This document shows, in pieces, positions 1 to 64,000 of a stretch of 64,000 bases of DNA (position 1 is the first letter of the stretch; each line of letters begins with the position of its first letter). The notes beneath the pieces were generated by a model. That model worked only from the letters and a program-made list of their open reading frames with translations, was not told the origin of the DNA and made no database searches. A program made the translations under genes and the position numbers. Origin of the DNA: Phyllobacterium myrsinacearum (GTDB lineage Bacteria; Pseudomonadota; Alphaproteobacteria; Rhizobiales; Rhizobiaceae); assembly GCF_002980555.1 (NCBI RefSeq), contig NZ_PVBT01000001.1, positions 186,001-250,000 on the forward strand, read 5' to 3'.

Positions 1-444
1 CTCGATGCCATAGATCTTGCCGCCGAGCTCGTCCTTGAACGTGACGATATCCTTGAAGTCTTTCAAACCCTTGTCATAAAGGTACTGCGGTACTGCCAGC
101 GTATATTTTGCGCCGGTGAGATTCACACCGAGATCCTCAACCGTCTTGTTGTCGAGATAGGGTTTGAGATCGGCGGCCATGCTGGGCGTCCAGTTGCCCA
201 GGAATACGTCGATGTCTTTCTTGCCGAGGGACGCATAGGTCACGGGAACCGACAGGACTTTCGTATCGGTGGAATATCCCAGCCCCTTGAGCACGGCGCT
301 TGCCGCTGCCGTGGTCGAGGTAATGTCGGTCCAGCCGACATCGGCGAATCGAACGGCCTTGCAACTCGCGGGTTCCGCGGCGAAGGCGGTGCCGGCGGTC
401 AGCGTGAGAGCCAGTGAAATGGTCAGTTTGGTCAACATTTTCAT
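1..444 (-). CDS. choX: Choline/betaine ABC transporter substrate-binding protein, 3' part outside window
   Basis: The reading frame starts at the ATG ending at 444 and runs off the left edge, so only the first 148 residues are seen. It begins with a signal peptide (MKMLTKLTISLALTLTAG, with AFA before the mature AEPASCK). The mature part carries FADVGWTDIT and DVFLGNWTPSM, which match the aromatic-box choline binding protein ChoX of rhizobia (OpuAC fold). The protein would bind choline or betaines in the periplasm and hand them to a ChoW/ChoV permease, which should lie to the left of the window. Family assignment is from remembered ChoX sequence; substrate choice between choline and other betaines is inference. 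Confidence 0.85.
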   Translation of the reverse strand, partial: MKMLTKLTISLALTLTAGTAFAAEPASCKAVRFADVGWTDITSTTAAASAVLKGLGYSTDTKVLSVPVTYASLGKKDIDVFLGNWTPSMAADLKPYLDNKTVEDLGVNLTGAKYTLAVPQYLYDKGLKDFKDIVTFKDELGGKIYGIE

Positions 445-634
445 CGATTGTTCTCCCTCTCCGGTTTTCTACCGGCTGTTAAGGGCATGAACCAAGCACC
501 AATTTCGCAGGGGTTCAAGCATAGCCGCGCATAAATCCGGTCAATTCGCGACAGTTGTTGATATTCCGGCAAAAGTTGCACCCTCTGCGCCGGAGAGGCT
601 TCAAGCGCGGCCACGAGTCTGATTAAACGCCCCT

Positions 635-1225
635 ATGGCAAAACTCTATTTCAGCTACTCCACAATGAACGCCGGCAAGTCCACCATGCTCCTGCAGGCG
701 TCCTACAATTATCAGGAACGCGGCATGCGGACGATGATGTTCACGGCTGCGCACTATGCGGAAAATGGCGCCGGCGTCATTTCCTCCCGTCTTGGCGTGA
801 CCGCTGCGGCCGAGCTTTACCGCGAGGAGGACAATCTTTTCGACCGGATTGCATCGGCGCATGGCGAGAATGCATTGAGCTGCGTTTTCGTTGATGAGGC
901 GCAGTTCCTCACCCGGGACCAGGTCTGGCAACTGGCACGCGTTGCCGACCGGCTGCATCTGCCCGTGATGTGTTTCGGGCTTCGCACAGACTTTCAGGGC
1001 AAGCTCTTTCCCGGTTCGGCCGAATTGCTGGCCATCGCCGATACGCTGCGGGAGATCAGGACCATCTGCCATTGCGGCTCGAAGGCGACCATGGTGGTCC
1101 GGCACGATTCGACGGGCAAGGCGATCACTGAAGGAGACCAGGTATCCATCGAAAAATCCGTGTATGTCTCGCTTTGCCGCAAGCATTGGGAAGAAGAAAC
1201 CGGGCGGATTGCTTTGGACCCTTAG
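635..1225 (+). CDS. tdk: Thymidine kinase
   Basis: Type II thymidine kinase of 196 residues, which phosphorylates thymidine to dTMP with ATP in the salvage pathway. The P-loop STMNAGKST lies at residues 9-17. The DEAQF motif at 87-91 supplies the catalytic Glu88. The zinc-binding lasso domain is complete: Cys145, Cys147, Cys181 and His184. Length and motif spacing match the bacterial family. The ATG at 635 is the only sensible start. It is transcribed away from choX and is followed by a good intrinsic terminator, so it is probably a single-gene unit. Confidence 0.95.
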   Translation: MAKLYFSYSTMNAGKSTMLLQASYNYQERGMRTMMFTAAHYAENGAGVISSRLGVTAAAELYREEDNLFDRIASAHGENALSCVFVDEAQFLTRDQVWQLARVADRLHLPVMCFGLRTDFQGKLFPGSAELLAIADTLREIRTICHCGSKATMVVRHDSTGKAITEGDQVSIEKSVYVSLCRKHWEEETGRIALDP

Positions 1226-1246
1226 AGCCGGCTCCGGCCCAATATC

Positions 1247-1274
1247 GCCTGTCATTTTTCTACAGGCTTTTTTT
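1247..1274 (+). terminator. Intrinsic terminator after tdk
   Basis: GCCTGT (1247-1252) pairs with ACAGGC (1262-1267) around a 9-nt loop and is followed by seven T. It separates tdk from the operon that starts at 1349. Confidence 0.8.
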
Positions 1275-1348
1275 CGTTAAATGCCGTGTCTATATTCGGG
1301 CGGCAGATAAATTTATGATTTTATCTTGGGCATCTAGGGGAGACACCA

Positions 1349-2437
1349 ATGGCGAGCTTGCAGAGCTTTGATACCGAGATCGAAAAGACCCGGAACATGG
1401 TCAATGAGATGCGGACGAAAATAGACCAGTCCAGCGTCGTGCTCGACAAGTTCGCCAAGGCGGATACCGCGATTGGAAATCCTGACTTCGACATTGAAAA
1501 TGCCCGCATCGACGATGTCCTGCGCCAGCAGAAAGTGATGGAAGGCAATATTGCCGACCTGATCATCGGACTGGAAGATGCGACCAATGTCTTCGGTTCC
1601 GAATTTGAAAGCATGAAAAGTTATTCCGGCTGGGAAAAGCTGGTCGGCGTTTTCTCCAAGGACAAGATGCAGCGTCTGCGCACGGATCGCGTGCGCAACA
1701 TGTCGCTGGCCGGCAATCTGCAGGAACTGCTGTCGAAGTCCGACCGCATTGTTGGCATTCTCAAAGAGCAGAAGACCATTCTCGATGCGCGCTACAAGAC
1801 GTCGGAAGCCAGCCTTGCCAATGTGATCGAGCGCCGCAAGACAACAGTGGCGACGCTCGAAGCCACGCAGAAGCGCATCGAAGAGCTGAACCCGCTGCTG
1901 CTCGATATTGAAAACCGGATTGCCGCCTCCACCGATCAGGGCACCCGCGCCACGCTGGAAGGCGACCGCTCGAAACTGGCGACGGAATACAATGAGCGTC
2001 AGGCGAAAGAGCAGGAGCTTCTGGCGGAAAGCCAGACGCTGGAACGCTACACCTCCATGTTCCAGACATTCGTCGATTCGCTCAACAACCAGATCGCCGC
2101 GCAGAGCACGCTGATCAACAAATTGTCGATCGATACCGAACAGCGCATCGTTCTCTACAAGGCGCTGGAAGATTCCTTGAAGACGGCCGCCCAGCAGGAC
2201 GTTGCCCACAAGATCAATACCCTTGGCAGCCGCGTCGATACGGCGGCGGAAGAGACCATGGCTGGTGTTGGCGCCGCAGCGCAGAAACACATTGGCGACC
2301 TTCTGGAGATGCACGAGAAGAACATGGTCAGCACCCAGGATATCCAGCGGCGCAAGAAGCTCGCCGACGATGCATTCTCACGCCGTTTCTCGGAAGTCCT
2401 GAAGAAACACAATTCCGCTGACTACGTGCAGAATTAA
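1349..2437 (+). CDS. Coiled-coil protein of unknown function, first gene of five-gene operon
   Basis: A 362-residue soluble protein without signal peptide or membrane segment. It is rich in Glu, Lys, Gln and Leu with long heptad-like stretches around residues 130-250, so most of it should be helical coiled coil. The layout (N-terminal helices, a GWEKLVGVFSKDK stretch near 93, then long helices containing SKSDRIVGILKEQKTILDARY) reminds me of the TelA/toxic-anion-resistance fold, but this is a weak resemblance, not an identification. The stop codon overlaps the next start (TAATG at 2435-2439), which implies translational coupling. The five genes 1349-7934 are on one strand with gaps of 12 bp or less, so they likely act together. 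Function unknown. Confidence 0.85.
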   Translation: MASLQSFDTEIEKTRNMVNEMRTKIDQSSVVLDKFAKADTAIGNPDFDIENARIDDVLRQQKVMEGNIADLIIGLEDATNVFGSEFESMKSYSGWEKLVGVFSKDKMQRLRTDRVRNMSLAGNLQELLSKSDRIVGILKEQKTILDARYKTSEASLANVIERRKTTVATLEATQKRIEELNPLLLDIENRIAASTDQGTRATLEGDRSKLATEYNERQAKEQELLAESQTLERYTSMFQTFVDSLNNQIAAQSTLINKLSIDTEQRIVLYKALEDSLKTAAQQDVAHKINTLGSRVDTAAEETMAGVGAAAQKHIGDLLEMHEKNMVSTQDIQRRKKLADDAFSRRFSEVLKKHNSADYVQN

Positions 2438-3588
2438 TGGCTGGGAATGCTGATCTGACCGCCGCCGAACGCTATTTCGGTGCGATCCGCGCTGCGCTGG
2501 ACGGGCTGGATATTTTTCTCAACAACCAGCAGTCGCCGCTCTACAAGCACGATCTCGTCGCCCAGACCGTATCGGAATATTTGCGGCGGCTGGAAGCCTC
2601 CTTCGAATGCTGGCGCAACCGGATCGGCTTTACCGACCGGTTCCAGATTTCGCGCGCCGAAAGCGGCTTTCCGGTTTTCCAGAATGTGCTGGAACTGGAA
2701 AATGACAAGCGGGACACCAGGGCCCGGCTGGCGGCCATTCCGCCAGCGGCAGCGCTGCGCCATGAAATGGCGGATTTCATCCTGCGGCACCGCGCCTTTC
2801 CGCGCGATCTGCAGAAATCGATGGCGGAGCGGATTTATCTGGAAGCGGTCGAGCAGGGCGAGGTTTTCTCGCCCTTCATCCTGCCGGTGACCATCCGCGT
2901 TTCAGTCAATCCAAAGACCATGCGGCCGCTCTACGTGGTGCACTGGGGCGCCTTTGACGGCGCTTCCAACCTGCCGCTGATCTATATGGCGATCATCGAG
3001 GATTCGTCGGACGGCCTCGTGGAAACCCTCGTGGGCAGGGATGGCAAGCTCAATCCCGGCGTGCGGATTCCGCTGCCTGTCGGCGGCCTGCTCAATCCGG
3101 AACTGGCGCGGCGTTTTGACGATTTCGCCGCCAAGAATTCGGCCTATTCGCTGTCGCCGGTCACGATTGCGACAAGCCTCGATACGGATTTTCCGGAGCT
3201 TCACCCCAAGCAGTTGCGGCGCGTGGTTCTCGGGCCGTTCTATACGACGGGTATTACCGAGCATAACCAGACGGTTGCCGACGTTCTGGAACGCGTGCGC
3301 AAGCCGGAGGATGCCTGGCTTCTGACATGGACCATGCAGGAGGTTTTCTCCAAGGCGGAACGGCCGGGAAAGCGGGGGCTGTGGTCGTCGGAGCCGGCGC
3401 GCGAGGAGTTCTATATCAATACGGATGATCTGGAGGCGGCCCGGCAGGGCGTCAGCAGTTACGAACAGCACGCGCTGGTGCCGCACGAAGCCTATCAGGC
3501 GCTCTATGCCTCGGGCGAGGCCAGCCGCATTTTCAGCGGGTTCAAAACCCATATCCTGTCCAATGGCCAGGTCATCAGCGACATTTAG
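2437..3588 (+). CDS. Conserved-type soluble protein of unknown function, operon gene 2
   Basis: A 383-residue protein with no signal peptide or membrane segment. The start ATG overlaps the preceding stop by one base. The N-terminal 140 residues look helical; from about 150 the sequence becomes beta-rich (PFILPVTIRVSVNPKT, PLYVVHWGAFDG). I recognise no catalytic motif. It is followed 12 bp later by the AAA ATPase gene, so it may be an adaptor or substrate-binding partner of that ATPase; this is inferred only from the gene order. Confidence 0.8.
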   Translation: MAGNADLTAAERYFGAIRAALDGLDIFLNNQQSPLYKHDLVAQTVSEYLRRLEASFECWRNRIGFTDRFQISRAESGFPVFQNVLELENDKRDTRARLAAIPPAAALRHEMADFILRHRAFPRDLQKSMAERIYLEAVEQGEVFSPFILPVTIRVSVNPKTMRPLYVVHWGAFDGASNLPLIYMAIIEDSSDGLVETLVGRDGKLNPGVRIPLPVGGLLNPELARRFDDFAAKNSAYSLSPVTIATSLDTDFPELHPKQLRRVVLGPFYTTGITEHNQTVADVLERVRKPEDAWLLTWTMQEVFSKAERPGKRGLWSSEPAREEFYINTDDLEAARQGVSSYEQHALVPHEAYQALYASGEASRIFSGFKTHILSNGQVISDI

Positions 3589-3600
3589 GGGAGCACGATC

Positions 3601-5511
3601 ATGGATGTCGGTTTGACCACCATCGACGAGAAGGACATCACCAAGCATCTGCCGGTGGCGCAGGCCATGGTCACGCGCTTTGTCGTGCTGGAATCGGGCG
3701 ATGCGAAATCCGGGACCGAGCTTGCCGGTACCGGGCGGCGGTTTGTCTCAACCGTTTCGACCGGCGGTTTGCGGTCAACGCGCGAGGTGGATCTGACCAG
3801 GACAATCCAGGCCGTCCGTCCTGATGACCAGATGCTGTCCATCGCCCAGCACACGCTGTTGTTCCGGGTGCGCCGTGGCGTGGCGGTGGCATTGGCTGTT
3901 GCCGATGTTTTCGGCCGGCAGAGCGATCTGGAGAACCTTTTGGCGCGCAATGCCTCGGCACCCCTGCAGGGAGAAGATGCCAGCCATTTCAAGAAGCTCT
4001 TGTCCGCCGCTGCCTACGTCTCGGCCTTTGCGCTGGCTGCCTATCTCGGCCAGCTGATCGAAGCGGATAGCCAGGCCGCCAATGATGTGACGGTTGCGGA
4101 ATTCAATTTCGACACGGCGCAGGATGCACTGAAATCCATCGTCGGCGGTTTGGACCGGGCGATTGCCGGTGCCGCCGATGAACAGACCATGCTGGCGCGG
4201 GCGAAGGCCTATGCTGCTGCGGCCATTGAAGGCCTGCTGCAGCGCAAGGGGCGTTTTGACGGGCTTGGCAGTTTTGAAGACACGCATCTGCGTCTCGACA
4301 GCGACGATTTCACGCTTGACGGTTTCGATGTAGCGCCGGGCAAGAAGCGCACGCCCTTGGTGATGACCTTCAAAAAGCCGGATGAAGTCATCGGTAATCA
4401 CATTGCCAAATATCAGGCGCTGAAGCTGTCAAAGATGCTGATGGCCTATGATTTCGACCGGCAGCTCAACCCGTTCGTCGAGCTGGGCGGCTTTCTGTTC
4501 ACCTTCATCGGCGACGGCGCACCCGGCACGGGCAAGACGACGCTGATCCAGATGATTGCCGGTCTCGTCAACGATTACTGCCAGGTGGCGGGCTATGCCT
4601 TCCACTACGAGAATTTCGGCGTCGACCAGATTTCCTCCTATCAGGGAAAATCCGGGCAGAACTGCCGACAATTCGTCAACAACGTGCTCAATCCGCGCGT
4701 GATCGGCTTCGGTACCATCGACGATATCGATCAGGTTGCGGCGCGGCGTTCCGACGACCGGGCGTCTGCCGGCCAGCAGGAAATTACCGGCGTGCTGATG
4801 GAAGCTTTTGCCGGGGCATCGACGGTGGTGCGCGGCAATTGCGCGTTCGGCATGTTCTCCAACTATCCGGAGAATGTCGACGATGCACTGCGCCAGCGCG
4901 CCGGGGCGCGCTGGCTGGTGGACGGGCCGCAGACGCGCAACGATTACATCGATATCTTTGCGCTGCTCGCCGGCAAGAACCACAGGATTCCGCTGGGTGA
5001 ACACAAGCTGTTCGAAGACCAGCAGATCGAACGCGCCGTGGATGCCGCCTATGAACAATTGTCGAAGCCGCAGGAAGACGGGCTGAAAGCGGTGTATGAG
5101 CGCTTCATTTCCGAGAACGGCGAACCGGAAACGCTTGCCGATATCGGCACCTATCTGCACATGATCAAGGAGCGCGAGCCGCGTTTCACCGGCCGCGCCA
5201 TCAAGAATGTGACGGATGCGATCAAGATGCGCGCCATGGACATCGAACTGCCGGATGAGTGGTTCGAAAAGCCCGAGACCTTCATGCACAAACCCTACGA
5301 CGACAAGAAGGCAATGGTTGAGGAACTGCGCAAGCCCTTCACCATGGAGATGGTGCTGCAGGAAACCAACCGGTATGCGGATTCGGAATTCCGTTATGCC
5401 GACAAGTCCGACGATGCCGCCGTGGAGAAAATCGTTCGCGATGCGCGCCTGCGCGAACGGGCGATCAGGGAAGTGGAAGCCCTGAAAGCCAGGGGGCAGT
5501 GGGACGCCTGA
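3601..5511 (+). CDS. AAA-type ATPase with long N-terminal domain, operon gene 3
   Basis: A 636-residue ATPase. The P-loop GAPGTGKTT is at residues 306-314, and a Walker B-like strand VIGFGTIDDID is at 367-377. A segment with FGMFSNYPENVDDALRQRAG, near residues 417-436, fits the sensor-1/arginine-finger part of an AAA module. The first 300 residues contain no known motif and include a hydrophobic helix around 137-150 (AAYVSAFALAAYLG). No protease or helicase domain is visible, so it is more likely a remodelling ATPase. SD-like GGGGAG lies upstream of the ATG at 3601. The stop overlaps the next start (TGATG at 5509-5513). It is the probable motor of the five-gene system. Confidence 0.88.
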   Translation: MDVGLTTIDEKDITKHLPVAQAMVTRFVVLESGDAKSGTELAGTGRRFVSTVSTGGLRSTREVDLTRTIQAVRPDDQMLSIAQHTLLFRVRRGVAVALAVADVFGRQSDLENLLARNASAPLQGEDASHFKKLLSAAAYVSAFALAAYLGQLIEADSQAANDVTVAEFNFDTAQDALKSIVGGLDRAIAGAADEQTMLARAKAYAAAAIEGLLQRKGRFDGLGSFEDTHLRLDSDDFTLDGFDVAPGKKRTPLVMTFKKPDEVIGNHIAKYQALKLSKMLMAYDFDRQLNPFVELGGFLFTFIGDGAPGTGKTTLIQMIAGLVNDYCQVAGYAFHYENFGVDQISSYQGKSGQNCRQFVNNVLNPRVIGFGTIDDIDQVAARRSDDRASAGQQEITGVLMEAFAGASTVVRGNCAFGMFSNYPENVDDALRQRAGARWLVDGPQTRNDYIDIFALLAGKNHRIPLGEHKLFEDQQIERAVDAAYEQLSKPQEDGLKAVYERFISENGEPETLADIGTYLHMIKEREPRFTGRAIKNVTDAIKMRAMDIELPDEWFEKPETFMHKPYDDKKAMVEELRKPFTMEMVLQETNRYADSEFRYADKSDDAAVEKIVRDARLRERAIREVEALKARGQWDA

Positions 5512-6797
5512 TGGACCTCCTCTATGAAAACGAACTGATCTACGGGCGTCTGCTGACGATCGACCAGCCGCATCTGATTGAACGCTACAACCGGGCGCTG
5601 ACGGCTTTTGGCTTCAAGGCAACCGAACTTGCGCGGTTCAATATTGACCGGACGGGATTCTCGCCGGAAATCGCCGCTGAGCTGAAGGACCCGTCCTATC
5701 TCGATCCCAATGGCGTCAACCGCCGCTTCATCATTCTGACGCCGGATCAGGCGACGCTGCCGGTGGTTCACACGCAGTTCTCCAACACGTCCCAGCTGAT
5801 GTACGAGTTTTTCAGCAGCAATGCGCGGGCGATCAACGCGCTGACCATCAAGGATGTGATCTTCGGCGAGATCGAGGACAGTGTTTCCATTGTCAACGAC
5901 ATCGAGGATCTGCTGTCGATCAATCAGGTCGAGTTCCGCGTCCTTTCCGCTGAAAACGTCATGGGGCAGGCGGCGGAACTGCGTCTCTTGGTGGACCGGC
6001 TGCAGAACGAGCCGAACACCTGGCGCGACGACGATCTCATCAACCGCATGGTCGACCTTGCCAAGGTCACCGGCGATATCCGCGAGAATTCACTGGTGCC
6101 CGACAAGGTGGTGTTCCGCCACAGCGCCTTCTGGACCAGCCATTTCGGCGGCATCTATATCTTTGTCGATGACAATACGACAACGGTCATCGGCGATTCC
6201 GCTGCTCCCGGTTTCCGCCGCTCGCGCCCCTGGCAGGTCAATTACATCTCGATCAAGGATGCCGACCAGGTGTTCCAGTTTCTTGCCGCGACGGGGCGTA
6301 TCGAGTTGCCGCGCGGCTCGTGGATCGAGCAGTCGGGCTATCTGGAAAACCGCGGCGAGATGATCATCCGCCATCTCATCCAGACGCTTGAACCGGAACG
6401 CAATCTGAGCGGCATTGACCGCATCTGGCTGCAGACCTGGATTCACGCCAATGCCAGCCTGATCAATCATGACGGGACATGGCCGTTCCTGAACGCCGCG
6501 AAACGTGAAATTGCCCAGACAGGGCAGATCAACCTCTCCGAGATCGATCCGGCGCGCCGTTTTCTGGTGGTGCGGGCGCTCCCAAGCCATCCCGATGCCT
6601 GGCTGGTCAATCAGCTGATCAGTGATTTTGTCCCGTGGGATTTCCTGTCGCGCTACATCTTCAACAAGCAGGGCTTCTACGCCGATTACGGCCGCTGGAA
6701 CCCCGCCTATCAGGAACACGTTGTCGATATACTCAAAACCACCTATTTGAAGGACAAGGAAGGGCTGCGCAGGCGGCTCTACGGTCTCACCTCCTAG
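5511..6797 (+). CDS. Soluble protein of unknown function, operon gene 4
   Basis: A 428-residue protein starting at the ATG that overlaps the ATPase stop; a GTG at 5499 in the same frame is possible but the coupled ATG is preferred. There is no signal peptide or membrane segment. The sequence has mixed alpha/beta character with conserved-looking aromatic stretches (FWTSHFGGIYIFVDD, TWPFLNAAKREIAQ). I recognise no catalytic motif. Close coupling to the AAA gene suggests a partner or substrate recognition subunit, but this is inference. The next gene starts 12 bp after its stop. Confidence 0.8.
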   Translation: MDLLYENELIYGRLLTIDQPHLIERYNRALTAFGFKATELARFNIDRTGFSPEIAAELKDPSYLDPNGVNRRFIILTPDQATLPVVHTQFSNTSQLMYEFFSSNARAINALTIKDVIFGEIEDSVSIVNDIEDLLSINQVEFRVLSAENVMGQAAELRLLVDRLQNEPNTWRDDDLINRMVDLAKVTGDIRENSLVPDKVVFRHSAFWTSHFGGIYIFVDDNTTTVIGDSAAPGFRRSRPWQVNYISIKDADQVFQFLAATGRIELPRGSWIEQSGYLENRGEMIIRHLIQTLEPERNLSGIDRIWLQTWIHANASLINHDGTWPFLNAAKREIAQTGQINLSEIDPARRFLVVRALPSHPDAWLVNQLISDFVPWDFLSRYIFNKQGFYADYGRWNPAYQEHVVDILKTTYLKDKEGLRRRLYGLTS

Positions 6798-6809
6798 CAA
6801 GGATGCACA

Positions 6810-7934
6810 ATGCTCGATCCCGTCATCAACTTCTTCAGCCGGATTTTCTATCTGATCGGACGCGGCATCGGCTATGCGGTCGGTATCCTCCTGTGGCCGT
6901 TCCTGTGGGCAGGGCGCTGGTACACCCAGCGCGGCTGGATCCTGAAGGCAGTCGTGGGTGCAATACTCATTCTCTGGGTCGGGCTTTACGGTTATTTCTT
7001 CTGGGTCACGCAGGTCTGGACGAATTTCAATCCGGACTACGTCGCCGCCTATAATTTCGACAAACGTGACGTTGCTGCCGGCGAACCGGTTGCTGCACAA
7101 GCCGTCGGGACGGCGCCCAAGAGCTGCGCCCGGTCGGCCATTGTGGAAGTCACGGCTGACCTTACCGATTTCAACGTGAACCAGAATGCCTGGATTTCCT
7201 CCATGCTGCTGTTCAAGCTCGGTTTCTTCGGCATGTCGTGGGACGATACGCCCTTCCTCGACAACAAGGCGGCGTTCCAGCGCGGTATCAACTCCGCCGT
7301 GCGGCGGACAGCTGTCGAGCTTGTTGACACGCTTGGCCGCGTCCGCGGTACATCGCAGATCGATAATGATCTGCAGAAAGCGCGCGGCAATCTGCAGTTC
7401 ACCGAGGATGCATGGTATTTTGGCCTCAACCCGTTTGGCCCCAAGACCCCAACCCCGAGCTACTACCGCTCGGCGGTCAAAGACCTCAGGACGTTCAATT
7501 CGAAACTTGAAACCTGCAGTGCCGTATTCGATGCTCGTGCCGACAATCTCATGCAATTCATCGACCGTATCGCCAATGATATCGGCTCTACCTCCGCCAT
7601 CCTGAAGGATCGCTCGGAGAAGAACAATTATGGCTGGTTCGATACCCGTGCGGATGACCGGTTCTGGTTCGCCTATGGCCAGCTCTACGCCTATTACGGT
7701 CTGATGAATGCGGCGAAGGTCGACTTCAAGCAGGTCGTGCAGCAGAAGAATCTGGCTCCCCTGTGGGATGGCATGGACGGACAGCTCCGTTCGGCGCTCA
7801 ACATAACGCCATGGATCATCGCCAATGGCAGCGAGGGCGGTTGGTTGTTGCCCAACCATCTGACAACCATGGGTTTCTATATCCTGCGCGTGCGTTCCAA
7901 TTTGATTGATATCAAGCAGGTTCTGCAGCAATAA
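6810..7934 (+). CDS. DUF2333-like membrane protein, operon gene 5
   Basis: A 374-residue protein with two hydrophobic N-terminal segments, about residues 5-35 and 44-67 (ILKAVVGAILILWVGLYGYF), followed by a roughly 300-residue hydrophilic domain expected in the periplasm. The overall layout matches what I recall of the uncharacterised DUF2333 family. It is the only clear membrane protein of the operon and would anchor the ATPase and its soluble partners to the inner membrane. Its last codons (DI-K-VLQQ-stop) were copied in the tandem duplication that follows. Function unknown. Confidence 0.82.
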   Translation: MLDPVINFFSRIFYLIGRGIGYAVGILLWPFLWAGRWYTQRGWILKAVVGAILILWVGLYGYFFWVTQVWTNFNPDYVAAYNFDKRDVAAGEPVAAQAVGTAPKSCARSAIVEVTADLTDFNVNQNAWISSMLLFKLGFFGMSWDDTPFLDNKAAFQRGINSAVRRTAVELVDTLGRVRGTSQIDNDLQKARGNLQFTEDAWYFGLNPFGPKTPTPSYYRSAVKDLRTFNSKLETCSAVFDARADNLMQFIDRIANDIGSTSAILKDRSEKNNYGWFDTRADDRFWFAYGQLYAYYGLMNAAKVDFKQVVQQKNLAPLWDGMDGQLRSALNITPWIIANGSEGGWLLPNHLTTMGFYILRVRSNLIDIKQVLQQ

Positions 7935-8018
7935 GTGGACTTGGGCGGGTAAAATGCTATATTTAGCCTTGGAGTGAGGGCGAGCTTTCGCCCACCCTCT
8001 TTCCTGGTTACATGAATC

Positions 8019-8058
8019 GGATCCGGAGGATCACTTGCCAGCGATTCCGGATCCTTTT
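8019..8058 (+). terminator. Intrinsic terminator, copy 1 of duplicated region
   Basis: GGATCCGGA (8019-8027) pairs with TCCGGATCC (8046-8054), followed by TTTT. An additional shorter hairpin GGGCGA-GCTT-TCGCCC lies at 7978-7993. Together they should end the five-gene operon. Confidence 0.7.
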
Positions 8059-8399
8059 CATTTCCAGGGTGATGCTGAAGGGTTTAAACCACATCGCTCC
8101 ACCTCCAAGTTTGAAAGCATGGCTGATGCCGCAGCCGGAGCAGCCCATCTCCTCCGATACACCGCTGGCCCGGTGCTGTTGCTTTTGCCTTCAACACGTC
8201 CATTGATGACGAAGTGCGACCGGTTCGGCAACGAACGGGGAGTTGTGTGGCAATAGGTATCCGGTTGCAGGTCGATCAAACTGGAGCGACATCAAGCGGG
8301 TTCTGCAGCAATAAGTGGACTTGGGCGGGTAAAATGCTATATTTGGTCTTGGAGTGAGGGCGAGCTTTCGCCCACCCTCTTTCCTGGCTACTTGAAAAG

Positions 8400-8438
8400 A
8401 ACCCGGATAGTGACTTGCCAGCCAGTCCGGGTTTTTTT
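8400..8438 (+). terminator. Intrinsic terminator, copy 2, with compensatory changes
   Basis: AACCCGGA (8400-8407) pairs with TCCGGGTT (8426-8433) and runs into seven T. Relative to copy 1, both arms changed so that pairing is kept, which supports a functional hairpin. The shorter GGGCGA/TCGCCC hairpin is also repeated at 8358-8373. Confidence 0.72.
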
Positions 8439-8655
8439 CATTTCCAGGGTGATGCTGAAGGGTTTAAACCACATCGCTCCACCTCCAAGTTTGAAAGCAT
8501 GGCTGATGCCGCAGCCGGAGCAGCCTATCTCCTCCGATACACCGCTGGCCCGGTGCTGTTGCTTTTGTTCTCAACCCGTCCATTGATGATGAAGTTCAAC
8601 CGGTTCGGCAACGAACGGGGAGTTGTGTGGCAATAGGTATCCGGTTGCAGGTCGA

Positions 8656-9117
8656 TCAAACCGGCAGGTGCGTGGTTTCCTTGACTTCTTCCATGACGGC
8701 ATAGGTATGCGTCTCGCGCACGCCCGGCAATGACAGCAGGGCATCGGAGAGAAAACGGCGATAATGTTCCATGTCGGCGACGCGCGCCTTGATCAGGTAA
8801 TCGAAACCGCCGGCAACCATGTGGCATTCCATCACGTCGGGGTTGCGCCGGGTCGCCGCGGCAAAGGTGGCAAAAACATCCGGGGTGGTGCGGTCCAGCT
8901 TGATTTCGACGAAGACCAGCATTGCGCGGTCGAGCTTTTTCGGCGACAGTCTGGCCGTGTAGCCAAGGATATAGCCGTCTCTTGTCAGGCGCTTGACCCG
9001 TTCCGTGGTCGCTGTTTGCGAGAGGCTGATACGCTCGGATAACTCGGTGTTGGAGAGCCGCCCGTCCTTCTGCAGCTCGCGCAAAATGCGCCGGTCAAGA
9101 CTGTCCAGGTTTTTCAT
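8656..9117 (-). CDS. putR: Lrp/AsnC-family regulator, probable PutR
   Basis: A 153-residue regulator with an N-terminal winged helix-turn-helix (LDRRILRELQKDGRLSNTEL, then SLSQTATTERVKRL at about 32-45) and a C-terminal RAM ligand-binding domain (GFDYLIKARVADMEHYRRFL). It is divergent from putA with 110 bp between the starts. In rhizobia and Agrobacterium the Lrp-type PutR activates putA in response to proline, and this location makes the same role very likely. Its last codons lie inside the tandem duplication that ends at 8661, but the frame is intact. Confidence 0.88.
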   Translation of the reverse strand: MKNLDSLDRRILRELQKDGRLSNTELSERISLSQTATTERVKRLTRDGYILGYTARLSPKKLDRAMLVFVEIKLDRTTPDVFATFAAATRRNPDVMECHMVAGGFDYLIKARVADMEHYRRFLSDALLSLPGVRETHTYAVMEEVKETTHLPV

Positions 9118-9119
9118 CT

Positions 9120-9178
9120 CTAAAATACCCCGTATTTTTAGTTTTTTACGCTGTTTCTCAAGCGTTCATTGGTGAGAA
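9120..9178. promoter_or_regulatory. putR-putA divergent control region with two dyads
   Basis: Two dyads lie between the divergent starts. The first is CTAAAATAC-CCC-GTATTTTTAG (9120-9141, one extra T in one arm), directly upstream of putR. The second is TTCTCA-N12-TGAGAA (9155-9178). Lrp-family proteins bind such AT-rich dyads, so these are candidate PutR sites for autoregulation and putA activation. Assignment is inference. Confidence 0.45.
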
Positions 9179-9227
9179 GAACCAAGTGGAATAGATTATA
9201 TGGAAAAAATCAATAAGGGGAAGCCTG

Positions 9228-12200
9228 ATGACCAGACCACTGCCGTCTTCAAACGATTTTACTGCGCCATATGCTGTCGATGACCAGCAACTGGTTGCAT
9301 CTTTGCTGAAAACCATCGCCCTGCCCGAAGACGTCAACCGCCGCATCGATGCACGTGCCAGCAAATACATTGCGACGATTCGCAAGGAAGCGAGCGGTAT
9401 CGGCGGTGTGGAGGATTTCCTGCGCGAATATGGCTTGTCCACCCGTGAAGGGCTGGCGCTGATGGTTCTTGCCGAAGCCCTTCTGCGCGTGCCGGATGCG
9501 GCAACGCAGGACAAGCTGATTGAAGACAAGCTGAAGCAGGGCAAATGGTCGGAGCACGAGCCAAGCGGCGATACATGGTTTGTATCGGCGTCAGCCTGGG
9601 CGCTCGGCCTTTCCGCCAAGGTGATCAAGCCGGGTGAGACGCCGGAAGGGGTGATTTCCTCGCTGGTCAAGCGTATTGGTCTTCCCACGGTCCGCACCGC
9701 CACCAAGCAGGCCATGCGTTATCTCGGCCACCACTTCGTTCTTGGCGAAACCATCAAGGATGCGCTGAAACGTGCTGCCTCCAACGAGGCCAAGGGCTAC
9801 CGCCATTCCTTTGATATGCTGGGCGAGGGAGCCCGTACGCGCAAGGACGCGCGCGGCTATTTCAAATCCTATTCCGATGCCATCGACGCGATCGGCCGTG
9901 CCACGGGCAACAAGAAGCTGCCGGATCGCATGGGCATCTCCGTCAAGCTCTCCGCCCTGCATCCGCGTTATCTCGCCACGCATCATGATCAGGTCATGGC
10001 TGAACTGGTGCCGGATCTCCTGGCACTGGCGCAGAAGGCAAAATCCTACGATCTCAATTTCACGGTCGATGCTGAAGAAGCCGACCGGCTTGAGTTATCG
10101 CTGGATGTGATCGACCGGGTTTTTGCCGATCCGTCGCTGGATGGATGGGACGGGTTCGGCCTGGCCATTCAGGCCTATCAGAAGCGTGCGCTTGAGGTGA
10201 TCGACCATATTGACCGGCTGGCGGCGCGCCACAACCGCAAGATGATGGTGCGTCTGGTCAAGGGAGCCTATTGGGACACGGAAGTGAAGCGGACACAGGA
10301 GCGCGGTCTGCCTGATTATCCCGTGTTCACCCGCAAGCCGGCAACCGATGCGTCCTATATGGCCTGTGCCAAGCGCATGCTTGACGCCCGTCCGCGCATA
10401 TTCCCGCAGTTTGCCACCCACAATGCGCTGACGGTCGCCATGATCCTGGAAATGGCTGGCGACGATAAAACCGGCTTTGAGTTCCAGCGGCTGCATGGCA
10501 TGGGCGAAAGCCTGTACAAGCAGATCACGGAAAAGGACGAGAAAATCGCCTGCCGCATCTATGCGCCGGTTGGCGGCTATCGCGACCTTCTGGCCTATCT
10601 GGTTCGCCGTCTGCTTGAAAACGGTGCCAACTCATCTTTCGTGTCGGTTGTCGGTGACAGCAATGTGCCGATAGCGGACCTGCTGGTACGCCCGGCGGAA
10701 AAACTCAATGACGGCAAGGGTTACCGCCACCCGCATATCCCGCTGCCTGCCAAAATCTACGGCAAGCGTGCCAATTCGGCCGGTGTGGAACTGGGTGACC
10801 GCAAGGAACTGGCGGCCCTTTTGGGCGGCATCGCCAAGGCATCCCGAACGGTCAATGCTGTTCCGCTGATCGACGGCGTGAAGGCTGCGGGCAAGGCCCA
10901 GAATGTGATTTCGCCGGTCAATGGCGCAACCGTCGGAACGGTTGTGTTTGCGACAGCCGACGAAGCGGCAAAGGCGGTCGGCATTGCCAAAAAAGCTTTC
11001 GTGTCATGGTCGCGCGTTCCCGTGGAAACCCGCGCCAAGGCCCTGGAAAAGGCCGGGGATCTCCTCGAGAGCCACCGCGATCTGCTGATGGACCTTCTCT
11101 CCCGTGAAGCGGGCAAGACTCTGGATGACGGCATTGCCGAAATTCGTGAAGCGGTGGATTTCTGCCGCTACTACGCCGCCGAGGCACGCCGCCAGTTTGC
11201 CTCCGACAAAGCCATGCCCGGCCCGACGGGCGAAGACAACAAGCTGCGCCATCGCGGACGCGGTGCCTTCGTCTGCATCAGCCCCTGGAATTTCCCGCTG
11301 GCGATTTTCCTGGGGCAGGTCACCGCGGCACTGGCTGCTGGAAACACCGTTGTGGCGAAGCCCGCGGAACAGACACCGCTGATCGCCTATGAAGCCATCC
11401 GGCTTCTGCATGAGGCGGGCGTGCCGAAAGATGCCGTGCTCTATGTCCCGGGTGATGGCTCGGTCGGTGCGGCGCTGACGTCCCATGCGGATATTGCCGG
11501 CGTTGCCTTCACCGGCTCGACCGATACGGCCTGGGCCATCAACCGCGCACTGGCAGCCAAGAAAGGCCCGATCGTACCGCTGATTGCCGAAACCGGCGGT
11601 CTCAATGCCATGATTGTCGATGCAACCGCGCTCTCCGAACAGGTTGCCGACGATGTGGTCATGTCGGCGTTCCGTTCGGCAGGTCAGCGCTGTTCTGCGT
11701 TGCGAATCCTCTACCTGCAGGAAGATATCGCCGACAACATGCTCGAAATGATCGAGGGTGCGGCACGTGAGTTGACACTTGGCGATCCCTCGCTGGCCTC
11801 CACTGATGTCGGTCCGATCATCGATCAGGCGCAGCGCGATATGCTCGCGGCCCATATTGCCGCGATGCGCACGAGCCAGAAGGTTCGCTATGCCGGTACG
11901 GCCCCGGGCGAAGGCCTGTTCTTTGCGCCGCATATCGTTGAACTCAACAGTGCGGCAGCACTGGAGAAAGAGGTGTTCGGGCCGGTTCTGCATGTGGTGC
12001 GCTGGAAGGCCAAGGATTTGGACGCCGTGCTCGACCAGATCGCCTCGACCGGTTACGGCCTGACCTTCGGTCTGCACACGCGCATCGAGGCAACGGTCGC
12101 CAAGGTCATCGACCGGCTCGACATCGGCAATGTCTATGTCAACCGCAACACGATCGGCGCGGTTGTCGGGACACAACCGTTCGGCGGGTCGGGACTTTCC

Positions 12201-12320
12201 GGCACCGGACCCAAGGCGGGCGGTCCGTCCTATCTGACCCGGTTTGCGCTGGAGCAGGTGGTTTCGGTCAACACCGCCGCAGCCGGGGGCAATGCCAGCC
12301 TCATCGCTATGGGCGAATAA
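9228..12320 (+). CDS. putA: Bifunctional proline dehydrogenase / L-glutamate-gamma-semialdehyde dehydrogenase
   Basis: A 1030-residue PutA that oxidises proline to P5C with FAD and then P5C to glutamate with NAD+. The PRODH barrel motif RLVKGAYWD is at residues 342-350, and TRKPATDASY follows. The aldehyde dehydrogenase domain has catalytic Cys822 (SAGQRCSAL) and Glu788 (AETGGLNAM). There is no N-terminal ribbon-helix-helix DNA-binding domain and no extra C-terminal domain. This is therefore the short type-A PutA (about 1000 residues), which needs a separate regulator, here the divergent Lrp-type gene. The ATG at 9228 has AGGGGA seven bases upstream. Confidence 0.96.
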   Translation: MTRPLPSSNDFTAPYAVDDQQLVASLLKTIALPEDVNRRIDARASKYIATIRKEASGIGGVEDFLREYGLSTREGLALMVLAEALLRVPDAATQDKLIEDKLKQGKWSEHEPSGDTWFVSASAWALGLSAKVIKPGETPEGVISSLVKRIGLPTVRTATKQAMRYLGHHFVLGETIKDALKRAASNEAKGYRHSFDMLGEGARTRKDARGYFKSYSDAIDAIGRATGNKKLPDRMGISVKLSALHPRYLATHHDQVMAELVPDLLALAQKAKSYDLNFTVDAEEADRLELSLDVIDRVFADPSLDGWDGFGLAIQAYQKRALEVIDHIDRLAARHNRKMMVRLVKGAYWDTEVKRTQERGLPDYPVFTRKPATDASYMACAKRMLDARPRIFPQFATHNALTVAMILEMAGDDKTGFEFQRLHGMGESLYKQITEKDEKIACRIYAPVGGYRDLLAYLVRRLLENGANSSFVSVVGDSNVPIADLLVRPAEKLNDGKGYRHPHIPLPAKIYGKRANSAGVELGDRKELAALLGGIAKASRTVNAVPLIDGVKAAGKAQNVISPVNGATVGTVVFATADEAAKAVGIAKKAFVSWSRVPVETRAKALEKAGDLLESHRDLLMDLLSREAGKTLDDGIAEIREAVDFCRYYAAEARRQFASDKAMPGPTGEDNKLRHRGRGAFVCISPWNFPLAIFLGQVTAALAAGNTVVAKPAEQTPLIAYEAIRLLHEAGVPKDAVLYVPGDGSVGAALTSHADIAGVAFTGSTDTAWAINRALAAKKGPIVPLIAETGGLNAMIVDATALSEQVADDVVMSAFRSAGQRCSALRILYLQEDIADNMLEMIEGAARELTLGDPSLASTDVGPIIDQAQRDMLAAHIAAMRTSQKVRYAGTAPGEGLFFAPHIVELNSAAALEKEVFGPVLHVVRWKAKDLDAVLDQIASTGYGLTFGLHTRIEATVAKVIDRLDIGNVYVNRNTIGAVVGTQPFGGSGLSGTGPKAGGPSYLTRFALEQVVSVNTAAAGGNASLIAMGE

Positions 12321-12349
12321 GCGGGAAAACGGCTGAAATCAGATGCGCG

Positions 12350-12382
12350 ATTGGGGATAGTGGGGCACTCACTATCCCCAAT
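12350..12382. other. Perfect 13-bp hairpin between putA and fhs
   Basis: ATTGGGGATAGTG (12350-12362) and CACTATCCCCAAT (12370-12382) form a perfect 13-bp stem with a 7-nt loop. There is no T-run on either side, so it is not a classical intrinsic terminator. It lies 30 bp after the putA stop and about 80 bp before fhs. It may end putA transcription, protect its 3' end, or be an operator. Confidence 0.6.
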
Positions 12383-12463
12383 TCGCTTCTACGATGCTAT
12401 TTGGCGTATTCAGAATGGTAACCGATAAATAGGGCGCAACCCTAAAATGGGGAGGATATGCCG

Positions 12464-14143
12464 ATGGCTGTCGTGAAGTCCGATATTGAGATCGCCCGCG
12501 CTGCAACCAAGAAACCGGTTTTCGAGATCGGTGCAAAGATTGGCATTGCGCCGGAGCACCTCGTTCCCTATGGGCACGACAAGGCAAAACTCTCGGCGCA
12601 ATTCATTCGCTCAAAGCGCGGCGCAAGGGATGGCAAGCTCGTTCTGGTGACGGCGGTCAGCCCGACACCGGCCGGCGAAGGCAAGACGACGACCACCGTC
12701 GGTCTGGGCGATGGTCTCAATCGCATCGGCAAGAAGGCGATTGTCTGTATCCGCGAGGCATCGCTGGGGCCCTGTTTCGGCGTGAAGGGCGGTGCCGCCG
12801 GCGGCGGCTATGCGCAGGTCATCCCGATGGAGGACATCAACCTGCATTTTACCGGTGATTTTCATGCCATCACGGCGGCGCACAACCTGCTAGCAGCCCT
12901 GATCGACAATCACGTTTACTGGGGGAACGCACTCAATCTCGATACGCGCCGGGTGACCTGGCGGCGGGTGATGGACATGAACGACCGCGCGCTGCGCGAC
13001 ATCGCATCGTCGCTGGGCGGCGTGGCCAATGGCTTTCCGCGTGAATCGGGTTTTGACATCACGGTGGCGTCGGAAGTCATGGCCATTCTCTGCCTTGCCA
13101 CGGATTTGCAGGATCTGGAGCGGCGGCTGGGTGATATCATCATCGGCTACCGTTTTGACAAGACCGCGGTCTATGCAAGGGACCTTAAAGCTGACAAGGC
13201 CATGGCTGTCCTGTTGAAGGATGCCATGCAGCCCAATCTGGTGCAGACGCTGGAAAACAACCCGGCCTTCGTGCATGGCGGTCCTTTTGCCAATATTGCC
13301 CATGGCTGCAATTCGGTCGTTGCCACGACAACCGCGCTGAAGCTTGCTGATTATGTGGTGACCGAAGCCGGTTTCGGTGCGGATCTCGGCGCAGAGAAAT
13401 TCTTCAACATCAAATGCCGCAAGGCCGGATTGCAACCTGCCGCCGCCGTCATTGTCGCCACGGTGCGCGCCATGAAGATGCATGGCGGTGTCGCCAAGGA
13501 CGATCTCGGTCTTGAGAACGTTGCGGCAGTGAAGGCGGGCTGCGCCAATCTTGGCCGCCACATGGAAAATGTCCGCCAGTTCGGTGTGCCGGTGGTCGTG
13601 GCGATCAATCATTTCAGCGCCGATACGGATGCCGAGATCGAAACGGTGAAAAATTTCGTTGCGGCCCACGGCGCCGAAGCCATCCTGTGCAAGCACTGGG
13701 CGCTTGGATCGGCCGGGATCGAGGAACTGGCACACAAGGTGGTGTCTCTCGCCGAGAGCGGTTCGGCCCAGTTCTCGCCGCTCTACGAGGATGAATTGTC
13801 CCTGTTCGACAAGATCGAGACGGTGGTCAAGCGCATCTATCGCGGGGCGGAAGCGGATGCCGATGCCAGCGTGCGCGAGCAGCTCCGGCAGTGGGAGGCC
13901 GCAGGATACGGCCATCTTCCCGTCTGCATGGCCAAGACGCAATATTCGTTCTCGACGGATCCGCATTTGCGCGGCGCACCGGTCAATCATGTGGTGCATG
14001 TACGCGAAGTACGGCTTTCGGCCGGCGCGGGTTTTGTCGTGGCGATCTGCGGTGAGATCATGACCATGCCGGGTCTGCCGAAGTCGCCTTCCGCCGAACG
14101 CATTCATCTCAACGCACAGGGCTTGATCGAGGGGCTGTTCTGA
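12464..14143 (+). CDS. fhs: Formate-tetrahydrofolate ligase
   Basis: A 559-residue enzyme that makes 10-formyl-THF from formate, THF and ATP for one-carbon metabolism. The P-loop [11 protein letters not shown] lies near residues 68-78, followed by [23 protein letters not shown] and TGDFHAI, all typical of the family; the C-terminus [12 protein letters not shown] is also standard. Two in-frame ATGs lie at 12458 and 12464. The SD GGAGG (12451-12455) is 2 bases from the first and 8 from the second, so I chose 12464, which also gives the usual [10 protein letters not shown] start. Confidence 0.96.
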
Positions 14144-14209
14144 AGCGTTTTTCAGGCCGGTGATTTTTGCTGTTGCAAGCATCGCCGCGTAACGCTAACA
14201 ATCACCGCC

Positions 14210-14257
14210 ATGAACACGTGCGTTGTTATTGCAAATGGCTGGTGGTGGGCTCGCTGA
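14210..14257 (+). CDS. trpL: trp leader peptide with three tandem Trp codons
   Basis: A 15-codon ORF reading MNTCVVIANGWWWAR followed by TGA, directly upstream of trpE(G). The WWWAR ending matches the trp leader peptide of Sinorhizobium and relatives. Ribosome stalling at the UGG codons when charged tRNA-Trp is scarce should favour an antiterminator over the terminator at 14299. In S. meliloti the released leader RNA and the peptide also act in trans (rnTrpL/peTrpL); whether that holds here is not known. Confidence 0.9.
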   Translation: MNTCVVIANGWWWAR

Positions 14258-14298
14258 TAGCGGCCACGCAGCCTTTTGCACGCACGTAAAGGGATCAG

Positions 14299-14329
14299 GG
14301 CCGCAACGGGTTTTCCGGGCGGCCTTTTT
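14299..14329 (+). terminator. trp attenuator terminator
   Basis: GGCCGC (14299-14304) pairs with GCGGCC (14319-14324), followed by TTTTT. An upstream segment at 14259-14275 (GCGGCCACGCAGCC) can compete for the same arms, which is the layout of an antiterminator. It sits between the WWW leader ORF and trpE(G). Confidence 0.85.
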
Positions 14330-14374
14330 GTTTGACCGCCAGAAGCCCGCAAAGCCAAATGCAACGGAGTGGAA

Positions 14375-16564
14375 ATGATGATGCATAAAATTGAGGGCGA
14401 TGTGGAAATATTCGATACCGCGGGCGGTGTTACCATTTCCCGGTCACGCATTGCGACCGCCTATGCCAGCGCGATCGACAGCTATGTCGACGGGCTGGAT
14501 GAACGGCGCGGGGCAGTCTTCTCGTCCAATTACGAGTATCCGGGCCGCTATACACGCTGGGATACGGCCATCATCGATCCGCCGGTCGCTATCACCTCCA
14601 ATGGCCGCCATATGACGATCGAGGCGCTGAACAAGCGCGGCGAAATCTTGCTGCGCCCGATCCACAAAGCGGTTTCGGCCCTCGCCGACGTGTCGGTATC
14701 CGCCGCAGGTGCGACCAGGCTCGATCTTGAAATCGCCCTGCCGAGCCGCGCCTTCACCGAAGAAGAACGCTCGCGCATTCCTTCAGTTTTCACGGTGTTG
14801 CGCGGCATCGTCGCCCTGTTCTTCAGCGAGGAGGACGCCAATCTCGGTCTTTACGGCGCATTCGGCTATGATCTCGCTTTCCAGTTCGATCCGATCCAGT
14901 ACAAGCTGAAGCGGCCGGATGACCAGCGCGATATCGTGCTCTATCTCCCGGACGAAATTCTGGTCGTCGATCACCACGCGGCCAAGGCATGGCTCGACCG
15001 TTACGAATACACGTTTGAAGGTGCTTCCACGGAAGGCCTGACACGCGAAACCGAAGCCAGGGCATTCAAGCCGACGGATACGATTCCGGGGCGCGGCGAC
15101 CATAATCCCGGGGATTATGCGGAACTTGTCAAGAAAGCCAAGGAAAGCTTCAAGCGCGGCGATCTCTTCGAGGTTGTGCCGGGCCAGACATTCTACGAGC
15201 GCTGCGAGACCAAGCCCTCGGTCATTTCGCGCCGTCTGAAAGCCATCAACCCGTCGCCCTATTCCTTCTACATCAACCTCGGCGACAATGAATATCTCGT
15301 CGGGGCTTCGCCGGAGATGTTCGTGCGCTTGGTTGGCCGCCGCATCGAAACCTGCCCGATTTCGGGAACGATCAAGCGCGGCGAGGATGCGATTGCCGAT
15401 GCCGAGCAGATCATCAAGCTGCTCAATTCCAAGAAGGACGAGTCCGAACTCACCATGTGCTCGGACGTCGACCGCAACGACAAGAGCCGGGTGTGCGAGC
15501 CGGGTTCCGTGCGCGTGATTGGCCGCCGCCAGATCGAAATGTATTCGCGCCTCATCCACACGGTGGATCATATCGAGGGCCGTCTGCGCGAGGATATGGA
15601 CGCCTTTGACGGTTTCCTGTCGCATGCATGGGCCGTGACGGTGACCGGGGCGCCAAAGCTCTGGGCCATGCGCTTCATCGAAGAGAACGAGCGCAGCCCG
15701 CGCGCCTGGTACGGCGGCGCCATCGGCATGGTCAATTTCAATGGCGACATGAACACCGGCCTGACCCTGCGCACCATCCGCATCAAGGACGGCATCGCGC
15801 AGGTACGGGCGGGGGCCACGCTGCTGTTCGATTCCATTCCGGAAGAGGAAGAGGCGGAAACAGAACTCAAGGCTTCGGCAATGATCGCGGCGGTGCGCGA
15901 GGCACACAAGAGCAATATCCCCGTGGAAGAACGCGCCGTTGCGCGGGTCGGCGAGGGACTGTCGATCCTCCTTGTCGATCATGAGGATTCGTTCGTCCAT
16001 ACGCTCGCCAATTATTTCCGGCAGACGGGCGCAACTGTGACTACCGTCCGCACGCCGGTGCCCGATGAAATCTTCGACCGGTTGAAGCCCGATCTGGTGG
16101 TGCTTTCGCCGGGGCCGGGCACACCGGAGGATTTTGACTGTAAGGCAACGATCAAGAACGCACGCAAGCGCGACCTGCCGATCTTCGGTGTCTGCCTCGG
16201 CTTGCAGGCGCTGGCGGAAGCCTATGGCGGCACGCTGCGGCAACTGCATGTTCCAATGCACGGAAAACCGTCACGTATCCGGATTACAAAGCAGGGCAGG
16301 ATTTTTTCCGGGCTGCCCAAGGAGGTCACGGTTGGCCGCTATCATTCGATTTTTGCCGATCCGGTGCGGTTGCCGGATGAGTTTGTCGTGACGGCCGAGA
16401 CCGAAGATGGGGTCATCATGGCCTTCGAGCATAAGAGCGAACCGATTGCGGCGGTGCAATTCCATCCGGAATCGATTATGACGCTCGGGCACAATGCGGG
16501 CATGCGCATGATTGAAAACATCGTGGCGCATCTGCCGCGCAAGGCCAAGGAGCGAGCTGCCTGA
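14375..16564 (+). CDS. trpE: Fused anthranilate synthase TrpE-TrpG
   Basis: A 729-residue fusion of the chorismate-converting TrpE subunit (about 1-510) and the glutamine amidotransferase TrpG (about 530-725), typical of Hyphomicrobiales. It makes anthranilate, the first step of tryptophan synthesis. TrpE signatures include [11 protein letters not shown]-like [20 protein letters not shown] and [10 protein letters not shown]. TrpG has the nucleophile Cys607 in [10 protein letters not shown] and the HPES motif near the end. The ATG at 14375 follows GGAG by 5 bases; ATGs at 14378 and 14381 and a GTG at 14369 are alternatives. Regulated by the leader and attenuator upstream. The stop overlaps the next start (TGATG). 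Confidence 0.96.
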
Positions 16565-17472
16565 TGGAAGGTGAAAACGTCGTCCAGCGACTGGCATTCT
16601 GGTCGATTTTCGTCGGCATGGGCGTGCTGGCACTGAAATATGCCGCCTATCACGTCACGGGTTCGGTTGCGCTGTATTCCGACGCGCTGGAATCGATCGT
16701 GAATGTCGTGGCGGCGCTTGCCGCCTGGTGGGCGATCCGTGTCAGCCACAAGCCCGCCGACCAGAATCACCCCTTCGGGCACCACAAGGCCGAGTATTTT
16801 TCGGCGGTGCTCGAGGGCGTGCTGATCGTGGTGGCGGCGCTCTTGATCCTGCGGGAAGTCTGGTCGGCCTGGGAGACGCCCAAAGTCATGGAGGAACCAT
16901 GGCTGGGTCTGGCGATCAATGGCGGTGCGTCGCTGGTGAATGCCCTGTGGGCCACGCTGCTGATCAGCCGTGCCCGGCGGCACAAATCGCCGGCCCTGCT
17001 GGCGGACGGCAAGCATATCATGACCGATGTGGTCACATCCGCCGGCGTGTTCATCGGTCTTGTCGGCGCCGTGATTACCGGCTGGACGTTCCTTGATCCG
17101 CTGCTTGCGGTGATCGTGGCGCTCAACATCCTCTGGCAGGGCTGGACGGTGATCGGCTCTTCGGTGCAGGGCCTGATGGATGTCGGTGTTCCCACCGAGG
17201 AAACCATGCGCATCCGCGACATCATCTCGGCCAATGCCGGCGGTGCGCTGGAGGTGCATGACCTGAAGACGCGCATTGCCGGGCGGGTGACGTTCATCGA
17301 GTTTCATCTGGTCGTTCATGCCAGCATGAGCGTTGGCGACGCGCATGTCATTTGCGACCGGATGGAAAATGCGCTCATGGAACAGATTCCCGATTCGAGT
17401 GTCGTCATTCATGTCGAGCCGGAGGAAGAGGCCAAGCTGCCGATCGGCACGGCTGCTGTTCCCTTTGCCTGA
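16564..17472 (+). CDS. Cation diffusion facilitator family transporter
   Basis: A 302-residue CDF transporter that exports divalent metals such as Zn2+, Fe2+ or Mn2+ by proton exchange at the inner membrane. It has about six membrane helices, with metal-site motifs SDALES (near 39-44) and HIMTD (near 147-151) in helices 2 and 5, and PFGHHKAEY in between. A cytoplasmic C-terminal domain (EVHDLKTRIAG, VHASMSVGDAH) follows. The start overlaps the trpE(G) stop, so it is translated from the same mRNA and shares attenuation, an odd pairing of functions. Substrate metal cannot be told from sequence alone. Confidence 0.9.
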   Translation: MEGENVVQRLAFWSIFVGMGVLALKYAAYHVTGSVALYSDALESIVNVVAALAAWWAIRVSHKPADQNHPFGHHKAEYFSAVLEGVLIVVAALLILREVWSAWETPKVMEEPWLGLAINGGASLVNALWATLLISRARRHKSPALLADGKHIMTDVVTSAGVFIGLVGAVITGWTFLDPLLAVIVALNILWQGWTVIGSSVQGLMDVGVPTEETMRIRDIISANAGGALEVHDLKTRIAGRVTFIEFHLVVHASMSVGDAHVICDRMENALMEQIPDSSVVIHVEPEEEAKLPIGTAAVPFA

Positions 17473-17518
17473 GCGATCCAACCTATAGGCTCTTGGTTGG
17501 GGGCAGCTTGGTGATTTA

Positions 17519-17606
17519 CATCCTCTTTTGCGTCATTTTGATTCCCATTTTGTATCGGGTGAAATCCCGTTTTGTGTCTTGTAGAATCCCATTTTGTGTC
17601 TTAGGG
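17519..17606. repeat. Four tandem 22-bp iterons upstream of ATPase gene
   Basis: Units at 17519-17540, 17541-17562, 17563-17584 and 17585-17606, all exactly 22 bp. Units 3 and 4 are nearly identical around ATCCCRTTTTGTGTCTT; unit 2 differs in the second half and unit 1 is degenerate. They end 31 bp before the start of the gene at 17638. Two helical turns per unit would put equal faces in register, as for a DNA-binding protein. No CRISPR-like spacer structure. Confidence 0.8.
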
Positions 17607-17637
17607 TCGATTTGCAAACCGTTCACGCAGTTGGAAA

Positions 17638-18870
17638 ATGTATCCGAGATTTTCTGCACAGGATGTAAGGTCTGCTCTGACGGACAGCAGAGTGGTGCTG
17701 ATTGCAGGGCCACGTCAGGCAGGAAAATCGACTTTGGCAAAGTCTGTGTCAGACGTGTCGAGGAGCTATTTTACGCTCGACGATGCAACGATATTGAATG
17801 CTGCCAAATCTGATCCCAAAGGTTTCATAAGGGACCTGGATCGCGTGACGATTGACGAGATTCAACGAGCGCCTGGTTTATTGCTCGCTATCAAGGAAAG
17901 TGTTGACGAAGATCCGCGCCCGGGACGCTTCCTGCTGACTGGTTCGGCCAACATCATGACACTGCCAACAGTCGCCGATTCCCTGGCGGGCCGGATGGAA
18001 GTGATTACTTTGATGCCGTTGGCGCGGGGTGAAATCAGCGGGCACAAGCCAGCCTTTCTTGATCTGGCGTTTCAAGGCCAGGTGGCACCGGTTAAAGGAA
18101 CATCCGTTTCAGGCTCCGAGTTGATTGAGATTGTCCTGGCAGGCGGCTATCCCGAAGCAATCGCACGCTCAACGCCGGAGCGCCGCACCAAATGGTATCT
18201 CGACTATATAAACGCCATTATTCAGCGGGACGTGCGCGACATCGCAGATATCGCTCGTATTGGGGACATGCCGCGGCTGATCCGTCTCTTTGCAAACTAT
18301 TCGGCCAAACTCGTCAATTTCAGTGAAATCGGTGCTGCTCTGGCAATGGATCGCAAGACCGTCCAACGCTATCTCGATATCTTCACGGCCTTATACATCA
18401 CTTACTCTGTGGAACCATGGCACAACAATCAGATATCGCGGCTGGCCAAGTCGCCAAAACTTCACTTTCTGGATAGCGGGCTGCTTGCTGCCGTACTCGG
18501 CGCCTCAATGGATGGAATCAAGTCGGACCGGAATGTGTTCGGATATTTGCTGGAAAGTTTTGTTTTTGGCGAGCTTGTTAAACAGGTGGGATGGATGCAG
18601 GCGCGAGGAATGTCCATTCATCATTTCAGGACGACGACCCGGACCCAGGAAGAGGTTGATTTTGTTCTTGAAGACAATCGGGGCGGGATCGTGGGGCTTG
18701 AAGTCAAGGCGTCCGCTACCGTGCTATCGGCGGATTTTCGTGGAATGCGTAAGCTCGCAGAGGCCACAAAAGGCCGCTTTATCGCGGGTATGCTCATCTA
18801 TGATGGCGATAAGGTTGTTCCATTCGGTTCCAACATGTTTGCCGTGCCGGTCTCTCATCTCTGGAACTGA
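17638..18870 (+). CDS. ATP-binding protein of the DUF4143/COG1373 family
   Basis: A 410-residue AAA-type ATPase with DUF4143 C-terminal part. The P-loop GPRQAGKST is at residues 24-32, Walker B is VTIDEIQ (near 69-75), and the LTGSANI motif (sensor region) is near 100-106. The middle part has a winged-helix-like segment (VNFSEIGAALAMDRKTVQRYLDIF), and the C-terminal part has EEVDFVLED and GLEVKAS, the PD-(D/E)xK-like nuclease remnant found in this family. Codon use and base composition look poorer in GC than the neighbours, and it stands alone, so horizontal gain is likely. The cellular role of this family is not established. Confidence 0.88.
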   Translation: MYPRFSAQDVRSALTDSRVVLIAGPRQAGKSTLAKSVSDVSRSYFTLDDATILNAAKSDPKGFIRDLDRVTIDEIQRAPGLLLAIKESVDEDPRPGRFLLTGSANIMTLPTVADSLAGRMEVITLMPLARGEISGHKPAFLDLAFQGQVAPVKGTSVSGSELIEIVLAGGYPEAIARSTPERRTKWYLDYINAIIQRDVRDIADIARIGDMPRLIRLFANYSAKLVNFSEIGAALAMDRKTVQRYLDIFTALYITYSVEPWHNNQISRLAKSPKLHFLDSGLLAAVLGASMDGIKSDRNVFGYLLESFVFGELVKQVGWMQARGMSIHHFRTTTRTQEEVDFVLEDNRGGIVGLEVKASATVLSADFRGMRKLAEATKGRFIAGMLIYDGDKVVPFGSNMFAVPVSHLWN

Positions 18871-19174
18871 TGAATCTGGGTTGGAGCGCAATGAAAATGG
18901 TGCATCGTGGCAACATTTGTCACGCAATGTTTCGGGCTGTCATGATTTTGTTACAATTGTATTGACATAGCAGAGCCGCTGAATGACACCATTGTCAGTC
19001 GGTACATTTTCTCCATCGATGATGCAGCGCCGGGGGCGTCTGTCAGGGGACACAGGATTTGGCGGCAAGCATCCATTCTTCAGGGAATCGAGCGCCAAGA
19101 ACGCATGGCAGCGCCGAGCGGATAACCGCGGCTGTTTACAAGACTGGTTAACCTTTAACTGTCAGGATTAACTT
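18871..19174. other. Intergenic region without recognised gene
   Basis: 304 bp between the DUF4143-type gene and the hydrolase at 19175. It is AT-rich at 18930-18970 (TTTTGTTACAATTGTATTGAC), a possible promoter area, and holds the SD AGGA (19164-19167) for the next gene. A 62-codon frame at 18983-19171 has no SD or recognisable protein and was not accepted. Confidence 0.5.
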
Positions 19175-20119
19175 ATGGGTAAACCGACCCTCTACGCACT
19201 TCTCACCGGGCTTTCACTGATCGCTGCGGCCTATCCCGCCAGTGCGCGGATCATCATTGACTGTGAGAAGCCAGCGGCGGCGAAGACACAGGTCCCTGCG
19301 AACACGGTTGATCCGCTTGCGGTTCCCGCTAAAACTAGCGCTGCAGCCTGCGGGCAGAAGCCGCTGGCTGCAGTGGCGGCGCCGGAGAAGGTGCAGCCCA
19401 TCAATATCGTTGCAACAGGCGGTGCGGGCATGTTGAAAAAGGCAGTGAAGGGCGAGATTGTTCCACAGGGGGAGAGCGCGCTGCGCGACGACCTTGCGTT
19501 CAAGTACCGCCTCTACCGGCCGGATGAGCCCAATGGCGATGCGATGGTTCTTCTGCATGGCTCGGGTCAGGACGAAACAAGTCTCGTCTCCCTTGCCACC
19601 AAGATCGCGCCGCACGCCCTGCTGCTAGCCGTGCGCGGCCGGGTTGTACAGGATGGCACCAGCCGGTGGTATCGCCGCCTGACGCCGGTCAGCTTCGACC
19701 AGAAGGATATTCATGTCGAGGCCAAGGCCTTCGCCGGTTTCCTGAAGCAGGCGACCGAGAAGTACAAGATCGATCTCAATCGCACGACATTCCTCGGCTA
19801 TTCAAACGGCGCCAACCTGGTTGGCGCAGTGATGATGCTCTATCCCGACATGGTCAAGCAGGCGGTGCTGCTGCGCTCCATGCCGGTGCTGACCGAAAAT
19901 ACCGATGCCAATCTCGCCGGTGCCCGGGTCCTGACGGTTTCCGGTGTCGCCGACCAGACCTATGCGCCATTCGCGCCAGCGCTTGCGACCTTGCTGCGTT
20001 CGCACGGGGCGGCGGTCGAGGCGCGTTCGATCAAATCAGATCATGGCCTTGGCAATGACGATGTCAAAGTTGTCAGCGAGTGGCTTTCGGGAACGAGCGC
20101 CCAGTTAAAGAAGAACTGA
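19175..20119 (+). CDS. Exported alpha/beta hydrolase (carboxylesterase/phospholipase type)
   Basis: A 314-residue protein with an N-terminal signal peptide (MGKPTLYALLTGLSLIAAAYP, cleavage after ASA). A low-complexity Ala/Pro linker (about 32-90) precedes an alpha/beta hydrolase domain. LLHGSGQDE (near 125-133) gives the oxyanion region, GYSNG (near 208-212) the nucleophile elbow with Ser210, and VADQTY and SDHGL near the C-terminus supply the acid and the His. It resembles the YpfH/carboxylesterase 2 group. AGGA lies 7 bases before the ATG. Acts probably in the periplasm; substrate unknown. Confidence 0.85.
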   Translation: MGKPTLYALLTGLSLIAAAYPASARIIIDCEKPAAAKTQVPANTVDPLAVPAKTSAAACGQKPLAAVAAPEKVQPINIVATGGAGMLKKAVKGEIVPQGESALRDDLAFKYRLYRPDEPNGDAMVLLHGSGQDETSLVSLATKIAPHALLLAVRGRVVQDGTSRWYRRLTPVSFDQKDIHVEAKAFAGFLKQATEKYKIDLNRTTFLGYSNGANLVGAVMMLYPDMVKQAVLLRSMPVLTENTDANLAGARVLTVSGVADQTYAPFAPALATLLRSHGAAVEARSIKSDHGLGNDDVKVVSEWLSGTSAQLKKN

Positions 20120-20195
20120 GTTCCCTGCGATCGCCTCTTGCATCCGGCCGGACAGTCGGTTAATTGTCTGGCCCATGGAAACGCGCCAGACACAT

Positions 20196-20294
20196 ATGTC
20201 GTCTTTTGCCAAATCCGCTTTTGCGGGTTTGACCAGCCGCGCCTATCTCCTTCCGCTTCTTCTCGACCTTATCGGCGATCGCCGGGCTCGTTGA
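20196..20294 (+). CDS. leuL: leu leader peptide
   Basis: A 32-codon ORF with a dense run of leucine codons near the end (YLLPLLLDL, codons 17-25), placed between the hydrolase gene and leuA and followed by an intrinsic terminator at 20305. An in-frame ATG at 20175 would give seven more codons; neither start has a strong SD. The layout (Leu codons, then terminator with T-run, then leuA) is that of transcription attenuation by leucyl-tRNA supply. Confidence 0.75.
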   Translation: MSSFAKSAFAGLTSRAYLLPLLLDLIGDRRAR

Positions 20295-20304
20295 GAGGAG
20301 CGTC

Positions 20305-20333
20305 CGGCGGTCGAAAGTGCCGCCAGGCTTTTT
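20305..20333 (+). terminator. leu attenuator terminator
   Basis: GGCGGT (20306-20311) pairs with GCCGCC (20319-20324), closed by one wobble pair, and is followed by AGGC and TTTTT (20329-20333). It lies 11 bp after the leader stop and about 90 bp before leuA. The preceding segment (CGATCGCCGGGC, 20276-20287) could form the alternative structure. Confidence 0.75.
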
Positions 20334-20423
20334 GCTCCTTACCCCTTTACAAGACCATTCCAACGCTTGAAAAAGTGCCGCATCAGCGCCAGAGATGCGC
20401 AGACGGCCGGAAACGAGAAGCAA

Positions 20424-22124
20424 ATGACCGATATGACCGCTCCCCGCACCATGGGCATGCCCGATGCCCGCAAGAAATATGAGCCGTATCCGCTGGTTGA
20501 TCTGAAGGACCGGCAATGGCCGTCCAAGCGTATCGAAAAGGCGCCGATCTGGTGTTCCGTCGACTTGCGCGATGGCAACCAGGCATTGATCGATCCAATG
20601 GGCCATGACCGCAAGGTGCGGATGTTCGCCCTGTTGCTCGACATGGGCTTCAAGGAAATCGAAATCGGCTTTCCATCGGCATCGCAGACGGATTTCGACT
20701 TTGCCCGCTGGTGTGTCGAGGCTGGCAATATTTCCGACGACGTATCCCTGCAGGTCTTGGTGCAGTGCCGCCCGGAATTGATCACCCGCACCTTCGAGTC
20801 CTTGCAGGGCGCCACCAAGCCGATCATCCATTTCTACAACTCGACCAGTGAATTGCAGCGCCGGGTTGTGTTCAACAAGGATGTCGGCGGCATCAAATCC
20901 ATTGCCACCGATGCGGCCAAGATGATCACCGACATGGCGGCCAAGGCCGGCGGCGGCTTCCGTTTCGAATATTCGCCGGAAAGCTTTACCGGCACCGAAC
21001 TCGATGTGGCGCTGGAGATCTGCAATGCCGTCACGGAAATCGTCAAGCCGACGCCAGACAACAAGCTGATCATCAACCTGCCGTCGACGGTCGAGATGTC
21101 GACACCGAATGTCTATGCCGACCGCATCGAGTGGATGTGCCGCCAGCTCGACAATCGCGAAAACCTGATCATTTCCCTGCATCCGCACAATGACCGCGGA
21201 ACGGGCATCGCCACGACGGAACTCGGCCTGATGGCCGGTGCCGACCGGGTGGAAGGCACCCTGTTCGGCAATGGCGAACGGACGGGCAATGTCGATATCG
21301 TCACGCTCGCATTGAACATGTTCACGCAGGGCGTCGACCCGGAAATCGATTGTTCCGATATCAACCGGATGAAGGAAGTCTACGAATATTCCAACCAGCT
21401 GGTGATTCCGGAGCGCCATCCCTATGTCGGCGAACTGGTTTATACGGCGTTCTCCGGCTCGCATCAGGATGCGATCAACAAGGGCATGAAGGCGATCAAG
21501 CAGGCCAACAAGACCCTGTGGGAAGTGCCTTACCTGCCCATCGATCCGCAGGATGTCGGCCGCAGCTACGAGGCGATCATCCGCATCAACTCCCAGTCGG
21601 GCAAGGGCGGACTCGCCTATATCCTGCAGGCTGACTATGGCATCAATCTGCCACGCGGCATGCAGGTGGAGTTCCGCGATGACATCCAGCAGATCACCGA
21701 CGAGGAAGGCAAAGAGATGCCATCCAAGCAGATTTATCAGCGGTTCCTCGAGCTTTATGTCGATCAGCCGGATGCCCGCCTGAAATTCGTGGATCACCAC
21801 ACCTATCCCGATACGGAGCACAAGGGCATGCGCATCCTCTCGGCGGAGATTACCGACCGCGGTGAGACGAAGCGGATCGAGGGCAGGGGAACAGGTCCGG
21901 TCGACGGCTTCATTGATGCCCTGTCGCACTATCTCGGTTTCAGGCTCTCGGTCGTCAATTATTCGGAGCACTCGCTCCAGCATGGTTCCGATGCGGCGGC
22001 TATCAGCTACATGGAAATCGAGCATCCGAACGGCAAGATTTTCGGTGCAGGCATCAACAAGAGCATTGTTGCCGCCTCGCTTGAGGGCATTGTCTCGGCG
22101 GCCAACCGCATCATCGGCAAATAA
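20424..22124 (+). CDS. leuA: 2-isopropylmalate synthase (type 2 LeuA)
   Basis: A 566-residue enzyme that condenses acetyl-CoA and 2-oxoisovalerate, the first committed step of leucine synthesis. The DRDG-like metal motif is VDLRDGNQAL, with SLHPHNDRGT giving the HxH metal ligands and GNGERTGN the glycine loop. The C-terminal leucine-binding regulatory domain follows (SYMEIEHPNGKIFGAGI at the end). Length and sequence match type 2 enzymes such as those of Actinobacteria and many alphaproteobacteria. The frame is open upstream to 20367, but the ATG at 20424 gives the usual start. Attenuated by the leader upstream and ended by the terminator at 22137. Confidence 0.95.
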   Translation: MTDMTAPRTMGMPDARKKYEPYPLVDLKDRQWPSKRIEKAPIWCSVDLRDGNQALIDPMGHDRKVRMFALLLDMGFKEIEIGFPSASQTDFDFARWCVEAGNISDDVSLQVLVQCRPELITRTFESLQGATKPIIHFYNSTSELQRRVVFNKDVGGIKSIATDAAKMITDMAAKAGGGFRFEYSPESFTGTELDVALEICNAVTEIVKPTPDNKLIINLPSTVEMSTPNVYADRIEWMCRQLDNRENLIISLHPHNDRGTGIATTELGLMAGADRVEGTLFGNGERTGNVDIVTLALNMFTQGVDPEIDCSDINRMKEVYEYSNQLVIPERHPYVGELVYTAFSGSHQDAINKGMKAIKQANKTLWEVPYLPIDPQDVGRSYEAIIRINSQSGKGGLAYILQADYGINLPRGMQVEFRDDIQQITDEEGKEMPSKQIYQRFLELYVDQPDARLKFVDHHTYPDTEHKGMRILSAEITDRGETKRIEGRGTGPVDGFIDALSHYLGFRLSVVNYSEHSLQHGSDAAAISYMEIEHPNGKIFGAGINKSIVAASLEGIVSAANRIIGK

Positions 22125-22136
22125 GCCGCACACCTC

Positions 22137-22165
22137 AAAAAGGCCGCTGTGAAGCGGCCTTTTTC
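22137..22165. terminator. Intrinsic terminator after leuA
   Basis: AAAAAGGCCGC (22137-22147) and GCGGCCTTTTT (22154-22164) form a symmetrical hairpin with a T-run on the + strand and an A-run on the other side, so it can work in both directions. It ends 16 bp before the next start. Confidence 0.85.
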
Positions 22166-22180
22166 TGTTGGGAGCGTTTC

Positions 22181-22945
22181 ATGCACCAGTTGCACGCAAT
22201 CGGGATGGGTGAGGGGAAGGCAACGCCCATCGTCTTCCTGCATGGGTTTGGCGGAACGGCTGCCGGCTGGCATGCCGTGCAAACGGCGATTTCCACTGAT
22301 CATCCAACCCTTGCATTCGATCTGCCCGGTCATGGTGCATCGCTGGACTACCCCGATGCGGTGACCGCCCGCCATTTCGCGCAGGCGGTTGTCGAGGACC
22401 TCAACGGGCGCGATATTCCAAGGGTTCATCTGGTCGGCCACTCCATGGGCGGTGCAACCGCCGCGCTGGTTGCCGCCTTCGCCCCGGAGAAGGTGGCGTC
22501 TTTGACCTTGCTGGCTCCCGGCGGTTTCGGCGCGGATATCAATGGACGGCTGCTCCAGCATTATGCGGCGGCCCGAACATATGACGCGCTTCAGGTGGCC
22601 TTAGAGGGCATGTTCGGCTGGCGCAATCCTGTTCCTGAAGAGATGATCCGGCGCGACGTGGACCTGCGCCGCAAACCGGGACAGATCGAACGGCTCGGTG
22701 CCATTCTCGCCCGAATGATGAAGGACGGATTGCAGGGAACTATTCCCAGGGCGTTCATCGAGGCTTTTACCATGCCTGTCACCGTTGCATGGGGCCGGCT
22801 GGACAATGTCCTGCCGGTGTATCAATCGGAAGGGCTGCCGCCGCGTTTCTCGATACATCGTTTTGACGGGGCCGGTCACATGCTGGTCGAGGAGATTCCG
22901 GGCGAGGTCATCCGTCTCATTTCGACAACTGTGCGCACAGGCTGA
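22181..22945 (+). CDS. Alpha/beta hydrolase
   Basis: A 254-residue cytoplasmic alpha/beta hydrolase. FLHGFGGTAAGW (near 19-30) forms the oxyanion hole, GHSMGG (near 87-92) the nucleophile elbow, WGRLD (near 204-208) carries the acid, and GAGHML the catalytic His. It is close to the hydrolase-like part of AcoC-type proteins, but no lipoyl domain is present. The substrate cannot be inferred. The ATG at 22181 follows GGGAGC with about 7 bases spacing. It probably has its own promoter read through from the leuA terminator region. Confidence 0.85.
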   Translation: MHQLHAIGMGEGKATPIVFLHGFGGTAAGWHAVQTAISTDHPTLAFDLPGHGASLDYPDAVTARHFAQAVVEDLNGRDIPRVHLVGHSMGGATAALVAAFAPEKVASLTLLAPGGFGADINGRLLQHYAAARTYDALQVALEGMFGWRNPVPEEMIRRDVDLRRKPGQIERLGAILARMMKDGLQGTIPRAFIEAFTMPVTVAWGRLDNVLPVYQSEGLPPRFSIHRFDGAGHMLVEEIPGEVIRLISTTVRTG

Positions 22946-23021
22946 ATTCCGACAAGTTTGTGATGCAACGACGGACGCATATTGTTAATGATGCCTTAAC
23001 CCCACCTTGCCGGAAACGCCT

Positions 23022-23654
23022 ATGAGTGAGATGCACGACAAGATCAGCCCGATGGATGCCAGACGCAGGCTTGGCGATGCCATTCGCGGCGCGCAGGTGG
23101 CAGCGGCCGACCGCGGCGATGTCGTCATCGACATGAAGGAAGCCGATCTCGCCCGCATCGAAATCCTGGCACAGGATCTGCAGCCGGTCTTCGACGACGT
23201 CCCCGCCGATGACGAGCAGTGGGATTTTGCCATTTCCACCGGCTTGCAACCGCGCCTGTGGATCGATGCCACCGCGCATGTGATGATGGGACGGGACAGG
23301 CGCACCTATCGCTTTGTCAGGGATACAAGGCTTGGCCGGACTGTTCTGGCGGAGTCGCCCGAGGTGAAACCGGTTTCCGACGCGGTCACCACCTACATTG
23401 CCGAGCGGATCGTCGAACGGCAGCGCATGATGGAGGGCGAGCGCATCAGCCTGCGTCCGGAGGCCGATGCCGTGCCGCCAGGCCCGGCTGCGCCCGCACC
23501 GCAACCGGCGGTGGCGCCGGCGGTTCAGCTGCGGCAGCACCGCTCGATGGCGCATGATTTCGTCAATGCGGTCATCTGGCTGCTGATCGGCGCTTTCGCC
23601 GGCGCTGGTGCGCTGCTCGCCTTTTTCTGGGACCGGCTTTCACCCTATTTCTGA
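23022..23654 (+). CDS. Hypothetical protein with C-terminal membrane anchor
   Basis: A 210-residue protein. The first 125 residues are charged and hydrophilic (DARRRLGDAIRGAQVAAADR, then DEQWDFAISTGLQPRLWID), a Pro/Ala-rich linker follows at about 150-170, and a single hydrophobic helix (VIWLLIGAFAGAGALLAFFW) is near the C-terminus. This is a tail-anchored layout with the N-terminal domain in the cytoplasm. The start at 23022 has GGAA 6 bases upstream; a TTG at 23007 is less likely. It converges on the phosphoesterase gene with a 3-bp gap. Function unknown. Confidence 0.75.
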   Translation: MSEMHDKISPMDARRRLGDAIRGAQVAAADRGDVVIDMKEADLARIEILAQDLQPVFDDVPADDEQWDFAISTGLQPRLWIDATAHVMMGRDRRTYRFVRDTRLGRTVLAESPEVKPVSDAVTTYIAERIVERQRMMEGERISLRPEADAVPPGPAAPAPQPAVAPAVQLRQHRSMAHDFVNAVIWLLIGAFAGAGALLAFFWDRLSPYF

Positions 23655-23657
23655 CGC

Positions 23658-24581
23658 TCAGGCGGGCGCAGATACAACGCCAACGTGAAGCTCGTGCTCG
23701 GCTATCGTCTCGATGGTCATGGCCGCATCGACGATGCCGCGCTCGGTCATGCGGCATGACCAGCCGGACGCCGTCTTCGCGATGGCAAAGATATTGAAGC
23801 GCGCCGGGGGCTTGTGGCCGCCGAAGCTTTGGCTGGCGGAAGGGACGCAAACGACGGGTATCTTCCAGCCGGGGCCGTCGATCTCGTAGCGTGTCGCCAG
23901 ATGCGTATGGCCATGCAGGACAAGTTCCGCCCCGTGCCGCCGCACGGTCCGCTGGAACAGGCCGATGCCGAGCAGCCGCTTGTGCGACGGCGCCGCGCCG
24001 CGCACCGGCGGGTGATGGATCATGATCACCCGGAACAGGCCGCGTTTGCCGGTCTCCTCAAGGATTTCGCCGAGGCGGCGTGCCTGCCGGTCGCGCAGAT
24101 CGCCGGTTGCCATGAACGGTGCGGTGGCACGGGCCGATGACACACCGATCAGGGCGACGTCGCCGCGGACCCGCAGGTAAGGGAACTCAACCGGACGGTG
24201 TTCGGCGGCCTCGCGGTCGCCCAGCATCCATGGCGCCCAGTAACGCCGGGTCTTTTTCAAAGCACCGGGCACATAGGCATCGTGATTGCCGGGGACAACC
24301 GACACGTCATGCGGATTGCCCAGGGTTTTGAGCCAGCGCTCGGCGGTCTCCAGTTCCTCGTCCAGCGCAAGGTTGACGAGATCGCCCGTCACCGCCAGAT
24401 GGTCCGGCGCCTGCGTCTTCAGATCGGCAATCAGGGTATCGAGCGTACCGCCGGTCATCGAGCCCTTGCGGTTGGACCGCCAGTTGATATAGCCGGTGAT
24501 GCGTTTTGACACGAGCTCGCGCAGACTTGGCGCGGGCAGGGGCGACAGGTGGATGTCGGAGATATGTGCGAGACGAAACAT
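23658..24581 (-). CDS. Metallophosphoesterase
   Basis: A 307-residue calcineurin-like phosphoesterase. All five blocks of the dinuclear metal site are present: DIH (9-11), GD in VTGDLVN, GNHDA, HHPP and GHTHL. The family includes nucleotide and cyclic nucleotide phosphodiesterases as well as DNA and lipid phosphoesterases, so the substrate is open. No signal peptide. It starts at the ATG ending at 24581 and lies divergent from the NUDIX gene. Confidence 0.88.
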   Translation of the reverse strand: MFRLAHISDIHLSPLPAPSLRELVSKRITGYINWRSNRKGSMTGGTLDTLIADLKTQAPDHLAVTGDLVNLALDEELETAERWLKTLGNPHDVSVVPGNHDAYVPGALKKTRRYWAPWMLGDREAAEHRPVEFPYLRVRGDVALIGVSSARATAPFMATGDLRDRQARRLGEILEETGKRGLFRVIMIHHPPVRGAAPSHKRLLGIGLFQRTVRRHGAELVLHGHTHLATRYEIDGPGWKIPVVCVPSASQSFGGHKPPARFNIFAIAKTASGWSCRMTERGIVDAAMTIETIAEHELHVGVVSAPA

Positions 24582-24666
24582 TATGCCAGCTTTAAGAGAC
24601 TCTGGTGTAGGAATCCAGTGTTAGAACCTTTGCTCTGCAGCAGGGTTCCCATTTAGGACCGGTGAA

Positions 24667-25137
24667 ATGGCTGACAAAAACGTGAAATGGCGGCATCGCC
24701 TGTTTCACACCTACTTTCTCCTGCGGCGCCCGATGACATTGGGCGCGCGCGGCGTGATCCTTGACGAAGCGGCCCGGTCGGTCTTTCTCATCAGGCATAC
24801 CTATGTGCCCGGCTGGCAGTTTCCCGGCGGCGGCGTGGAAACCGGCCATACGGTCGAACACACGCTGGCAAAGGAGTTGATGGAAGAAGGCAATATCGAG
24901 TTGACGGCCAGGCCGCAGCTTTTTGCCATCTATCACAATGCGCATGCCTCGAAGCGCGATCATGTCGCGCTCTATGTCTGCCGTTCGTTCCGGCAGACCG
25001 CACCACGGCTGCCGGACCGCGAAATCGCCGAAGCCGGATTTTTCCGGCTCGATGCCCTGCCGGAAGGCACCACCGCCGCGACGCGGCGGCGGCTTGCCGA
25101 AATTCTCGATGGCGCCGAGATATCGCTCACCTGGTGA
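24667..25137 (+). CDS. NUDIX hydrolase
   Basis: A 156-residue NUDIX protein. The NUDIX box starts at GGGVETGHTVEHTLAKELMEE (about 56-76). The canonical R-E-x-x-E-E core is here K-E-L-M-E-E, and the following G is replaced by N, so it deviates at two positions while keeping the metal-binding glutamates. No signal peptide. It is convergent with the GST gene, with 3 bp between stops. Substrate is unknown; such small NUDIX proteins clean up nucleoside diphosphate derivatives. Confidence 0.85.
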   Translation: MADKNVKWRHRLFHTYFLLRRPMTLGARGVILDEAARSVFLIRHTYVPGWQFPGGGVETGHTVEHTLAKELMEEGNIELTARPQLFAIYHNAHASKRDHVALYVCRSFRQTAPRLPDREIAEAGFFRLDALPEGTTAATRRRLAEILDGAEISLTW

Positions 25138-25140
25138 GTT

Positions 25141-26118
25141 TCAGAACCGGTTCCGGTCATGCGGCGCGGCAAAATCCACCTGCGGCCCTTTGGGGATGAT
25201 ACCTGTCGGGTTGATGGTTTTGTGGCTACCGTAATAATGCGCCTTGATGTGCAGCATGTTCACGGTCCCGGCCACATCAGGCACCTGGTAGAGATCGCGG
25301 GTGTAATTGGACAGGTTCGGATAGTCGGCGATGCGCTGGCGGTTGCATTTGAAATGCCCGACATAAACCGGATCGAAGCGCAGCAGGGTGGTGAACAGCC
25401 GCCAGTCCGCCTCGGTAACCCGATTGCCCGCGAGATAGCGCTGCCTGCCGAGACGCTCCTCCAGCTGATCGAGTGTGGCAAACAGCTGGTCGAACGCTTC
25501 CCCGTAGGCTTCCTGCGTGGTGGCAAAGCCTGCGCGGTATACGCCATTGTTGATATTGGGATAGACGAGGGCATTGACGGCGTCGATCTCGCTGCGCAGG
25601 GCGTCGGGGTAGAAATCCTGCGATGCATCGCCAAAGGCATCGAACGCCGTGTTGAGCATGCGGATGATTTCGGAGGACTCGTTCGAAACAATGGTGTTCT
25701 GCTGCTTGTCCCACAGAACAGGCACCGTCACGCGGCCGGAATAGGAAGGATCAGCGCGCGTGTAGATTTCGTGGAGCCGTTTCGAACCGAAGAGGTGATC
25801 CGGCGTGGCACCGTCCACGGCATGGAAGGTCCAGCCTTCCGCACCCATGAAATGATCGACCACCGATACGGAAATGACATCCTCGAGCTTCTTCAATGCG
25901 CGAAAGATCAGCGTGCGGTGCGCCCAGGGACAGGCATAGGAAACATAGAGGTGATAGCGTCCGGCCTCGGCCTTGAAGCCGCCCTTGCCGGAAGGGCCGG
26001 CAGAGCCATCCGCCGTCACCCAGTTGCGGAACTGCGATTCCGAACGGATGAAGCGCCCGCCGCTGTCCTTGGTGTCGTACCACTGGTCGTGCCACTTGCC
26101 GTCAATCAGAAGACCCAT
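25141..26118 (-). CDS. Glutathionyl-hydroquinone reductase (Xi-class GST)
   Basis: A 325-residue member of the YqjG/ECM4/PcpF group. The catalytic motif CPWAHRT has Cys63, and downstream blocks include GRVTVPVLWDK, SNESSEIIRM and HIKAHYYGSH, all typical of Xi-class GSTs, which reduce glutathionyl-hydroquinones. The frame is open to 26151 with a TTG, but the ATG at 26118 has AAGGAGT 8 bases upstream and gives the usual MGLLIDGKW start. Confidence 0.92.
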   Translation of the reverse strand: MGLLIDGKWHDQWYDTKDSGGRFIRSESQFRNWVTADGSAGPSGKGGFKAEAGRYHLYVSYACPWAHRTLIFRALKKLEDVISVSVVDHFMGAEGWTFHAVDGATPDHLFGSKRLHEIYTRADPSYSGRVTVPVLWDKQQNTIVSNESSEIIRMLNTAFDAFGDASQDFYPDALRSEIDAVNALVYPNINNGVYRAGFATTQEAYGEAFDQLFATLDQLEERLGRQRYLAGNRVTEADWRLFTTLLRFDPVYVGHFKCNRQRIADYPNLSNYTRDLYQVPDVAGTVNMLHIKAHYYGSHKTINPTGIIPKGPQVDFAAPHDRNRF

Positions 26119-26183
26119 TTCATACTCCTTGGCGCGCAAACCTGCGTGCAACGGTAACTGCGCTTATTGCCGATTGCCTATAC

Positions 26184-26455
26184 CTAGGGTCAGGACCCAT
26201 TAATATGATCGAAATGGCGCCTGAAACGGCAAGAAGATGCGAGGAGAGATGCGAAGGGCGGGGTCTTCCCCCCGACCGAGCAGCTCGACGCTGCAGCTTG
26301 CAGCCGTTTCGGCGTCCGTAGGATACGGTCCATTTGCCCGGCTACATCGTCGCAAAGGACTTGAGAATGGATAAACATTCCCATCGCCTTCGCTCCTTGT
26401 ATCCAAACAAATGGCCGCGTACCATTTCGACCAGATTAATGGGTCCTGACCCTAG
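26184..26455. mobile_element. MITE-like element, 272 bp, with 34-bp terminal inverted repeats
   Basis: The ends are inverted repeats of 34 bp with two mismatches, starting CTAGGGTCAGGACCCATTAA and reading back as TTAATGGGTCCTGACCCTAG. The outer CTAG fits a palindromic 4-bp target-site duplication (YTAR type) or is part of the ends. No transposase frame fits inside, so this looks like a non-autonomous derivative of a DDE insertion sequence. It sits between the GST gene and the acetyltransferase gene and breaks neither. Parent IS family is not identified from memory. Confidence 0.82.
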
Positions 26456-26678
26456 ACACAAATGCCGTTCAAACCACCCCGGCTCAGGTGAACAGAGTGT
26501 CACTTTTTGCCATGGGCGCACGAAAATCGGTTTACGGCGGGCGGCTGAGATGCTACGCGGGAAAAAAGGAGACATTTTGTGACAGGATTCCTCTTCATCC
26601 GACGATGAAACCCGAACCGGCGCTTGAACAGCGCGGCGGACGTTCCTGTGTTGGCCAAAGGCCATTGTCTACTCCTTT
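26456..26678 (+). other. Leader region of the acetyltransferase gene with nine-codon ORF
   Basis: Between the MITE and the gene at 26679. A tiny ORF GTG-ACA-GGA... (26579-26608, nine codons, product VTGFLFIRR) has a strong SD AAAGGAG (26565-26571) 7 bases upstream. A short TGGCC-AAA-GGCCA hairpin lies at about 26652-26664, just before the acetyltransferase start. It may be a leader peptide or chance. Nothing else is recognised. Confidence 0.35.
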
Positions 26679-27206
26679 ATGAAGATACCCAGCATGCTGA
26701 CCCATGTCGTGACCTACGCGCCGGAAGAACCGGTGCATGACGCTGCCATCGAAGACATCAACAAGGAAGCTTTCGGCCCCGGCCGTTTCACCCGTGCCGC
26801 CTACCGCATCCGCGAGGGCGGTCCGCATGACCGTGCCCTGTCCTTTGTCGCGCTGAACGGCGAGCATGTGGTGGGGTCGGTGCGGCTGACGCCCATCCTG
26901 ATCGGCAAGACATCCGCGATGCTGCTCGGTCCGCTGGCAGTCCGGCCCGCCTGGAAGAAGCAGGGCATCGGCGCGGCGCTCATGCGCATGTCCATGGAAG
27001 CCGCCCGGCTTGCCGGGCACAAGCTGGTCATTCTGGTGGGGGACGAGCCCTATTATGCGCCATTCGGCTTCCGCCCCATTGTCGGGCATCAGATCGAGAT
27101 GCCTGCGCCGGTCGAACCATCGCGGTTCCTTGCCTGCGAACTCACGCCGCGCGCCCTGAAAGATGTGCAGGGCCGGGTACGGCATGCGGGGATTGACGGT
27201 CAGTAG
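26679..27206 (+). CDS. GNAT family N-acetyltransferase
   Basis: A 175-residue acetyltransferase of the YhbS type. Motif A is LGPLAVRPAWKKQGIGAALM (the Q/R-x-x-G-x-G/A acetyl-CoA loop is KKQGIGA, near 103-109), followed by LVILVGDEPYYAPFGF, which is characteristic of this subgroup. The start at 26679 is weakly supported by SD; an ATG at 26694 (MLTHVV) is an alternative. It converges with the membrane protein gene at 27215. Substrate unknown. Confidence 0.88.
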   Translation: MKIPSMLTHVVTYAPEEPVHDAAIEDINKEAFGPGRFTRAAYRIREGGPHDRALSFVALNGEHVVGSVRLTPILIGKTSAMLLGPLAVRPAWKKQGIGAALMRMSMEAARLAGHKLVILVGDEPYYAPFGFRPIVGHQIEMPAPVEPSRFLACELTPRALKDVQGRVRHAGIDGQ

Positions 27207-27214
27207 GCCGGTAA

Positions 27215-29296
27215 TCACCGGCCTTCGCGGTACCACATGCTGCCAAGGACAAGGATCATCGCGGCAAGTCCGAGGAAGCCGGAGAACAGTGGCAGGCGGT
27301 TGACGCTCTTCAATACGGTTTCACTCGTCGGCCGCAACCCGATCCAGTTGTCGCCGCTGGCGCTGGCGAAGCTGCGCGAAGCGACGATGCTGGGCACTTC
27401 GATCGATGCCTGGTCTGCGGTTGCCCGCAGGCGGCGGGCACCGCCGCCGGTTTCGCGGGCAAAACCGTCGAGCTTGGCTGTCGTCGATATATAGTCCGCA
27501 AATTCTGGTGCATCGACCGGCCCGACATGGGCAAGCGTCGTCAGATCGCCATTGGCAACCTGAAACAGGCCGATTTCCGTTGTCGGCACCGAGGCAGTGA
27601 ACACGCCGGGTTCGGTCTCGGTGAGCGGGATGTCCTGCTTCTTGCCCGATGGCGTGATGATGCTGGCCTGCTGGGCGGTCTTCTTCATCGTCTGGCGGCG
27701 GATTTCGAGGTTGCGGCCGCTGCCGGTCGCTGTCAGGGCTTCCTCTTCCAGTTCCGGTTCCTTCATCAGCCAATGGGCAATGCGGCGGTAGAGCGCCGCA
27801 TGCGGGCCGCCGCCTTCAAAGCCACGCGCCCACAGCCAGCCCTGATCGGACAGGAACATGCCGACCCTGCCTTCGCCGATACGGTTGAGCACGAGCAACG
27901 GCTTGTCGCCGGCATTCATCACGACCGTGCCTTCCGGCTTGTTGACATCGATGACGCGGAACCAGCGGCTCCACTGCGGCGGCTCCTGTGTGCTGCCTTC
28001 AAGCCCGCGCGTCACGGGATGGCGTTTGCCGTCGTCGCTCAGGCGCGGATAGAAAGCTTTCTCGGTGACATCGCCTGTCGGCGTTGCCGGCAGGATGGTC
28101 AGGAGCGGCGTGTTGGCGATGGAGACGTTGCCCGCATATTCAGGACCGGCGGCAATCAGCAATGCGCCGCCCTTCTGCACGTAGTCGTTGATGTAATCGT
28201 AATAGAGCAGCGGCAGCACGTCGCGGTGCTGATACCGATCGAAAATGATCAGATCGAACTGATCGATCTTGTTGACGAACAATTCGGTTGTCGGGAAGGC
28301 GATCAGCGACAGTTCATTGATCGGCGTGCTGTCCTGCTTTTCCGGCGGGCGCAGAATGGTGAAATGAACCAGATCCACCGACGCATCGGATTTCAGCAGG
28401 TTGCGCCAGGTGCGCTCGCCATTGTGCGGCTCACCGGAAACCAGCAGCACCTTCAGGTTTTCGCGGATGCCGTCGACCATGGCGACAGCGCGGTTGTTGA
28501 TTTCGGTCAGCTCGTTGGGAACGGCGTCGACTGCCAGCTCGACAATGTTGACGCCGGCGCGCGGCAGCGTCACTTCAAGCGGCATTTCCTGGCCGATGAT
28601 GGCATCCTGGGACGTAACTTCATTGCCGTTCACCCGCACGGTGACGCGTGCCCGGCCGCCTTGGGGTTCACCGGCGGCCGTGACCTTGTAGGTCATCTGC
28701 TGCGGCTTGCCGGTAATACCAAAGCGCGGCGCCCGCACAAACTGGATACGCCGGTCGATCTCGCCCGGACGGCCGGTGATCAGCCCGTGGACCGGTGCAT
28801 TGAAACCAAGCGCCGCGACATTGTTCGGGATATCGTGGATTTGTCCGTCGGTGATCATAATGGCGCCGCCGATGCGCGAAGGCGGAACATCGCGGAATGC
28901 GCCGTTCATGGCCTGGAACAGCCGCGTGGCCGTGGCATCGTCGGTTTCGCTGGCGCGGTTGGTTTCCACGGTCCGCACCTCGAATTGCGGCAGGCGCGCC
29001 AGCGCGGCCTGGACCTGCTTGAGCGCCTCGGTTGTATCGGCGGTGCGCTCGCCGATATCCTGGCTCTGGCTGCGGTCGGCGATCACGGCGACGACGCTTT
29101 TGAGCGGCTCGCGTTCCTCGTTGATGACAACGGGATTGAACAGGGCCATGGCGAGCGCGGCCACGGCGAGCAGGCGGATCACGCCGCCGCGCTGGCGCAG
29201 GTACAGGCCCGCCAATGCAAGCGCCAGCAAAGGCAGGAGCAGCAATGCCAGCAGTGGGGTCGACAGCAGGGGCTGGAAATCGAGGGAGAGATACAT
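27215..29296 (-). CDS. Large membrane protein of MoxR/DUF58 cluster (gene 4)
   Basis: A 693-residue protein with two N-terminal membrane helices (LLALLLLPLLALALAGLYL near 15-33; LLAVAALAMALFNPVVI near 41-57) and one at the C-terminus (LFSGFLGLAAMILVLGSMWY). Between them lies a large domain with a vWA-like DRSQSQD stretch (near 73-79), beta-sandwich segments and a GATase-like fold part (GGALLIAAGPEYAG). It ends the minus-strand operon moxR - DUF58 - BatA/DUF4159 - this gene, with 1 bp between genes. Such clusters are found in alphaproteobacteria but their role, perhaps envelope or chaperone-like, is not settled. Confidence 0.82.
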   Translation of the reverse strand: MYLSLDFQPLLSTPLLALLLLPLLALALAGLYLRQRGGVIRLLAVAALAMALFNPVVINEEREPLKSVVAVIADRSQSQDIGERTADTTEALKQVQAALARLPQFEVRTVETNRASETDDATATRLFQAMNGAFRDVPPSRIGGAIMITDGQIHDIPNNVAALGFNAPVHGLITGRPGEIDRRIQFVRAPRFGITGKPQQMTYKVTAAGEPQGGRARVTVRVNGNEVTSQDAIIGQEMPLEVTLPRAGVNIVELAVDAVPNELTEINNRAVAMVDGIRENLKVLLVSGEPHNGERTWRNLLKSDASVDLVHFTILRPPEKQDSTPINELSLIAFPTTELFVNKIDQFDLIIFDRYQHRDVLPLLYYDYINDYVQKGGALLIAAGPEYAGNVSIANTPLLTILPATPTGDVTEKAFYPRLSDDGKRHPVTRGLEGSTQEPPQWSRWFRVIDVNKPEGTVVMNAGDKPLLVLNRIGEGRVGMFLSDQGWLWARGFEGGGPHAALYRRIAHWLMKEPELEEEALTATGSGRNLEIRRQTMKKTAQQASIITPSGKKQDIPLTETEPGVFTASVPTTEIGLFQVANGDLTTLAHVGPVDAPEFADYISTTAKLDGFARETGGGARRLRATADQASIEVPSIVASRSFASASGDNWIGLRPTSETVLKSVNRLPLFSGFLGLAAMILVLGSMWYREGR

Positions 29297-29297
29297 G

Positions 29298-32132
29298 TCA
29301 GTTCGCCAGCCGCTTCAGGAGATCGGGCACGTGCACCTGATCGGATTTGTAGTTGCCGGTCAGCATGTACATGACGATGTTGATGCCCGCACGATAGGCG
29401 AGAACCCGCTGATCCGGATCGTTCGGGATCGTCGGGAGCAGGGGAGCACCGCTGGCATTGACAGCCCAGGCGCCGGCGAGATCATTGCCGGTTATCATGA
29501 TAGGGGAAACGCCGTCGCCGACCCGCACGGGACGGTCCTTGTTGGCTTCGGGTGCCTGCGAGGCCTGTACCCATAGCTGGCTGCCGCGGAACCGGCCGGG
29601 AAAATCCTGCAGGATATAGAAGGCCTTGGTCAGCACATGGTCGTTTGGAACCGGTTCCAGCGCCGGTATGTTCATGCCGGAAAGAATGTCGCGCAGGCGC
29701 GCATTGGCCGGGGTCGAACTGTTGTCGAAGCTGATGGCGGCGGCATCCTGATCGCGTGTGTCGAACAGAACGGTTCCGCCCTGCTGCATATAGGCGTCGA
29801 TCTTGGCAATGGCGTCCCGCGACGGCATTTTGGCCGCGGCGTCGACGGGCCAGTAGATGAGCGGAAAGAAGGCAAGTTCGTCGGTTTCGGGGTTGACGCC
29901 TATGGGATCGCCGGGCTCCAGAGCCGTGCTGTCGGCAAGCGCCCTGGAAAGCCCGAAAAGGCCTGCCTTGCTGATGTCGTCAATGGCACGGTCCCCGGTG
30001 ATGATATAGGCGAGATGCGTGGCATTGACCGCGTCCAGTATGGTCTGGTCGCCCGGTTTGCTGTCGTTCTGCTGGGCATGGGCCGGAGAGGGTCCGAATG
30101 CCAGGATGGCGGGAATGATGAGGATTGCGAAGGAGGCGGCTGCGGCTGTCTTGAAGCGGCGGCGCAAATGCCCGCCGAGCCAGAGAATGGCAAGCGCATC
30201 GAGCGCCAGCAGCAGGGCGGCGAGCCCGAAGAGCGGACCGCGCAGCGGCACCGATTCATCGACGGCATAGCGTGCCGTGGTCACGGGAATGGCAAGCTCG
30301 GGACGGACCAGAGGCTTGATGCCGCTGTCCGGCTTGAAGAGGTTGAGGGCGCTCATGGAATCCTCGACGCCGTAAAAGCCGGGCGGATTGTCAAAGCTCA
30401 CCGTGCCGGTTTCGCCCGGCTTGAGGATAAGCGGCTTGGCATCCGCGCCGGGAGGGGTCAAAGCCCCTTCGGCGTTCAATGTCAGATAGGGCGGAAAGGC
30501 GCGGGAAGCCCCCGCGCCATTTTCCTGCGGCGATGGTCCAGTGTTGCGCGACAGGGTGACGATGCGGTGCAGCATGTCGACAAAACTGCCGCTGATCGGC
30601 AGGTTCGACCACGTGGCTTCCGGCGTGACGTGGAAGAGAACGATCTGACCGCGCCCGCGGGTCTCGCCCGTCACCAGCGGCGTGCCGTCGGCAAGATTGG
30701 CCCAGCTCTTCTCGAAAAGGTCGATGGCGGGCTCTGCCAGAACCTGGCGATTGACCGTGACGTCCTGCGGCGTCGGCAGCCCGGCAAACGGACCCGTATC
30801 CGGGAACGCGGCAACCGGCTGGGATTCCTTCCACGACAGGGCACCGCCCAGGGAACGTTCCCCCTTGCGCAAATTGACCGGCAGAAGCGGGTCGTGTTCG
30901 CTGTTGCCCGCAAGGCGCGGACCGGCAAAGCGGATGAGTGTCCCGCCCTTGGCCACCCAGTCCACCATGGCCTGTTCGGTCTCGCCGGGCAGCTTGCCGA
31001 TATCAGCCATGATGATGACGGACGGCTTCTGCTCCAGGAGTTCGGGGATGGCCTTGATCAGTTCCGCATTGCGTGGCCGCAGGAGATCGGCGAAGGGCTC
31101 AAGCGCGCGCGAGATGTAATAGAGCGGCGACAGCAGCGGCTGTGACAGGTCGGCTTCAGAACCGGACAGCAGGGCGACGCGGCGGCGCTTGTTGTTGTCG
31201 TCGACAAGGAAGGTGGCGCCCGCATGCGGGGCGTTGTCGATGCGCAGGCTGTGAAAGTCGTTGCGCAGTTCATAGGGCGCGGTGATGACGGCCTCCCCGG
31301 CCGCTTCATTGGCCCGGAAAACCAGTCCGGTTTCGGCGATGCGGCGGCCCTTTTCATCATAGGCGCCGATGGTGATGCCGCCCGAGGCGCGGCTGTCATC
31401 GGAACGCACGGCGTGGACGGTCAGTCCATTTGCATTGTTCTCCACCTGCCGGATGGCAGAAAGAGCTGCGATCGACGGCTGATACCAGATCACCGAGGCG
31501 ATCCCGCTCCCCTCCATGGATTTGACGGCTGTCGCCGCCTGCGGGGTATCGACCCCGTCGTTGAGATAGGCAACGCGCACGCCATTGACATTGGCAAGGG
31601 CGGCCTTCAGCCGGTCGAAGGCTGCGCTGCGGTTGACGGGAATCGGCCGGACATTCAGCGCGCGTAGCCGCTCAAGCGCGGTTGCGGCATCGAACGGGCC
31701 GACGTCGGCATTCAGCTTCTCGGCCGTACCCAGGATGTAGATCAGCGCGCCGGAGGCATTGGCATCGGCAATGAGCCGTTCCGCCGTTTCCTTGCGCGCG
31801 GCCCATTCCTCATTGGACGACCAGCCATTGTCGAGCACGATGGCAACCGGTTCCTTGCCGCTCAAAGTCTCGGCGCGCGGATTCCATACGGGTTCGGCGA
31901 GCGCCAGAATGACGAGCGCGGCGAGCACAAGCCGCAGCAGCGTTAGCCACCAGGGGCTGCGGTCCGGCGTTTCCTCCTTCTTGAGGATCTGGGCCAGAAT
32001 TTTCAGCGGGGGGAAGGATTCCCGGACCGGCCGCGGCGGCGTTGCCCGCAGCAGCCACCAGATGACAGGCAGGGCCAGAAGACCGAAAAGGATTGCCGGT
32101 GCACCGAGGGCAAGAGGAAAGGCACCCATCAT
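29298..32132 (-). CDS. BatA-N and DUF4159 domain membrane protein
   Basis: A 944-residue protein. The N-terminus (FPLALGAPAILFGLLALPVI, then REsFPPLKIL) matches the N-terminal BatA/aerotolerance membrane domain; a further helix is near 65-82 and another near 620-640. The C-terminal 230 residues contain LAYIITGDRAIDDISKAGL and FFPLIYWPVD, typical of DUF4159. The frame is open upstream, but the ATG at 32132 overlaps the DUF58 stop (ATGA) and gives the correct hydrophobic N-terminus. It should work with the neighbouring MoxR ATPase and DUF58 protein at the inner membrane. Confidence 0.87.
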   Translation of the reverse strand: MMGAFPLALGAPAILFGLLALPVIWWLLRATPPRPVRESFPPLKILAQILKKEETPDRSPWWLTLLRLVLAALVILALAEPVWNPRAETLSGKEPVAIVLDNGWSSNEEWAARKETAERLIADANASGALIYILGTAEKLNADVGPFDAATALERLRALNVRPIPVNRSAAFDRLKAALANVNGVRVAYLNDGVDTPQAATAVKSMEGSGIASVIWYQPSIAALSAIRQVENNANGLTVHAVRSDDSRASGGITIGAYDEKGRRIAETGLVFRANEAAGEAVITAPYELRNDFHSLRIDNAPHAGATFLVDDNNKRRRVALLSGSEADLSQPLLSPLYYISRALEPFADLLRPRNAELIKAIPELLEQKPSVIIMADIGKLPGETEQAMVDWVAKGGTLIRFAGPRLAGNSEHDPLLPVNLRKGERSLGGALSWKESQPVAAFPDTGPFAGLPTPQDVTVNRQVLAEPAIDLFEKSWANLADGTPLVTGETRGRGQIVLFHVTPEATWSNLPISGSFVDMLHRIVTLSRNTGPSPQENGAGASRAFPPYLTLNAEGALTPPGADAKPLILKPGETGTVSFDNPPGFYGVEDSMSALNLFKPDSGIKPLVRPELAIPVTTARYAVDESVPLRGPLFGLAALLLALDALAILWLGGHLRRRFKTAAAASFAILIIPAILAFGPSPAHAQQNDSKPGDQTILDAVNATHLAYIITGDRAIDDISKAGLFGLSRALADSTALEPGDPIGVNPETDELAFFPLIYWPVDAAAKMPSRDAIAKIDAYMQQGGTVLFDTRDQDAAAISFDNSSTPANARLRDILSGMNIPALEPVPNDHVLTKAFYILQDFPGRFRGSQLWVQASQAPEANKDRPVRVGDGVSPIMITGNDLAGAWAVNASGAPLLPTIPNDPDQRVLAYRAGINIVMYMLTGNYKSDQVHVPDLLKRLAN

Positions 32133-33043
32133 AGGCCCGTCCTCTGATAGCCGGCATCGGCGGTCATGTTCAGATGCACGGAAACCAGTGCTTCGGAGGC
32201 GAGGCGGTCGGTGCGGTTGGCGGTGTAGCTCCAGCCGATGCGGCGGCAATAGGCGCTGAGCGTTTCACGCCGGGCAAGGAACAGGCGTTTGTATTCCTCG
32301 GCATAGTCCTGCGCCCGTCCGACGGTCAGAACAGCGCCGGATTCCGGATCGACGAATTCCGTGCGCCGCTTGTAGGGGAAATCCGCTTCGGCCGGATCGT
32401 AGATTTCGACCAGATGCGCGCGAGCGCCGCGCTGCGCAATCTGCTCGAGCAGGGCAAGCGTTTCGCTGACCGGCTCGAGAAAATCGCTGACCAGCACCAC
32501 ATCGGAAAAGCGCCGGACCTTGCTGAAATCCGGTTGCTTCGGCAGATCGATGACATGCGACAATGCAACCGCCAACCGCTCCGCGCCATTGGCGGCGGAG
32601 GCCGGATCGGTGACGCCGGGAAAGGCGATGCGCTCGCCGCTGCGCGACAAAAGCTCGGCCAGCGCCAGGATGAGCACGAGCGCGCGCGATTCCTTCGATA
32701 CCTGCGCCATATCCGATTTGTAGAGCATGGAGGCCGAGGAATCAGCCCACAGCCAGACCGTATGGGCGGCTTCCCATTCCTGATCCCGGACATAGGTGCG
32801 GTCATCGCGCGCCGACCGGCGCCAGTCGATGCGCGCGATGGCTTCGCCGTCCGTGTAGGGCCGGAACTGCCAGAACGTCTCGCCGACGCCGCTCTTGCGG
32901 CGGCCATGCCAGCCGGTATTCGTGGTGTTGGCGATGCGGCGGGCTTCGACCAGAAGATCGGGCAACAGCGCGGCGCGCTGGCGTGCACGCGCCAGCGCCT
33001 CGCGTGTCGCGGTCTTCTCGACCTGCGCGCCGATGGCTGCCAT
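32129..33043 (-). CDS. DUF58 domain protein
   Basis: A 304-residue protein carrying the DUF58 core WQFRPYTDGEAIARIDWRRS (near 58-77) and a vWA-like MIDAS motif DSSAS (near 100-104). No membrane segment. DUF58 proteins are almost always next to MoxR ATPases, as here, and are thought to be metal-dependent vWA partners of them. The start at 33043 overlaps the moxR stop by one base, and the stop overlaps the next ATG. Confidence 0.9.
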   Translation of the reverse strand: MAAIGAQVEKTATREALARARQRAALLPDLLVEARRIANTTNTGWHGRRKSGVGETFWQFRPYTDGEAIARIDWRRSARDDRTYVRDQEWEAAHTVWLWADSSASMLYKSDMAQVSKESRALVLILALAELLSRSGERIAFPGVTDPASAANGAERLAVALSHVIDLPKQPDFSKVRRFSDVVLVSDFLEPVSETLALLEQIAQRGARAHLVEIYDPAEADFPYKRRTEFVDPESGAVLTVGRAQDYAEEYKRLFLARRETLSAYCRRIGWSYTANRTDRLASEALVSVHLNMTADAGYQRTGL

Positions 33044-34050
33044 CAGAGTGCGGCCTTGGTCAGATTGGCGATGACCTCACGCACATTCATGCCGTCGGCG
33101 CGGGCTGCGAAGGTCAGTGCCATGCGGTGCTGCAGAACTGGTTCGGCCAGCGCTCTGACATCGTCAATCGACGGCGCGAGACGCCCGTCATAGAGCGCGC
33201 GGGCGCGCGCGCACAGCATCAGCGCCTGGCTGGCGCGCGGGCCGGGGCCCCAGGCGATGAATTTTTGCGCGATATCGTTATCCGCACCGGGGCGGGCCGA
33301 ACGCACGAGCTTGAGGATGGCTTCGACAACGCCTTCCGCCACGGGAATCCGGCGGATCAGCTGCTGCATGTCGCGCAGACGCTCGGCAGTGATGGTCTTG
33401 GCCGCGCGGGCTTCGGACGTGCCGGTGGTTTCGAGAAGGACGCGGCGCTCTGCGTCGAGTTCCGGATAAAGGATGTCGATCTGCATGAGGAAGCGGTCAA
33501 GCTGCGCCTCGGGCAGGGGATAGGTGCCTTCCTGTTCCAGCGGGTTTTGCGTCGCCAGCACATGGAACGGCGCCGGCAGGTCGTGCCGTTCACCGGCAAC
33601 GGTCACATGATATTCCTGCATGGATTGCAGCAGGGCTGACTGGGTGCGCGGCGAGGCGCGGTTGATTTCGTCAGCCATCAGCAGCTGGGCGAAGATCGGG
33701 CCTTTGACATAGCGGAACGAGCGCTTGCCATGGTCGTCCTGCTCCATGACTTCCGAGCCGATAATGTCCGACGGCATCAGGTCGGGCGTGAACTGCACAC
33801 GGCGCTCATCGAGGCCAAGCACGGTACCGAGGGTTTCAACGAGCTTGGTCTTGGCAAGGCCGGGAACGCCGACGAGAAGGGCATGGCCGCCTGCCAGTAG
33901 CGCGACGAGCGTGCGTTCGATCACGCTTTCCTGGCCGAAGATGACAGTGCCAACGGCAGCGCGTACCCTGGAGATATCGGCCAGAGCCTTTTCCGCCTCT
34001 GCTATCATGGCCTTCGGATCCGATGGTTCCCCGGTTTTGATGATTGTCAT
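33043..34050 (-). CDS. MoxR family AAA+ ATPase
   Basis: A 335-residue MoxR ATPase. Walker A is GVPGLAKTK (near 80-88), Walker B LLMADEINRASPRTQSALLQ with the MoxR-type ADEINR, and sensor/lid motifs LATQNPLEQEGTYPLPEAQLDRF follow. MoxR proteins act as chaperone-like ATPases with vWA partners, here the DUF58 protein next door. It is the first gene of the minus-strand operon; the promoter must lie in 34051-34184, shared with the divergent DUF1285 gene. Confidence 0.93.
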   Translation of the reverse strand: MTIIKTGEPSDPKAMIAEAEKALADISRVRAAVGTVIFGQESVIERTLVALLAGGHALLVGVPGLAKTKLVETLGTVLGLDERRVQFTPDLMPSDIIGSEVMEQDDHGKRSFRYVKGPIFAQLLMADEINRASPRTQSALLQSMQEYHVTVAGERHDLPAPFHVLATQNPLEQEGTYPLPEAQLDRFLMQIDILYPELDAERRVLLETTGTSEARAAKTITAERLRDMQQLIRRIPVAEGVVEAILKLVRSARPGADNDIAQKFIAWGPGPRASQALMLCARARALYDGRLAPSIDDVRALAEPVLQHRMALTFAARADGMNVREVIANLTKAAL

Positions 34051-34184
34051 GGTTTACCTCGTCTCTGGCCTGCGGAGCTGGTTTATGGTCAGCTTCACAC
34101 TTAAATGAGTCTAAATCACTATGACATGCAGACAAGCGGTTTAACGGTGACTATTTCGTGACGAATGAACAAAAAGGTCTTGGT

Positions 34185-34793
34185 ATGGCACAGTCAGAAG
34201 GCACGTTGCGCGATGCGGCAGGGCTTGAAGCGCTGATTTCGCGCGCCGCGGCACAAGGCAAGGGCCTGCCGCCGGTGGAAAAGTGGAACCCGGATTTCTG
34301 CGGTGATCTCGATATGGAGATCAAGGCGGATGGCACCTGGTTCTACATGGGAACACCTATCGGCCGCGCACCGCTGGTCCGGCTGTTCTCCACGGTTCTA
34401 CGCCGGGATGCCGATGGCAAGACCTATCTGGTCACGCCCGTCGAGAAAGTCGGCATCCGCGTCGAGGATGCGCCCTTCCTTGGCGTTGAGCTTAATGTAT
34501 CGGGCGAGGGCGGCGATCAGGTCATGACCTTCCGCACCAATGTCGGCGATATTGTCGAGGCAAATGCCGGCAATCCCCTGCGCTTTGTCATCGACCCGGC
34601 CAATGGCGGCCTCAAGCCCTATGTGCTGGTGCGCGGACGGCTGGAAGCGCTGCTGGCCCGCCCGGTCATGTATGAACTGGTCAGCCATGGCGAAGATATC
34701 GTCGTTGGCGGCAAATCCATGTTTGCCGTGCGTTCCGGCGGTACGGTCTTCCCGATCATGCCGTCGGGCGAACTGGAAGAGCAAAGTCTATGA
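34185..34793 (+). CDS. DUF1285 domain protein
   Basis: A 202-residue protein of the DUF1285 family (GDLDMEIKADGTWFYMGTPI, PLVRLFSTVLRRD, YLVTPVEKVGI). No signal or membrane segment. The ATG at 34185 follows AAGG by 7 bases; a GTG at 34158 would add nine residues. It is the first of three overlapping genes (ATGA to the CoA pyrophosphatase), suggesting one operon with CCA-adding enzyme. Function of the family is unknown. Confidence 0.88.
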   Translation: MAQSEGTLRDAAGLEALISRAAAQGKGLPPVEKWNPDFCGDLDMEIKADGTWFYMGTPIGRAPLVRLFSTVLRRDADGKTYLVTPVEKVGIRVEDAPFLGVELNVSGEGGDQVMTFRTNVGDIVEANAGNPLRFVIDPANGGLKPYVLVRGRLEALLARPVMYELVSHGEDIVVGGKSMFAVRSGGTVFPIMPSGELEEQSL

Positions 34794-35431
34794 ACCAGAC
34801 AATATTGAGGGATGACGGCTTTTCCGCCCGGGCCTTTGCGCAGCGCGTTGCGGCGAAGGGCCATGAGACGCTGAGTGTCGATCATGGCGACCACCTGCTC
34901 AATCCGGACCTCGATGCCCTGATCGCGGCGACAAAACTGCGTGAGGCGGCGGTGCTGATCCCCATCGTCGATCACGGGGATGAAGCGGGTGTCATTCTCA
35001 CCCTGCGCAATGCCAACATGCGCAAGCATTCGGGCCAGGTGGCCTTTCCCGGCGGCGCCATCGATCCGGAAGATGATTTCCAGCCGGAAAAGGCGGCGCT
35101 GCGCGAGGCGCATGAGGAGATCGGGCTGGAAGGGCGGCATGTCGAACTTCTCGGCCGCCTGCCGCGCTATCTCACCACGACGGGTTATTCCATTACCCCG
35201 GTGCTCGGGCTCGTCCATCCGCCATTCGACCTGACGCCCAACCCGGATGAAGTGGCCGATGTCTTCGAAGTGCCATTGTCCTTTCTGATGAATCCTGCCA
35301 ACCACCGCAGGGAAAGCCGGATATGGCAGGACAAGGAACGTTTCTATTATACGATGCCGTTTGGCGACCGCTTCATCTGGGGCGTCACGGCGGGCATCAT
35401 CCGTACACTTTATGAAAGGCTCTATTCTTGA
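34790..35431 (+). CDS. CoA pyrophosphatase (NUDIX)
   Basis: A 213-residue NUDIX protein with the CoA-specific signature LRNANMRKHSGQVAFPGGAIDPED (UPF0035-type motif next to the NUDIX box) and the NUDIX core REAHEEIGL. It splits CoA and its oxidised forms into 4'-phosphopantetheine and 3',5'-ADP. The start overlaps the DUF1285 stop (ATGA), and the stop overlaps the next start. This gene order with the CCA-adding enzyme is common in Hyphomicrobiales as I recall. Confidence 0.92.
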   Translation: MNQTILRDDGFSARAFAQRVAAKGHETLSVDHGDHLLNPDLDALIAATKLREAAVLIPIVDHGDEAGVILTLRNANMRKHSGQVAFPGGAIDPEDDFQPEKAALREAHEEIGLEGRHVELLGRLPRYLTTTGYSITPVLGLVHPPFDLTPNPDEVADVFEVPLSFLMNPANHRRESRIWQDKERFYYTMPFGDRFIWGVTAGIIRTLYERLYS

Positions 35432-36699
35432 GCATGACAGTTTCGATTGCCGGCAAGGCCCCATGGTTGAAGGACGAGGCCCTGCAAAGATTGCTTGCTG
35501 CCCTTTCCGCCAATGGCGAGGGCGCACGCGTCGTTGGCGGTGCAGTGCGCAATGCGCTTCTCGGGCAGGAGGTGTCCGATCTCGATATCGCGACCACCTG
35601 TGTGCCGGATGAAACGATTCACCGGGCACAGGCGGCGGGGTTCAAGGCCGTGCCGACCGGTATCAGCCACGGCACGGTGACCGTTGTCGCCGGCAAACGG
35701 CCATTCGAGGTGACGACGTTGCGCGCCGATGTCGAGACCGACGGGCGCCATGCCGCCGTGGCCTTTGGCCGGGACTGGCAGGTCGATGCGAACCGGCGCG
35801 ATTTCACCATCAACGCGCTCTATGTCGAGGCGGATGGCACGATCGTCGATCTGGTCGGCGGTCTTGCCGATATTGAAAGCCGGACCCTGCGCTTCATCGG
35901 CGATGCGGAGCAGCGCATCCGCGAGGACTATCTGCGCATCCTGCGCTTCTTCCGGTTTTTTGCCTGGTATGGCCATGGCCGTCCCGAGAGCGAAGGCCTG
36001 AAGGCCTGCGCCCGCCTGAAGGATGGGCTGGCGCAGCTGTCGGCGGAGCGTATCTGGTCGGAGCTGAAGAAAATGCTGGCGGCGCCGGATCCTTCGCGCG
36101 CGCTGTTGTGGATGCGTCAGGCGGGCGTGCTGACGGCCGTTTTGCCTGAGAGCGAGAAATGGGGCATCGATGCGATCCATGGTCTCGTCAAGACCGGGAA
36201 CGAGCTGGGCTGGCCTGCTGATCCACTGCTGCGCCTTGCCAGCATGATCCCGCCCAATGCCGAGCGCATTCACGCCATGGCGGTGCGCCTCAAGCTTTCC
36301 AATCAGGAACGCGAGCGGCTGGAGGCATGGGCTCGTGCCGTGTTGCCCAATGCCGAAATTTCCGAGGGCGGGTTTGCCAAGCGGCTTTACCGCAGCGAGA
36401 AGCAGGGCATGATGGACCGCCTGCGCCTTGCGCTGGTTTCAGCGCGCATGGAGGCGCTCAATGACAATGCCGCCATGATGCGTGCCGGCCATCTGTCAAA
36501 ACTTCTGGAATTTGCCGGGACGTACGAGAAACCCAAATTCCCCGTTACCGGCGGCGATCTCATTGCGGCCGGTCTGGAAAAGGGCCCCGATGTGGGCAAG
36601 CTGCAACGCGCGCTCGAGGATGCCTGGATTGACTCGGGCTTCACGCTCGACCGCGATGCGCTGCTCGCCACAATTCCCGAATTTATCGGGAAAGCCTAG
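35428..36699 (+). CDS. cca: CCA tRNA nucleotidyltransferase
   Basis: A 423-residue class II enzyme that adds or repairs the 3' CCA end of tRNAs. The nucleotidyltransferase head GGAVRNALLGQEVSDLDIAT carries the GG motif and the DxD metal ligands (DLD), followed by GTVTVV, FEVTTLR and the RRDFTINAL block. Start choice: TTG at 35428 overlaps the previous stop (TTGA) and sits 8 bases after AAAGG; ATG at 35434 is the alternative, with poorer spacing. The stop overlaps the end of the converging small gene by 4 bp. Confidence 0.93.
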   Translation: MSMTVSIAGKAPWLKDEALQRLLAALSANGEGARVVGGAVRNALLGQEVSDLDIATTCVPDETIHRAQAAGFKAVPTGISHGTVTVVAGKRPFEVTTLRADVETDGRHAAVAFGRDWQVDANRRDFTINALYVEADGTIVDLVGGLADIESRTLRFIGDAEQRIREDYLRILRFFRFFAWYGHGRPESEGLKACARLKDGLAQLSAERIWSELKKMLAAPDPSRALLWMRQAGVLTAVLPESEKWGIDAIHGLVKTGNELGWPADPLLRLASMIPPNAERIHAMAVRLKLSNQERERLEAWARAVLPNAEISEGGFAKRLYRSEKQGMMDRLRLALVSARMEALNDNAAMMRAGHLSKLLEFAGTYEKPKFPVTGGDLIAAGLEKGPDVGKLQRALEDAWIDSGFTLDRDALLATIPEFIGKA

Positions 36700-36878
36700 G
36701 CTGCCTTGCCCTTTTCAGGCTGGATATTGGCCTTGATCGTTTCGAGCATGGCTTCGCGAATGGCTGTTTCGCCGTGGGTTTCGCGAAGGTGCTCGGTGGC
36801 GCGGCGGATGATCTCGGCTTCGGTGTCGTGACGGGTATGCCACTGGCAACCGGGAACGATGCAATGAAGTTCTTTCAT
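36696..36878 (-). CDS. Small DUF1059-like protein
   Basis: A 60-residue protein, MKELHCIVPGC at the start, with CIVPGC, H15 and H17 (WHTRHDTE) and LRETHGE, which resembles the small DUF1059 family of possible metal-binding proteins. The frame is open upstream to 36968, but the ATG at 36878 has GGAGAAAAGG upstream and matches the family start. Convergent with cca. Function unknown. Confidence 0.78.
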   Translation of the reverse strand: MKELHCIVPGCQWHTRHDTEAEIIRRATEHLRETHGETAIREAMLETIKANIQPEKGKAA

Positions 36879-37000
36879 GGCCTTTTCTCCCTGTTGTGGG
36901 CCCGGTGTGACGCGAGCCCTCTCCATCGAGATACGGCTAGATACCGTACCGGCAGCACCATAACGCATGAAAGCCCGGATTGATCCCTGAAAAAATCAGT

Positions 37001-37915
37001 TCACGGCCATTTGACCGTTGGCGGCATGGACGACAGGATCGAATCCACGTTGCCGCCGGTCTTCAGGCCGAAGATGGTGCCGCGATCATAGAGCAGGTTG
37101 AATTCGACGTAACGTCCGCGCCGGACCAGTTGTTCCTGCCGGTCTTCGGAACTCCAGTCCCGGTTGAAATTCTGCCGGACGAGATAGGGGTAGACCACCG
37201 AAAAGGCCCGGCCGACGTCGCGGGTGAAGGCGAAGTCGGCATCCCAGCCGCCATTCTCGTCGGAGGAATGCAGCCAGTCATAGAAAATGCCGCCCGTACC
37301 GCGCGGCTCCTTGCGGTGCGGCAGATAAAAATACTCGTCGCACCAGTCCTTGAACTTCTGGTGGCTGGCGACTGCCGCATGCTTGTCGCAGACGAATTTC
37401 ATCGCCTTGTGGAAGGCGGCGGTGTCCGCGTCTTCCTGCGTCCGCTTGCGGTCGAGAACCGGCGTCAGGTCGGCGCCGCCGCCAAACCACTGGCGGGTGG
37501 TGACAACCATGCGCGTGTTCATGTGCACTGCCGGGACGAACGGGTTCTGCGGATGGGCAATCAGCGAAATACCCGAGGCCCAGAAGCGCGGATCTTCATC
37601 CGCACCGGGTATCTGCTTGCGGAATTCCGGTGAAAATTCGCCATAGACGGTGGATGTGTGAACCCCGACCTTCTCGAAGACCCGGCCATGCATGATCGAC
37701 ATGATCCCGCCGCCGCCTTTGCCTTCCTCGCGCTGCCAGGGCGTCTGGACGAAGCGGCCCGCCGGCCGGTCGGAGAGGGGGCCTTCCAGATCATCCTCGA
37801 GCTGCTCGAAACTGGCGCAGATCTTGTCGCGCAATTCGGCAAACCACGCAGTGGCGGCTGTCTTCTTGTCTTCAAGTGCCTCAGGCAGGATGGCGGGAAT
37901 ATCCGGGCGGTCCAT
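37001..37915 (-). CDS. hemF: Oxygen-dependent coproporphyrinogen III oxidase
   Basis: A 304-residue HemF, which converts coproporphyrinogen III to protoporphyrinogen IX with O2 in heme synthesis. Family blocks are all present: [60 protein letters not shown] and the C-terminal SMPP. Cytoplasmic. It starts at the ATG ending at 37915 and appears to be a single gene. Confidence 0.97.
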
Positions 37916-38062
37916 ATGAGCGATTCCTTCTTGCTGTGCACTTTATCACATCCGGGGCGCGGCAAAGGAAGGTGGTCTTTGGGCTATCCCAAAAAAATGA
38001 CTCGTTTTCGGGGCGGGGTTTGATCTACTCTGCCCCATACAGGGTTCAGGCAGGGATGCAAA

Positions 38063-38335
38063 ATGGTCTCCAAAGTACCCAGGACACACTTTCCCAAGCC
38101 GCCGCTCGACGGCTTGCGAAAGCAGTTGAAGGAAAGCCGGGGCGAAGCCACCCGGCAGCGCGGCGCATTCATCCGCGAGAGCTTTCGCCTGCCGCGTCTT
38201 GCCGCCCGCGAGAAGGCGAAGGAGTGGTTCGAGCAATACCCGAAAGCGGCCTACTGGACGGAAATCGAAAGCTGGTACGAACGGCCTGGCGATATCATCG
38301 AATTCACTATGCGCCGTTTGCCCAATGCCGACTAA
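38063..38335 (+). CDS. Small basic hypothetical protein
   Basis: A 90-residue, strongly charged protein without signal peptide or membrane helix. The sequence (LRKQLKESRGEATRQRGAFI, AREKAKEWFEQYPKAAYWTEIESW) reads as a real protein with three-periodic G/C use, but I recognise no domain. The ATG at 38063 has only a weak SD. It is alone between hemF and the amino-acid binding protein. Function unknown. Confidence 0.65.
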   Translation: MVSKVPRTHFPKPPLDGLRKQLKESRGEATRQRGAFIRESFRLPRLAAREKAKEWFEQYPKAAYWTEIESWYERPGDIIEFTMRRLPNAD

Positions 38336-38564
38336 AGTCGACTGGAAAGACTGCTGAAAGTGTGAAATTTTCAGAATTGCAGGAAAAATTGACGCGAATT
38401 GTCAGCAATCGAACACTTTTCTTCATAAATGGCATCAAATTATTTCAATGATGGATTCAGGATTGTCATGAATCGTGGCTGACAGCCTGCCATAAAGACA
38501 GTAGAACTTTTTTCAGCGCCGGAGAATCTTCCGGCCGCGCAATAAAAAATTCAAGGAGGACACT
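38336..38564. other. AT-rich promoter and leader of binding-protein gene
   Basis: 229 bp, clearly richer in AT than the neighbours. A GCCGGA-GAATCT-TCCGGC hairpin (38518-38535) lies in the presumed 5' UTR, and the SD AAGGAGGA is about 6 bases before the ATG at 38565. No ORF of interest. Confidence 0.5.
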
Positions 38565-39668
38565 ATGCGCTTATCGTTGATCTCTGGCGTGGCGTTGACG
38601 GCTGTCATGGCGATGACTTCATTCGCCCGTGCTGACATCGTCATCGGCAACATCGCGCCTGTAACCGGCCCTGTGGCTGCCTATGGCATGCAGGTGAAGA
38701 ACGGTGTTGCAGCGGCTGCGGAAGCCATCAATGCCGAAGGCGGCATCAAGGGCGAGAAGATCGTCATCAAGCTTTTCGATGATGCCGGCGAGCCGAAGCA
38801 GGGTGTATCGGTTGCCAACCAGGTGGTCGGCGAAGGCATCAAGTTTGTGGTTGGCCCGGTCACGTCAGGCGTTTCGATGCCGGTTTCCGACGTGCTGGCT
38901 GAAAACGGCATCCTGATGATCACCCCAACCTCCACCACTCCTGATCTGACGACACGCGGCCTGGACACCGTGTTCCGCACCTGCGGCCGCGATGACCAGC
39001 AGGCCGAGGTTGCTGCCCAGTACATTCTCAAGCATTACAAGGACAAGCGCGTCGCGGTTGTCTATGACAAGAACACCTATGGCACGGGCCTTGCCAACAA
39101 TCTGAAGGCAACGCTCAACAAGGGCGGCGTCAAGGAAGTTGTCGATCAGGGCATCAATGCCGGTGAAAAGGATTACAGCGCGCTCATTACCCGCCTGAAG
39201 TCCGAAAAGGCCGAAGTCATCTATTTCGGCGGCTATCATCCGGAAGGCGGCCTGATTGCCCGCCAGCTGGCTGACCAGGGCATCAAGGCCCAGATCATCG
39301 GTGCCGAAGGCCTGTCGAACACGGAATATTGGGCCATTGGCGGCGCTGCAGCTGCCGGTACGCTGTTCACCAACAGCGCCGATCCGACAAAGAACCCGTC
39401 TGCCGCAAAGATCATGGAAGCGCTGAAGGCCAAGAACATTCCGGCTGAAGCTTTCACGCTCAATGCCTATGCGGCGCTGCAGGTCATCAAGGCCGGCATT
39501 GAAAAGGCTGGTTCCGCCGATCCGGCAGCCGTGGCTGCGGCCCTGCACTCCGGTGCGGCCGTTTCTACCGTTGTCGGCGACCTGACCTACGCGAAAACAG
39601 GCGACCTGACGACGCCGACCTTCGTTCTCTACAAGTGGGAAGACGGCAAGGCAGCTGAAGTCAAGTAA
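38565..39668 (+). CDS. Branched-chain amino acid ABC transporter substrate-binding protein
   Basis: A 367-residue periplasmic binding protein of the LivJ/BraC type (PF13458-like). Signal peptide [20 protein letters not shown] with cleavage after ARA; mature domain starts with [13 protein letters not shown]. Typical blocks are [40 protein letters not shown] and [11 protein letters not shown]-like [11 protein letters not shown]. It would capture Leu/Ile/Val or related amino acids. No permease or ATPase genes are adjacent, so the binding protein is a stand-alone gene with its own promoter, a very strong SD and a terminator at 39691, as expected for a highly made protein. Confidence 0.92.
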
Positions 39669-39690
39669 GCTTCCTGTCAGTTGAATGAGG

Positions 39691-39718
39691 ACGCCGGTCA
39701 GACATGGCCGGCGTTTTT
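39691..39718 (+). terminator. Intrinsic terminator after binding-protein gene
   Basis: ACGCCGG (39691-39697) pairs with CCGGCGT (39708-39714) followed by TTTT. It touches the stop of the converging trmL. Confidence 0.82.
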
Positions 39719-40203
39719 CATGCGGGCAGCGAGAACTGCCGCAAGGCTTCACCGGTTGCGATGGCCGCCGACAGCGCCAGATTGAGCGACCGCGCGCCCG
39801 GCACCATGGGAATGATCAGCCTGGCATCGGCCGACTGGTGCACCTCATCCGGTACGCCTGATGATTCGCGTCCAAGCAGCAGGATATCGCCTCGCAGGAA
39901 GGCAAACTGCGTGTAGGGCACGGCTGCCTTGGTCGAAAACAGCAGCAGGCGGCGCCGTTCGCCCTGCCGCCAGTTCTGGAAGTGCTGCCAGTCGGCATGG
40001 CGGGTGAGTGCGGCCTGCTCGAGATAATCCATCCCGGCGCGTTTAAGCGAGCGGTCGGAAACATCAAAGCCCGCGGGCTCGATGAGGTCGACGCCGATTC
40101 CAAAACAGGCAGCCATGCGCAGGATCGTACCGGTATTGCCCGGAATATCCGGCTGATAAAGCGCGATGCGCAGGTCGGTTTTGACTTCAGTCACAGGCGG
40201 CAT
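39718..40203 (-). CDS. trmL: tRNA (cytidine(34)-2'-O)-methyltransferase
   Basis: A 161-residue SPOUT methyltransferase that methylates the wobble position of tRNA-Leu. Motifs of the trefoil knot are present: LYQPDIPGNTGTILRMAACFG near the N-terminus, LLLGRESSGVPDEV (motif 2) and IPMVPGARSLNLALSAAIATGEALRQ (motif 3). Length matches TrmL (YibK). Convergent with the binding-protein gene. Confidence 0.93.
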   Translation of the reverse strand: MPPVTEVKTDLRIALYQPDIPGNTGTILRMAACFGIGVDLIEPAGFDVSDRSLKRAGMDYLEQAALTRHADWQHFQNWRQGERRRLLLFSTKAAVPYTQFAFLRGDILLLGRESSGVPDEVHQSADARLIIPMVPGARSLNLALSAAIATGEALRQFSLPA

Positions 40204-40317
40204 GCTCCATTGGCAATATTTTACTCATGCAGGCGTATTTCATGAGAATAGGCTCTCGCTTTTTCCGTTCATAATAGGTATAGGGTTTCGACCGCAACGC
40301 TAACTTTGGAGGTGTCG

Positions 40318-40416
40318 ATGACTGAATTTTTCCGACTTCTTCCAAACCGGATGGCTTCTCCTGAAGAAGCCGTGGCCGGTGTCGTTGGCGGTCTTGTGTC
40401 TGTTTTTTCCGCGTAG
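40318..40416 (+). CDS. Small ORF of 32 codons with strong SD
   Basis: ATG at 40318 to TAG at 40414-40416, product beginning MTEFFRLLPNRM and ending VAGVVGGLVSVFSA. TTTGGAGGT lies 5 bases upstream of the start, one of the best SD sequences in the window. The second half is Gly/Val/Ala-rich and mildly hydrophobic. It may be a small protein gene or a leader ORF for the ABC exporter that follows 170 bp later. Remaining parts of the 384-bp gap (40204-40317, 40417-40587) show no other gene. No homolog is known to me. Confidence 0.55.
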   Translation: MTEFFRLLPNRMASPEEAVAGVVGGLVSVFSA

Positions 40417-40587
40417 TTTTTCTTCCCTGACACAAGTCGCAATCGTCCCATGGTTGGCGTTTGCATGTTTGTTTCCTTCTGTTTCCATCATGCTCCGGCA
40501 ACCTAAGCGCAGTAACCGCCACTCTGCGCCGGAATCATTCTCGTCTCGCATGTCATGCCGAGACCGTCGCCCGAAAGAGGTTAGATA

Positions 40588-42438
<1,851 letters not shown>

Positions 42439-42465
42439 CCGGCTTTTACCCTGTTTCAGACATGG

Positions 42466-42496
42466 CGCCTCCCGGTTCGGCCGGGGGGCGTTTTCT
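42466..42496 (+). terminator. Intrinsic terminator between the two ABC exporter genes
   Basis: CGCCTCCCGG (42466-42475) pairs with CCGGGGGGCG (42481-42490) over 10 bp (one T-G wobble) with loop TTCGG, followed by TTTTC. The two exporter genes therefore probably have separate transcripts or partial read-through. Confidence 0.82.
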
Positions 42497-42606
42497 TTGC
42501 CGGAGAATATCTGAACGAACTTTAATTTGACGGGCAGGAGGACTCACTCAAAAGTATCTTTTCAGTCGCGCGCTGCACGTCTGACCCAGAAAGGCTTCTG
42601 CACCGC

Positions 42607-44457
42607 ATGAGAAATCTCTTCCGTCTGTTCGAAAGCTGGATCGATCCCTACGCTGCACCGCCGGCGGATCATGTCCCGTCGCGGCCGTTTCCGTTCATCT
42701 GGTTCTATGTCCGGCAGGCCAAGGCCGCGTTTTTCGCGGTGCTGGTGCTGGGCGGGCTGGTGGCGCTGACGGAAGCGGGCCTGTTCTGGTTTCTCGGCGG
42801 GCTCGTCGATATCCTGGCATCGGTCAACCCGGCAAAGGGCTGGCAAGGCCTGATGCAGGATCACGGCACGCCGCTTCTTCTGATGCTGGCGGGTGTCCTC
42901 ATCGCCCGGACGATCATCCTGACGCTGTCGGCGCTGGTCGAGGAACAGACGGTTGTACCTGGTTTCTTCAATCTGGTGCGCTGGCAGGCGCATCTGCACA
43001 CCTATCGCCAGAGCCTTGCCTTCTTCCAGAATGACTTTTCCGGCCGCATCGTCACCAAGGTCTGGGCGACGGGGCAGGCGGTTGGCGATTTCATGATGAC
43101 GCTTCTGCAGGCCATCTGGATCTGCATCGTCTACAGCATCACCACCATCGCGCTGATCGGCGACCTTGACTGGCGGCTGGCGACGATCGTCGTCGTCTGG
43201 CTCGCGGTGTTCAGCCTGATCGCCCGCTATTTCCTGCCGCGCGTGCGCCGGGCTGCGGCGGAGACCGCGGAAGCAAGCTCCGTCGTCACCGGCCGGCTGG
43301 TCGATGGCTACAGCAATATCCAGACGCTGAAACTGTTCGGCAGCGCCGAGCGCGATGACGCCTATATGCGGCAGGGCATGCAGCGCTGGCTCGATGCCAT
43401 CATTCCTTTGACGCGCGGCCTGAGCGGCATCCGCATTGCGCTCGGCGCAACCAGCGGTGTCATGATCTGCGCCGTGGCGATTGTTTCCATCGATTTGTGG
43501 TTGAAGTCGGAAATATCGCCCGGCGCCATCGCCTTCACGCTCGGCCTTGTCCTGCGGCTGAGCATGCTTTTGGGACGGACCATGGCCAACCTCAACGGTC
43601 TCCTGCGCAATTACGGCACCATCCAGAATTCGATGGAGCTGCTGGCGCGGCCGGTCACCGTGGTCGACAAGCCCGGTGCAGCGCGCCTTGCGGTACCTGC
43701 AGGCGCCATCCATTTCGACAATGTGCAGTTTCACTACGACCGTTCGAAGCCGGTCTTCGACAATCTGTCGCTGAGCGTGCTTCCCGGCGAAAAGGTCGGG
43801 CTTGTCGGACGCTCCGGTGCGGGCAAGTCCACCCTGGTCAATCTGCTCCTGCGCTTCTACGACGTCCAGGCCGGGCGCATCCTGATCGACGGGCAGGACA
43901 TTGCGCATGTCACGCAGGACTCGCTGCGTGCGCATATCGGAATGGTAACGCAAGACACGTCGCTGCTGCATCGCTCCGTGCGTGACAACATTCTGTATGG
44001 CCGTCCCGACGCATCCGACGAACTGATGCGGCAGGCGGTGGAGAATGCACAGGCCGAAACCTTCATTGCCGCCCTGACCGATCCCAAGGGCAGGCAGGGC
44101 TTCGACGCCCATGTGGGCGAGCGCGGCGTCAAGCTGTCCGGCGGCCAGCGGCAGCGGATTGCCATTGCGCGGGTCATGTTGAAGGACGCACCGATTCTCA
44201 TTCTCGACGAGGCGACGTCGGCGCTCGATTCGGAGGTGGAAGCCGCCATCCAGGACAATCTCTACCGGCTGATGCGCGGCAAAACCGTCATCGCCATCGC
44301 GCACCGCCTGTCGACCATCGCTGCCCTCGACCGGCTTGTGGTCATGGATGGCGGACGCATTGTCGAGAGCGGCAGCCACGATGCGCTGATCGCTGCCAAC
44401 GGGCTCTACGCCGGACTTTGGGCGCGCCAATCCGGCGGCTTTATCGGGCGCTCGTGA
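42607..44457 (+). CDS. ABC exporter, fused permease and ATPase (second paralogue)
   Basis: A 616-residue half-transporter with the same layout as the preceding gene. The ATPase half is nearly identical (GRSGAGKST, TQDTSLLHRS, LSGGQRQR, ILILDEATSALD, IAHRLST), while the membrane halves differ strongly. Both copies keep all catalytic residues, so there is no degenerate site of the kind seen in many heterodimeric exporters. They may be a duplicated pair with different substrates or a heterodimer. The nearest SD is weak; the ATG at 42607 is the first of the frame. Confidence 0.92.
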   Translation: MRNLFRLFESWIDPYAAPPADHVPSRPFPFIWFYVRQAKAAFFAVLVLGGLVALTEAGLFWFLGGLVDILASVNPAKGWQGLMQDHGTPLLLMLAGVLIARTIILTLSALVEEQTVVPGFFNLVRWQAHLHTYRQSLAFFQNDFSGRIVTKVWATGQAVGDFMMTLLQAIWICIVYSITTIALIGDLDWRLATIVVVWLAVFSLIARYFLPRVRRAAAETAEASSVVTGRLVDGYSNIQTLKLFGSAERDDAYMRQGMQRWLDAIIPLTRGLSGIRIALGATSGVMICAVAIVSIDLWLKSEISPGAIAFTLGLVLRLSMLLGRTMANLNGLLRNYGTIQNSMELLARPVTVVDKPGAARLAVPAGAIHFDNVQFHYDRSKPVFDNLSLSVLPGEKVGLVGRSGAGKSTLVNLLLRFYDVQAGRILIDGQDIAHVTQDSLRAHIGMVTQDTSLLHRSVRDNILYGRPDASDELMRQAVENAQAETFIAALTDPKGRQGFDAHVGERGVKLSGGQRQRIAIARVMLKDAPILILDEATSALDSEVEAAIQDNLYRLMRGKTVIAIAHRLSTIAALDRLVVMDGGRIVESGSHDALIAANGLYAGLWARQSGGFIGRS

Positions 44458-44518
44458 GGCCGCTGCGAAAATGCAAACAGATTCATGGCCAAAGAGTGGA
44501 AAAGGTGTGGCGACTTAT

Positions 44519-44573
44519 CCCTGCGACATCCTGCCCTTGTGGCTCTGTCAGGCTGGACAAGCTCCTGCGACAT
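44519..44573. promoter_or_regulatory. Direct repeat CCTGCGACAT upstream of petABC
   Basis: CCTGCGACAT occurs at 44520-44529 and again at 44564-44573, 44 bp apart (about four helical turns), in the 235-bp gap before petA. Another GCGAC lies at 44500. The core GCGACAT resembles half of the RegR/ActR (RegA family) binding pattern, and such redox regulators control bc1 genes in relatives. The match is partial and the assignment is inference. Confidence 0.35.
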
Positions 44574-44692
44574 GCTTAGAAACCACGCAATATGCTGGGG
44601 AATCCGCGAGGCTCATTCTATGGGCCAGTCGTGTATTGTGGTGACAAAGTGGACTCTCCTGCTGCGTTGTTATTCGGAAAGGAACAGGCCCC

Positions 44693-45256
44693 GTGAGCGC
44701 ACACGATACGACCGAGCCGACACGGCGTGACTTCCTCTATATTGCGACAGGCATGGCCGGTGTGGTCGGAGCGGGAGCCTTTGCATGGCCCTTCATCGAC
44801 CAGATGAGACCGGACGCATCCACGCTGGCAGTCTCGTCCATCGAAGTTGATGTTTCAGCGCTGACGCCGGGCATGTCCCTGACAGTCAAATGGCGCGGCA
44901 AACCCGTTTTCATTCGCAACCGTACGCCGAAGGAAATCGAGGATGCCAAAAACGTCCAGCTGAGCCAGCTCAAGGATCCGATTGCGCGCAATGCCAATCT
45001 GCCGAGCGATGCCCAGGCGACCGATGCGGATCGCGGTGCAGGCAAAGGCAAGGAAAACTGGCTGGTCATGATCGGCGTGTGCACCCATCTGGGTTGCATT
45101 CCGCTCGGGCAGCAGGGGGATTTCGGCGGCTGGTTCTGCCCGTGCCACGGCTCGCAATACGATACTGCCGGGCGCATCCGTTCCGGTCCCGCACCGGAAA
45201 ACCTGCCCGTCCCGCCACTTTCATTCATTTCCGACACCGTCATCAAGATCGGCTAA
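44693..45256 (+). CDS. petA: Ubiquinol-cytochrome c reductase iron-sulfur (Rieske) subunit
   Basis: A 187-residue Rieske protein. The N-terminus has a twin-arginine motif ([10 protein letters not shown]) and one membrane anchor. The 2Fe-2S ligands are Cys130, His132, Cys149 and His152 in CTHLGC and CPCHGS, with Cys135 and Cys151 forming the expected disulfide. The start is the GTG at 44693 with AAGGA about 10 bases upstream. First gene of the cytochrome bc1 operon (fbcFBC order), and the electron entry from ubiquinol to cytochrome c1. Confidence 0.97.
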
Positions 45257-45277
45257 GGTTCCAGGGGGAGACACGAC

Positions 45278-46576
45278 ATGAGCGGTGGACATTCATCCTA
45301 TACGCCGAACACAGGTATCGAAAAATGGGTCGATGCGCGACTTCCGTTGCCGCGTCTGATCTATGATTCATTCGTCGCCTATCCTGTTCCGCGCAATCTC
45401 AACTACGCCTATGCCTTCGGTGGCATCCTGGCGATCATGCTGGTTTCGCAGATCATCACCGGTGTCGTTCTGGCCATGCACTATGCGGCCGATACGGGAC
45501 TGGCCTTCAACTCCGTTGAAAAGATCATGCGCGATGTGAATTCGGGCTGGCTGTTGCGCTACCTGCATTCCAACGGCGCATCGATGTTCTTCCTTGCGGT
45601 CTGGGTGCATATTTTCCGCGGGCTCTACTACGGTTCCTACAAGGCGCCGCGCGAGCTGCTGTGGATCCTCGGCGTGATCATCCTTCTCCTGATGATGGCA
45701 ACCGCCTTCATGGGCTACGTCCTGCCCTGGGGCCAGATGTCGTTCTGGGGTGCAACCGTCATCACCGGCTTCTTTACGGCGTTTCCGATCATCGGCGACC
45801 CGATCCAGCAGCTGTTGCTCGGCGGTTTTGCCGTGGATAATCCGACCCTCAACCGCTTCTTCTCGCTGCATTACCTGCTGCCCTTCATGATTGCCGGTGT
45901 TGTCATCCTGCACGTCTGGGCCCTGCACGTGACCGGCCAGACCAACCCGACCGGTATTGAAGTCAAGTCGAAGACGGACACGGTGGCGTTCACACCCTAT
46001 GCAACCATCAAGGATGCATTTGCGCTGTCGCTCTTCCTGATCCTCTTTGCCTATTTCGTCTTCTACATGCCGAACTACATGGGTCATCCGGACAACTACA
46101 TCCCGGCCGACTCGCTGAAGACGCCAGCCCACATCGTTCCTGAATGGTACTTCCTGCCGTTCTACGCGATGCTGCGCGCCATCACCTTCAACATCGGACC
46201 GATCAACTCGAAGCTCGGCGGCGTTCTGACCATGTTCGGCTCGATCGCGATCCTGTTCATCGTGCCCTGGCTCGATACATCGAAGGTACGTTCGGCCGTC
46301 TATCGTCCTTGGTACAAGCTGTTCTTCTGGATCTTCGTTGCCAATGCCATCATGCTCGGCTGGCTCGGTTCGCGTCCTGCCGAAGGCATCTACACGATCC
46401 TTTCGCAGCTCGGCACAGCCTTCTACTTCGGCTTCTTCATTATCATCATGCCGTTGCTCGGCCTGATCGAAACGCCGCGCCGCATACCAAACTCGATTAC
46501 GGAAGCTGTGCTTGCCAAGACCAAGAGCGGCGGTCAGCCCGCGGGTGTTGCGGCGGCTCCGGAAACCAAAGGCTGA
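45278..46576 (+). CDS. petB: Ubiquinol-cytochrome c reductase cytochrome b
   Basis: A 432-residue cytochrome b with about eight membrane helices that binds the bL and bH hemes. The Qo-site PEWY motif ([17 protein letters not shown]) and the heme-region [17 protein letters not shown] are present. It starts 21 bp after petA with AGGGGGA just before, so it is co-translated in the operon. The C-terminal 25 residues form a hydrophilic tail. Confidence 0.98.
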
Positions 46577-46596
46577 GAAACGTGAAGGACTCTCCG

Positions 46597-47466
46597 ATGA
46601 AAAAAATCCTCCTCGGTCTCGCAGCTGCCGGTCTCGGTACCATGCTGGCTTTCGGCGGCGGTGCGTTTGCGGAAGAAGCAGCCCACAATGCGGCTGAGCC
46701 GACGCATTTCCCGATCAAGCATCCGGAACAGATGAAGTGGTCCTTCGCCGGACCCTTCGGCACCTATGACAAGCAGCAGTTGCAGCGCGGTCTGAAGATC
46801 TACAAGGAAGTCTGCTCGGCCTGCCATTCGATGAAGCTGGTGGCTTTCCGTTCGCTTTCGGAACTCGGCTACAGCGAAGCGCAGGTCAAGGCATTCGCCG
46901 CGGAATATGAGGTGAAGGACGGCCCCAATGCGGAAGGTGAGATGTTCACCCGCAAGGCTATCCCGGCCGATCATTTCCCGGCGCCGTTCGCCAATGAACA
47001 GGCAGCGGCTGCCGCCAACAATGGTGCCGCTCCGCCCGACTTCTCGCTGATCGCCAAGGCCCGTGCCGTCGAGCGCGGCTTCCCGCAGTTCCTGATCGAT
47101 ATCTTCTGGGGACAGTATCAGGAAGGCGGACCGGACTATATTCACGCGCTGCTGACCGGCTTCGGCGAGACACCGCCGGAAGGCATGAAGATTCCCGAGG
47201 GAACGCACTACAACCCTTACTTCATCGCCGCAAAGTCATTGGCCATGGCCCAGCCGTTGCAGGATGGCCAGGTGACCTATGATGACGGTTCGCCGCAGAC
47301 GCTGGCGCAGTATTCGAAGGACGTATCGGCATTCCTGATGTGGGCCGCTGAACCGCACCTGGAAGACCGCAAGAAGACCGGCTTCCGCGTCATGATCTTC
47401 CTTGTTCTGTTTGCGGGTCTCCTCTACGTCGCCAAGCGCCGTATTTGGGCCGACATCGAACATTGA
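46597..47466 (+). CDS. petC: Cytochrome c1
   Basis: A 289-residue exported cytochrome c1. Signal peptide MKKILLGLAAAGLGTMLAFGGGAFA; heme-binding CSACH at 73-77; the axial Met is presumably in the PEGM region or later (AMAQPLQDG); one C-terminal membrane anchor (VMIFLVLFAGLLYVAKRRIW). The frame is open far upstream, but only the ATG at 46597 gives a signal peptide. It accepts electrons from the Rieske protein and passes them to cytochrome c. Last gene of petABC. Confidence 0.97.
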   Translation: MKKILLGLAAAGLGTMLAFGGGAFAEEAAHNAAEPTHFPIKHPEQMKWSFAGPFGTYDKQQLQRGLKIYKEVCSACHSMKLVAFRSLSELGYSEAQVKAFAAEYEVKDGPNAEGEMFTRKAIPADHFPAPFANEQAAAAANNGAAPPDFSLIAKARAVERGFPQFLIDIFWGQYQEGGPDYIHALLTGFGETPPEGMKIPEGTHYNPYFIAAKSLAMAQPLQDGQVTYDDGSPQTLAQYSKDVSAFLMWAAEPHLEDRKKTGFRVMIFLVLFAGLLYVAKRRIWADIEH

Positions 47467-47491
47467 TCGGCTCTGACAATATCTGATCCGG

Positions 47492-47517
47492 AAAGGGCGC
47501 CTTGCGCCCTTTTCTTT
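47492..47517 (+). terminator. Intrinsic terminator after petABC
   Basis: AAAGGGCGC (47492-47500) pairs with GCGCCCTTT (47504-47512) around a 3-nt CTT loop, ending in a short T-run (TTTTC). It closes the bc1 operon before apt. Confidence 0.82.
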
Positions 47518-47578
47518 TGCGGTGGTGGTCTATTAAACTGCGCCGCTGTGCGCCTTGCAGGCACAAAGGAGTGACGAC

Positions 47579-48124
47579 ATGGATTCGACGCTGAAGCAGA
47601 CGCTGGTGGATGCCATTCGGAATATCCCCGACTATCCCAAACCCGGCGTCATGTTTCGCGACATCACGACCCTGCTTGGCAATGCACGCGCCTTTCGCCG
47701 GGCCGTCGATGAACTGGTCCATCCCTATGCGGGCGGCAAGGTCGACAAGGTTGCCGGTGTGGAAGCGCGCGGCTTCATCATCGGCGGCGCCATGGCGCAC
47801 CAGCTGTCCTCCGGTTTCGTGCCGATCCGCAAGAAGGGCAAGCTGCCGCATGATACGGTGCGCATTGCCTACAGCCTGGAATATGGCGTCGATGAAATGG
47901 AGATGCACCGGGATGCCATCGTGCCGGGTGAGAAGGTCATTCTCGTCGATGACCTGATCGCGACGGGCGGTACGGCCGAAGCTGCAGTGAAACTGCTGCA
48001 GCAGATGGGCGCCGATATTGTGAGCGCCTGCTTCATCATCGATCTGCCTGACCTGGGCGGGCGCAGGAAGCTCGAAGCGCTTGGCGTCAACGTGCGCACG
48101 CTCGTCGCCTATGAAGGCCACTGA
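47579..48124 (+). CDS. apt: Adenine phosphoribosyltransferase
   Basis: A 181-residue enzyme that makes AMP from adenine and PRPP in purine salvage. The PRPP loop [17 protein letters not shown] and the hood/flap sequence [10 protein letters not shown] are present, and the N-terminal [17 protein letters not shown]-like [17 protein letters not shown] is diagnostic. The ATG at 47579 is 8 bases after AAAGGAG; an upstream TTG (47555) is less likely. Confidence 0.96.
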
Positions 48125-48144
48125 GGGCCTTCTGCGGGCCGTTA

Positions 48145-48615
48145 CTAGGCTAATCCTATCAACGCGGCGCTGTTGAACTCCAGGACCTTCTGTTCGTTCT
48201 GGTTATAGGCCGCTGATGACATCTGCATCATCGCCCAGCCTGGGCGCGATTGCAGCGCGCGAAACCCGTTCAATGTCCGGGTGAAGCGGATCGTATCGCC
48301 GGCATAGACCGGCTTCAGCCATTTCAGGTCTTCAAAGCCGGGCGAGGGGCCGAATTGCGGCGGCGTTTCGCCCCGCTGCATGGCCGCCTTGACCTGGCGT
48401 TTCATGTCCTCGACATTCAGCCGCATCCAGATGGCCGTCGTGTGCCAGCCGGAGGCGCACAGCGCCCCGAAATTGCTGTGCCTGGCCGCTTCGGGATCGA
48501 CGTGAAAACGCTGCGGATCGTATTTCCTGGCAAAGGTGACGATCTCTTCCGCGGTGAATGTGTGCGAGCCGAGATCGCGTTCGATCCCGATAAGGGCGTT
48601 GAGGGCTGCGCTCAT
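48145..48615 (-). CDS. MaoC family dehydratase (second of pair)
   Basis: A 156-residue hot-dog fold protein of the MaoC/R-specific enoyl-CoA hydratase group (FTAEEIVTFARKYDPQRFHVDPEAA, with the hydratase-2-like DxxRxH arrangement). The ATG at 48615 overlaps the stop of the preceding paralogous gene. It may work as a heterodimer with it. Substrate not known. Confidence 0.88.
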   Translation of the reverse strand: MSAALNALIGIERDLGSHTFTAEEIVTFARKYDPQRFHVDPEAARHSNFGALCASGWHTTAIWMRLNVEDMKRQVKAAMQRGETPPQFGPSPGFEDLKWLKPVYAGDTIRFTRTLNGFRALQSRPGWAMMQMSSAAYNQNEQKVLEFNSAALIGLA

Positions 48616-49082
48616 GCTGCGGCGGGCTCCCGCAATGTGAACATGCCGGTGTTCTGCAGTTCGCAGACCACCTCGCCATGCTGGTTGGAGATGGCGTGGT
48701 GCAGCACGATGAAGCCGAGGTCCGGCTTGGATTTGGACACCCGCCGTTCGATGACCGTGCTCTTGCCGGTCAGCGTGTCTCCGGCAAGAACCGGCTTTTT
48801 CCACTTGGCGTAGTCGATGCCCGGCGCACCCTGCGACGTGGAATCGAGAAGATAGGCATCGCACATCATGCGCATGAACATGCAGACTGTGTGCCAGCCG
48901 GAGGCGGCAAGGCCGCCAAGAATGCTGGCCTTGCCCGCAGCCTCGTCCAGATGGAAGGGCTGGGGGTCGAACTGCGTGGCGAAATCGATGATCTCGCTGG
49001 CTTCGACGGATTTCGCGGGCAGCGGCCATTCGCTGCCAACCGTGAAATCCTCATAGGCATATCGGGGGGTATCGTTGCTCAT
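48612..49082 (-). CDS. MaoC family dehydratase (first of pair)
   Basis: A 156-residue MaoC-type protein (SVEASEIIDFATQFDPQPFHLDEAAG). Same length and layout as the following gene at 48145 and evidently a duplicate; the stop overlaps the next start (ATGA). Both copies keep the Asp/His region of the hot-dog hydratase. They would hydrate or dehydrate a thioester. Confidence 0.88.
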   Translation of the reverse strand: MSNDTPRYAYEDFTVGSEWPLPAKSVEASEIIDFATQFDPQPFHLDEAAGKASILGGLAASGWHTVCMFMRMMCDAYLLDSTSQGAPGIDYAKWKKPVLAGDTLTGKSTVIERRVSKSKPDLGFIVLHHAISNQHGEVVCELQNTGMFTLREPAAA

Positions 49083-49132
49083 GCCATCATAATAGGCATG
49101 AGCGCATTTGGTTCAAGAGGCAGAAGCGCGTC

Positions 49133-50236
49133 TTATGTGTTGAAACGGAACAGCATGATATCGCCGTCCTGCACCACATATTCCTTGCCTTCGTCGCGCG
49201 CCTTGCCCGCTTCCTTGGCGGCCACTTCGCCGCCGAGGGTGACATAGTCATTGTAGGCGATGGTCTGCGCGCGGATGAAGCCGCGCTCGAAATCCGTGTG
49301 GATGACGCCGGCGGCCTGCGGTGCCTTAGAACCGCGTTCAACGGTCCAGGCGCGGGCTTCCTTCGGCCCCACGGTGAAATAGGTGATCAGGTGCAGAAGC
49401 TTGTAACCCGCGCGGATCAGGCGATCGAGACCCGGCTCGTCCAGGTTCATCGCGTCGAGATATTCCTTGGCTTCTTCATCCGGCAGCTGTGCAACCTCGG
49501 CTTCGATGGCAGCGGAGATGGTGACCGTCTCGGCGCCCTGGGCCGTTGCCATTTCCTCGACGGCTTCCGTGTGTTCGTTGCCGGTTGCCGCATCGCTTTC
49601 CGCGACATTGCAGACGTAAAGCACCGGCTTTGAAGTCAGGAGATTGAGGCCCTGCAGAATGAGGAGGTCTTCAGGTGCGATGCCGTTCAGCATGAAGCGG
49701 ACCGGCTTGCCGCCCTGCAGCAGGGAGAGTGCCTGTTCCATGACGGGAAGAACGGTAAGGGCTTCCTTGTCCTTGACGCCAGCGCGCTTGCGAAACTGAA
49801 CGATGCGGCGTTCAAGACTGTCAAGGTCGGAAAGCATCAGTTCCGTCTCGACGGTTTCAGCGTCGGAGACGGGATCGATCCGGCCTTCCACATGGGTGAT
49901 GTCGTCATCTTCAAAGCAGCGCAGGACGTGCACCACGGCGTCGACTTCGCGGATATTGGCGAGGAACTGGTTGCCGAGGCCTTCACCCTTGGATGCACCG
50001 CGCACAAGGCCGGCGATATCGACAAAGCTGATGCGGGTCGGGACGATGTTGGCGGATTTGCCGATCTTGGCGATGGCCTGCAGGCGCGGGTCGGGCACGG
50101 CAACTTCGCCGGTGTTCGGCTCGATGGTGCAGAACGGATAGTTCGCAGCCTGCGCGGCAGCTGTCTTGGTCAAGGCGTTGAAAAGCGTCGATTTGCCGAC
50201 ATTGGGCAAGCCAACGATGCCGCATTTGAAACCCAT
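49133..50236 (-). CDS. ychF: Redox-regulated ATPase YchF
   Basis: A 367-residue Obg-related P-loop protein that prefers ATP. G1 motif GLPNVGKST (8-16), G3-like [17 protein letters not shown], and the C-terminal TGS-type domain ([22 protein letters not shown] and [13 protein letters not shown]) are all typical. It binds ribosomes and affects stress response. It lies 12 bp after pth and is probably co-transcribed (rplY-pth-ychF). Confidence 0.97.
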
Positions 50237-50248
50237 AATCTGCGATCC

Positions 50249-50962
50249 TTATTCTTTCTTGCCGAAGAGCTTGTTCAGCATGTCGGCCATCGGGCCGGTT
50301 TTTGGAATGGTGACGGTCGGCTTGGCCGGACGCGCCTGCCGGATATGGCTTTGACCCGCCGGTTTTGCAACGGGTTTCGGTTCGCTCCTGTGGCCGCTGC
50401 CGGTGGCGAGCGCCACGCGGTTCATGAACCCGGCATCGTCCTTCTTGACGAGCAAACCCGTATTGTCGGCGATGGCCCCGAGAATGGGCTCGACCCATTC
50501 ACCGTCCGCCTTGGAAAAATTGCCGAGGACATGGTGCGTCACCATCTCCTTGACGCCGGGATGACCGATCCCGACACGAATGCGCCGGTAATCCTTGCCG
50601 CAATGCGCATCGATGGACTTGATGCCGTTGTGCCCGCCCGAACCGCCGCCCGTTTTCACGCGCAGCTTGCCCGGCGGCAAATCCAGTTCGTCATAGATGA
50701 CGACGAGATCGTCCAGCGCCAGCTTGTAGAAGCGCATGGCCTCGCCAACGGACTGGCCGGACAGATTCATGAAGGTCTGTGGCTTGATCAGAATGACCTT
50801 TTCGCCGTCGATCGTGCCATCGGCGATCAGGGCCTGGAACTTCTTGGTCCAGGGAGAAAAACGATGGCGACGGTGTATTTCATCCGCCGCCATGAAACCG
50901 ATATTATGCCGGTTTGCAGCATATTGGGAGCCGGGATTGCCAAGACCTGCGATGAGCAGCAC
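50249..50962 (-). CDS. pth: Peptidyl-tRNA hydrolase
   Basis: A 237-residue peptidyl-tRNA hydrolase that recycles stalled peptidyl-tRNA. [22 protein letters not shown] with His20, [14 protein letters not shown] and [14 protein letters not shown] are the family blocks. The C-terminal about 45 residues ([20 protein letters not shown]...) form a low-complexity tail longer than in E. coli. The gene lies between rplY and ychF. Confidence 0.96.
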
Positions 50963-50988
50963 GGTGCCATAGCTCCCAATAGAGACGA

Positions 50989-51627
50989 TTACTCGCCGTC
51001 TTTTTCTGCCGTTTCAGTGGTCTCGGCTGCTGCCTCAACGGTCTCGTCTTCTGCAGCGAGAACAGCCGGAGCGGCAATCGTGGCAATGGTGAAGTCACGA
51101 TCGTGGATAACCGATGTTACGCCCTTCGGCAGTGCAACAGCGGAAATGTGGATCGAGTCACCGATCTGCAGGCCGGTCAGATCGATTTCGATCGCATCCG
51201 GAATTGCATTTGCCGGGGCATGCAGTTCGACATCGTGACGAACGATGTTGAGAACGCCGCCGCGCTTGATGCCTGGGGACAGTTCTTCGTTGAGGAAGTG
51301 AACAGGGACGTTCACGTTCACAACCGACTTTGCCGACACACGCAGGAAGTCAACATGCACTGGCTTGTCGCTGACCGGATCAAGCTGGAAGTCCTTGGGA
51401 AGGACCTGAATAGATTTGCCATCCAGCTGGATGTTCGCGATCGTCGTCTTGAAGCCGCCGCCGTGAATCTTGTAGTAGAGTGTCTTGTAGTCGAGGGTAA
51501 TCGAGATTGGTGCCTGCTTGTCACCATAGATGACTGCTGGCACTTTACCGTTGCGGCGAAGTTCCCGGGAGGACCCCTTACCAACCCGTTCGCGCGCCTC
51601 GGCCTTGAGCTCGTATGCTTCGCTCAT
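50989..51627 (-). CDS. rplY: Ribosomal protein bL25 (L25/Ctc type)
   Basis: A 212-residue long-form L25 that binds 5S rRNA. It starts [20 protein letters not shown] and has the extended C-terminal domain of the CTC/TL5 subgroup ([12 protein letters not shown] tail). First gene of rplY-pth-ychF. The SD GAAAGGAA lies just upstream. Confidence 0.97.
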
Positions 51628-51899
51628 GGCATTTCCTTTCGAGGTTCAAATCTGGAGTGTTTTCCGGGTTGTCTGCAAGGATAGCCCAAAAAACATGAAG
51701 CGGTCGCATGGCCATCCGGAACCGGATGAAATGACCGCCCCATTCCGCGTTGCCTCCAAGGGTGTCTACGCGGATGGCGGCTCTATAACGGAAAGAGACG
51801 CCATGTGCAAGTTTGTTGCTTGACCGGCATGGCGGGAAAGTCTGTCATTCCACCGTTACAGGCGCTGTTTAGGGCGGGAAAACAAAACAAGGGCGAACA

Positions 51900-53207
51900 A
51901 TGGCCGGGACAATAGCGCTGGAACAGCAAAAAATCGAGGCGCGCGACGCGTTTTATACCTTCGGCAAGATCGGCCTCCTGTCCTTTGGCGGTCCCGCCGG
52001 GCAGATCGCGATGATGCACCGGATGCTGGTCGATGAAAGAAAGTGGATCAGCGAGGAACGCTTCCTGCATGCGCTGAATTTCTGCATGCTGCTGCCCGGA
52101 CCCGAAGCAATGCAGCTTGCCACCTATCTCGGCTGGCTGTTTCACGGGGTGAGGGGCGGCGTTGTCGCCGGGCTTCTGTTTATCCTGCCGGGCGCGTGCG
52201 TGATGCTGGCGCTGTCGGCGCTCTATGTCAGTTTCGGGCAGGTGCCTGTTGTCGAGGGGCTGCTGTTCGGTCTGAAAGCGGCGGTGCTGGCAATCGTGCT
52301 CGAAGCCCTGATCAAGGTCGGCAAGCGCGCCCTGACCGACTATCCCGCCTATGGTATCGCTGTTTGCGCGTTTGTCGCCATTGCCCTTATCAAGATGCCG
52401 TTCCCGCTGGTCATCCTGATCGCCGGGCTTTTCGGTTTCGCGCGCTATCGCCTGACCAACAGATTACCCCCGTCATTGCCGGAGGCAAGCCTTGCTGAAC
52501 CTGCGGCGCGCGGCGCTTTCCAGTCCGCCATGGTGTGGACCATGCTCTGGCTGGGACCGCTTGTGCTCCTGGTGGCGGGGCCGGGGCAAAGCAATGTCTT
52601 TGCCGCCGAAGCAGCGTTCTTCTCCAAGATGGCGGTGGTCACCTTCGGCGGCGCCTATGCGGTTCTTGCCTATGTGGCGCAGCAGGCCGTGGACTATTAC
52701 GGCTGGCTGAAGCCCGACGAAATGCTCACCGGTCTCGGTCTTGCGGAAACCACGCCCGGACCGCTGATCCTGGTGCTGGCCTTTGTCGGTTTCGTCGGCG
52801 GTGCGCGCCTGTCCGGCTTCGATCCGCTCACCGGCGGGCTGCTCGGCGGGCTGACGGCACTGTGGTTCACCTTTGCGCCGTGTTTTCTCTGGATTTTTGC
52901 CGGTGCACCCTTTGTCGAGCGGCTGCGCCATGTCGGCTGGCTGAAGGCCTCGCTGGCGGCAATTACCGCCGCCGTCGTCGGTGTCATCGCCAATCTTGCC
53001 GTGTGGTTCGGCCTGCATGTGCTGTTTGGCGCTTTTCAGGAAAGGCTGGTTGGGCCGCTGCATCTGCCGCTGCTGGACCTCGCCGCCTTTGACTGGGCGG
53101 CGGCGGCCATAGCATCGGGGGCGGCAGTCGCACTGATTGCGCTGCGCCTGAACATGCTTGTTGTGCTGGGACTGGCGGCGCTGGCCGGTATCCTGCTCCG
53201 GCTCTAA
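51900..53207 (+). CDS. chrA: Chromate efflux transporter
   Basis: A 435-residue ChrA of the long two-domain kind, with two homologous CHR halves. Each half starts with the motif [21 protein letters not shown] or [21 protein letters not shown], which is the family signature. About ten membrane helices. It exports chromate by proton exchange. The ATG at 51900 has a weak SD. Convergent with prs; the stops overlap by 4 bp. Substrate specificity is by family. Confidence 0.93.
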
Positions 53208-54136
53208 TCGAACAGGCTGGAAACAGACTCTTCCGCTGCCGTGCGCGAAACCGCTTCGCCGATCAGGTCGGAAATCGACAGGACGCGAATGTTGTGCGCC
53301 GCTTCGATGGCCGGTGTCGGCTGGATGGAGTCGGTGATCACCAGTTCCTTCAGCTTCGAGCTGGTGATGCGGGCAACCGCGCCGCCGGAGAGTACACCGT
53401 GGGTGATGTAGGCGGTGACGCTGGTGGCCCCCTTGGCGAGGAGGGCCTCGGCCGCATTGCACAATGTGCCACCGGAATCGACGATGTCGTCGAACAGCAG
53501 ACAATCCTTGCCGCTGACTTCACCAATGACGTTCATGACTTCCGACTCGCCGGGACGGTCGCGGCGCTTGTCGACGATGGCGAGCTGCGCGTCGATGCGC
53601 TTGGCCAGTGAGCGGGCGCGGACCACACCGCCGACGTCTGGTGATACGACCATGACATTCGACGTGCCGTAATGGGTGCGGACATCACTGGCGATAACGG
53701 GAACCGCATAGAGATTGTCGGTCGGGATATCGAAGAAACCCTGAATCTGGCCGGCGTGCAGATCAAGTGTCAGCACGCGGTTTGCACCGGCTTCGGTGAT
53801 CAGATTGGCCACCAGCTTGGCGGAGATCGGCGTACGCGGACCGGCCTTGCGGTCCTGGCGGGCATAACCGAAATAGGGAAGGACTGCGGTGATGCGCTTC
53901 GCCGAGGAGCGGCGGAAAGCATCGATCATGATGAGCAGTTCCATCAGGTGATCATTTGCCGGGAAGGATGTCGACTGCATGACGAAGACGTCTTCGCCGC
54001 GCACATTTTCCTGGATCTCGACAAATATCTCCTGATCGGCGAAGCGCCGGACGCTGGCCTTTCCAAGCGGAATATTGAGATATTTGGCGACAGATTCAGC
54101 GAGAACGCGATTGGAATTGCCCGCGAATAGTTTCAT
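53204..54136 (-). CDS. prs: Ribose-phosphate pyrophosphokinase
   Basis: A 310-residue PRPP synthase. Key blocks are [38 protein letters not shown] (flexible loop), [12 protein letters not shown] and the PRPP loop [17 protein letters not shown]. It supplies PRPP for nucleotide, His and Trp synthesis. The frame is open to 54163, but the ATG at 54136 gives the standard MKLFAGNSN start. Confidence 0.97.
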
Positions 54137-54269
54137 GCCCGTATTTTCCCCGGTGCCAGCCAAGTGAAGGATATGCCGGGCCTTTTACTGTGCCTGACGC
54201 ACATTGCAAGCGGGCAAGGCAGATTCATGCACAGTTCCTCGCAATTATCCCGTCAAACGCGTAAATATG

Positions 54270-54863
54270 TCACGTCTTGGCGCCGGATACCCATTTCAGA
54301 TAGCCGTCGATGGCCTTGTCGGCGATTGATTCCATCACCTTCGGCGGTACGGTGCTCCAGGGATCGGTGCCGTTGCCGGGGACGATTTCCTGTCCCTGGA
54401 TGCGGTGAAGCCGGGTTCCCGCGGGATCGAGCACGTCCCAGACATAGATGATCGTCGTCTGGTTGCCGTCGGGCAGGGCGGAGAAATAGCCCTTCATGAT
54501 ATGCGTGTTGTCGGTATCGGCGGCGGTGCCGAGCACAATGCCCTTGGCCTTGGCCAGCGCCGAAAGACGTTGCGACAAAGGTGTGGCGGCGGCAATCGGG
54601 GCGCCGACGATCGGGGCGAAGCGCAGTTTTGCCGTGCGGGACACGCCCGGCTGCGCTGCGCCCGATGCCACGGCGGTGCCTGCGGGCGCCGTGGTTCCCG
54701 GCTGAGCCGCTGGCGCGGGTGCCCCCGGCGCGGCGGCCGTACCCTGCGCTGCCGGAAGGTCTTTCTTTGTTACGCCCATCGGCGATTCAGCACTGTTGCA
54801 GGCGCTGAGGCCAAGAGCCGCCAGCACCGCGCAGGTATAGGTCAGTGATTTGCGAGACATCAT
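54270..54863 (-). CDS. Putative lipoprotein
   Basis: A 197-residue protein with a lipobox near residue 20 (AALGLSAC, cleavage before Cys). A Pro/Ala/Thr-rich linker covers about residues 35-75, followed by a compact domain (RLSALAKAKGIVLGTAADTDN, IYVWDVLDPAGTRLHRIQGQE). It should be anchored in the envelope. Two consecutive ATGs, 54863 and 54860, are possible starts. Between the M24-type gene and prs. No known domain. Confidence 0.82.
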   Translation of the reverse strand: MMSRKSLTYTCAVLAALGLSACNSAESPMGVTKKDLPAAQGTAAAPGAPAPAAQPGTTAPAGTAVASGAAQPGVSRTAKLRFAPIVGAPIAAATPLSQRLSALAKAKGIVLGTAADTDNTHIMKGYFSALPDGNQTTIIYVWDVLDPAGTRLHRIQGQEIVPGNGTDPWSTVPPKVMESIADKAIDGYLKWVSGAKT

Positions 54864-54929
54864 CTTTGGTCTAACCCCATCATGAGCCACAGTTGTGCCA
54901 TCTCGAAAAAACGAAAGCTGACAAAAGTT

Positions 54930-56084
54930 TTATTTCACGATCAAGTCAAGAGGTTGGCGCGAAAGTGGCTCGGCAGCACCGTTGGTCGTGAGATAGGTCC
55001 GGCCCAATGTCATGGCCGTACCGCTGTCGGAATCCATGATGATCATATGGGCAAAAAGCGTCATGTCTGGCTGTATCCGCTCCGGGTTGCCCGCATAGAA
55101 CATCGGCATATCCATCCACGAGGGTGTAAAGCGTGCGCCCTGGGAGTAACCGCAGGCATTGAGCCGGTGCCGCGTCAGGTCATGGGCCTCCATCACCCGG
55201 GAATGGGCGTCAAAGACATCACCGAAAGTTGATGCCGGAGTCATCGCTTCTTCAACTGCCTCAAGCGCCTCGCGGGCGGCGTCATAAAGCTCCAGATGGC
55301 GTTTCGACGCCTTGCCGGTCAGAACGGTGCGCATCATTGCCGCGTGGTAGTGGCGATAGACGCCGGCCCATTCCAGTGTGAGCTGGTCGTTCTTGGTCAG
55401 CTTGCGCCGCCCGGCCTTGTACCGGCACAGCAGGGCATCTTCACCCGAACCGATGATGAATTCATTGGCCGGATAGTCGCCGCCGCCGGCAAAGATGGCG
55501 CCCTGCATCGCCGCGAGGATGGCGCCTTCGTCAGCTCCCGCCTTGATGAGCTTGAGCGCCGCATCCAGCGCCTCGTCGCCAAGTTCGGCCGCCTTGCGGC
55601 TATAGGCGATCTCGGCCGGGCTTTTCAGCACGCGCAGCCTGTCGACAAGACCGGATGCGTCGACGATCTGGCCAAAGGCAGCGAGTTGCTCATCGAGCTT
55701 GCGGCCATTGGCGGCGGTCAGGCCGTGGGTCTGGTATTCCACGCCGATGCGTTTGCCGAGCAGGTCGAGATCGTTGAGGAGTTCGCGCAGATCCGCTGCC
55801 GGATTGGCATTGTCGCGGTCGGCCCAGATCACGATGTTGTCGATGTTCGACGTCTGGCGCGCCTGGCGCAAATCCGCCGAACGGGTCATCAGCACCTGGC
55901 TGCCATCGGACTTGACGACGAGACACTGGAAGAAGCAGAAGCCGAACGTGTCATAGCCGGTCAGCCAGTACATGCTTTCCTGTGCGAAGAGCAGAATGGC
56001 ATCCAGCTTCTGCTCGGCCATCACCATCATCAGGCGGTCGCGGCGTGCCGCAAATTCCTCGGGCTCGAAATGAAGGGCCATCAT
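54930..56084 (-). CDS. M24-fold (Xaa-Pro peptidase/creatinase-like) protein lacking metal ligands
   Basis: A 384-residue pita-bread protein, with an N-terminal creatinase-type domain (LLFAQESMYWLTGYDTFGF) and a C-terminal M24 domain (DYPANEFIIGSGEDALLCRY). The five metal ligands of M24 peptidases seem to be missing: the VDAG Asp position reads EWAG, the GD-TRT Asp reads AAMMRT, and the two C-terminal Glu positions read H and G. It is therefore more likely a creatinase-like hydrolase or non-metal enzyme than a peptidase. The ATG at 56084 overlaps the pgeF stop. Third gene after lgt. Confidence 0.85.
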   Translation of the reverse strand: MMALHFEPEEFAARRDRLMMVMAEQKLDAILLFAQESMYWLTGYDTFGFCFFQCLVVKSDGSQVLMTRSADLRQARQTSNIDNIVIWADRDNANPAADLRELLNDLDLLGKRIGVEYQTHGLTAANGRKLDEQLAAFGQIVDASGLVDRLRVLKSPAEIAYSRKAAELGDEALDAALKLIKAGADEGAILAAMQGAIFAGGGDYPANEFIIGSGEDALLCRYKAGRRKLTKNDQLTLEWAGVYRHYHAAMMRTVLTGKASKRHLELYDAAREALEAVEEAMTPASTFGDVFDAHSRVMEAHDLTRHRLNACGYSQGARFTPSWMDMPMFYAGNPERIQPDMTLFAHMIIMDSDSGTAMTLGRTYLTTNGAAEPLSRQPLDLIVK

Positions 56085-56878
56085 TGTTCCTCTAGAATGG
56101 TGATCGCCGAGATCTGGCGACCATAGTCCGGTTCCTTGCGATGGGTGGTGCGCCGGTAGGAGAAAAACTGCTCCTCCTCGGCATAGGTGCATTTCTCAAG
56201 TGCCGTGGCATTCACCCCGGCATTGCGCAGCCGCATGGTGATGAAAGCCCACAGATCGAACATCTTGTGGTTTTCCTTGACGGAGTCGCGGAAAAAACGG
56301 GTGTAGGACGGGTCGGTTCCGGTGAACTGATCATAGAATTCGGCGCCGACCTCGTAGTTGTCGGGGCCGATCGTTGGTCCCAGCACCGCCTGGATGCCGT
56401 CGCGTTTCGCACCGAGCGCAATCATTGCATCGATGGTGTTCTCCAGCACGCCGCCAAGGGCGCCGCGCCAGCCCGCATGGGCCGCGCCGATGATTTTCGC
56501 ATCGCGGTCGGCAAACAGGATCGGGCCGCAATCGGCCGACAGCGCGCCGATGACAATGCCGGGTGTCGCCGTCACCATGGCGTCGGCCTTGGGCCGCTCG
56601 CCGGTGAGAGGCGCCGTGACCGTGATGACATCGGGCGAATGCACCTGATGCACGGTGACGAGATGGGAAAGGTCGGCTCCCAGCGCGCTGGCCACGCGCC
56701 TGCGGTTTTCCCTGACATGGTCCTGATTGTCGTTGGAGCCGCTGCCGACATTCAATCCGGCGTAGATACCTGTGGAAACACCGCCGATACGGGTGAAGAA
56801 CCCGTGAGCGATTCGATCTTTCTCGGGAGACCCCAGCAGGGAAGCGTGCAGCGCTACTGGTTTTTCAGACGTGATCAT
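56081..56878 (-). CDS. pgeF: Peptidoglycan editing factor / polyphenol oxidase (laccase-domain) PgeF
   Basis: A 265-residue YlmD/YfiH family protein. The zinc ligands are visible as VTVHQVHS (His), SADCGPILFAD (Cys) and AAHAGWRG (His). PgeF cleaves mis-made UDP-MurNAc-dipeptide in peptidoglycan synthesis; other members act on adenosine. The frame is open to 56935 with a TTG, but the ATG at 56878 is preferred. It follows the methyltransferase gene by 66 bp. Confidence 0.9.
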   Translation of the reverse strand: MITSEKPVALHASLLGSPEKDRIAHGFFTRIGGVSTGIYAGLNVGSGSNDNQDHVRENRRRVASALGADLSHLVTVHQVHSPDVITVTAPLTGERPKADAMVTATPGIVIGALSADCGPILFADRDAKIIGAAHAGWRGALGGVLENTIDAMIALGAKRDGIQAVLGPTIGPDNYEVGAEFYDQFTGTDPSYTRFFRDSVKENHKMFDLWAFITMRLRNAGVNATALEKCTYAEEEQFFSYRRTTHRKEPDYGRQISAITILEEQ

Positions 56879-56944
56879 GCCGGATTGCTCTTTCTCAAGG
56901 CTGCGGATGGTGGTGGAGCATCGACGCGAAGTCAATTGCTTCCG

Positions 56945-58027
56945 TCATATGGATTCGAATGGAAACAAATGTGTGGCGGGGTCCGCGACGCAAAGCACCT
57001 TGAACAGCGTGCCCATTTGATCGGGGCCCGCCAACCGCTCGACATCGGCGCGGATCTGCTCCTGGAACGCCGCCGGCTTGCCGCGGCCAAGGGCGCCGGC
57101 GCGGTCGAGCAAGCCCATGGCGATGAGAAAATCTCCCTGCGTCATGGCATTGGCCGTGCAGCCTTCGGCGCGGGCGGATTGTGCCAGCATGGCAAAGTCC
57201 ACATGGCTGGTCAGGTCGGCTTCGCCCGGTGCATCAAGCACATCCACGGATCGATGGCGGGCGAGCGCCTGCAGCGTATCGCCGAAACCCTGCTGCAGAT
57301 GGCCGTAGTCGAAGAGCAGCGCCGCACCGCGCTCGCGGTGCAGGCGTTCGGCGATATGCTGCATCAGCGTGCTGCGTGCCGGTGCAATCTCGACAATGCT
57401 GCCGTCGGGCGCCGCGTCGTGTCCTGCGGGCAAAAGCGCGGTATCGATCGATCCGCTCCCCGCCGCAAATGCCAGGTTGCCGCTGTCGTCAGCCGTCACG
57501 ACGCGGTCGACGAAACGCCTGCCGGATTTGACGTATTGGCGGGTGGGAATGGCGTCGAACAGCTCGTTGGCCAGCAGAACCAGCGGACCGGAGGGCAAAT
57601 CGCCGAACTGCGCATGCCACTGGATTTCCAGGCCCGACGGCGCGAGTGTCTCTTTCTGGATCTGCACGAGGCGCGGGCTGATCTCGACCATGCGGATCTG
57701 TGCCGCCGCGATGAAATCCGGGGCAAGTTTTAATGCCGTGCGCAGCACGTCCTGCATCAGCGTGCCGCGTCCGGGCCCCATCTCGCACAGGACGAATGCG
57801 GCAGGCGATCCCAACGCCTGCCAGGCGCTGACACACCAGACGCCGGCAAGCTCGCCGAACATCTGGCTGACTTCCGGTGCGGTGATGAAATCACCCTCGC
57901 GGCCGAACGGTTCGCGCGTCGTGTAATAGCCCGCATCCGGATCGAACAGGCACATCGCCATATAGTCGGCAACGCTGATCGGGCCGCTCAGCCCGATCTG
58001 CCGGATGATGCGTTGTTTCAGTGTCAT
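56945..58027 (-). CDS. SAM-dependent methyltransferase, NDUFAF7/MidA family
   Basis: A 360-residue class I methyltransferase ([21 protein letters not shown] gives the glycine loop near 85-105) belonging to the family of mitochondrial NDUFAF7, which methylates an Arg of complex I subunit NDUFS2. The N-terminal [21 protein letters not shown]-like block is diagnostic. The ATG at 58027 overlaps the lgt stop (ATGA), so it is coupled to lgt. Confidence 0.92.
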
Positions 58028-58875
58028 CGTCCGGTGGAGACTTCCGGGTTGCGGGCGGTCAGCAGTGCCCACAGGCCGACGAGCACCATGGGAACCGACA
58101 GGATCATGCCCATCGTCAGCCAGCCGCCATAGAGATAACCGAGCTGGGCATCCGGCTCGCGGAAGAACTCGACAAAGATGCGTGACAGGCCATAGCCGGT
58201 GATGAAGGCGCCGCCGATGAAGCGCGGGCTCTTCAGCTTGCGGCCGTAGAAGATCAGCAGTGCCAGGGTGGTGAACAGGACGATGCCTTCCAGCGCCGCC
58301 TCGTACAGCTGGCTCGGATGGCGGACGAACGGGCCGCCGGTCGGGAAGATCATGCCCCAGGGCACATCGGTGATGCGGCCCCAGAGTTCGCCATTGATGA
58401 AATTGGCGACACGCACCAGTCCAAGCCCGACGGGAACGCCCGCAGCGATGGTGTCGATCATGCTGAACACGTTGATCTTGCGCGAGCGGGCGAAGAGAAT
58501 CATCGCCAGCGTGGTGCCGACCAACCCGCCATGGAAGGACATGCCGCCTTCCCAGACCTTGAAGATGTCGAAGGGGTGGCTGATGTAGCGGGCCAGATCG
58601 TAGAACAGGATATAGCCGATGCGTCCGCCCAGAACCACGCCGAGCGCCGCCCACAGCACGAAGTCGTCGAGATCGTTGGGCTTCATCGGCGGCGTGTTGT
58701 TGGCCCACAGGCGCGGCTTGCTGATGAGTCTCTTGCCGTACCACCAGGCGAAGAGAATGCCGACGACATAGCCAAGGCCATACCAGTGAACGGAGAACGG
58801 CCCGATGGAAAAGATCACCGGATCGATATTGGGAAATGCGATCGCGGCCATCGTCGGGACAAGTATTTCGCTCAC
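58024..58875 (-). CDS. lgt: Prolipoprotein diacylglyceryl transferase
   Basis: A 283-residue Lgt that adds diacylglycerol to the lipobox Cys of prolipoproteins at the inner membrane. About seven membrane helices; the signature [26 protein letters not shown] and HPSQLYEA are present. The frame is open upstream, but the GTG at 58875 has GGAG 8 bases before and gives a family-typical length. It leads the operon lgt - methyltransferase - pgeF - M24-fold protein. Confidence 0.95.
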
Positions 58876-59037
58876 AATAGGCACTCCGTCATCATCAGGT
58901 TCATCGGCGCGGACCATGCGCGAGGGCAGGAACAGCGTCAAGCCGCCTGTCCGGTAACATTTGCGCAATGATGACCTTCGCTTGCAATCGCCTGCCGCGG
59001 CGATTATTTGATGGGGAAAGCAACAGAGGTATCTGCC

Positions 59038-59361
59038 ATGACCAATGGATCAAACCGCGTTCTTGATGAACTGGCCAAGCTCGTGACCGACGCTGCCGGT
59101 GCAGCGCAGGGCGTGCGCCGCGAAGTCGAAACCGCTTTCCGTGGGCAGGCTGAGCGGCTGCTCAACACCATGGACGTGGTGCAGCGCGAGGACTTCGAAG
59201 CGGTGCGCGAAATGGCCATCCGGGCCCGTGCCGAAAACACGGCGCTGCTTGCCCGTATCGAAGCGCTGGAAGCGCTCGTCGGCCACAGGGAAAAGCCCGC
59301 TGCCGATGCGGCCAAACCGGCAAAGACGGCAGCGTCCGGCACGCGCGCCAAGAAGGACTGA
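59038..59361 (+). CDS. ubiK: Accessory factor UbiK family protein
   Basis: A 107-residue protein with the BMFP/UbiK coiled-coil layout ([54 protein letters not shown]). UbiK is an accessory factor for aerobic ubiquinone synthesis and forms a trimeric coiled coil; the C-terminal Ala/Lys tail is typical for alphaproteobacteria. ATG at 59038 has AGAGGT 7 bases upstream. Confidence 0.85.
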
Positions 59362-59370
59362 CCGTCAAAC

Positions 59371-59829
59371 GAATCGCAGTTTTGCAGGCCCATTGCCCCC
59401 GTCCGGGCAGTGGGCCTTTTGCATTTTTGACCGCTCGGGAATCGCGGATGCTTTCGGCGGCGCGCCCAGGCGCCGTTTTGCGGTGTTTTATCCGGCATAT
59501 TCGCGCTGTCCCCAAAATAAATCTTAAGAAATTATCAACAGGTGGAAATCGCCGAAAATCGTTTTCTTAGAGTCAGTTAAAGGCTGGTCGTGAATCATTT
59601 TCATAACATCTGTCCACACCCATTCGCGCCATTTGGCCAAAAGGGGACTGGCGCTCGGACTCAGCATCAATACACTGAAATTACAGCATGATTCGTTTCG
59701 ATGGTCATGCAGCGGGTAACAAGTTCATATCCGTGGTCCGGCTGGTGCGTACTGCCTGCCGGTGAGTTTTCAAGCGTTAAGTGTCCTTTGGGTGGGTGCG
59801 CTGTGCTCCCGCAGCGTCAGATGAGATTC
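59371..59829. promoter_or_regulatory. Cluster of seven GANTC (CcrM-type) sites before ybjN-like gene
   Basis: GANTC occurs at 59371, 59439, 59570, 59592, 59658, 59690 and 59825 in about 460 bp. A GANTC site is expected roughly once in 256 bp in random sequence. CcrM methylates this site in alphaproteobacteria and links gene expression to the cell cycle. The region holds no ORF that I accept; it carries a possible promoter for 59843. Confidence 0.45.
59387..59420 (+). terminator. Intrinsic terminator after ubiK
   Basis: GGCCCATTGCCC (59387-59398) pairs with GGGCAGTGGGCC (59405-59416), 11 Watson-Crick pairs and one T-G, then TTTT. Closes the ubiK unit. Confidence 0.85.
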
Positions 59830-59842
59830 GATTGAGCAGGTA

Positions 59843-60349
59843 ATGGCGATGAGCCTTCTGGAAATAGAGATTGCGCGTGATTTGCATCCGGTCGATGTGA
59901 TTGAACATGTGGCCCATGCCAATGAATGGGCTTTCGAGCGCACCGGGGACGACGAGATTGCCATTACGGTCGAGGGCAACTGGACCGATTACCAGATTTC
60001 CTTCTCGTGGATGGAAGATTTCGAGGCGCTGCATCTGGCCTGCGCCTTTGACATTGCGGTCAGCGAACCGCGCGTCAACGAAGTGATGCGATTGCTGTCG
60101 CTGATCAACGAGCAGCTGCTGATGGGGCATTTCGATCTGTGGCGCCAGGAGGGCGCGGTGATGTACCGCCAGTCGCTGCTTCTGTCGGGCGGTGCCGAAC
60201 CGACGAGCAAGCAGGTGGAAGTGCTCCTGTCCAGTGCGCTGGATGCCTGCGAGACCTATTTCCAGGCGTTCCAGTTTGTTGTGTGGTCGGGCTCGACAGC
60301 GCGGGAATCGCTCGATAGCATTCTGTTCGAGACGGTCGGTTCGGCCTGA
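59843..60349 (+). CDS. YbjN domain protein
   Basis: A 168-residue protein of the YbjN family (PF10722-like), with the type III chaperone-like fold: DVIEHVAHANEWAFERTGDD, ISFSWMEDFEALHLACAFDI and EVLLSSALDACETYFQAFQF. No signal or membrane segment. It has ATG at 59843 (MAMSLL) or 59849, after GAGCAGGTA. Probably acts in stress or cell-cycle context given the GANTC-rich promoter, which is inference. Followed 35 bp later by csaA. Confidence 0.85.
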   Translation: MAMSLLEIEIARDLHPVDVIEHVAHANEWAFERTGDDEIAITVEGNWTDYQISFSWMEDFEALHLACAFDIAVSEPRVNEVMRLLSLINEQLLMGHFDLWRQEGAVMYRQSLLLSGGAEPTSKQVEVLLSSALDACETYFQAFQFVVWSGSTARESLDSILFETVGSA

Positions 60350-60384
60350 TCTGAAGCATAGCGATATTGTTTGAGTTGAATGTG

Positions 60385-60720
60385 ATGACCATCAGTTTCG
60401 ATGATTTTGAGAAAGTGGATATCCGCGTCGGCACCATCGTCGAGGCGGAAACTTTTCCGGAAGCGCGCAAGCCGGCATTCAAACTCAAGATCGATTTCGG
60501 CCCGGAAATCGGGGTGAAGAAATCCTCCGCGCAGATCACCAAGCACCATACGCTGGACGAGCTGAAAGGCCGCCAGGTGATGGCAGTGGTCAATTTTCCG
60601 CCGCGCCAGATCGGCCCGTTCATGTCGGAAGTGCTGACCCTGGGTTTTCCGGACGCGGAGGGCGGCGTTGTTCTGGCTGCCATCAGCAAGCCGGTACCGA
60701 ACGGCGGCAAGCTGTTCTAA
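60385..60720 (+). CDS. csaA: tRNA-binding protein CsaA
   Basis: A 111-residue OB-fold tRNA-binding protein (EKVDIRVGTIVEAETFPEARKPAFKLKIDFG, QITKHHTLDELKGRQVMAVVNF). Homologous to CsaA of Bacillus, with chaperone-like activity, and to the C-terminal domain of MetRS. Upstream TTG at 60367 gives a longer frame; the ATG at 60385 is preferred. Converges with the antitoxin gene 9 bp later. Confidence 0.93.
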   Translation: MTISFDDFEKVDIRVGTIVEAETFPEARKPAFKLKIDFGPEIGVKKSSAQITKHHTLDELKGRQVMAVVNFPPRQIGPFMSEVLTLGFPDAEGGVVLAAISKPVPNGGKLF

Positions 60721-60729
60721 GTTTGGAGC

Positions 60730-61038
60730 CTAGGCTGCGCGAAGCGCTTTCTCCACCGCGTCAGGCGACTCCTCGATGACCCTCAAAAGCAGGCGCCCGG
60801 CCGGATCGGGCTTGCGGCGCCCTTGCTCCCAGTTGTTCATGGTTGCAGCCGGAATACCAAAACGACGCTCAAAATCCTTGGTCGATCTGGCATAGCGCTT
60901 GCGAATCTCCTTGATCCGTTCAGGCGGCATGGGATCGATATTGATGGTCTCAAGCGCGATTTCACCGCGCTTCCACGCGAGAGCCTCTTGCAGCCCTTCA
61001 AGGAGGCTGTCGCCAAATTCGCTTTTTTTACTGGTCAT
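60730..61038 (-). CDS. HTH-type antitoxin of a RelE/HigB-like module
   Basis: A 102-residue Xre-family antitoxin: an N-terminal toxin-binding part (GDSLLEGLQEALAWKRGEI) and a HTH (FERRFGIPAATMNNWEQGRRKPD, near 55-77). It is intact and starts 11 bp inside the end of the toxin remnant, in the toxin-first order. The N-terminal interface is preserved although the toxin is broken. It should still autorepress at the palindrome 61189-61213. Confidence 0.88.
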   Translation of the reverse strand: MTSKKSEFGDSLLEGLQEALAWKRGEIALETINIDPMPPERIKEIRKRYARSTKDFERRFGIPAATMNNWEQGRRKPDPAGRLLLRVIEESPDAVEKALRAA

Positions 61039-61184
61039 CCTTGAGCTCCCTGAGCATTGTCAGTGCGGCCTTGCGCTGATCTGGCGTGAGGTCCGCCTGT
61101 TCTGATTTTCGGTAGGCGAAGAGTATGAGAGACGCCAAGCCGTTTCAAATCTTTGAGATAGCGTTTGGTGCGGACAATTTTCAT
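61028..61184 (-). pseudogene. Broken RelE/ParE-type toxin
   Basis: The gene starts at the ATG ending at 61184 with MKIVRTKRYLKDLKRLGVS, the usual beginning of this toxin family. After Ser19 the sequence jumps out of frame. In another frame the C-terminal end LILFAYRKSEQADLTPDQRK... continues to a TAA at 61028. The middle of the protein, roughly 55 residues by family length (about 105-110), is gone. So an internal deletion with frameshift destroyed the toxin. The antitoxin downstream is intact. Confidence 0.85.
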
Positions 61185-61188
61185 GATC

Positions 61189-61213
61189 AATATTACGCCA
61201 ATGGCGTAATATT
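61189..61213. promoter_or_regulatory. Perfect 12-bp palindrome, probable toxin-antitoxin operator
   Basis: AATATTACGCCA and TGGCGTAATATT are perfect inverted repeats separated by one base, 5 bp upstream of the toxin start codon on the minus strand. This is the expected position and shape of an autoregulatory operator for the HTH antitoxin. TAATATT within the dyad may overlap a -10 element. Confidence 0.75.
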
Positions 61214-61275
61214 TCAAGGGGAATTCCGCCATTTCCCCGGCGCCGTCTCTGCCCGCGGGATAGCTGGGCTGACGA

Positions 61276-62688
61276 TCATGCGGGGATGCGCACGACGGCG
61301 CGCAGGCCGCCCATGGGGCTCTCGTCCAGAGTGATATCGCCGCCATGGCTGCGGGCAATGTCAAGCGCGATGGCAAGCCCAAGCCCGGTGCCGCTGGCAT
61401 CCTGATTGCGCGCCTCATCGAGCCGGAAGAATGGCTTGAACACCTCGTCGCGCATCTCCTTGGGGATGCCGGAACCGTCATCGTCGATGGTGATGCTCAG
61501 CCAGCCGTCGCGGTGATCTGCGGTAACGACGACATTCCTGGCATAGCGGAACGAGTTCGATACCAGGTTGGAGATCAGCCGCGAGAAGGCATTGGGCCGG
61601 ACCTGAATCTCCGGCTCGCCGCGAATGCTGGATTTGAAGCCGCGCTCCAGGAGCGTGCCTTCCTCTTTCAGCTTGGCGAAGAGGCGCTCCAGGTTGAAGG
61701 TGCCGGTTTCTTCCTCCGCCTCGCTGCGGGCAAAGGCGAGATAGCCTTCCAGCATGGACTGCATATCCTCGATGTCCTGCTCCATGGCTTCCGTATCGAC
61801 CTTGTGGCCGACCAGCGCAAGCTGCAGCTTGAAGCGGGTGAGGATCGTCCGCAGGTCGTGGCTGACACCGCTCAGCATGGTGGTGCGCTGCTCGATCTGG
61901 CGTTCGATGCGCTCGCGCATGACGATGAAGGCCGCGCCCGCCCGCCGGACTTCCTCAGCGCCGCGCGGCTTGAAATCGGGCGGCGTCGCCCGGCCTTTGC
62001 CAAAACTGTCGGCGGCCGCTGCCAGCTGCTGGATCGGCTTGATCTGGTTGCGCAGGAACAGAATGGCGATGGCCAGCAGCACCAGCGCGGAACCGGACAT
62101 CCAGACAAGCAGGATCAGGGTGTTCGAGGCATAGGCCTGGCTGCGGCGGGCAAAGACCCGCAGGACCTTGCCTTCCAGCTGGATGCGGATTTCGACGAGA
62201 TCGGAATCGCCTATTGTGTCGATCCAGAACGGGCGGTTGATCTGCTTGGTGATCTCGGCGCTCAGCGGTTCGTCAAGAATGGAAAAGAACGGTTTTGGAC
62301 CGGGCGCCGGCAGGGGATCGGGCGGCAGGATGGAGATGGTGAGCGACAGTCTTTCGCGCGCGATGCGGATGAGGTTTTCATAGCCGGGGTCCTGCGGATA
62401 GGTGTCCATCAGGTCGATGATGCCGGAGATGTCGCGCACCACGGCCGTCGACAGGCGCTGGGTGACGGTCTGCCAGTAGCGCTCCATGAACACGAAGGCG
62501 ATGACCGATTGCAGCAGCACCATGGGTGCGATGATGATGATCAGCGAGCGGGCATAGAGCCGCTTCGGCATCCACTGCGCCAGCCAGCGGGAAAACTTCC
62601 GCCACGGGCCGAGCAGCGTGCTGCGGCGACGGCGCCAATGCCGCTGCCTGACTGCCAATGCGCGTTTTGCACTGTCCGTTTGTGCCAT
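61276..62688 (-). CDS. Sensor histidine kinase, EnvZ-like
   Basis: A 470-residue kinase with two membrane helices (about 47-68 and 190-213), a periplasmic sensor between them, a HAMP-like linker and the DHp/HATPase core. The phospho-acceptor is His277 (SGVSHDLRTILTRF); N, G1 (DDDGSGIPKEMR) and G2 (GTGLGLAIALDI) boxes are intact. The signal it senses is unknown. The start at the ATG 62688 is preferred to the GTG 62703. It lies 58 bp after petR and likely forms a pair with it. Confidence 0.9.
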   Translation of the reverse strand: MAQTDSAKRALAVRQRHWRRRRSTLLGPWRKFSRWLAQWMPKRLYARSLIIIIAPMVLLQSVIAFVFMERYWQTVTQRLSTAVVRDISGIIDLMDTYPQDPGYENLIRIARERLSLTISILPPDPLPAPGPKPFFSILDEPLSAEITKQINRPFWIDTIGDSDLVEIRIQLEGKVLRVFARRSQAYASNTLILLVWMSGSALVLLAIAILFLRNQIKPIQQLAAAADSFGKGRATPPDFKPRGAEEVRRAGAAFIVMRERIERQIEQRTTMLSGVSHDLRTILTRFKLQLALVGHKVDTEAMEQDIEDMQSMLEGYLAFARSEAEEETGTFNLERLFAKLKEEGTLLERGFKSSIRGEPEIQVRPNAFSRLISNLVSNSFRYARNVVVTADHRDGWLSITIDDDGSGIPKEMRDEVFKPFFRLDEARNQDASGTGLGLAIALDIARSHGGDITLDESPMGGLRAVVRIPA

Positions 62689-62746
62689 ATGATCGGTGCC
62701 CACTCGCGCATTGGTTACTGCGTCCTGATCCTGCGGATCGGGACGT

Positions 62747-63457
62747 TCACTCCACGCTCAATTTATAGCCGACGCCGCGCACTGTCTGCAACCAAACCGG
62801 ATTGGCCGGATCATTTTCTATCTTGCGGCGCAACCGGTTGATCTGCACGTCGATCGTCCGTTCGCCGACATCGCCTTCCTGGCCGGTCAGTTCGTGCCGG
62901 GGCACGGTTTCACCGGCGCGGGCGGCAAAGATCGCCATGATATCCTGCTCGCGGTCCGTCAGGCGGATCAGCTCGCCCGAACGCTTCAACTCGCGCTTGG
63001 CGATGACGAAGGTATAGGGGCCGAAAACGATCTGTTCGATCTTGGCTTGCGATGCCGGAGCGCCGCGGCGCAGGATGTTGTTGATGCGCAGGATCAGTTC
63101 GCGCGGGTCGAAGGGTTTCGGCAGATAATCATCCGCACCCGCTTCGAGACCGCTGATGCGGCTGTCCGTCTCCGAAAGCGCCGTCAGCATCAGGATGGGA
63201 ACATTCTTTTCCTGGCGCAGGGACTGGGTGAGCGCCACCCCGCTTTCGCCCGGCATCATGACGTCGAGGATCAGCAGGTCGTAGTCAATGCCGGCCAGCT
63301 TGCGCCTGGCCTCGTCCGCATTGGCAGCCACCGTAATGCGAAAGCCGCTGCCGGTCAGATATTGCGACAGCAAGTTTCGAATCCGGGTGTCGTCGTCGAC
63401 AATGAGCAGGTGCGGCGCATCGTCTGAAAGCGGAAGTTCTTCACTCACCAAAATCAT
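62747..63457 (-). CDS. petR: OmpR-family response regulator, probable PetR
   Basis: A 236-residue OmpR/PhoB regulator. Receiver with phospho-acceptor Asp65 (LLILDVMMPG), conserved LTA and DDYLPKPF, and a C-terminal winged helix (RLTDREQDIMAIFAARAG, GERTIDVQINRLRRKIE). In Rhodobacter the PetR/PetP pair is needed for cytochrome bc1 expression, and petABC is in this window at 44693, about 15 kb away. The name rests on the neighbouring MarR-type gene and memory of that pair. Confidence 0.82.
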   Translation of the reverse strand: MILVSEELPLSDDAPHLLIVDDDTRIRNLLSQYLTGSGFRITVAANADEARRKLAGIDYDLLILDVMMPGESGVALTQSLRQEKNVPILMLTALSETDSRISGLEAGADDYLPKPFDPRELILRINNILRRGAPASQAKIEQIVFGPYTFVIAKRELKRSGELIRLTDREQDIMAIFAARAGETVPRHELTGQEGDVGERTIDVQINRLRRKIENDPANPVWLQTVRGVGYKLSVE

Positions 63458-63519
63458 TCCTTCTCTCTCCGGGCATTGACGCCCGCCCTTGGTCCCCGGA
63501 CGTCCCTATCCGGCATAAA

Positions 63520-64000
63520 CTAACCTGCCTGCGGCAGACTGTCGATCTGTTGCCTTTGGCCGGGATTGACCATCGCTTTGAGGAAATGTTCGATCACTGC
63601 CCGGTCAGCCAGACCGATTTGCTCCAATGCACTGCCAATGCGGCGTGATTGCGGTGCCGCAAGCTCAAGCGCGAGTTCCCGGCCCTTCATCGTGGGGTAG
63701 AGTTCCCGCTGCCGCCGGTCGCGCGGGCCGGGTATCTGTACGACATGGTCCGTGTCGATCAGCTGCTTGAGGACACGGGCGAGGCTCTGCTTGGTGATTT
63801 GCAGCACATCGAGCAATTCCGCAACCGTCATGCCCGGCTTACGGTTGATGAAATAGAGAACCCGGTGGTGGGCGCGGCCAAAGGTCAGCTTTTCCAGAAT
63901 CAGATCCGGGTCGGCGGTGAAATCACGGTAGGCAAAGAAAAACAGCTCAATGAGGTCGAGTTCGCTCGCATCCGCCTTGGTCAGGGCTGTCTCAATATGC
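63520..64000 (-). CDS. petP: MarR-family regulator, probable PetP, 5' part outside window
   Basis: The frame is open from the stop at 63520 to the right edge, at least 160 residues, so the start is not seen. It shows ELFFFAYRDFTADPDLILEK, FGRAHHRVLYFINRKPGMTV and the winged helix-turn-helix ITKQSLARVLKQLIDTD-HVVQIPGPRDRRQRELYPT of MarR proteins. It is encoded 62 bp upstream of petR and points the same way, matching the petP-petR operon of alphaproteobacteria. Confidence 0.82.
   Translation of the reverse strand, partial: HIETALTKADASELDLIELFFFAYRDFTADPDLILEKLTFGRAHHRVLYFINRKPGMTVAELLDVLQITKQSLARVLKQLIDTDHVVQIPGPRDRRQRELYPTMKGRELALELAAPQSRRIGSALEQIGLADRAVIEHFLKAMVNPGQRQQIDSLPQAG

Follow-up and report, generated by a model that had tools for sequence, protein, structure and literature searches.

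The conserved unit described here is a four-gene core, G1-G2-G3-G4, accompanied by an exchangeable membrane protein, and it probably works (a probability of about 0.55) as a threading AAA+ motor, G3, coupled by the coiled-coil protein G1 to that inner-membrane protein, for envelope upkeep. It was found as an operon in a stretch of 64,000 nucleotides from Phyllobacterium myrsinacearum, which as a whole is called the window. The motor type is familiar; its partners G1, G2 and DUF6638 and the membrane proteins DUF2333 and DUF1523 have no function attached in the profile libraries used. Among the described systems tested, the whole module matched none, and the literature searched describes no function for it, in agreement with the initial annotation of this DNA. 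As the same genes are found in other bacteria and on a giant-phage-like fragment, the machine becomes testable.

Organization of the operon

The operon is given in Table 1 with its neighbors. The G1/G2 junction reads TAATG (2435-2439) and the G3/G4 junction TGATG (5509-5513), and 12-base gaps separate G2 from G3 (3589-3600) and G4 from G5 (6798-6809), so that both the ORF coordinates and the reading of the junctions bear out the initial description of five same-strand genes joined by such overlaps and gaps. A 300-bp direct repeat is present at window positions 7893-8192 and 8273-8572 (90% identical, spacing 380); its first copy starts within the 3' end of G5, thus part of the G5 tail has been duplicated with the sequence that follows.

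Table 1. Genes of the operon and neighboring genes in the window
Gene	Product	Position	Strand	Length (aa)	Remarks
thymidine kinase gene	thymidine kinase	635-1225			upstream of the operon
G1	coiled-coil protein	1349-2437	+	362	first core gene
G2	no known family	2437-3588	+	383	start overlaps G1 stop
G3	classical AAA ATPase	3601-5511	+	636	PF00004
G4	DUF6638 protein	5511-6797	+	428	PF20343; start overlaps G3 stop
G5	DUF2333 protein	6810-7934	+	374	PF10095; partner, outside the core
regulator gene	Lrp/AsnC-type regulator	8656-9117	opposite		downstream of the operon

Conservation of the four-gene core

With G4 as the query against genome contigs, 47 related loci were retrieved, the nearest being that of P. 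calauticae, whose G4 is 98% identical to the one in the window. All five genes are present in 45 of them, including one (L040) where the locus edge cuts G1 and 6 kb separates G3 from G4, and the contigs of the other two (3.9 and 5.5 kb) end within the locus. DUF6638 was detected in 26 and G1 relatives in 30 of 398 Pseudomonadota genomes sampled, and every one of the 26 DUF6638 genomes also carries G1 on the same contig and strand, about 4-6 kb away from start to start. The co-occurrence count that had been proposed for the five genes came out in favor of one system; what did not hold is the fixed number of five, since the conserved unit consists of the four core genes, and the membrane protein next to them can be exchanged. 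In a class-level sample DUF6638 was found in 4 of 240, and G3 is present in 24 of 40 relatives and in all 21 genus genomes examined, the genome of the window being included in both counts.

The order G1-G2-G3-G4 was found in rhizobia, in an alphaproteobacterial family (f40) and in a few further lineages (G250, G523), as well as in a genome of another class (G320), the proteins of which fall within the f40 group. The ordered core is also carried by a 1.3-Mb plasmid of R. leguminosarum and by large Vibrio plasmids (ten plasmid records with G4 in all, four of them from Vibrio, of which two were read). The rhizobial copies have a fixed position, flanked by tdk, cho genes and fhs. This conservation of the flanks would suit neighbors that are conserved together without any joint function, but the core order is kept amid different flanks in rhizobia, f40, Vibrio, the R. 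leguminosarum plasmid and the phage-like contig discussed below, which contradicts such an account and makes it very improbable.

Regarding the surroundings of the plasmid copies, the core on R. leguminosarum pRlX5 is directly followed by a sigma-70 gene (L018:9503-11539) that is full-length, comprises regions 1.1 to 4 and encodes a primary-type sigma factor. On the large Vibrio plasmids (L015, L017), the core is preceded by two small genes with no family above the cut-off and followed by a gene annotated as mfd (transcription-repair coupling factor).

The AAA motor

G3 matches Pfam PF00004 above the curated cut-off (E 2.3e-11, 44.7 bits, cut-off 21.2), and 103 positions are invariant in the 70 aligned sequences. 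The P-loop that had been placed at residues 306-314 is there, as GAPGTGKTT, and in the Walker A motif GDGxPGTGKT the residues G306 and P308-T313 are invariant, as are Y347-Q348-G349-K350-S351, the sensor-1 asparagine N421 and the arginines R431, R433 and R437. In the HMMER alignment with an i-AAA protease domain (5ubv), YQG lies opposite YVG and IDDID opposite IDELD, and we take Y347-Q348-G349 to be the aromatic-X-Gly pore loop 1. In classical AAA ATPases, an aromatic-X-Gly loop at the pore position grips the substrate, which makes threading the most likely activity of G3, as judged from the position of this loop. These motor motifs support the initial assignment of an AAA remodeller.

The best PDB sequence matches of G3 are threading AAA proteins, namely i-AAA protease, Afg2 and proteasomal Rpt (E 4.4e-5 and weaker), and it shares with the classical threading ATPases Walker A, the pore-loop position and the sensor-1 asparagine. 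It differs from them in an N-terminal region of its own of about 280 residues and in Walker B, which is Asp-Asp (D374-D375) in all 70 sequences, the usual glutamate being replaced, so that it departs from the Asp-Glu pattern; unlike i-AAA protease, it also has no protease domain. On its whole-domain match, G3 is classed as a variant classical AAA ATPase despite this Walker B. Having an aspartate at the catalytic glutamate position, G3 may hydrolyze ATP slowly or in an altered manner, and this aspartate counts against the threading-motor reading.

The MoxR-vWA chaperone pairs resemble the module in combining an AAA ATPase with partner proteins and are also found in jumbo phages, according to an excerpt of PMC7824862. 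However, PF07726 is absent from the G3 matches and no vWA domain was found among the five proteins (Pfam, E 1), so this system was rejected.

The core proteins G1, G2 and G4

The initial annotation had described two soluble proteins without recognized motifs. This holds for G2, for which searches of Pfam, NCBIfam, PHROGs and PADLOC gave nothing at E 1 and which is conserved beside G1 and G3 across the loci compared; it does not hold for G4, which belongs to DUF6638 (PF20343, E 4.5e-75, 253.6 bits, cut-off 27), a family with no assigned function found. G1 has no Pfam family above cut-off. Its AlphaFold2 (AF2) model shows long helices throughout (pLDDT 59.5, confident only at about residues 130-260), that of G2 is partial (pLDDT 56.8), and fold searches gave no family name.

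A wholly helical G1 model, together with the AAA motor and the coiled coil being the two most conserved partners, recalls an ESCRT-III/Vps4-like pair, in which G1 would polymerise on the membrane and G3 would disassemble the polymer. Neither Snf7 nor PspA_IM30 is among the families listed for G1, however, and the fold of the weak model matches generic coiled coils, which leaves this pair improbable. TelA, from the sub-membrane TelA/Ter systems, is similarly a helical protein of similar length and part of a gene cluster acting at the membrane, but none of the five genes belongs to the TerB, TerC or TerD families. The TelA profile (PF05816) does not match G1 of the window at E 10 and is absent from the 25 families that were listed across 38 G1 proteins, and hhalign of G1 against TelA gave a probability of 0.7%, equal to the reversed-alignment controls. 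In a BFVD fold search with the weak G1 model, TelA/tellurite-resistance models come at ranks 19 and 20, with E 0.028 and 0.031, and other coiled coils stand above them.

The exchangeable membrane partner

G5 is a DUF2333 protein, as had been suspected (PF10095, E 9.1e-25, 87.7 bits, cut-off 22), and in a hydropathy scan of the five proteins a membrane segment was predicted only in it, at residues 48-66. All 52 aligned proteins share the cysteines C106 and C236, which would fit a periplasmic disulphide. No function is given for DUF2333 in the literature searched. The family was found in 98 of the 398 Pseudomonadota genomes, yet only 11 of these carry the core, hence most members stand apart from it. 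Conversely, 11 of the 26 core genomes carry DUF2333, all belonging to the family of the window, against none of the other 15. A further locus from outside this sample and from another family (L069), with the same gene order, also has DUF2333 after G4.

In other lineages, a protein of a single BLAST cluster follows G4 in 12 of 14 loci (L066-L068 and L108-L118, L069 and the truncated L070 being left out), and the member scanned, from L066, is a DUF1523 protein (E 6.5e-68) with two predicted membrane segments. Neither a DUF2333 match nor a membrane neighbor was recognized for the copies on the plasmids of Vibrio and R. leguminosarum. The membrane partner is thus exchangeable, rhizobia having DUF2333, another lineage DUF1523 and the phage-like contig a DUF2333 that belongs to a different clade. 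Of the membrane-attached remodelling machine proposed initially, the membrane link stands, through DUF2333 in two clades or DUF1523, while a location of the ATPase itself at the membrane is something we infer.

Presumably, SMc02733 lies in the S. meliloti copy of the operon, as either G2 or G3. An excerpt of a DNA-binding screen for ChvI, an envelope regulator of S. meliloti, lists fragment F9 inside SMc02733 (PMC3687685).

Loci without the motor genes

Four genomes (G313, G372, G514 and G526) have a divergent G1 close to DUF2333 and no DUF6638. Both genes were called at three of these loci (L143, L144 and L146), without any G2, G3 or G4 being found there, and G1 is preceded by a gene from a cluster whose listed members resemble by eye the thymidine kinase of the window; in L145 (G372) both genes were missed by the simple gene caller, and the pair rests on the search coordinates. 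Compared to the window, the three loci, which are Rhizobium-like, show 23-30% identity in G1 and 58-64% in DUF2333, against 79-86% and 56-68%, respectively, in complete rhizobial loci outside Phyllobacterium. With G1 low and DUF2333 level, it is G1, not DUF2333, that changed where the motor genes are missing.

In 38 G1 proteins from full systems, 106 positions are conserved at the 90% level. These make 318 cells in the three reduced proteins, of which 111 retain the conserved residue. Within residues 281-320 only 2 of 42 cells do so, and two of the three proteins have a gap at residues 273-294. The stretch 281-320 is thus a candidate for contacting the motor genes, one among others, since residues 181-220 (2 of 21) and 1-40 (0 of 6) are poorly kept too.

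A copy on a phage-like contig

An IMG/VR contig of 359 kb carries, in a row, DUF2333, G1, G2, small ORFs, G3 and G4, and its G3 retains YQGK, FDDVD (Asp-Asp), the asparagine and the arginines. Against a phage, terminase and sheath profiles gave no match on it. In favor of a phage, the contig has a T4-type gp23 match of 28.5 bits (cut-off 24.4), which covers only 41 of 376 positions, and it has a chaperone and protease gene group of phage type: DnaJ, peptide deformylase and ClpA, found about 3.6 kb downstream of its G4, have the same order and strand in Sinorhizobium phage Phosso (469 kb), which is the best phage match of the contig deformylase and among the best of its ClpA; in Atu_ph07, DnaJ adjoins ClpA. 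SmpB and a gene with a DUF2201_N metallopeptidase domain stand just upstream of the module, making this a proteostasis-rich stretch, and group 2.2 jumbo phages are reported, in an excerpt of PMC7824862, with DnaJ, ClpA and a MoxR-vWA-metallopeptidase pair. The contig is taken as a jumbo phage, with residual doubt.

DUF2333 lies upstream of G1 on the contig, compared to downstream of G4 in rhizobia. In the tree, it groups with non-alphaproteobacterial DUF2333 (support 100/99), and the rhizobial proteins fall inside a separate alphaproteobacterial set (100/100). Because both the clade and the side of the core differ, DUF2333 appears to have been acquired by the core on at least two occasions; in situ replacement together with a move is the less favored alternative. 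The tree of the core, made by a quick method with weak forks and long branches, gives the phage-like copy no firm placement.

Proposed mechanism

G3 would form a ring and thread a polypeptide through its pore, the substrate being delivered by the coiled coil of G1 with G2 and G4 as adaptor or scaffold subunits. G1, with G2 and G4, would likewise couple G3 to an inner-membrane protein, bitopic or single-pass, that has a periplasmic domain; this protein would be DUF2333 for rhizobia and the phage-like contig, and DUF1523 for other lineages. ATP hydrolysis would then remodel, extract or disassemble either this membrane assembly or the scaffold formed by G1, and so help to maintain the cell envelope. 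The gene content, the co-occurrence, the motor motifs, the exchange of partners and the divergence of G1 without motor genes are direct observations; from them we infer the ring, threading, physical contacts, topology and envelope role.

This mechanism is preferred because the core order is kept across lineages and replicons, with G1 near DUF6638 in 26 of 26 genomes, because YQG is invariant and DUF2333 (of two clades, on different sides) or DUF1523 stands beside the core, and because G1 diverged while DUF2333 did not in the loci without G2-G4. Most DUF2333 genomes lacking the core, and the plasmid copies of Vibrio and R. leguminosarum lacking a recognized membrane neighbor, speak against it. 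The natural experiments, that is, G1 with DUF2333 in the absence of motor genes and DUF2333 beside the core in two clades, point to contacts worth testing and give a first handle on DUF2333, widespread as it is in the sampled genomes.

A broader proposal, put forward tentatively and with odds well below even, is that of a new AAA+ machine, a mobile four-gene cassette of alpha- and gammaproteobacteria, large plasmids and jumbo phages, which would dock via its coiled coil on DUF2333 or DUF1523 of the host and remodel either the inner membrane or the proteins in it; a phage would probably use it to gain control of the host envelope or to guard it. The phage-borne copy, if true, would link the machine to host take-over or exclusion.

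A possible conflict role and the G3-G4 junction

The main rival of the threading-motor mechanism is a conflict system, in which the module would alter the envelope against phage or plasmid entry, the jumbo-phage copy would exclude competitors and the G3-G4 junction would gain toxin- or nuclease-like genes. The complete module on the jumbo-phage-like contig and the core copies on large plasmids are in line with it, and a review proposes, in an excerpt, that jumbo-phage Ter systems, TelA included, act against superinfection (PMC7824862). In PADLOC-DB 2.0.0 at E 1, however, G1, G2, G4 and G5 have no match, those of G3 are weak (best E 9e-5, TRIP13), as any AAA protein may give, and the vertically fixed rhizobial position and the presence in 21 of 21 genus genomes look like housekeeping.

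The junctions were surveyed in 69 loci with four core genes, which are mutually related and include two nearly alike Vibrio loci; distances above 300 bp were found at G3-G4 in 23 of 69, G1-G2 in 6 of 69, G2-G3 in 0 of 69 and G4-G5 in 2 of 51. The long G3-G4 junctions also speak for a conflict role, as their inserts include DUF559 proteins (12 by BLAST, and L119 by cluster), an AbiJ_NTD4 protein (E 3.7e-10), a DUF3825 protein (E 1.8e-8), two DUF4145-like proteins (below cut-off) and, in three, small hydrophobic proteins, in a scan that left out the L064 insert and most of that of L040. They are varied, though, and mostly DUF559, and of the six run through PADLOC two gave weak matches (DUF559, E 8.2e-6; L113, E 0.033). 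The inserts would suit a conflict role, and mere tolerance of insertion just as well; conflict as the function of the module is considered rather unlikely. In S. meliloti Ak57, an IS4-family transposase, ISRm16, is located between the DUF559 insert and G4 (L016:7642-8805).
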